Source: Bacteroidetes bacterium SW_4_67_19 (GTDB lineage: Bacteria > Bacteroidota > Rhodothermia > Rhodothermales > Salinibacteraceae). Taken from it: 32,452 nucleotides of DNA. Position numbers and translations under genes: made by a program. Numbering within the stretch: position 1 is the stretch's first letter; every line of letters begins with the position of its first letter. The notes below the pieces were generated by a model. It made no database searches. It was not told the DNA's origin and worked only from the letters and a program-made list of their open reading frames with translations. Of this stretch, positions 1 through 32,452 are shown one piece after another. Where the stretch lies: positions 1 to 32,452 of the forward strand of contig PXTX01000089.1 of the NCBI GenBank assembly GCA_003023275.1, given 5' to 3'.

Positions 1-2524
1 CCTCGGTCTGCTGTTCCTCTGAGACAGCCTGCTGGTCTCCAGCGCCGGTCGTGTCCGCGCCGGCTTCGTCGCCCGCTTCCTCGTCGCCCGCCCCCTCCTC
101 CTCAACGTCGGCGGACATGACGTTGTCCTCTTCGTCCTGCCCGAAGCCCATATCGAAGGAGTCCTCTTCCTGCGTCGCCGCCGCCGCCGCCACCGAGTCG
201 GCCTGGTAGCTCACGTTTTCCTGGTCGGCGAAGATGGACTCGGGATCCTGGCGAGGCTGGCCTTCCGAGGGCGGCTCGTAGCCGGGCGGCGCGTCGAAAG
301 TGGCCGCCTCCAGCTCCACCCCGTCGATGAAGTGGCCCGCCACCTTCAGGGCGTTGTGCGAGCCCTGCCCCCAGTAGCGCGTGCGAAAGGCGATCCGCGG
401 GCTGTTGAAGCCGACCCACGCGCCGGTCACCAGCTCCGGGTGCATCAGCATGAACCAGCCGTCGGCGTTTTCCTGCGTGGTGCCCGTCTTGGCCGCCCAC
501 GAACTGCTTCCGTCCACGTACTGGCGGATGCGCACGCCCGTCCCCTCCGTCACGACCGCCTCCATCATCTGGAGCGTCCCGTAGGCCACCGACGCCTCCA
601 GCGCCTGGCGGCTCTCGCTCTGGAAGGTTTCGACGGTGCGCCCGTAGCGGTTCTCGATGCGCGTGATGCCGATAGGCTCCTGGTAGCGGCCCTTGTTGGC
701 CAGCGTGCCGTAGGCGCCCACCATCTCCAGCAAGGTCACCTCGCTGGTGCCCAGCCCCAGCGACGGGACTGCCTGCAGGTCGCTCTTGATGCCCATCCGC
801 CGGGCCGTCTCGGCCACGCGCCCGGCCCCGATGTCGATGATCAGCTGCGCGGTGATGGTGTTCTTGGAGTTGGCCAGGCCTTGCTTGAGCGTCATCCTCG
901 TGCCGCTCTCCTCCCCAAAGTTGCCCGGCGACCACGTCTGGCCCGTCGCGTCGTTGACGTACTCGATCTTGGCGTCGCGCAAGACGTCGTTCTGGCGGTA
1001 GCCTCGGTCCAGCGCCGTGGCGTAGACGAACGGCTTGAACGTCGAGCCCGGCTGGCGCTTCGAGAGGTAGGCGTGGTCGTACTTGTCTTCCTCGAAGTCG
1101 CGCCCGCCGACCCAGGCTTTGATGTGGCCGTCAGAAGGGCGCATCGCCACCAAGCCCGACTGGATGCGCTGCATGTTCGTCTTGATCGAGTCGAGGAACG
1201 AGGGGTCGCCTTTGAGCTGCTCGAGGGCTTTTTCCTCGGAGGCGCCCTCTTCGGCGAGGCGCTTGTAGCGGGCGCTTTGCTTGACGAAGGCGTTCAACAG
1301 CTCCGGGTGCGTTTCCCAGAAGTAGTCGAAGGCCGTCTCGGGGTTTTGCTGCGCCTGGTACGCGCTCTCGTTCGAGGAGAAAAACGGCGACGAGGCGCTG
1401 CTCCACGAGACGTCGACGACCGCCTGGAGGTCGTCCATCACTTCCTGGACCGCTTCATCGGCAGCCTTCTGCATCTTCGCGTCGATGGTGGTGTAGACCT
1501 TGAGGCCGTCGCTGTAGAGGTCGTAGCCGTTTTCTTTGGCCCAGTCGCCGAGGCGCTGGCGCAGGTACTCCGCGAAGTAGGGCGCGAGGTTGTGGTTCGC
1601 GTCCACCTTCTGGAAGTCCATCTCGGTGTCCTGCTCCTGCAGACGCTGGACTTCGGCAGAGATGAGCGCCCCCGTCTCGGACATCGCTTCGAGCACATCA
1701 TTGCGACGCTGGCGGTTGTTCTCGGGGTTCTGCACCGGATTGTAGTAGGTCGGCCCGCGCAGCATCGCCATCAGGGTCGCCGACTGGAGCGTGTCGATCT
1801 GGGCGGCCGGTTTGTTGAAGTAGATCTGCGAGGCCGCCTCCACGCCAAAGGCGTTGTAGTTGAAGGGGACCGTGTTGAGGTACATCTCCAGGATCTTCTC
1901 TTTGGAGTACAGGTCGTTGATGCGCACCGCTGTGATCCACTCCTTGATCTTGCGCGAGATGACCCAGTCGTTGGCCACGTCGGTGAAGGCGTTGCGCGCC
2001 AGCTGCATGGTGATCGTCGAGCCGCCCTGCTGGTTGCCCTGCGCGGTCTGCCAGAGCGCCCCGACGGTGCGGCGAAAGCTGACGCCGCCGTGCTCGTAGA
2101 AGCGCTGATCTTCAATGGCCACCAGCGCTTTCGGCAGGGAGGGCGCCATCTCGTCGAGGGAGATGGGCGTGCGGTTTTCCTGGTAGAGCCGCGAGAGCTC
2201 CTGGCCGCCGGCCGTGTAGAGCACCGTGGCGCCGGCCAGCTCGCGCTCGTCGAGGTCGGTCACGCGCGGGGCCAGGAAGACCTGCGTGGCCACGTAGAGG
2301 TAAAAGGCCAGAATCAGCACCGCCGGAATCAAAATAAGGACCGTCGAGCCGGTGCGCTCGCGCCAGTTGTGGCGCAGGTTGGCCTTGAGTTGGTCGAAGT
2401 AGCCGCGCTTCCGCGACGAGTCGGCCAGCCGGCGCGGCGCGCCGGAAGCGCTCCCCGACGAGCGAGCGTGGCTGGAAGACGGGCCGGGGTCCGTAGGGCG
2501 AGAGGGGCCTTGCGAGTCAGCCAT
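1..2524 (-). CDS. Penicillin-binding protein 1A-type transglycosylase/transpeptidase (copy 1), C-terminus off the left edge
   Basis: Reverse-strand translation from ATG at 2524 is open to position 1: MADSQGPSRPTDPG...TVLILIPAVLILAFYLYVATQVF (TM)...EDQRFYEHGGVSFRRTVGALWQ...GGSTITMQLARN (GT51)...KRQPGSTFKPFVYATAL...KTGTTQENADGWFMLMHPELVTGAW (transpeptidase), then an acidic tail. Absent from the ORF track because it is open at the edge. Confidence 0.93.
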   Translation of the reverse strand, partial: MADSQGPSRPTDPGPSSSHARSSGSASGAPRRLADSSRKRGYFDQLKANLRHNWRERTGSTVLILIPAVLILAFYLYVATQVFLAPRVTDLDERELAGATVLYTAGGQELSRLYQENRTPISLDEMAPSLPKALVAIEDQRFYEHGGVSFRRTVGALWQTAQGNQQGGSTITMQLARNAFTDVANDWVISRKIKEWITAVRINDLYSKEKILEMYLNTVPFNYNAFGVEAASQIYFNKPAAQIDTLQSATLMAMLRGPTYYNPVQNPENNRQRRNDVLEAMSETGALISAEVQRLQEQDTEMDFQKVDANHNLAPYFAEYLRQRLGDWAKENGYDLYSDGLKVYTTIDAKMQKAADEAVQEVMDDLQAVVDVSWSSASSPFFSSNESAYQAQQNPETAFDYFWETHPELLNAFVKQSARYKRLAEEGASEEKALEQLKGDPSFLDSIKTNMQRIQSGLVAMRPSDGHIKAWVGGRDFEEDKYDHAYLSKRQPGSTFKPFVYATALDRGYRQNDVLRDAKIEYVNDATGQTWSPGNFGEESGTRMTLKQGLANSKNTITAQLIIDIGAGRVAETARRMGIKSDLQAVPSLGLGTSEVTLLEMVGAYGTLANKGRYQEPIGITRIENRYGRTVETFQSESRQALEASVAYGTLQMMEAVVTEGTGVRIRQYVDGSSSWAAKTGTTQENADGWFMLMHPELVTGAWVGFNSPRIAFRTRYWGQGSHNALKVAGHFIDGVELEAATFDAPPGYEPPSEGQPRQDPESIFADQENVSYQADSVAAAAATQEEDSFDMGFGQDEEDNVMSADVEEEGAGDEEAGDEAGADTTGAGDQQAVSEEQQTE

Positions 2525-2751
2525 AGTAGAGGCGAAGGGGAAAAGAAGAGCAACAATCGCAGGCGAGCACCGAACGCCGCCGGCGTCGCCCGAGCGGAGA
2601 AAATGAGGAGCGGAACCGTTCCTTCGGAGGTGAACTACCGATGCTGTACGCCGCCTCCGGGGAAAAGGATCAAGCCGCTGCCCGGTTTTTTGCTAAAGAA
2701 GCTGTAACGCGCGATGCGCAGCGCGTGCCACGCTTCCTCATCGAACGCGCT

Positions 2752-2789
2752 TCAGCGCTCCGCTCCCATATCAGCGCTCCGCTCCCATA
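2752..2789. repeat. Exact 19-bp tandem duplication (tcagcgctccgctcccata x2)
   Basis: Read directly: 2752-2770 and 2771-2789 identical. Confidence 0.95.
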
Positions 2790-2806
2790 GAGGAGGCCTA
2801 CAAGCG

Positions 2807-3235
2807 CTACCGCTGAACCGCGGCGCTGCGGAACTGGAGGAGCGTCTGGTGCAGCCGGTCGGGGGCTTTGCGGAAGTGCTCGGGGGCGAACTTGTCGTTC
2901 AAGAAAGGCCCGCAGCCGTCGGGCAGCGTCTCGGGCCGGGCGCGGTCGAGGTCGGAAAAGCCCATCGCCCAGCCGGGAAACTCGCGCTGATCGACGAGGC
3001 GCTCGCGGAGGGGGATGACAGCGGTGTGCCGGTCGTCGGCGCGGATGGTGTCGTAGAGGGTGCGCACGGTGTGCTGCGGCCCTTCGAGCACCTGCACGAA
3101 GCGTGCGTCGCGGTACAGGAGCATGCCGGTCACGCCCAGGCGTTCGTTCTTGGAGCGGGCGGTTCCGAGGAGCGCTTCGAGGGCGCTCGGCGTCATCGGG
3201 CGGGTGGCCGAGCTGGCGTAGACGAGCTGAAACAT
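2807..3235 (-). CDS. Short BLUF-domain blue-light photoreceptor protein
   Basis: 142 aa MFQLVYASSATRPMTPSALEALLGTARSKNERLGVTGMLLYRDARFVQVLEGPQHTVRTLYDTIRADDRH...FPGWAMGF; BLUF hallmarks Y-x-S-x-A, N-x3-G-x-T-G, F-x-Q-x-L-E-G, D-x-R-H. ORF track extends upstream to 3640 but the domain starts at 3235. Confidence 0.92.
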   Translation of the reverse strand: MFQLVYASSATRPMTPSALEALLGTARSKNERLGVTGMLLYRDARFVQVLEGPQHTVRTLYDTIRADDRHTAVIPLRERLVDQREFPGWAMGFSDLDRARPETLPDGCGPFLNDKFAPEHFRKAPDRLHQTLLQFRSAAVQR

Positions 3236-3757
3236 GGCCGGGCGGGCGGCGAACCCGTTCGTTCGAGGAAAGAACGAAAGGGCGAGACGCGGCGCCACAG
3301 CTGCGGCCAGAGCAGAAGGCGCGCTCGCTCGCTCACCCGCAAAGCGAACAAAAGCCACGCCAATATATGCAGCATTCGTCTTCGTCAGCGCCTGGGCCGG
3401 GGCGACGCCTTCGCTCGCTGCGAGAGCAGGCGAAGACTGTGCAGAAAACACCACGGCGCGGGCGCCCCTCGCGCATTGCCTGCACAACGCATCGCCTGCA
3501 TACGCAATGTTTCTTCCACGACGTAATATTTTTTTCCTCGCGGCGGCGCTTCCCCCCTGGGCTTTCCCCCTGGGCGGAACGGCCCTCCAGAGGAAGCATA
3601 GTACAGGTCGAGCGCCGGCTACCCCGGCTGCAGCGGCCACTGAAGGCAGCCGCAGGTGGGTGTGCCGGGACGCAGCCCCTCGTGTTCGCGTTTCGGGTAT
3701 TGCCCGGGTCTGCGGACCTTCTTTTGCGTCCGGGCCATGGTCGGCGCTTTTTCTATG

Positions 3758-3872
3758 GTGTTACAGTGTTATGGTGTTTGGGTGTCGTAGTGTTTTTCTG
3801 AACGCTGGTGTCGAAGTTGGGGGGCGGCGGGAGCAGAAAAAGTCGCACCCTAACACGGCAACACCACAACAC
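3758..3872 (+). repeat. 8-nt iterated array with inverted partner: (GTGTTNNN)x5 at 3758-3797, (NNNAACAC)x3 at 3849-3872, just upstream of a start codon
   Basis: gtgttaca|gtgttatg|gtgtttgg|gtgtcgta|gtgttttt ... cctaacac|ggcaacac|cacaacac, then cccctcccgacATG. Confidence 0.85.
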
Positions 3873-3884
3873 CCCCCTCCCGAC

Positions 3885-5585
3885 ATGATCGGACTCGTTC
3901 ACGGCTACGGCCTTTCCGGTTCCGGCTCGAACCTCTGGACGCGCTCGGTGGCCGAGGCGTTCACCTACGAAGGAAAGAGCGTGCACCTGTTTTGCCAGGA
4001 AACCGATCCGGAGGGGCTGCCCTTCGTCAGCGAGGCGCGCGTGTACCGCGACGCGGAGGGCACGCCCGAAACGCTCTTTTCGCGCTCTACCGACTACGAC
4101 GGCGCCTGCGTCCTGCACCGCCCCGAGCTGGAGCGCCTGCCCGTCTTCGTGCGTCCGCCGCGTGGAGCGTCCGACTACCTGGCCTACATGCCCGACTTCA
4201 CCGACGAGGAAGTCGAGACGTACCTTGCGCGCAACACGCAGCCGCTGCGCCGCGTGGTCGAGGACGAAGGCCTGGAGGCGTTGCACGTCAACCACACGGT
4301 GCTGATGTCGGAGGTGGGGCGGCGCGTGCACGAGGCCACGGGCGTGCCCTTCGCCGTGATGCCGCACGGCAGCGCCATCGAGTACGTCGTGCGGCGCGAC
4401 GAGCGCTTTCAGAAAATCGCCGCCGGGGCGCTGGCCTCCGCGCAGCGCGTCTTCGTGCTCTCCAATGAAATTCAGGACCGCCTGCGCGAGGTCTTCCCCG
4501 ATCTGGAGGGCGGCCCCGACGGGCTGACCGACAAGATGCGCTCGACGCGCTCGGGCGTGAACACGCGGCAGTTCGCCCTGGTCGAGCGCTCCGAGCGCCC
4601 CGCGAGCGTGGAGCGCATCAAGGCGGCCGTCGAGGGCGCTGAGCGCGGCAAGACGCCCGGGCAGACCCGGCGGATGCGCGAGCACCTGCGCGAAATCGAC
4701 GACGAAACCGACGCCGAGCCGTCCATCGAGCGCCTGCAGGAAGCCCTCGACACGGCCGACGGCTACGACGAGCGCCGCCCCGACACGGACCTCGAAGCCA
4801 CGCTCGACGGCATAGACTGGACCGAGGCGGAGGTCGTCACGTTCGTGGGGCGGCTCATCAGCTACAAGGGCATCCCGTCCATCGTCGCGGCGCTGCCGCT
4901 CATGCTGCGCGCGCGGCCCGACGTGCGCGTAGTGCTGGCCGGGGCGGGGCCGCTGCGCGAAGTGCTCGAAGCGCTCGTCTTTGCCCTGGCGGAGGGGCGC
5001 CGCGACCTGGCGCGCGCCCTCGCCGGAAGCGGCGGCACGCTCGAAGGCGAAAACGAAGGCGCCCTGGACACGGTCACCGGCCTCTTCGACGCGCTGGAGG
5101 AAAAGGGCACGCTGGCAGACTACTTCATCACTGCCGAGACGCACCTGCGCCCCGAGACCGTCCTCTTTACCGGCTACCTCGAGCACGATGCGCTGTGTCA
5201 CCTCTTTCCGTGCTGCGACGTGGCGGTCTTTCCCTCGAGGGTGGCCGAGGGGGCCCCGCTGGTGGTGCCCGAGGCGATGGCCTCGGGCTGCTACCCGATG
5301 GGCACCAACTTCGCCGGCATGAAAGACAGCCTCGACGCGGTCGAAGAGGGACTGCGCTCGGAGGGCGGCTTCGACGAAGAGGAGGTCGCGCCGCTGCGCC
5401 TGCGCCCGGAGCCGGCACACACCGCCCGCGACATTGCCGCAAACGTGCCGCGCGCCCTCGACCTGGGGGGCCGCCAGCGCCCGGCCCTGCGCCGCGTGGC
5501 CGACGAGCGCTTTTCCTGGCGCGGCATCGCCGAGTCGCTCGGCGACGAACTGGCGTCGCTCCGCTCACTGGATCGCAGATCGTGA
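3885..5585 (+). CDS. Glycosyltransferase, GT4-like
   Basis: 566 aa from ATG 3885: MIGLVHGYGLSGSGSNLWTRSVAEAFTYEGKSVHLF...HGSAIEYVV...GVNTRQF...VTFVGRLISYKGIPSIVAALPLML...VVLAGAGPL...LFTGYLEHDALCHLFPCCDVAVFPSRVAEGAPLVVPEAMASG. Confidence 0.85.
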   Translation: MIGLVHGYGLSGSGSNLWTRSVAEAFTYEGKSVHLFCQETDPEGLPFVSEARVYRDAEGTPETLFSRSTDYDGACVLHRPELERLPVFVRPPRGASDYLAYMPDFTDEEVETYLARNTQPLRRVVEDEGLEALHVNHTVLMSEVGRRVHEATGVPFAVMPHGSAIEYVVRRDERFQKIAAGALASAQRVFVLSNEIQDRLREVFPDLEGGPDGLTDKMRSTRSGVNTRQFALVERSERPASVERIKAAVEGAERGKTPGQTRRMREHLREIDDETDAEPSIERLQEALDTADGYDERRPDTDLEATLDGIDWTEAEVVTFVGRLISYKGIPSIVAALPLMLRARPDVRVVLAGAGPLREVLEALVFALAEGRRDLARALAGSGGTLEGENEGALDTVTGLFDALEEKGTLADYFITAETHLRPETVLFTGYLEHDALCHLFPCCDVAVFPSRVAEGAPLVVPEAMASGCYPMGTNFAGMKDSLDAVEEGLRSEGGFDEEEVAPLRLRPEPAHTARDIAANVPRALDLGGRQRPALRRVADERFSWRGIAESLGDELASLRSLDRRS

Positions 5586-5689
5586 GTTGTGTGCTACTGA
5601 GGTTGGCATTTCAGCAACCATCGACTATCGACCATCTCCCCGTCCCTCGATTTCCTGCCGAGAGGCCCGATATGCGAGGTGTTCTACAT

Positions 5690-6298
5690 ATGCGACTTCT
5701 ACCGCTTTTACTTTTCACGGTCGTTTTTGCCCTGGTGATCTCCAGCGGCAGCGCGGCTGCGCAAAGCGTTCCGCCCGAGCGCGAGCAAATCGCCGCAGCG
5801 GTGCGCGCGGCCCCGCCGGCGCTGCGGAACGAGGCCACTGTGCTCGGCTACCCGGCAGACGCCGACGGCACGCTCCGCACGCTGCGCGAAGGGGCGGGCC
5901 GGCTCATTTGCCTGGCCGACCAGCCCGGGGGAGACCGTTTCCACGTGTCCTGCTACCACCGCGCCCTGGAGCCATTCATGAAGCGCGGCCGCGAACTTCG
6001 GGCCCAGGACCTCTCCCGCGGCGCCGTCGACAGCGTTCGCCGTGCCGAGATCGAGGCCGGGCAATGGTCGATGCCCCAGCGTCCGACGGCGCTCTATACG
6101 CTGAGCGGACCCGCCGGCAGCTACGACGCCGCTGCCGACACCGCACGCGGCGCCTCGCCGGTGAAGGTGATCTACGTCCCTTACGCCACTGCCGAATCGA
6201 CGGGCCTGCCTACCAGCGCCGGGCCGGGCGAGCCCTGGATCATGGAAGGCGGCACCCCGTGGGCGCACGTCATGATCGTAGGTCCGAAGCAGCCGTGA
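5690..6298 (+). CDS. Predicted secreted protein of unknown function
   Basis: In-frame ATG at 5690 (alternative 5672); MRLLPLLLFTVVFALVISSGSAAAQS signal-peptide-like N-terminus, 202 aa. Confidence 0.7.
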   Translation: MRLLPLLLFTVVFALVISSGSAAAQSVPPEREQIAAAVRAAPPALRNEATVLGYPADADGTLRTLREGAGRLICLADQPGGDRFHVSCYHRALEPFMKRGRELRAQDLSRGAVDSVRRAEIEAGQWSMPQRPTALYTLSGPAGSYDAAADTARGASPVKVIYVPYATAESTGLPTSAGPGEPWIMEGGTPWAHVMIVGPKQP

Positions 6299-6307
6299 GC
6301 CAGGCGT

Positions 6308-6604
6308 TCACTCCTCCGCTCCCGAACGCTCCATTCCCACCGAGAAGAGCCGCTCCAGGTCGTGGCGCGAGTGCACGCGGAAGCCGATCAGCGTCTCCGA
6401 GTGGGTGATGCCTTCGATGTGGCGCACGTGCTCGGTGACGAGCGTAGCCAGGTCGTCGCTTTCGGCCACGCGCAAAATGGCAACCAGGTCGTAGCGCCCG
6501 GCCACGGAGTGCACCTCGCTCACGCCGTCGAGGCGGACGAGCGCTTCGGCCACGTCGTTGACGCGGTCGCGCTCGGTGTCGAGGAGAACGATGGCGGTAG
6601 TCAT
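6308..6604 (-). CDS. Stand-alone Lrp/AsnC ligand-binding (RAM) domain protein
   Basis: 98 aa MTTAIVLLDTERDRVNDVAEALVRLDGVSEVHSVAGRYDLVAILRVAESDDLATLVTEHVRHIEGITHSETLIGFRV; no HTH. Confidence 0.85.
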   Translation of the reverse strand: MTTAIVLLDTERDRVNDVAEALVRLDGVSEVHSVAGRYDLVAILRVAESDDLATLVTEHVRHIEGITHSETLIGFRVHSRHDLERLFSVGMERSGAEE

Positions 6605-6827
6605 GCTGGGGGCGGGGGAAGAAGTGCGAGGGCGGGGACAGGTGCACGTTCAATCGGTGTCCTTGGACATTCACGATCATCTCGAAAACGGCCGCAGACG
6701 TTTTGGCGAACCGGTAGAGCGCAGGTGGTCCGCTCGCTACGCTCGCTGGATCGTAGATCGTTTCTCATTTGCTTTCGCCGGTGGCTTTCCGAAAACCATT
6801 TACCACCCCCCTTCTTCCCAGGCAACA

Positions 6828-6873
6828 GCGAACGTCGGAAAGTCGGCGGGGTCGTCCAAGTTACCGATTGAAG
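6828..6873. repeat. Dispersed intergenic repeat, copy 1 of 2 (ends ...TTACCGATTGAAG)
   Basis: gcgaacgtcggaaagtcggcggggtcgtccaagttaccgattgaag aligns to 17760-17802 with few differences. Confidence 0.75.
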
Positions 6874-6923
6874 TTGGCACTGGGGAAGCAAGCCGCCGCA
6901 GCCCCCTGAAAACCGACCACCAG

Positions 6924-7298
6924 CTATTGACCACTGGCGGTCGTGTCGGGGGAGAGGGTGAGCTCGGTGGAGGCGGGCAGTTTTTCGACGTTGGCGAGGC
7001 GGTAGTTTTCGTGATCGAGCACCAGGTCGAAGCTGATTTTGTCGCCGGCTCGGACGTTCGCGGTGTCGCGCAGGTCGGCCAGAGGCAGCTCCATGACCAT
7101 CGGCTCGGTCATTACGCTGTCGAAGGGTTCGTGCTCAATGAGGAGAGCGCGCCCGCTGTCGGCGCGGGCCAGGACTTCGGCGCGGCCGTCTTCGTAGACT
7201 TCCATCGGCGGTGGAAGCGGTTCGCTGAAGCAGGCCGCCAGCGCCAGCAGGAGCAGCAGAGCAGCGGCGAGGAAAAAAGCGGGACGGCGGGAGGGCAT
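6924..7298 (-). CDS. Lipoprotein with CusF/copper-binding-like domain
   Basis: From ATG 7298: MPSRRPAFFLAAALLLLLALAAC|FSEP (lipobox) ...GRALLIEHEPFDSVMTEPMVMELPLADLRDTANVRAGDKISFDLVLDHENYRLANVEKLP; resembles CusF_Ec fold motifs. Confidence 0.6.
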   Translation of the reverse strand: MPSRRPAFFLAAALLLLLALAACFSEPLPPPMEVYEDGRAEVLARADSGRALLIEHEPFDSVMTEPMVMELPLADLRDTANVRAGDKISFDLVLDHENYRLANVEKLPASTELTLSPDTTASGQ

Positions 7299-7356
7299 TC
7301 GAGGAATTGAAGTGGGAAAGTGAGAGCAGGCAGGAAGCAAACGCCCCTTCTTCCCT

Positions 7357-9192
7357 TCACTCGTTGTCTTTCGCCCCGTCTTCCTGCAGCCGCACGTCGC
7401 GCACCTTGAGCTGGAGGGAGGTGCGTCCGTTCCAGGTGTTCTCCTCCACCGAAAAGAGCAACTCCAGCGGCTGTCCGTCGCTTCGGCTTTGCTTGAGCAC
7501 GTCGAACTTGTCCCCCAGGCCGAAGGCAATGGCGTCCATCGTGGCGTCGCCGCTCACCGGGCCGTCGCCGCCGTCGCCGGGACGAACCGTGAACTTGAGG
7601 TGCTTGCCGTCGGAGCCGACGCGGCGCGGGGAACGCGCCAACGCCAGGTTGCGGGCGTGGAAGACGGGTTTCGCGTTGGAGGGGCCGTGTGGGGCAAACT
7701 GCTTGAGCACCGTCCAGAAGCGTTCCTTCAGGGAGCCGATGTCCTCCAGCGCCAGCGGGGCGTCGACCTTGTGAACGGGGTGCAGGACCTCCGGCGAGGT
7801 CACCTGCGCGCCGACGGCTTCGTCGAAGCGCTCGCGGAAGGCGTCGAGATTGGCACGGCGCAGCGTGAGGCCGGCGGCGTAGTCGTGCCCGCCGAACTGC
7901 TCGAGCAGCTCGGAGCAGCCGGCGAGCGCGTCGTACACGTTCACCCCGCTGACCGAGCGGGCCGAGCCTTTGAGCAGGTCTTCGCCTTCCCTCGCGTCGG
8001 CGGCGGTGAGCAGCACGGTGGGCCGGTAGAAGCGCTCCACGATGCTGCTGGCCACGATGCCGACGACGCCCTGGTGCCAGTCTTCATCGGCCAGGACGAG
8101 CGCATGCGGAGAGCGCGCGTTGATCTGTCGCTCGGCGCGGCGGGCGGCTTCCTGCTCGGTCTCGCGGTCGAGGGTGCGGCGCCGCGTGTTGATCTCGTCA
8201 AGCGTCTCGGCGAGCGGGCGGGCGTCATCTTCGTTGTCGGCCAGCAGGAGGTCCACCGCGCGGTCGGCGCGGTCGAGGCGGCCGGCGGCGTTGATGCGCG
8301 GGCCCAGCGTGAAGACGAGCCGCCCGCCGGTGATGCCGCCGAGGTCGAGGTCGGCTGCGTCGGCGAGCGCGCGCAAACCGGGGCTGGCCTCTCCCGACCG
8401 CATTTTCTCAAGCCCTTCGCGCAGGAAGATCCGGTTTTCGCCGTGGACGGGCACGATGTCCGCTGCGATGGCGAGCGCCAGCAGGTCGCCGAAGCCCGCA
8501 AGGACCGCCTCGGTGGCCTCTTCGAGAGAAGCGCCGCGCTGCTGGAGGGTCGCCTGCACGAGCTTCGCCCCCACGCCGCAGCCGCAGAGGGACGCGAACG
8601 GATAGTCGCCGTCCGAACGCTTCGGGTCGAGCACGGCGAGGGCGTCGGGAAGCACCGGCTGGCCGTCGTCGTCGGTGGCGGGGGTGTGATGGTCGCAGAT
8701 GAGGAGGTCGAGGCCCAGCTCGCGGGCGTAGGCGGCTTCGTCGGTCGCCGTGACGCCGCAGTCGAGCGCGACGACGAGCGTGGCGCCGTGTTCTTTCGCG
8801 CGGTCGAGGCCGGCGCGGCAGAGGCCGTATCCGTGCGCGAAGCGGTCGGGGACGAAGTAGTCCGTTTCGACCCCTTCGGAACGCAGGAAGCGCGTCATCA
8901 GGGCTGTGGCGGTGGTGCCGTCCACGTCGTAGTCGCCGTAGACGAACACGCGCTCGCCCGCTTCGAGGGCCTCGTCGAGGCGAGCGGCGGCGCGCTTCAT
9001 ACCGGCCATCTCGAACGGGTCGTGCAGGTCGGCGCGCTCGGGGCGGAAGAAGCGGCGCGCGCGTTCGAGCGAGTCGATGCCGCGTGCGGCGAGCGCTCGC
9101 GCCAGCGCCTCGGGCAGGTCGTTGAGGTCTTCGCGCAGGCGCGGCACGACATCGGGGTCGTCCAGTTCGCGCTCGATCCAGCGGGGGCTCAT
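7357..9192 (-). CDS. recJ: Single-stranded-DNA-specific exonuclease RecJ
   Basis: From ATG 9192: MSPRWIERELDDPDVVPRLREDL...GDYDVDGTTATALM...CDHHTP...GPRINAAGRLDRADRAVDLLL...GHDYAAGLTL. The 813-aa track ORF fuses it to the upstream gene. Confidence 0.93.
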   Translation of the reverse strand: MSPRWIERELDDPDVVPRLREDLNDLPEALARALAARGIDSLERARRFFRPERADLHDPFEMAGMKRAAARLDEALEAGERVFVYGDYDVDGTTATALMTRFLRSEGVETDYFVPDRFAHGYGLCRAGLDRAKEHGATLVVALDCGVTATDEAAYARELGLDLLICDHHTPATDDDGQPVLPDALAVLDPKRSDGDYPFASLCGCGVGAKLVQATLQQRGASLEEATEAVLAGFGDLLALAIAADIVPVHGENRIFLREGLEKMRSGEASPGLRALADAADLDLGGITGGRLVFTLGPRINAAGRLDRADRAVDLLLADNEDDARPLAETLDEINTRRRTLDRETEQEAARRAERQINARSPHALVLADEDWHQGVVGIVASSIVERFYRPTVLLTAADAREGEDLLKGSARSVSGVNVYDALAGCSELLEQFGGHDYAAGLTLRRANLDAFRERFDEAVGAQVTSPEVLHPVHKVDAPLALEDIGSLKERFWTVLKQFAPHGPSNAKPVFHARNLALARSPRRVGSDGKHLKFTVRPGDGGDGPVSGDATMDAIAFGLGDKFDVLKQSRSDGQPLELLFSVEENTWNGRTSLQLKVRDVRLQEDGAKDNE

Positions 9193-9257
9193 GGGAATTT
9201 CGGGTCGAAGGTAAAACAGGCCAACGTCACGGCAACCCATTCTCCCCCTTGTTCGCG

Positions 9258-9291
9258 CTCTCGCGCGCAGATATCCTCTCGCGCGCAGATA
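9258..9291. repeat. 18-bp tandem repeat, about 1.9 copies (ctctcgcgcgcagatat c)
   Basis: ctctcgcgcgcagatatc|ctctcgcgcgcagata between recJ and the upstream gene. Confidence 0.9.
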
Positions 9292-9322
9292 CTGCGTCGG
9301 ACGGGAAACGGCGTCCCCGCAC

Positions 9323-9798
9323 TCAAATGCGGCTGAAGTGCTGGGGGCCGGCGTCCTCATCGTCCTCGTCCGAGTCGATGAGGTAGTCTTCGCGTCCTCG
9401 GCGACGCGCTCCCAGTCGACGGTCCAGTCGTCGCGCACCTCGAAGGCGTAGTCTTCCTCGTCGGTCTCGAAGAAGAGCGCCCCCTCGACGGGGTCGTAGA
9501 TGGCGTCGGCCTCGTCATCGGAGCGGGCGTGCTGGGCGGCGAGGACGATCAACGGCACCTTGAAGCGGTTGTCGGCGGTGGGGACGTGCTCGACTTCGCT
9601 CTGCAGGTAGGTCGCCAGCACCACGCACCCGTCGCTGCGCCCGAGGGCCGCGCGGGCGGCCTCGTAGGTCATGTCATCGGCCTCGATGGCGTCGAGGGCT
9701 TCTTCGACGAGCGGCCAGACGGCAGTGGGGGCGTCGTCGGCTTCGGCGGTGACGTCTTCCTTGCGGGGGATCGTAACGGTCAGGTCGTCGGCGTTCAC
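9323..9798 (-). CDS. Acidic protein of unknown function, apparently interrupted by a ~1-nt frameshift
   Basis: GTG start at 9798 (MNADDLTVTIPRKEDV...); frame breaks near 9385-9395. The alternative frame gives DYLIDSDEDDEDAGPQHFSRI and a TGA at 9325-9323; 476 nt is one short of a codon multiple. Confidence 0.6.
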
Positions 9799-11071
9799 GC
9801 TGGGGGGGTGGGTGGAGAAGGAAGGGGAAGGAGTCGAAACATAGGAAGTGCGCGGCGAGGGTCTCGACGAGGTCGTCTTCGATGGAAGCCAGTTCCTCCC
9901 GCTGGGCGACGTACTGGCGGAGGGCGTCTTCGAGGGTCGAGTCGCGCGTGACGACGGTGCGGCGCTCGCGCTCGGCCGGGTCCACGTCGCGCTCCAGCGA
10001 CGCCACGGCGTGCGCCGCGGAGAGCGCCTCGCGCAGGCGGCGCGTGTCCACGTCGGTGACCTGCGCCTCTTCGATGTGGTAGCGCACCCGCACGATGGCG
10101 CCGCTCAGGTCGTGCTCCTCGATTTCTTCGAGAATCGCCTCGGTCGGGTCTTCGGCCTCGCGCGCGTCCACGCGCAACGCCACGAACGACCGCGCCGGCG
10201 TCTCGACGAACTCATGCTGGGTAGACTTGTCGCCGGCCTCCTCCGCCCCGTCGGCGTCGATGTCCACCAGCACGAAGCCTTTCTTTTCGTTCCACTCCTT
10301 GAACGAGACGCGCTCGATGCTGCTGGGATAGATGACCGGCGGCCCGCCTGCGCCGTCGGGCGCGCGGTTCTGGTGCTGGTGAATGTGGCCGAGCGCCACG
10401 TAGTCGAGCGGCGCGGGGCCGAGGTCGCCGGCGGTAAACTTGGGCTCGTGTGCGATGAGGCTGGTGCGCTCCGAGCCGGCCATCTCGGCGCCCTGCACGC
10501 TGAAGTGGCCCGCCAGCACCGCCGGCAGCGACGGGTCCATCTGGGCGGCCTTCTGCTCGATGAAGTGGGTGTAGCGGTCCTCGATGAACTCGCGCAGCGC
10601 CTTCGGCGACTTGCCCTGGTGCTCGGTCTTAGAGAGAATCTTCGAGCGAATCGGCCACGGCATGGCCAGAAGCTGGAGCGGCCCGGCGGGGGTCTCGATC
10701 ACGGCGCTCTCGGGCTGGTCGAAGACGTGCACGTCGCCGTCGAGGTGGCCGAAGATATCCAGCGCCGAGGCCTTGCCGAACGTCACGGGGTGATCGTGGT
10801 TGCCGACGACCATGACGATGGGCAGCCCCGCTTCGGCGACGGGGCGCAGGCACTCGGCGAAGACCTTCTGCTGCGTGGGCGTGGGATCGGCCGTGCGGTA
10901 GGCGTCGCCGGCGAAGAGAAAGCAGTCGATGCCCTCTTCCAACCCGCGCTCCACCAGAAACTCGAAGGAGCGCTTGAAGTCGAGCACGCGCGTGTTCAGC
11001 CCCGTCTCCGGGTCCACACGCCCGAAGGTGGTAATGCCGAGGTGGATGTCGGCGGTGTGTAAGAGTTTCAT
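9674..11071 (-). CDS. sbcD: DNA repair exonuclease SbcD-like metallophosphoesterase (C-terminal boundary uncertain)
   Basis: MKLLHTADIHLGITTFGRVDPETG...FLFAGDAYRTADPT...VMVVGNHDHPVTFGK...LAGHFSVQGAE...VALGHIHQHQ...YPSSIERVSFKEWNEKKGFVLVD. Last ~40 codons overlap the next gene in another frame. Confidence 0.9.
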   Translation of the reverse strand: MKLLHTADIHLGITTFGRVDPETGLNTRVLDFKRSFEFLVERGLEEGIDCFLFAGDAYRTADPTPTQQKVFAECLRPVAEAGLPIVMVVGNHDHPVTFGKASALDIFGHLDGDVHVFDQPESAVIETPAGPLQLLAMPWPIRSKILSKTEHQGKSPKALREFIEDRYTHFIEQKAAQMDPSLPAVLAGHFSVQGAEMAGSERTSLIAHEPKFTAGDLGPAPLDYVALGHIHQHQNRAPDGAGGPPVIYPSSIERVSFKEWNEKKGFVLVDIDADGAEEAGDKSTQHEFVETPARSFVALRVDAREAEDPTEAILEEIEEHDLSGAIVRVRYHIEEAQVTDVDTRRLREALSAAHAVASLERDVDPAERERRTVVTRDSTLEDALRQYVAQREELASIEDDLVETLAAHFLCFDSFPFLLHPPPQRERRRPDRYDPPQGRRHRRSRRRPHCRLAARRRSPRRHRGR

Positions 11072-11160
11072 GTTGGTCGAAGGTTGAAAGTTGACGGTTC
11101 CTTGGCTGAAAAAGAAACGTTCACCCCTTCAACCTTACACTTTCCAACTTACCAACCCAC
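11072..11160 (-). repeat. Heptad-phased dyad array (TTGAAAG / CTTTCAA family) filling the gap between sbcD start and PBP1A copy 2 stop
   Basis: From 11077 in one 7-nt register: tcgaagg|ttgaaag|ttgacgg|ttccttg|gctgaaa|aagaaac|gttcacc|ccttcaa|ccttaca|ctttcca|acttacc. Confidence 0.85.
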
Positions 11161-13787
11161 GCGGCCCTGCTCGTCCTGGTTTTCTTTCTGCCCTCCGCCT
11201 TGCCCGTCGCTCTGCCCGCTGCCGAGGGCCTGGCCTTCGCCGTGATCGGTGGGAAGCGGGAACTGCTTGCTCTTCGACATATCGACCTTCTCCGACTGCG
11301 CGAGACGCTGAAAGTAGTCGCCCACCAGGAAGAGCGCGTTGTGGGCGCCCTGGCCCCAGAAGGTGGACCGGAAGGCCACGCGCCGGTCGTTGAAGCCCGT
11401 CCACGCGCCGGTCACCAGCTCCGGGTGCATCAGCATGAACCAGCCGTCGGCGTTTTCCTGCGTGGTGCCCGTCTTGCCGGCCAGGTCGTAGTCGCCGAGG
11501 TTCCACTGCCACCGGATGCGTCCTCGGGAGTGGGGCGCGCCTCGTAGAGCACGTTGCCGTTGCGATCTTCGATGCGGGTGACCACCTGCGGCTTGTGATA
11601 GAGGCCGCCGTTGGCGAGCGTCGAGTAGGCAGCGACCATATCCAGCAGCGTCACCTCGCCGGCCCCCAGCGCCAGGGCGGGCACCTCCTTGAGCTCGCTC
11701 TTGATGCCCATGTGGCGCGCGTAGAAGGCCACCTGCTGCGGGTTGACCAGCTTGATCATGACCCGCGCGGTGATCGTGTTGAGCGAGTTGGCCAGCCCTT
11801 CGCGCAGCGTCTTCATCTGGCCGCTCACGCCGCCGAAGTTCGACGGCGACCAGTTTTTGTTCTCCTCGGTGGCCCCCTCCATGATGTAGGTGAAGGTGCT
11901 GTCTTTGAGCGTGTAATAGGGCGAGTAGCCGTTGTCGATGGCGGCGGTGTAGACGAACGGCTTGAACGTGGAGCCGGGCTGGCGCTCCGCGAGGGCGACC
12001 TTGTCGTACTTGCCCTTCTCGAAGTCGCGCCCGCCCACCCAGGTCTTGACGTAGCCGGTGCGCGGGTCCAGCGAGACGAGCCCGGCGCTCAGGTGCCCCA
12101 GCTCGCGGCGCAGCGAGTCGGCAAACGCCTCGTTGCTCTTGAGCTGTTCGAGCGCCTCTTCTTCGCCGAGGCCCTGCTTTCCGGTCAGGTTCTTATACCG
12201 TTGCGTGCCGCGCACGTGGTCGTCCACGACCTCGGAGTGGGTGTCCCAGTAATAGCCGAACGGCTCCTCGGGATCGGCGTCGGCGTAGGCTTCGAGGTCC
12301 TCCCCCAGCTTGTAGTTCGACCGGCGGCTCCATTCGTAGTCGACGACCTTCTGAAGGCCGTCGGCTTGCTTCTCGACGGCGGCGTTGGCCATTTTTTGCA
12401 TGCGCGAGTCGAGCGTGGTGTAGACGCGCAGGCCGCCGGTGTAGAAGTTGCGGTCGTTCTTCTGGGCCCATTCTTTCATCCAGCCGCGCACGTGCTCCGC
12501 GAAATAGGGCGCGAGACTGGCCGCCAGCTCGCTGGACTGGAAGTCCGTCTCGACGGGGTCGTCTTGGTGCTTGGCGTAGAACTGGTCGGAGAGCACGCCG
12601 CGCTTTTCCATCTGCGCGAGCACCACGTTGCGCCGCTCCTTCGCGCGCTCGGGGTGGTCGAGCGGGTCGTAGTAGCTGGGCGCCTTGAGCATGCCGACGA
12701 ACGTGGCCGCCTGAAGCGGGTTCAGGGCCGTGGCGGTCGTGTCGAAGTACGTCCGCGCCGCCGCCTCGATGCCGAAGGCGTTGTTGCCGAACTCGACGGT
12801 GTTGAGGTACATGGCGATGATCTCCTTTTTGGTGTACTGCCGCTCGATTTGCACGGCAGTGATCATCTCCTTGACCTTGCGCTCGACGGTGCGCTCGTAG
12901 CCGATCTGTTTGTTGTAGAGGTTGCGCGCGAGCTGCTGCGTGATCGTGGAGCCGCCCTCCACGTCGCCGATGCCGGTGAGCTTGTAGATCAGGGTGCGCC
13001 CCACGGCCCCGATGGTGCGGTAAATGTCCATCCCCCAGTGCTCGTGGAAGCGGTGGTCCTCCGTCGCCACGAGCGCCTCGACGAGCGACTCGGAGAGCTG
13101 GTCGAACGTGACCATCGAGCGATTCTGTGTGGCGTAGCGCGCCAGCACCTTGCCGTCGGCGGTGTAGGCGATGGTCGCCTGGTCGAGCTCGGGGTTCTCG
13201 ATCTGCTTCGTGGAAGGCAGGTTGCCGCTGGTGGCCTGCACCGCGAAGTAGCCGCCCAGCCCCAGCACCGCCAGCAACGCCAGCCCGGCGAGGAGGCTCA
13301 CCGCAAAGGCGGCCTGCGCCTGCTCCGGCCCCAAACGCCGGTGAAAGAACCCGCGCAACCCGCGCCGCGGCCGCTGCCGGTGCGACCAGGGCGCCTCGCC
13401 GTCGCCGTTTCCGTCGTCTCCGCCCGTGCCGTACGAGCCGCCGCCCCCGTGTCCGTAGCCGCCGTTGCCCGCTCCTCCCCTTCCGCCCGCGCCCGATCCG
13501 CCCGCGCCTGACGCGCCGGTTTGCTCTTCAGGCGGAACGTCCCCGGCAGAGGACGACGCGGCGCCCGGCGGGGCGTACTCCGTTTCGGATGAAGAAGACG
13601 AATCGGACGCGGGCGACGCCCCCTCCGAGATGCCTCGCTCCGCGCCGCCTTCGCTGCTGCGTTCGGTGCGGGAAGGCTTGCGCTGGCTGGGGTCGTCGAA
13701 GTAGCGCTGCAACTCTTCGTCGGAGTAGTCGTTGTTGCGCTCTGAATCGCCGGGCGCACCGGAGGAAGAACGCGGATCGTCGGCCAT
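11149..13787 (-). pseudogene. Penicillin-binding protein 1A-type (copy 2), with internal deletion/frameshift in the transpeptidase domain (pseudogene or assembly error)
   Basis: ORF 11430-13787 carries GT51 and transpeptidase motifs (GGSTITQQLARN, ERQPGSTFKPFVYTAAI) then leaves frame after RIEDRNGNVLYEARPTPEDA. The other frame continues RIRWQWNLGDYDLAGKTGTTQENADGWFMLMHPELVTGAWTGFN... to TAA at 11149. Confidence 0.85.
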
Positions 13788-13868
13788 GACGAGAGATGGG
13801 AAGAAAAGAGAAGAACGAGCGGCTGGGAGCCCAAAATGAGGAGATCGAATGAGGGTATCGCCCAGCGC

Positions 13869-14636
13869 TCAAGCCGGGGCACAGGCATCGTCCGCTTCAA
13901 TGCTGCTTGCGCGCGTGCCGTTCCAGCGCCGCAGCCGCGCCTCGCCGCTGGGGGCGACGGTCGCGAAGGTGCGGTCGGTGTGCCACGCGCCGGTGTTGAG
14001 GTAGAGGCCCTCGGCCCAGGCGCGGCGCTCGGGCCGGTGGCTGTGCCCCATCACGACCAGCTCGGCGGAGGTGCGGCGCAGCATTCGGCGGGCCGCGCGG
14101 CGCAGAGCGCGCACGCGCTCCGGGTCCACCTTCGCTTCGTGAAAGGTGCGGTTGAACGCCTGCGCCAGCGCCAGCGCGCCGCCGGCGGGCAGGAGGCGGC
14201 GGTACAGCGAGGCGACGGCCTCCGAGCGCATCAGCGGGCGCAGGCGGCGGTAGAGCGGATCGGTCGCGTCGTAGGCGTCGCCGTGAGTCAGTACGGTGCG
14301 GCGCCCGCCCAGCCGCCCCACCCAGCGCACGGGGAGCACCTCGACGCCGAGTTCATTTTTGAAATAATCCCGGTGCCACAGGTCGTGGTTGCCGGCGAGG
14401 TAGGTGACGGGCACGCCCCGGTCGGTCCACTCGGCCAGCAGCCCCTGAAAGCGCGCGAAGCCTTTGGGCACGAGCGTGCGGTACTCGATGTAGGCGTCGA
14501 ACACGTCGCCCAGCAGCACGAGGCGCTCCGCGCGGCCTTCGCAGGCGCGCAGGCAGTCGATCAGCGCGGCCTCCTTGCGGCGCTCCGCCGCCGCCGCCCC
14601 GCGCCCGAAGTGCATGTCGCCGACGATGAGCGTCAA
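13869..14636 (-). CDS. lpxH: UDP-2,3-diacylglucosamine hydrolase-like metallophosphoesterase
   Basis: LTLIVGDMHFG...LVLLGDVFDAY...TYLAGNHDLWHRDYF...VLTHGDAYD...ELVVMGHSHRPE. TTG at 14636 is the likely start; the longer ORF runs through a repeat array. Confidence 0.75.
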   Translation of the reverse strand: MTLIVGDMHFGRGAAAAERRKEAALIDCLRACEGRAERLVLLGDVFDAYIEYRTLVPKGFARFQGLLAEWTDRGVPVTYLAGNHDLWHRDYFKNELGVEVLPVRWVGRLGGRRTVLTHGDAYDATDPLYRRLRPLMRSEAVASLYRRLLPAGGALALAQAFNRTFHEAKVDPERVRALRRAARRMLRRTSAELVVMGHSHRPERRAWAEGLYLNTGAWHTDRTFATVAPSGEARLRRWNGTRASSIEADDACAPA

Positions 14637-14664
14637 GGGTGCGGGCGTGCGGGAGTGTGGGCGT
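14635..14664 (-). repeat. 8-nt array (GTGCGGGN)x3, C/A-rich on the coding strand, abutting the lpxH-like start
   Basis: gtgcgggc|gtgcggga|gtgtgggc read on + strand. Confidence 0.7.
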
Positions 14665-14698
14665 TCTCGCCTGGGCAGGCGCACCTGCTGACCGAAAA

Positions 14699-14726
14699 AC
14701 GTTCGACCTTCCCCTTCAACGTTCCT
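14699..14726 (-). repeat. Heptamer run (acgttcg|accttcc|ccttcaa|cgttcct) overlapping the 3' end of the candidate small ORF
   Basis: Same TTGAAGG/CCTTCAA family as at 11077 and 23000. Confidence 0.55.
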
Positions 14727-14874
14727 GCCCCGCCATGCCGTCTTGCTGGATGAGCACTTCGTCGAAGGCGATGTCTTCGGCGGACTGGGCTTTTCGGGGA
14801 TTCAGCTCGTGGGCATCGCGGTGACGCTCTTCGTGGCCGTCCTGGTTGGTGCTTCCGAAAAACCGCTGGAGCAT
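14716..14874 (-). CDS. Candidate small protein (52 aa)
   Basis: ATG 14874: MLQRFFGSTNQDGHEERHRDAHELNPRKAQSAEDIAFDEVLIQQDGMAGQER*; protein-like composition and codon usage, below the ORF-track size cut. Confidence 0.35.
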   Translation of the reverse strand: MLQRFFGSTNQDGHEERHRDAHELNPRKAQSAEDIAFDEVLIQQDGMAGQER

Positions 14875-15156
14875 GAGCCGGGCGTCGGGAGAGAAAGAGC
14901 GGGGCGCCCGCGTGAAGCCGCTTGCGTGAAAGAAGGGGACGGAGGACCCCCGCTGGGCACGCAGCGAAAAAGCACTTCGCCCGCGCAGGGTTTCCAGCGC
15001 AACGCAGCTTCAAGCGGGACGTCCCGGAGCGACTGCCGGCCCTGCCAGACGCACAGCGTGAAAATGTCGCCCTCCTTCCCGGCCAGCGGGCACCGTCCGA
15101 ACGGGAGTTCGTTGGATTTTTAACGCGGTCCCGAGGGGAGGAACGCCCGCCTGGAT

Positions 15157-15199
15157 AGCGCTTTCGCGTTACGCCTTGCTTGCGTTGAAAGCGCTTTCA
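15157..15199. promoter_or_regulatory. Putative LacI-family operator pair upstream of gdhA
   Basis: Perfect palindrome TGAAAGCGCTTTCA at 15186-15199 plus AGCGCTTTC at 15157-15165; the AGCGCTTTC cores are 33 bp apart (about 3 helical turns). Confidence 0.65.
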
Positions 15200-15249
15200 C
15201 CATCGTTATTTTTCTCACAAAACAAGGTGCTTCTTGCACCGCTCATTTC

Positions 15250-16606
15250 ATGAAAGCTCCCGCCGCCTCTCCTCCAGAACAGGTCCTTCCCTCTGACGGC
15301 TCCGTCACCGAAAACACCGAGCACGTCTCGTTTTTCGAGCAGGTCAACCAGATGTTCGACCGCGCCGCCGCCCACACCGACCACGGGCCCGGCCTCTTGA
15401 ACCAGATGAAGATCTGCAACAACATCTGCCAGTTCGAATTTCCCATCGAGCGCGACGAGGGCGGGATCGAGGTTATTCGCGCCTTTCGTTCGGAGCATTC
15501 CCACCACAAGACGCCCACCAAGGGCGGCATCCGCTACGCCACCAGCGTCAACGAGAACGAAGTGATGGCCCTCTCGGCGCTGATGAGCTACAAGTGCGCC
15601 ATCGTGGACGTGCCCTTCGGCGGAGCCAAGGGCGGGGTTGTATGCGATCCGAACGAGATGAGTCCGGGAGAGTTGGAGCGGCTCACTCGGCGCTATACCG
15701 CCGACTTGTTCGACGTGTTTGGGCCCGATAAGGACATCCCGGCTCCCGACATGAACACGAACGAGCAGATCATGGCGTGGGTGCTTGACACCTACTCGAT
15801 GCACGCGCGGCAGACGGAAAACGCCGTCGTGACGGGCAAGCCGGTGGGTCAGGGCGGCGTGCGGGGCGACCGTCATCGTGCAGGGCCTCGGCAACGTGGG
15901 CAGCCACGCCGCGCGCTTTCTGGAACAAGGCGGCGCGACGGTCGTCGGGGTCTCGGAGTTGGAGGGGGCGCTCTACGACGAAGGCGGCCTCGACATGGAG
16001 GCGCTGTTGGAGCACCGCGCGGAGACCGGCTCCATCGAAGGCTTCGGCGACGCGCACTTTACCGAACACGGCGCCGAGGCGCTCGAATGGGAGTGCGACA
16101 TCCTCATCCCCGCCGCCCTGGAGGGGGTCATCACCGAGGCCAATGCCCCGCGCGTGCGGGCCAGCATCATCGGCGAGGCGGCCAACGGCCCCATCACCAA
16201 CGCCGCCGACAAGATCCTGCGCGAGAAGAACGTGATGATTCTGCCGGACGTCTACCTCAACGCCGGCGGCGTGACGGTTTCCTACTTCGAGTGGCTGCGC
16301 AACCTCTCGCACGTGCGCTTCGGGCGCATGTCGAAGCGCTTCGAGAAGCGCAGCGCCGAGCGCATCCTCAAGAGCGTCGAGGAGCTGACAGGCCGCTCCT
16401 TTCCCAACTCGGTGTTCGAGGACGTGGCTACCGGCGCCAGCGAGGAAGACCTCGTCAACAGCGGCCTGGAGGAGACGATGATCCACGCCTACCAGGAGAT
16501 CCGCGAGATCGCCGCGCGCGAGAGCGTGGACTTGCGCACTGCCGCCTTCATCAGCGCCATCGACAAGATCGGCGTGGCCTACGGCGAGCTGGGGATCTTC
16601 CCGTAG
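15250..16606 (+). pseudogene. gdhA: Glutamate dehydrogenase, with internal deletion/frameshift near 15865 (pseudogene or assembly error)
   Basis: N-part MKAPAASPPEQ...LLNQMKICNNICQFEFPIERDEGG...HKTPTKGGIRY...VDVPFGGAKGGV...NAVVTGKPVGQGGVRG; C-part in another frame GATVIVQGLGNVGSHAARFLEQGGATVVGVSE...IGEAANGPITNAADKIL...LPDVYLNAGGVTVSYFEW...GELGIFP. Confidence 0.88.
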
Positions 16607-16629
16607 TGTTCTGGTGTTGGGGTGCAGGT
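16606..16629 (+). repeat. 8-nt array (GTGTTNNN family) starting at the last base of the gdhA stop codon
   Basis: TAgtgttctg|gtgttggg|gtgcaggt. Confidence 0.75.
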
Positions 16630-16640
16630 TTTGGCCGCTG

Positions 16641-17729
16641 TCACCGTTTGCTCGAACGGCGCGCCTGGAGGACCGGCGTCATGCGTTCGGCCACGCGCTC
16701 CGGGTCGTCGGGGTGGGCCATGCGGTACATCAGGCGCTGCACGGCGCGCTCGCCGACCTCGTGCATGCCCTGCGACACGCTGGAGAGGCCCAGAAAGCGG
16801 CTCGTCTTCACGTCGTCGTAGCCGACGAGCGCGACGTCGGCGGGCACTTCTTTGCCGGCCTCACGCAGGGCCGTCCAGGCGCCCACCGCGTGCACATCGC
16901 TGGAGCAAAAGACGGCCGTGACCGGCGGGTCGGCCATCAGGAGCTGGCGCATGGCTTCGCGACCGGCCTCTTCGCTGAAGCCGGCGTGCTTGCTGGTTTG
17001 CCCGCTCACGACGAGCGACGCGTCGAACGGCAGGCCCGCCTCCTCGAGCACGGCGCGGTAGCCCTCGATGCGGCGCTCCTGGAGGGGCATCTCGTTGCGC
17101 GTGCGAATCAGGCCGATGCGCTCGTGGCCCTGCTCGATGAGGTGGGCGGTCGCGGCGCGCGCGCCGGCGTGGTCGTCCCAGGTAAAGCTGTCGAGCCCGT
17201 CGCGCTCGTCGCCGATCAAGACCGCCGGGGCGCGCCAGGCGCGCAGCTCGTCGGCAGCGGCTTCATCGACGATGGCGCCGGCCACGAGCAACCCGTCGAC
17301 GGTGCCCTGGTCGAGAAAGTGCGCCAGCTCGGCGTTCGGGTCCTCCGAGCCGAGGTCGCGCACCAGCAGGTCGACGTTGCGCCCGCGCAGGCTCAGGCGG
17401 ATGCCCTTCATCAGTTCGTTGTGAAAGGGCGTAATGAAGCTCGGCAGCGCCACGGCGATCATGCGCGTCTGCTGCTCGGCGAGGGTGCGCGCGGTGCGGT
17501 CGGGCCGGTAGCTCAGCTCCCGAATAGCCGCCTCGACGCGCTCGCGCGTCTCTTCGGCCACGTTGTCCGCGTCGTTCATCACGCGCGAGACGGTGGCCAC
17601 CGACGTGCCGCTCCTGGAGGCCACGTCGTAGATGGTGGCCTTGGGGGGCGAGGCGTCGTCGGAGGACGCTTCGTCAGCAGTCGCGTCGTCAGAAGTGGCG
17701 CCGGGGGCGGAGTCGCTGGAAGGAGGCAC
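16641..17729 (-). CDS. LacI-family transcriptional regulator
   Basis: 362 aa; KATIYDVASRSGTSVATVSRVMNDADNVAEETRERVEAAIRELSYRPDRTARTLAEQQTRMIAVALP HTH/hinge plus periplasmic-binding fold. Confidence 0.95.
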   Translation of the reverse strand: MPPSSDSAPGATSDDATADEASSDDASPPKATIYDVASRSGTSVATVSRVMNDADNVAEETRERVEAAIRELSYRPDRTARTLAEQQTRMIAVALPSFITPFHNELMKGIRLSLRGRNVDLLVRDLGSEDPNAELAHFLDQGTVDGLLVAGAIVDEAAADELRAWRAPAVLIGDERDGLDSFTWDDHAGARAATAHLIEQGHERIGLIRTRNEMPLQERRIEGYRAVLEEAGLPFDASLVVSGQTSKHAGFSEEAGREAMRQLLMADPPVTAVFCSSDVHAVGAWTALREAGKEVPADVALVGYDDVKTSRFLGLSSVSQGMHEVGERAVQRLMYRMAHPDDPERVAERMTPVLQARRSSKR

Positions 17730-17759
17730 GGGGGCGGAAGCGGTCGGCGGAAAGCGGGA

Positions 17760-17802
17760 GCGAACGGCGGAAAGCCGGGGGGGTCCACGTTACCGATTGA
17801 AG
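17760..17802. repeat. Dispersed intergenic repeat, copy 2 of 2
   Basis: gcgaacggcggaaagccgggggggtccacgttaccgattgaag; see 6828-6873. Confidence 0.75.
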
Positions 17803-17807
17803 CGGCA

Positions 17808-18188
17808 TCAGGCCGAGGCGGGCTCGGCGGGATCTTCGGGATTGCGCTCGGCTCCGTGGTCGATGAGGCGGGCCGTCAGGTCGGCGCCGTGGCCAAAGAT
17901 GACTTCCGTCTCGTTCTCGGGGTGCGCGCCGATGTGCACGTTGTGGAAGGCCTCCCAGCACCGGTAGATGGCCAGGCTGGAGTAGCCCCTCGCCTCGGAG
18001 TTGATGTCGCCGCGCCAGCAGATGACGACCTGCCCGTTGTGAAAGATGCAGCCGTCGAGGACGCGCCCGGTGCCGCTCACGCCGCTCGTTTCGCGCTCGT
18101 CGCCTTCGGCGTGCGAGTCGGAGTCTGCCTGCGCGGGGGAAGCGTCCTCGGGACGAGACGAATCGTCGGAGGGGGCGTCATGCGGCAT
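17808..18188 (-). CDS. Acidic hypothetical protein
   Basis: From ATG 18188 MPHDAPSDDSSRPED...GRVLDGCIFHNGQVVICWRGDINSEARGYSSLAIYRCWEAFHNVHIGAHPENETEVIF. Confidence 0.65.
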   Translation of the reverse strand: MPHDAPSDDSSRPEDASPAQADSDSHAEGDERETSGVSGTGRVLDGCIFHNGQVVICWRGDINSEARGYSSLAIYRCWEAFHNVHIGAHPENETEVIFGHGADLTARLIDHGAERNPEDPAEPASA

Positions 18189-18341
18189 GGCAACAGGGTC
18201 ATCCGGGCGAGAGAAGATAAACGCACGGACCAGATAAAAGGCCCGGTGGTCTTTCGTTTGTTCCACTCGTACCCAGATGCCTCGTCGAGGTTCGCGCGCG
18301 CACCGGGATCGCGCACTGGGGTCGCGTGCCGGCGGCCAGGC

Positions 18342-19703
18342 TCACGGCGACGCCTGCAACGCCGGCGCGTCGGTGGTGACGGTCTCGGCGGCGGCGCGGC
18401 CGCTGGCGAGCGCCCCGTTGATCGAGGCGGTGCGCCGGTGGTCGCCGCAGCAGTACAGGCCGGGGCGGCGGCGCACGGCCTTTACGGGCAGGGAGAGGTA
18501 CGGCGGCGCCTGCTCCGGCAGCGCGTAGTCGACGCGCACGGTGCGCAGCGCGCGCCATCCTTCCACGCCCGCCCCGAACCAGCTGCGCAGCTGCTTGCGC
18601 ACCGCCGCTTGAAGCTCCTCGTCGGAGGCGGAAGGCGCCCCCAGCACGCTTGCACTGATGAGCGCCTTGTCCGGCGGCGCATAGGCCGGCTGCACGTTCG
18701 ACGGGACGGTCACGGTATTGACGGGCCCCGCGCCCCTGTCGCCATTGAGCATCAAGACGGCCTCGTCGGTGGGCGCGCGCCCGGCGGCGAAGTAGACCGT
18801 CGCCGTGCTGCGGTGGGCGGCGGGCGGAATGTCGTCTTCCGGATGACCGTCGTCCCGCTTCAGGAGCCGGCGTGCCTCGGGCGCCTCGGTGGCGACGACG
18901 ACGGCGGGGGCGTCGAGCGCCGCCCCGCTTTCGAGACGCACCGTTTGTTCCTCGACGGATTGTCCCTCGACGGACGCGACGCGGGCGCCGAGCCGGAGCG
19001 TGCCCTCGGGCAGGGCGCCGGCGAGCTGGCGTGGAATCGCCTGCATGCCCGCCGCCGGAAGCGCGGCTGCCCCCCTGGAGAACATCCGAAAGACGAACGC
19101 GAACATGCGGCTGGACGTGCGCAGTTCGTCTTCCAGAAAAATGCCGCCCAGGAAGGGCCGAAAGAAGCGGTCGATGATGGTTTCGGAAAAGCCCCAGCGC
19201 TCGCGCAGGGCCTCGGCGGTGGTCGTCTCGGGGCGGGCGAAAAGCTCGCGCAGGGGGGTGTTCTGGAGCGCCCAGCGCAGGTAGCCCACGCGCAACTTGT
19301 CGGCCAGCGTACCGACGGGGCTGAGGAGGGTGGCCGGCAGGTCGCGCGGGTGGCGAAGGGGGTCGGCCACGCGGTGGAAGGCGCCGCTGCCGTCCGGGTC
19401 GTTCAGGTGCACGAGCGCGCCGCTGTAAAAGCGGCCCAGCCGGAGCGCGTCGTAGTCGAGGAGCTGTTGCGCGAGCGGGTAGGCCGTCAAGAGCACCTGA
19501 AAGCCGCGATCCAGCAGGAAGCCGCCGGGGTGCTGGATCGTGCGCACGCGCCCGCCGACCTGGTCGGTGGCTTCGAGCAGGCGTACGCGCAGGCCGCGCC
19601 GGGTCAACTCGCGCGCACAGGCCAGCCCCGCCAGCCCCGCCCCGATGACGAACACGTCCGCGTCGGGTTCGCCATTGTTCTCAGGAGAAGCGGCGTCGTC
19701 CAC
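18342..19703 (-). CDS. FAD/NAD(P)-dependent oxidoreductase (amine oxidase/phytoene desaturase-like)
   Basis: DADVFVIGAGLAGLACARELTRRGLRVRLLEATDQVGGRVRT dinucleotide fold; GLYCCGDHRRTASINGALASGRAAAE C-terminal FAD motif. GTG start near 19703 is inferred. Confidence 0.88.
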   Translation of the reverse strand: MDDAASPENNGEPDADVFVIGAGLAGLACARELTRRGLRVRLLEATDQVGGRVRTIQHPGGFLLDRGFQVLLTAYPLAQQLLDYDALRLGRFYSGALVHLNDPDGSGAFHRVADPLRHPRDLPATLLSPVGTLADKLRVGYLRWALQNTPLRELFARPETTTAEALRERWGFSETIIDRFFRPFLGGIFLEDELRTSSRMFAFVFRMFSRGAAALPAAGMQAIPRQLAGALPEGTLRLGARVASVEGQSVEEQTVRLESGAALDAPAVVVATEAPEARRLLKRDDGHPEDDIPPAAHRSTATVYFAAGRAPTDEAVLMLNGDRGAGPVNTVTVPSNVQPAYAPPDKALISASVLGAPSASDEELQAAVRKQLRSWFGAGVEGWRALRTVRVDYALPEQAPPYLSLPVKAVRRRPGLYCCGDHRRTASINGALASGRAAAETVTTDAPALQASP

Positions 19704-19738
19704 AGGCGATGCAGCGTTCAGGGGGAAGGAGCGGGAGA

Positions 19739-20161
19739 TTATCGGCCGGGCGCACCGCTTTTCAGGTCCAGCGGGGACAGGTCGGCCTGCTCGTGCCCCA
19801 GCCAAGAGAGTGCGTCGGGAAGACCAGAGAAGGTGTGCACCTGCGCGGTCGGAGCGAGCGTCGCTGCCGCTGTTTGGAAAAATATTCTGTGTTCGCGGTT
19901 TCGCGCCGCGCACGCGACGCGGTAGTGCTTTTGATCGCGTGCCTCCTGTGTCGCCTCCGCCAGCGCGTCCATCACCTCGTCGTCCCCCGGCTCGATTTTC
20001 GCGTCCGCCTTCACGTCGAGGAGGGTGTCAATGCGGGGGTGGAACGCCGGCTTCGCTGCGTATGTCCGTAGGCAGCGCAGGATGTTCCGGCCCGTCACCT
20101 TTCCAGAAGCCTTGAGGTACAGCAGGTCCGGGGCCGGTTTGATGTCGAAACGGAAAGGCAT
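19739..20161 (-). CDS. Hypothetical protein, possibly STAS/SpoIIAA-like fold
   Basis: MPFRFDIKPAPDLLYLKASGKVTGRNILRCLRTYAAKPAFHPRIDTLLDVKADAKIEPGDDEVMDALAEAT; fold guess from pattern only. Confidence 0.6.
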   Translation of the reverse strand: MPFRFDIKPAPDLLYLKASGKVTGRNILRCLRTYAAKPAFHPRIDTLLDVKADAKIEPGDDEVMDALAEATQEARDQKHYRVACAARNREHRIFFQTAAATLAPTAQVHTFSGLPDALSWLGHEQADLSPLDLKSGAPGR

Positions 20162-20343
20162 GACGACAAAAATACCCAACGAGCAAGACTAAAGCCGCCT
20201 GTTTCGCCCATAGCACCACTGTGCCGCCCAACACAAATCGACGCAAAGGCTGGGCCACCGCGAAACTGCCGCTCCGATTGCAGCGTTTTGGAGTCTGCCC
20301 TCCGACACCGTGGCGTTTTCCACCAGGCAAGCTCAAACGCAGA

Positions 20344-20378
20344 GCAGACGAAACGACCGCTGTCTGCCGTCTGCCGTC
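20344..20378 (+). repeat. Heptamer array (GCAGACG/TGCCGTC family)
   Basis: gcagacg|aaacgac|cgctgtc|tgccgtc|tgccgtc, upstream of the Uma2 gene. Confidence 0.7.
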
Positions 20379-20407
20379 GAATCCACAATCCTGATTTGGA
20401 TTCCTCC

Positions 20408-20962
20408 ATGCCCACGATCACCGCCGACCGGTTCCTCCTCACCACCGACGACTACCGCGCGATGGCCGAGGCGGGCATCCTCCGCCCCGACGACCGCGTC
20501 GAACTCGTCGACGGCCAGATTCGCCCTATGTCGCCCATCGGAGCATCACACCTATTCTGCGTAAACCGGCTCGACCGGCTGTTCAACGAGTACACGAACG
20601 CGGGAGAGATAGAAGTTAGCGTCCAAAACCCGGTACAACTCAGCCCCCATCAGGAGCCGGAACCGGACGTGGCGCTTCTGCGTGCCGCCGAGGAACCGCG
20701 CATGCCGTCCGCCGACGATGCCCTGCTCATCGTCGAGGTCGCCGACACGACCTACGCCTACGACCGCGAGACCAAGCTTCCGCGCTACGCCGAGGCCGGC
20801 GTCCCGCAGGTCTGGATCATCGACCTGCCCGAGCGCCGGCTCGAAGCCTACACCCACCCCACCGACGACCAGTACGGCGACCACACCACGCACCACGCCG
20901 GCGACGACGTGACGCTGCCCCACACCGAGCATCGCATCCGCCTCGCCGACGTGCTTCCGTGA
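20408..20962 (+). CDS. Uma2-family (PD-(D/E)XK-like, DUF820) protein
   Basis: MPTITADRFLLTTDDYRAMAEAGILRPDDRVELVDGQI...EPEPDVALLR...ALLIVEVADTTYAYDRETKLPRYAEAGVPQVWIIDLPERRLEAY. Confidence 0.92.
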   Translation: MPTITADRFLLTTDDYRAMAEAGILRPDDRVELVDGQIRPMSPIGASHLFCVNRLDRLFNEYTNAGEIEVSVQNPVQLSPHQEPEPDVALLRAAEEPRMPSADDALLIVEVADTTYAYDRETKLPRYAEAGVPQVWIIDLPERRLEAYTHPTDDQYGDHTTHHAGDDVTLPHTEHRIRLADVLP

Positions 20963-20973
20963 GCGGCCAACCC

Positions 20974-21005
20974 CTCCCACTCCCACGCCCCCGCACTCCC
21001 GCACC
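20974..21005 (+). repeat. 8-nt C/A-rich array immediately upstream of thrS ATG
   Basis: ctcccact|cccacgcc|cccgcact|cccgcacc then cgaATG. Confidence 0.75.
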
Positions 21006-21008
21006 CGA

Positions 21009-22999
<1,991 letters not shown>

Positions 23000-23003
<4 letters not shown>

Positions 23004-23062
23004 AGGTTGAAAGTTGACCGTTCCGACAGGTACCCCTTCAACCTTGTACTTTCAACTTGCGC
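23000..23062 (+). repeat. Heptad-phased dyad array, nine units in one register, from the thrS stop to just before the next start
   Basis: ttgaagg|ttgaaag|ttgaccg|ttccgac|aggtacc|ccttcaa|ccttgta|ctttcaa|cttgcgc. Confidence 0.9.
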
Positions 23063-23071
23063 CGCGAAGCC

Positions 23072-24127
23072 ATGAGCAACGGCACGCAAAGCGAAAGCGC
23101 CTCCGACCGCATGAGCGCCTCCGACCGCATGAGCAAGCGCGTCTCGGGCGGGCGCGTGGGATTCTGGTTGCTCATGGGGGCCGACCGGCGCGTCATGGCT
23201 GCCCTTTTGACGCTTACGGTCTTCGCCGCGCTGGTGGGGCTGGGCGCGCTCGACCCGGTGCCGCTGAGCGAGGCCATGCTCAAATCGGACCCGGCGCAGA
23301 CGCTCTTTCAGGGCCTCACCGGGGCGATCATCACCAGCGTCACGCTCGTGGTCACGCTCTCGCAGCTGGTGCTCTCGCAGGAAATGGGGCCGCTGGGCGA
23401 CCAGCGCCGGCGCATGGAGGGCGCGATGCAGTTCCGCAAGGACTCCGAGGACCTGCTCGACGAAGACGTCGCGCCGCCGGAGCCGTCGGGCTACCTGCGC
23501 GCCCTCATCAGCGCTGCCGAGACGCGCGCCGAGCGCCTCAAAGAGCGGGCCTCCGGCGACCGCGACGCCGACCGCGACCTGCGCGACTATGCCGACGACC
23601 TGATCGACAACGCCGAAAAGGTCAAGGGCAACCTCGAAGGAGCGAACTTCGGCACGTTCGACGTGCTCCAGGCTGCGCTCGACTTCAACTACTCCTGGAA
23701 AATCTATCAGGCCCGCACGCTCAAAGACGACTACGGCGAGGCCTTCGCTGAACATGTCAACGACACGCTCGAGGAATTGCTCTCGGTGTTGCGCGCCCTC
23801 GGCCCCACGCGCGAGCACATCAAGACGCTCTACTTCGAGTGGACGCTCGTGGACCTCTCGCGCGCGATGATCTATGCGGCCCTTCCCGCGCTCATCGTCT
23901 GCATCGGCAGCCTGCTGTTCGTAGGCACGCCCGAAGGCTTCACCGGCGCCACGCTGGGCGTGGACGACGCGCTCTGGACCGTCAGCGCGGCGGTGGCCAT
24001 TTCGGTGTCGCCGTTTTCCATTTTGCTCTCGTACGTGCTCCGCATCGCGACGGTCGCCAAGCGCACCCTCGCCGTCAGCACCTTCGTCCTGCGCGAAACG
24101 GATCGCACGGCCGACCTCGACGAGTGA
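23072..24127 (+). CDS. Multi-pass membrane protein of unknown function
   Basis: 351 aa with hydrophobic segments (VMAALLTLTVFAALVGLGAL; GAIITSVTLVVTLSQLVL; MIYAALPALIVCIGSLLFV; AVAISVSPFSILLSYVL). 18-bp in-frame tandem duplication at 23099-23134 (ASDRMS x2). Confidence 0.8.
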   Translation: MSNGTQSESASDRMSASDRMSKRVSGGRVGFWLLMGADRRVMAALLTLTVFAALVGLGALDPVPLSEAMLKSDPAQTLFQGLTGAIITSVTLVVTLSQLVLSQEMGPLGDQRRRMEGAMQFRKDSEDLLDEDVAPPEPSGYLRALISAAETRAERLKERASGDRDADRDLRDYADDLIDNAEKVKGNLEGANFGTFDVLQAALDFNYSWKIYQARTLKDDYGEAFAEHVNDTLEELLSVLRALGPTREHIKTLYFEWTLVDLSRAMIYAALPALIVCIGSLLFVGTPEGFTGATLGVDDALWTVSAAVAISVSPFSILLSYVLRIATVAKRTLAVSTFVLRETDRTADLDE

Positions 24128-24132
24128 GCATC

Positions 24133-24181
24133 TGGGGTTCTGGTTGAAGGGTTCGGGTTGACCATCGAACCATTCAACCAG
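24133..24181 (+). repeat. Heptad-phased hairpin just after a stop codon
   Basis: CTGGTTGAAGGGTTCG (24140-24155) pairs with CGAACCATTCAACCAG (24166-24181), 15/16 matches; ggttctg|gttgaag|ggttcgg|gttgacc units. Confidence 0.8.
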
Positions 24182-24280
24182 CAGATCACCGACCCAACAG
24201 CCCACGAAACCCCCCCCCGCCGCCGCGCGTGTTTTTAGTTCCTCCGAGCGACCTTTCCCTCATCACCCGCCCCGAGACCC

Positions 24281-24799
24281 ATCGCCAAAGCCGATAACCT
24301 CCGCGTCAACGAAAACATTCGCGCCGAAGAGGTGCGCGTCGTCGAGCCCGACGGGGACCACAGCGTGCTTTCTCTCGACGAGGCGTACGACATCGCCGCC
24401 GACTACGAGCTGGACCTCGTCGAGATCGCCCCGGACGCCGACCCGCCCGTCTGTAAGGTGCTCGACTACGGCAAGTACCGCTACGAGCAGCAGAAGAAGG
24501 AGAAGGAGCGCCGCAAGAAGTCGCAGTCCATGCAGCTCAAGGAGCTGCGCTTCCGCCCGCGCACCGCCGACCACGACTTCAACTTCAAGCTCGACCATGC
24601 GCGCGAGTTTCTCGAAGACGGCGACAAGGTGAAAGCCTACGTCCAGTTCCGCGGCCGCGACATCATCTACAAGGATCAGGGCATGGACCTGCTGCGCCGT
24701 CTCATCGAGGACCTCCAGGATATCGCCAAGATCGACCAGCCGCCCGAGATGGAGGGCCGCCGCATGACGACCATCCTCTCTCCGCACAAGAATAAGTGA
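24281..24799 (+). CDS. infC: Translation initiation factor IF-3, probable non-canonical AUC start
   Basis: (I)AKADNLRVNENIRAEEVRVVEPDGDHSVLSLDEAYDIAADYELDLVEIAPDADPPVCKVLDYGKYRYEQQKK...; no ATG/GTG/TTG between in-frame TAG (24236-24238) and GTG 24332. Confidence 0.88.
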   Translation: MAKADNLRVNENIRAEEVRVVEPDGDHSVLSLDEAYDIAADYELDLVEIAPDADPPVCKVLDYGKYRYEQQKKEKERRKKSQSMQLKELRFRPRTADHDFNFKLDHAREFLEDGDKVKAYVQFRGRDIIYKDQGMDLLRRLIEDLQDIAKIDQPPEMEGRRMTTILSPHKNK

Positions 24800-24831
24800 G
24801 TGCGGGCGTCTGAGAGTGCGGGCGTCTGGGG
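24800..24831 (+). repeat. 8-nt array (gtgcgggc|gtctgaga|gtgcgggc|gtctgggg) just after the infC stop
   Basis: Read directly; infC TGA is 24797-24799. Confidence 0.8.
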
Positions 24832-24989
24832 GCAACGTGGGGGGCAAGATTTGGCGAATTGGCGGAAGCGCGGTGGCTGCTCGGCCCCGGAGCCGGAACG
24901 AGCGTGCCGCGCGTCTCGTGTGCATGGGTCGATTTTTGAAAACCCCAAACCCGAGACGAGCGAAGCGCCCCGTGCGACTCACACCAGTA

Positions 24990-25024
24990 AACCCCGACCC
25001 CCAAACTCCCAACCCCAAACCGCG
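24990..25024 (+). repeat. Heptamer C/A-rich array just upstream of rpmI
   Basis: aaccccg|accccca|aactccc|aacccca|aaccgcg then aagccgccATG. Confidence 0.75.
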
Positions 25025-25032
25025 AAGCCGCC

Positions 25033-25224
25033 ATGCCGAAGATGAAATCCCGCAGCGCCGTCCAGAAGCGCTTCAAGAAAACCTCCAACGGCAAAGTGAA
25101 GCGCAAGAAAGCCAAGCGCGCTCACATCCTGACCAAGAAAAGCCCCAAGAAGAAGCGCCAGCTCCGCCGCGACACCATCGTCAGCAAGGCCGACGAGAAG
25201 CGCATCAAGAAAATGCTGGGATGA
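25033..25224 (+). CDS. rpmI: 50S ribosomal protein L35
   Basis: [45 protein letters not shown]... Confidence 0.97.
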
Positions 25225-25328
25225 GGCCTGTCGGCCCGACGGCGGACCGCGGACGACAGACGGCGGTCCCCTTTCCGCAGGCGTAGCCGCTGCCGAACGA
25301 CAACCCTTCAACCTTAAACGTTCCCCCC
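25224..25328 (+). repeat. Two heptamer arrays spanning the rpmI-rplT gap
   Basis: After stop: aggcctg|tcggccc|gacggcg|gaccgcg|gacgaca|gacggcg|gtcccct. Before rplT: caaccct|tcaacct|taaacgt|tcccccc. Confidence 0.75.
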
Positions 25329-25333
25329 GACCA

Positions 25334-25681
25334 ATGCCTCGCGCCACCAACTCCGTCGCCACCCGCAAGCGGCGCAAGAAGATCCTCAACCACGCCAAGG
25401 GCTACTGGGGCGCGCGCTCGAAGCTCTATCGCACGGCCAAAAACGCCGTCGAGAAGGGCTGGCAGTACGCCTACCGCGACCGCCGCCAGAAAAAGCGCCA
25501 GTTCAAGCGCCTCTGGATCACCCGCATCAACGCGGCGGCGCGCCAGCACGGGATGAGCTACTCCCGCTTCATGGGCGCGTATCGCAAGAGCGACCTCGAC
25601 CTCGACCGCAAGGCGCTCGCCGACCTGGCGGTCCACGACCCCGACGCCTTCGAGCAGATCGTCGACCACGTGCGCGGCTGA
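25334..25681 (+). CDS. rplT: 50S ribosomal protein L20
   Basis: [80 protein letters not shown]. Confidence 0.98.
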
Positions 25682-25709
25682 GGCGACGACGCCATTCGAC
25701 TGCGACGGC

Positions 25710-25750
25710 AAAATCCCGCTGCCGCCTCTCCGGTCGGCGGGGTTTTCTTT
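25710..25750 (+). terminator. Rho-independent terminator after rplT
   Basis: AAAATCCCGCTG (25710-25721) pairs with CGGCGGGGTTTT (25735-25746) allowing G-U, followed by CTTTG. Confidence 0.8.
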
Positions 25751-25842
25751 GAGTGAGTACGTTCGCCGACACGCGCTCTCGGGGCTTGGGGCGCTCTCGC
25801 TCCACGAGCACTTGTTCACTCGCTCACAGCGCTTTGTTCACT

Positions 25843-25912
25843 TCTGGGTCTTGGTTCTTGGTTGACCTATGATAAGACCCAGACCCAAGACCCAAGACCC
25901 AAGACCCCCTAT
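25843..25912 (+). repeat. Heptad-phased dyad array (CTTGGTT/CCAAGAC family), right arm runs into the pheS start codon
   Basis: tctgggt|cttggtt|cttggtt|gacctat|gataaga|cccagac|ccaagac|ccaagac|ccaagac|cccctAT(G). Confidence 0.92.
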
Positions 25913-26939
25913 GCCTGAGGCTCCAGACGCTGTCGAAACCCTCCGCCGCGAGATCGAGGCGGAGACGATAGAAAGCGAAGAGGAGGCGGAGGCCTTTCGC
26001 ATCGCCTACCTCGGACGCAAGCGCGGCAAGATCGGCGCGCTCTTCGACCGCATTCCCGACCTCGACCCCGAGGCGCGTCCCGCCTTTGGGAAAGCCGTCA
26101 ACGCCCTCCAGGACGACGCCCAGGCCAAGCTCGAGGCCGCCCGCGAGCGACTGGCCGACGAAGAGGGCGATGCGCTGCCGGAGCTGGACCTCACGCTGCC
26201 GGGCCGCCCGCCCGCGCCCGCCGGCTCGCTGCATCCGCTCGTCGAAACGCTCGACGAAGTGTCCGGCATCTTCGAGCGCTTCGGCTTCTCCGTCGCCGAA
26301 GGCCCCGAGATCGAAGACGACTGGCATAACTTCGGCGCGCTCAACTTCCCGCCCGACCATCCGGCGCGGGACATGCAGGACACCTTTTTTCTGGAAAAAC
26401 ACGAGAACGACGAAAGCGATGAGCGACTGGACGTGGTGCTGCGCACCCACACCTCGCCGATGCAGATTCGCGTGATGGAGGAGGGCGAGCCGCCCTTTCG
26501 CGTGGTCGTGCCGGGGCGCGTGTACCGCAACGAGGCGCTCTCCTACAAATCCTACTGCCTGTTCTACCAAGTCGAGGGCCTCTACGTGGACGAGGGCGTC
26601 TCGATGGGCCACCTCAAGCAGACCCTCGCCCTCTTCGCGCGCAGTTTCTTTGGCGACGACGTGCGCACGCGCTTCCGCCCCAGCTACTTTCCCTTCACCG
26701 AGCCGAGCGCCGAGATGGACGTGTGGTGGGAAACGGCCGACGGAGCGGGCCAGTGGATGGAAATCCTGGGCTGCGGCATGGTGCACCCCAACGTGCTCGA
26801 ACACGCCGGCGTCGACCCCGAACAGTACACCGGCTACGCCTTCGGGATGGGCATCGACCGCGTCACAATGCTGCGCCACGACATCACCGACATCCGCACG
26901 CTCTACGAAAACGACGTGCGCTTCCTGCGTCAATTTTAG
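25911..26939 (+). CDS. pheS: Phenylalanine--tRNA ligase alpha subunit
   Basis: 342 aa [16 protein letters not shown]...[22 protein letters not shown]...[12 protein letters not shown]...[11 protein letters not shown]...[16 protein letters not shown]. Confidence 0.97.
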
Positions 26940-27015
26940 GTCTTGGGGCTTTGGTCTTGGGTCTTGGTTTTCCGTAATCTGACCAAGAAACAAAGACCGA
27001 AGACCCAAGAGCGAG
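26939..27015 (+). repeat. Heptad-phased dyad array (GGTCTTG/GACCCAA family), 11 units in one register, starting at the last base of the pheS stop
   Basis: ggtcttg|gggcttt|ggtcttg|ggtcttg|gttttcc|gtaatct|gaccaag|aaacaaa|gaccgaa|gacccaa|gagcgag. Confidence 0.92.
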
Positions 27016-27037
27016 TGAAACGAGCGTACCAAGCTGC

Positions 27038-29566
27038 ATGAAAATCTCCCACGACTGGCTCACCGACTACGCCGCACCGGGGCTTTCGCCCGAAGCCCTC
27101 GCCGAGACGCTCACGATGGGCGGGCTGGAGGTGGACGGCATCGAACGCACGGGGCCGTCGCTCGAAGGCGTCGTCGTGGGGCGCGTCGAGCGCGTACGCC
27201 CGCACCCCGACGCCGACCGCCTCGTGCTCTGCGATGTGGCGCTGGGCGAATCGGGAAACGGAACGCCCGACGAGCCGGCGCAGATTGCCTGCGGCGCGCC
27301 CAACGTGGCCGAGGGGCAGCACGTCCCCGTCGCCTCCGTCGGCACCGAGCTGATGCTGCCCGACGGCGAAAACGGCGGCGAGCGCCGGCCCGTGACCATC
27401 GAGGCCGTCGAACTGCGCGGCGAGCGCTCCGAGGGCATGATCTGCTCCGCCCACGAGCTGGGCGTCGGCGAGGACGCGAGCGGGATTCTGGTGCTGGAGG
27501 ACGACGCGCGCATCGGGCAGCCGCTGGCGGAATACCTCGCTGACCGAGGGGCCGCCCCGAACGACACCGTCTTCAACATCGACCTCACGCCCAATCGCCC
27601 CGACGCGGCCAGCCACCTCGGCGTGGCGCGCGACCTGGCCGCCCTGACCGACGCCCCGCTGGAGCGGCCGGCGGTCGAGCTTCCGCAAGAAGGGGGCGAA
27701 ACGGCGGAGGCCGTCTCCGTCGAGATCGAAGACGCCGCGGCGTGTCCGCGCTACGCGGCGCTGCTGGTGCGCGGTATCGAGAATGGCGACGCGCCCGCCT
27801 GGCTCAAACAGCGCCTCACCGCCATCGGCCTCCAGCCGCGAAACGCGGTCGTGGACGCGACCAACTTCGTTCTGCACGAATGCGGCCAGCCGCTTCACGC
27901 CTTCGACTTCGAGCACATACGCGGCGACCGGATCATCGCCCGTACCGCCTCCGAGGAAACGACGCTCACCACCCTCGACGGGACCGAGCGCACCGCCCCG
28001 CCGGGCACCCTCCTGATCTGCGACGCCGAACGGCCCGTCGCCTTCGCCGGCGTCATGGGCGGGCGCAACTCGGAGGTCTCGCGCGCGACGACCGACGTTT
28101 TGATCGAGAGCGCCTACTTCGCCCCCTCGCGCGTCCGCCGCGCGGCGAAGGCGCTGGGCCTCTCGACCGACGCCAGCTACCGCTTCGAGCGCGGCGTGGA
28201 CTCCGACGGGCAGGTCTGGGCCGCCGCCCGCGCCGCCCGGCTCATCGCCGAGATCACCGGCGGCGCCGTCGTCGAGGGACTGGTGGACGAGCGGCCCCAG
28301 GGCCCGCCCGAACCGCGCCGCGTGCGCTTTCGTCCGGAGCGCGCCAACGCCGTGCTGGGCACCGACCTGTCGGCCTCGGAGATGGGAAGGCTGCTCACAT
28401 CCGTCGGCATAGAGGGGCGCGACCGGATTCACGACGATGCGGGCGGGTTTTCCTGTGTCGTCCCGACCTTCCGCCCCGACCTCACGCGCGAGGAGGACCT
28501 GATCGAGGAGGTCGCCCGTCTGCACGGCTACGACCGGATTCCTGCGCCGGCGCACGTGCCGCTGCCAGCGCGCCCGCCGCGCGAGGAGCGCACCCGAAGC
28601 CTGCGCCGCCGCGTGCGCGAACTGCTGGCCGGGGCGGGCCTGCGCGAAATTCAGACCAACAGCATGCTCTCGAAGCCGCGGGCCCAGCGCTTCCTCGCCG
28701 GCGAAAACGGGGACGGCGCCCGCGGGGAAACCGGCGTCGTCGAGACGCTCAAGCCGATCTCCGAAGCGATGGCCGCGCTACGGCCGCGCCTCTTGCCCGG
28801 CGCGCTCGACGCGATGCGCTTCAACCAGAACCACGGCCAGGAAACGCTGCGCTTTTTCGAGTTCGGCCACGTCTTTCGCCGAAGCTCCCAGCGCGAAGCG
28901 ACCGTGCCCGGATATGCCGAGCACGAGGCCCTTCTCGTCGCCCTGAGCGGCCCCGCGCAAGCGACCGGCTGGGACGACGCCTCCGGCGACGAGCACGCGG
29001 CGGACTTCTATGACGCGAAGGGCGTGGTGGAGCACGTGCTGGCGCACCTGGGGGCCGACGGCGTCGAGATGGAGCCGTTCGGCGCGGAGGCAGACCCGAA
29101 CGTGGCCTACGGGCTGCGCCTGTCCACCGCTGGGGGCGCGCCGCTGGGGGTCGTCGGCAAGGTAGACGAGGAAGCGGCAGCGGGCTTGGAGCACGACGTC
29201 TTCGCCGCCGAGTTGCGCTGGGGGACGCTCGCTGAAGCCGCCGCGCCGCGCCGCGAGCGCCGCTACGAGCCGCCGCGTCGCTTCCCCGCCGTCGAGCGCG
29301 ACCTGGCCGTCGTCGTGCCGGAAGCCGCGGCCGCCGGGGCCGTGCGCCGCACCGTCGAGGAAGCCGAGGGCGCGCCGCTGTTGCGCGAAGCGCGCCTCTT
29401 CGACGTGTACGCCGGCGAAGGCGTCGGCGACGGGCGCAAGAGCTTGGCCTTCGAACTGCGCTTCCAGGCCGAGGCGCGCACGATCTCCGGCGACGAAGTT
29501 GACATTGAATTCGAGCGCATCGTATCTTTGCTCGCAGACGAGCACGACGCCGAGCTGCGCGGGTGA
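27038..29566 (+). CDS. pheT: Phenylalanine--tRNA ligase beta subunit
   Basis: 842 aa MKISHDWLTDYAAPGLSPEALAETLTMGGLEVDGIE...; tRNA-binding, B3/B4, B5 and C-terminal FDX-ACB regions. Confidence 0.97.
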   Translation: MKISHDWLTDYAAPGLSPEALAETLTMGGLEVDGIERTGPSLEGVVVGRVERVRPHPDADRLVLCDVALGESGNGTPDEPAQIACGAPNVAEGQHVPVASVGTELMLPDGENGGERRPVTIEAVELRGERSEGMICSAHELGVGEDASGILVLEDDARIGQPLAEYLADRGAAPNDTVFNIDLTPNRPDAASHLGVARDLAALTDAPLERPAVELPQEGGETAEAVSVEIEDAAACPRYAALLVRGIENGDAPAWLKQRLTAIGLQPRNAVVDATNFVLHECGQPLHAFDFEHIRGDRIIARTASEETTLTTLDGTERTAPPGTLLICDAERPVAFAGVMGGRNSEVSRATTDVLIESAYFAPSRVRRAAKALGLSTDASYRFERGVDSDGQVWAAARAARLIAEITGGAVVEGLVDERPQGPPEPRRVRFRPERANAVLGTDLSASEMGRLLTSVGIEGRDRIHDDAGGFSCVVPTFRPDLTREEDLIEEVARLHGYDRIPAPAHVPLPARPPREERTRSLRRRVRELLAGAGLREIQTNSMLSKPRAQRFLAGENGDGARGETGVVETLKPISEAMAALRPRLLPGALDAMRFNQNHGQETLRFFEFGHVFRRSSQREATVPGYAEHEALLVALSGPAQATGWDDASGDEHAADFYDAKGVVEHVLAHLGADGVEMEPFGAEADPNVAYGLRLSTAGGAPLGVVGKVDEEAAAGLEHDVFAAELRWGTLAEAAAPRRERRYEPPRRFPAVERDLAVVVPEAAAAGAVRRTVEEAEGAPLLREARLFDVYAGEGVGDGRKSLAFELRFQAEARTISGDEVDIEFERIVSLLADEHDAELRG

Positions 29567-29570
29567 GTAG

Positions 29571-29619
29571 GACGGCGGACCGAAGACGGCGGACGGCGGT
29601 CCGTTCTCGTGGAACGTCC
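29571..29619 (+). repeat. Heptamer array (GACGGCG family) just after the pheT stop
   Basis: gacggcg|gaccgaa|gacggcg|gacggcg|gtccgtt|ctcgtgg|aacgtcc. Confidence 0.8.
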
Positions 29620-29721
29620 GTTCGGCCCGGCCACCGGCCAGCAGCAGACCTGTCGCCGGCGCGTCCGCGACGACGACAACTCGTTCGCGCTCACCTGGAA
29701 CCCGTAACCCCAACGCGCACC

Positions 29722-30030
29722 ATGCCCGACCTGTCCGACGAGGATGCTTCCGGCGACGACGCGCCTGCTGGCGACGACCGCGAGGTGCCGCCCGCGCTGG
29801 AGGACCTGCGCGACGCCGTGGGACGCGCCACGCGCCAGATCGAGCGCCTGAGCGAGGAAAACGCCCGCCTCGAAGACGAAAACGAGCGCCTGCGCGAGCG
29901 CGTGGACGAGCTTGAAGCCGACCCCGCCGCCGGGCGCGACGGCACCGCCGTCCTCCTCGACGACGAGCCGGAGGACCTGCGCGCACGCATCGACCGCTTC
30001 ATCGACGCCATCGACGCGCATCTGGAATAG
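29722..30030 (+). CDS. Small acidic coiled-coil protein (ZapB-like by position and shape)
   Basis: MPDLSDEDASGDD...LRDAVGRATRQIERLSEENARLEDENERLRERVDELEAD...; leucine heptads; between pheT and zapA. Confidence 0.75.
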   Translation: MPDLSDEDASGDDAPAGDDREVPPALEDLRDAVGRATRQIERLSEENARLEDENERLRERVDELEADPAAGRDGTAVLLDDEPEDLRARIDRFIDAIDAHLE

Positions 30031-30053
30031 TGTTTTGGTGCTGTGGTGTTGTG
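30030..30053 (+). repeat. 8-nt array (GTGTTNNN family) starting at the last base of the stop codon
   Basis: TAgtgttttg|gtgctgtg|gtgttgtg. Confidence 0.8.
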
Positions 30054-30170
30054 GGAGGTCGAAGACATCGTGAGCGTGTGAAATCCGGCGCGGCGCTTGA
30101 CGTTGGTGGGGGCGGGCGCTTTCGCTATGTTGTCCTCGCATCCCTCCCCCGCACTCCCACCCCCGCACTC

Positions 30171-30521
30171 ATGAAAACGCCCGTTCGCGTCGAAGTGCTG
30201 GACCGCGAGTTCACCCTGCAAGTGGAGGAGGACAACGCCGAGCGTACGCGCGCCGTCGCCGAGCAGGTGGACCGCCGGATGCACGCCTTCCAGCGCCAGC
30301 ACCCCGGCCAGGCCAAGCTGACGACCGCCATCATCACCGCGCTCGCCCTCGCGGAGGACCTCCAGCAGGAACGCGACACGCGCGAGGAGCACGACGCCAC
30401 TCTCGCGGGCGACCTCCGGGCGCTTACCACGCGCCTCACCGATGCGCTGGCGGACGGCGAAGCTGCTGATGAAAACGACGCTGCCGAAGAAAATGCACCG
30501 GCGAGCGCAGACTCCCCTTGA
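30171..30521 (+). CDS. zapA: Cell division protein ZapA
   Basis: MKTPVRVEVLDREFTLQVEEDNAERTRAVAEQVDRRMHAFQRQHPGQAKLTTAIITALALAEDLQQER. Confidence 0.88.
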   Translation: MKTPVRVEVLDREFTLQVEEDNAERTRAVAEQVDRRMHAFQRQHPGQAKLTTAIITALALAEDLQQERDTREEHDATLAGDLRALTTRLTDALADGEAADENDAAEENAPASADSP

Positions 30522-30700
30522 CGACGGGCGCGCGCACCGCCCCCTTCCCCAGACGCTCTTGCACGCCTCCCGCCGCAAGCGGGACTGCAGACGCACAACC
30601 CCCACGCATCTACAAACCCACCCCCGTCGCTCTTTTCGTCAACCGCTCGTTCGAGCAGCAGAAGGCTCGCCCCGGCGGGCCTTTCGCATGAGGCGCCGCG

Positions 30701-30732
30701 TCGTTCACGGCAACAGGTCGTTCACGGCAACA
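30701..30732. repeat. 17-bp tandem duplication (tcgttcacggcaacagg, second copy partial)
   Basis: tcgttcacggcaacagg|tcgttcacggcaaca. Confidence 0.9.
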
Positions 30733-30849
30733 TCCGGTGAATCCGGCAGCGGGGCGTTTTCGAAGAACGCCCCGAAAGGAACCGTCCCGAACCGTCTGGC
30801 TTCAACCTCGCCCCGCACTTCTTCTGCATACGAAGCCGGTTGACGTATT

Positions 30850-32452
30850 ATGATCGGCATGATCGGCGAACTCCTGCTCCTCATCGCGCTGGTGGCCGGC
30901 GGCGTGAGCGGCGCGGCGTTTTTCCAGTCGGCGCGCTCGGGGCGTGGGGCGCCCCGCTGGATGCCCATCGCGCGGGGCGGGTGGTACGTGATGGGCGCGG
31001 CGGTCCTCGCGGCGTCGGGGCTGCTGATGTGGATGCTGCTGACGCACCAGTACGAGTACGCCTACGTCTACAAAAACACCTCGAACGCGCAGCCGCTCAA
31101 GTACCTCATCTCCGCCTTCTGGGGCGGGCAGGAAGGGTCGCTGCTGCTCTGGGGCCTCGCGGCGACGGGCATGGGCAGCGCCGTCCTGTGGCTCGCGCCG
31201 AAGCGCTGGCGCCCCTCGGTCATGACGGTCGTCGCGGTCCACCAGACCGTGCTGCTCACGATGGTGGTGGGAGTGCAGCTGGGCGGGGGCTTCGAGCTGG
31301 GCGCCTCGCCGTTCGACACGCTGGCGGAGGCGATGCCGGAAGCGCCCATCGTTCAGCAAAACCCCGGCTTCGTGCCCGCCGACGGCACGGGGCTGAACGA
31401 CCTCCTGCAAAACCCGTGGATGGCGATTCACCCGCCCATTATGTTCACGGGGTTTGCGGCGATGCTCGTGCCGTTCGCCTTCGCGCTGGCGGCGCTCTGG
31501 AAGCGGCGCTACACCGAGTGGGTCAAGCCCGCGCTGCCGTGGACGCTCTTTGCGGCGATGATGCTGGGCACCGGCATCGCGATGGGCGGCTACTGGGCCT
31601 ACGTCACACTCAACTTCGGCGGCTACTGGGCGTGGGACCCCGTCGAAAACGCCTCGCTGGTGCCGTGGCTCGTCGGGATCGCGGCGCTGCACACGATGCT
31701 GGTGCAAAAAAAGAGCGGCCGCGCCCACAAGGCGTCGCTCCTGCTCACGATTCTGGCTTACACGCTGGTCGTCTACTCGACGTACCTGACGCGCTCGAAC
31801 GTGCTCTCGAACGCCTCGGTGCACGCCTTCGTGAGCCTCGGCATGGACACCCAGCTCCTGGCGTGGGTCGTAGGCACGCTCGGCGTGGGGATCGGGATGC
31901 TCGTGTGGCGCTGGGGCGACCTGCCGACGCCCAGCAGCGAAGCGCGCTTCCTCTCGCGCGAGTTCATGATGTTCAGCGGCGCGCTCCTCCTGGCGGCCAT
32001 CGCGGCGGTGGTCACCGTCGGCACCTCCTCGCCCATTCTGGGGCAGCTTTTCCGAAATAGTCCTTCGGGCGTGCCGGTCGAGTTCTACAACCGCTGGACG
32101 CTTCCGCTGGCGCTGGGGGTGGTGTTCCTCGCCGGGCTGGGGCAGCTGTTCTGGTGGAACAAGATGACCATCGAACACCTCAACCGCGTCCTCCTCAAGC
32201 CCATCGCAGGCGCCGTGGCCGCGACGGTGGCGGTGCTGATCTTCACCCCCTTCGCCCGGCAGACGGTGGGGCGCTACTTCACGGCACCCGGGTTTTACCG
32301 GGATGCCCTGCGCGACGGGCACGATCTGCACCCGGACGCGAACGGGCTTCTGCTGATCCTCGTGGCGGGGGCGCTGGAGACGGCCGTGTTCGACGGATTC
32401 GCGGGCTTCGGCGCCGTCGACGCGGCGGACAGCGACGCGGTGGCCGCGGCCG
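30850..32452 (+). CDS. ccmF: Cytochrome c-type biogenesis protein CcmF, 3' end off the window
   Basis: MIGMIGELLLLIALVAGG...FWGGQEGSLLLW...NPWMAIHPPIMFTGF...GGYWAWDPVENASLVPWL (CcmF/CcsA signature); open to the window end. Confidence 0.93.
   Translation, partial: MIGMIGELLLLIALVAGGVSGAAFFQSARSGRGAPRWMPIARGGWYVMGAAVLAASGLLMWMLLTHQYEYAYVYKNTSNAQPLKYLISAFWGGQEGSLLLWGLAATGMGSAVLWLAPKRWRPSVMTVVAVHQTVLLTMVVGVQLGGGFELGASPFDTLAEAMPEAPIVQQNPGFVPADGTGLNDLLQNPWMAIHPPIMFTGFAAMLVPFAFALAALWKRRYTEWVKPALPWTLFAAMMLGTGIAMGGYWAYVTLNFGGYWAWDPVENASLVPWLVGIAALHTMLVQKKSGRAHKASLLLTILAYTLVVYSTYLTRSNVLSNASVHAFVSLGMDTQLLAWVVGTLGVGIGMLVWRWGDLPTPSSEARFLSREFMMFSGALLLAAIAAVVTVGTSSPILGQLFRNSPSGVPVEFYNRWTLPLALGVVFLAGLGQLFWWNKMTIEHLNRVLLKPIAGAVAATVAVLIFTPFARQTVGRYFTAPGFYRDALRDGHDLHPDANGLLLILVAGALETAVFDGFAGFGAVDAADSDAVAAA

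Follow-up and report, generated by a model that had tools for sequence, protein, structure and literature searches.

The window analyzed here is the whole 32,452-nt stretch of DNA, in which genes occur in the order thrS, an unknown gene, infC-like, rpmI-like, rplT, pheS, pheT, zapB-like and zapA, the infC and rpmI names having been assigned from position, without a family hit. Degenerate tandem heptamers lie on both sides of pheS, and their coordinates, along with those of other arrays in the window, are collected in Table 1. An earlier note on this DNA had claimed that a single word family brackets pheS and abuts both its start and its stop codon. This was borne out by the sequence, by TRF, which returned 7-nt arrays at 25874-25907 and 26939-26967, and by the number of matches to GGTCTTGGGTCTTG with at most three mismatches (12, compared to 2.29 expected and a maximum of 6 in 100 shuffles). 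The figures of "ten" and "eleven" units given for the two sides were too high, as they included loop heptamers; the actual numbers are approximately 2 + 4 and 4 + 4, in opposite orientation. Other gaps of the window do carry different word families, as had been stated.

Table 1. Features of the pheS locus and other heptamer arrays in the window.
Feature	Position	Strand	Evidence
GTTGAAG/CTTCAAC array pair in the gap 3' of thrS, with the architecture seen at pheS	23004..23059	+	
GGTTGAAGGGTTCGG / CGAACCATTCAACCAG hairpin of the same architecture	24139..24181	+	
G/T-rich 5' arm in the rplT-pheS gap, TGGGTCTTGGTTCTTGG, ~2.4 GGTCTTG units	25845..25861	+	sequence
Loop of the first hairpin (non-repeat part), holding an in-frame ATG at 25869	25862..25873	+	
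C/A-rich array, CCAAGAC, ~4-5 units, ending 2 nt 5' of the pheS ATG	25874..25908	+	
pheS, phenylalanyl-tRNA synthetase alpha	25911..26939	+	Pfam tRNA-synt_2d, Phe_tRNA-synt_N
G/T-rich array GGTCTTGGGGCTTTGGTCTTGGGTCTTGG, GGTCTTG, 4 units; first base is the G of the pheS TAG	26939..26968	+	
Loop of the second hairpin	26969..26979	+	
C/A-rich inverted arm, CAAGAAA CAAAGAC CGAAGAC CCAAGAG, 22 nt 5' of the pheT ATG (27038)	26980..27015	+	
zapB-zapA gap: G/T arm TGTTTTGGTGCTGTGG past the stop, C/A arm CCCGCACTCCCACCCCCGCACTC directly abutting the ATG of zapA, 7-8 nt units	30031..30170	+	

The first pheS hairpin pairs an arm at 25845-25861 with one at 25885-25901 (CCAAGACCCAAGACCCA) across a 23-nt loop, and in the second the array that begins at the pheS stop is matched by an inverted arm spanning 26980-27009. 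When folded as RNA, with dinucleotide shuffles as control, positions 25843-25912 gave -26 kcal/mol (z -4.17) and positions 26937-27015 gave -40.3 kcal/mol (z -6.62); the folding check proposed in the note was thus passed on both sides of the gene. On the minus strand, the array at 25874-25908 contains five runs of at least three G, constituting a G4-type motif. The in-frame ATG at 25869 lies in the first hairpin's loop, and its use would add 14 residues to PheS; starts of relatives agree with 25911 and argue for that position as the probable start. The exact 15-mer GGTCTTGGGTCTTGG occurs at a single site in the assembly and in 1 other of 27 genomes of the family, where it falls within a coding-like stretch. 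Neither pheS hairpin has a full-length copy in the 744 kb of genome read.

A search of the window against Rfam returned zero known RNA families. Between rplT and pheS, a terminator-like stem (TCCCGCTGCCGCCTCTCCGGTCGGCGGGGTTTTC) was observed at 25711-25752, and among 29 pheS loci from the order, 15 matched a strict pattern for it. By this comparison, it is the stem, and not the heptamer hairpin, that is conserved in the rplT-pheS gap. As for intrinsic terminators, defined by a stem followed by a U-tract, 3 terminator-like matches were found compared to 1.8 in shuffles, and the one falling in an array was internal to it.

Genome-wide counts were made on 744 kb of the 1.86-Mb, 62%-complete assembly, with genes called by a small codon-usage caller of our own. 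Identity in gaps at lags of 7, 14, and 21 nt was 0.313, 0.303, and 0.291, respectively, against a baseline of 0.271, and no such peaks occurred in coding DNA. Arrays numbered 183 at lag 7 and 79 at lag 8, compared to 8-30 at lags 4-6 and 9-11. The gaps that hold the 183 lag-7 arrays total 89 kb, whereas 606 kb of coding DNA yielded 51, a count equal to the lag-5 background (50). Of 341 arrays, 244 were at most 15 nt from an ORF edge (115 expected), and approximately 15% of edges bore one, with a similar density at starts (120/780) and stops (103/758). The pheS arrays are members of a class found throughout the genome, in which short, degenerate tandem repeats of mostly 7-nt and in some cases 8-nt units lie at ORF edges.

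Members of this class obey a polar rule. Within gaps, GT arrays were on the left versus the right in a ratio of 60:8 and CA arrays in a ratio of 8:54 (Fisher p 4e-19), with the same GT-left/CA-right polarity whether gaps were co-directional, convergent, or divergent. A gap of the form GT...CA keeps that form when read on the complementary strand, which makes the rule strand-independent. Expressed relative to genes, the G/T-rich strand leads away from the ORF. Up to 15 nt from ORF edges, 208 arrays kept the rule and 12 broke it, as compared to 48:35 farther out; counted by edge at this distance, the ratio was 120:0 for starts and 90:13 for stops. Arrays that leak into ORFs followed suit (CA 8:GT 0 in the first 90 nt; GT 7:CA 1 in the last 90 nt), and miscalled start codons were rejected as the source of the polarity because arrays inside ORF ends obey it. 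In gaps lacking strong stems the skew was weaker and of the same sign, so general gap composition could supply part of the signal.

The absolute polarity within 15 nt of starts, together with the tendency of CA arrays to end 0-9 nt before the ATG, would fit a UTR function of single arrays, whereby selection would favor C/A-rich unstructured leaders and G/U-rich trailers, either because they leave ribosomes access or as targets of a binder of the S1, Csp, or CsrA type. Such binders were proposed for the TAACTGA repeats, which lie within several nt 5' of starts (MacGregor, 2015; PMC4679880). We consider a UTR function rather unlikely, however, as the words change freely and thus offer no conserved protein motif, stops bear arrays as often as starts, the polarity is 20:3 in convergent gaps, which have no start codon, and one word is common to both arms of a gap.

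Because the G-skewed strand points off the ORF, arrays at the two ends of a gap are oriented toward one another, which allows them to form a hairpin. Stems scoring at least 11 were the best of their gap in 52 gaps, compared to 7.2 in shuffles, and in two congeners the corresponding figures were 27 and 2.6; lag-7 identity within stem arms was 0.53, versus 0.22-0.36 at other lags. The excess of stems and the pheS folds (z -4.2 and -6.6) are in keeping with a function in mRNA, where pairing of a stop-side arm with a start-side arm would couple translation, terminate transcription, or protect mRNA ends. When the heptamers of one arm were permuted, though, the pairing score of most hairpins was unchanged (for pheS-pheT, 15.0 observed and 15.4 permuted), showing no positional mirroring; strictly mirrored exceptions were L048:10358, which is clear, and a Hymenobacter hairpin at L172:4009. 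Each arm is thus a degenerate array of the common word rather than a mirror image of the other, unit for unit. Position-specific RNA pairing was accordingly rejected for most hairpins and, as the arms pair no better than unit-permuted ones, the hairpins look like by-products. Moreover, most array-bearing gaps have one arm only, divergent gaps also bear arrays, a U-tract is lacking, and the rplT-pheS gap has its separate conserved terminator-like stem. An mRNA hairpin function is, on balance, unlikely.

Dozens of words were seen, including GGTCTTG, GTTGAAG, GCGTGAT, and GTAGATG, many of them without G3 runs. Opposite arrays of the same gap had a mean 5-mer similarity of 0.26, compared to 0.077 for random pairs, and 36% of them reached at least 0.3 (7% at random). 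For arrays in adjacent gaps, the similarity was 0.11 and 10% of pairs reached at least 0.3, against the same 7%. The note's suggestion that word families cluster by locus thus held mainly within one gap; between neighbors the effect is weak, and strong clustering was rejected. In this respect pheS, with its word repeated in two adjacent gaps, is unusual. Arrays at different stops that were similar in register shared their stop codon in 90% of cases, versus ~42% otherwise, and the preceding codons were also somewhat more alike. For example, CAATTTTAG followed by GTCTTGGGGCTT is common to pheS and to an unrelated gene in L198. These patterns suggest that the ORF end may serve as the first unit or as microhomology, although array pairs are not independent of one another.

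Two congeners often show the same architecture in the orthologous gap, but with both arms in another word. In the pheS-pheT gap, the words are GGTGAGT in G002 and GGTGAGG in G001, and whole-word swaps of the same kind were found along a run of ribosomal-protein gaps (L074 vs. L257). Among 13 family genomes examined, 8 have a lag-7 array in the pheS-pheT gap, with differing words, and several others have none; words near pheS in other relatives include ACCAACA, GTATTCC, and GCGAAGG. The earlier note would have given up its reading if the folds were no better than shuffles and the word family were not conserved in relatives. The folds are better than those of the controls, yet the word is not conserved, and it is the architecture that recurs. 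An attenuator specific to pheS-pheT that sets the subunit ratio could account for the identical word on both sides of pheS, but it is barely credible given a class that is genome-wide, congeners whose pheS word differs, and family members without an array there. Regulation specific to pheS was rejected on the strength of the genome-wide class and the unconserved word, leaving a regulatory device for pheS and pheT in particular unsupported.

The array signal was strongest in this genus (z 28, 12.5, and 5.4), weaker in 100-kb samples of G006 and G025, and absent from 100-kb samples of G004, G005, G009, G020, and G029. Across 245 genomes of the class, GTTGAA pairs occurred at 5 convergent and 0 divergent loci, which is the expected direction with few cases. 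In distant Bacteroidota (Hymenobacter, Mucilaginibacter, Pedobacter, Flavisolibacter, and others), heptamer stems had more G than C in the 5' arm in a ratio of 10:1, compared to 28:27 for non-heptamer stems. The GT rule itself does not hold in these genomes, and the common denominator is G over C. In Hymenobacter jeollabukensis, the mirrored hairpin noted above (L172:4009-4142; AGGAGCTAGGAACCAGGAGTTAGGAGCTAG) is a near-perfect 33-nt heptamer stem that ends 1 nt from a gene.

One gap (L044:6534-6666 / L259:17611-17743) is 95-100% identical between congeners, compared to ~80% for the flanking ftsW/rodA-like and mur ligase genes, and its hairpin and loop are dispersed through the genome. The identity suggests either gap-centered exchange or strong constraint, and from the dispersed copies it appears that some hairpins, at least, move as units. 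Hairpins of the GTGGATGG word occur in several copies with a common loop (TTTTCGC...GCGAAAA). Both observations would be explained by mobile, REP/MITE-like elements with heptamer arms that insert at gene ends, and intergenic palindromes are indeed shared with REP/MITE families. Near-identical dispersed copies with common ends were, however, found in part for the GTGGATGG word and not for the pheS hairpins; most words and loops lack a full-length copy in the DNA read, and the arrays differ from REP/MITE in their internal heptamer periodicity, many words, and exact flushness with ORF edges, which insertion would not give at both edges. Mobile elements are therefore a quite improbable general explanation.

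The STRR heptanucleotides of heterocystous cyanobacteria are degenerate tandem heptamers in non-coding DNA, and to our knowledge neither edge anchoring nor strand polarity is part of their definition. The arrays found here are likewise degenerate tandem 7-nt units restricted to non-coding DNA, but the relatives here are Rhodothermaceae/Bacteroidota rather than filamentous cyanobacteria. Bacterial heptamer repeats have previously been described as over-represented, with no known explanation.

Closer parallels exist in the GGGNATC heptamers (GGGAATC type) of Xanthomonas and Nostoc. In the published account, these are intergenic and at most 50 bp from ORFs, occupying the non-coding strand when they precede an ORF and the coding strand when they follow it, and in Xanthomonas they often form convergent inverted pairs; three Calothrix heptanucleotides are also cited (Rehm et al., 2015; PMC4692102). 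Their strand rule is identical to the one met here at 120:0 and 90:13 within 15 nt, and in the array before pheS the non-coding strand likewise carries a G4-type motif. The words seen here differ from the unit itself (GGGNATC or GGGGA(C/T)T) and, by that account, there is one G4-forming word per genome, compared to dozens of words here, many of which (e.g., GTTGAAG, GCGTGAT) have no G3 runs and thus not the G-tracts of a G4-forming unit. Since words without G3 runs obey the polar rule, it cannot in general be caused by G4 formation. The rapid swapping of words in the same gap, as found here, is absent from the GGGNATC description to the extent available.

TAACTGA repeats, which occur in Beggiatoaceae, Cyanobacteria, and some Bacteroidetes, are described as arrays just 5' of starts, with one reversed right after a stop (MacGregor, 2015; PMC4679880). 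Heptamer arrays before starts and a presence in Bacteroidetes are thus shared, whereas that account concerns a single word, mainly in direct repeats, with related heptamers rarely repeated in the main genome studied, and, to the extent available, leaves a polar pair architecture unstated. The pheS word differs from TAACTGA, and only loosely similar words (e.g., CAGTTATC) were found. As far as these accounts go, GGGNATC and TAACTGA each fit the polar rule for a single word. Within a limited coverage of the open-access literature, we found no paper stating the rule across words, nor a mechanism explaining it, and a multi-word, edge-anchored polar rule looks new relative to the published single-word repeats. 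Because one rule is obeyed by dozens of unrelated words in one genome, the phenomenon is not tied to a particular motif, G-quadruplex, or binding protein, and formulating it as a G-skewed strand leading off ORF edges, with the same word at both ends and a new word per species, makes the cause testable.

As to that cause, G-rich units added at both ends of a break, by a telomerase-like, RNA-templated reverse transcriptase or in a Ku-dependent manner, would yield facing G-rich 3' ends with a shared word. Searches for RVT_1 and Ku, however, gave no match in G000, G001, and G002 (56-62% complete) or in the array-positive, 99%-complete G006 and G025; both were rejected as the source, and end addition of this kind is highly improbable. 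We tentatively favor an account, to which we give somewhat less than an even chance, in which a mutational supply of heptamer arrays is sorted by selection; UTR function, and after it hairpin function, are its serious competitors. New G-skewed words would continually be written into gaps by slippage combined with fold-back or template-switch copying at microhomology, a single event often giving both ends one word, and for some words whole hairpin elements may disperse as well. Purifying selection would halt arrays at ORF edges and purge those that place the G/T-rich strand before a start codon; the RNA hairpin would be mostly a by-product, and regulation specific to pheS would be unneeded. We prefer the mutation-selection account because periodicity, edge anchoring, polarity, word sharing within gaps, word swaps, and indifference to start or stop were all observed. 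As DNA itself has no mark of an ORF edge, the tight flushness of arrays and the absolute polarity at starts are as suggestive of selection as of mutation. The few strictly mirrored hairpins (L048:10358 and L172:4009) speak against the account, being what selection for pairing would give.

A bolder and unlikely reading is a putative, hitherto undescribed DNA-synthesis process in many Bacteroidota, and perhaps in Xanthomonas and cyanobacteria, by which G-skewed 7-nt words would be laid down from the two ORF edges of a gap outward, with a new word each time and the stop-codon region as the first unit. If true, it would explain edge anchoring, start/stop symmetry, the shared arm word, and the rapid turnover of gaps.

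Arrays of the GACGGCGGACCG type were also observed in the window at 25225-25275, past the rpmI-like gene, and at 29567-29605, past pheT, and this part of the window has short matches in many contigs of its own genome and of congeners. Dispersed intergenic repeats of 60-110 nt without heptamer structure occur at L085:7853-8192, L044:14752-15006, and L067:1608-2014, and these repeats, such as GCGCACCCCGGAGAGTACTTC... and GACCTGTCGGCCCCTCCCT..., are common to approximately 10 gaps.
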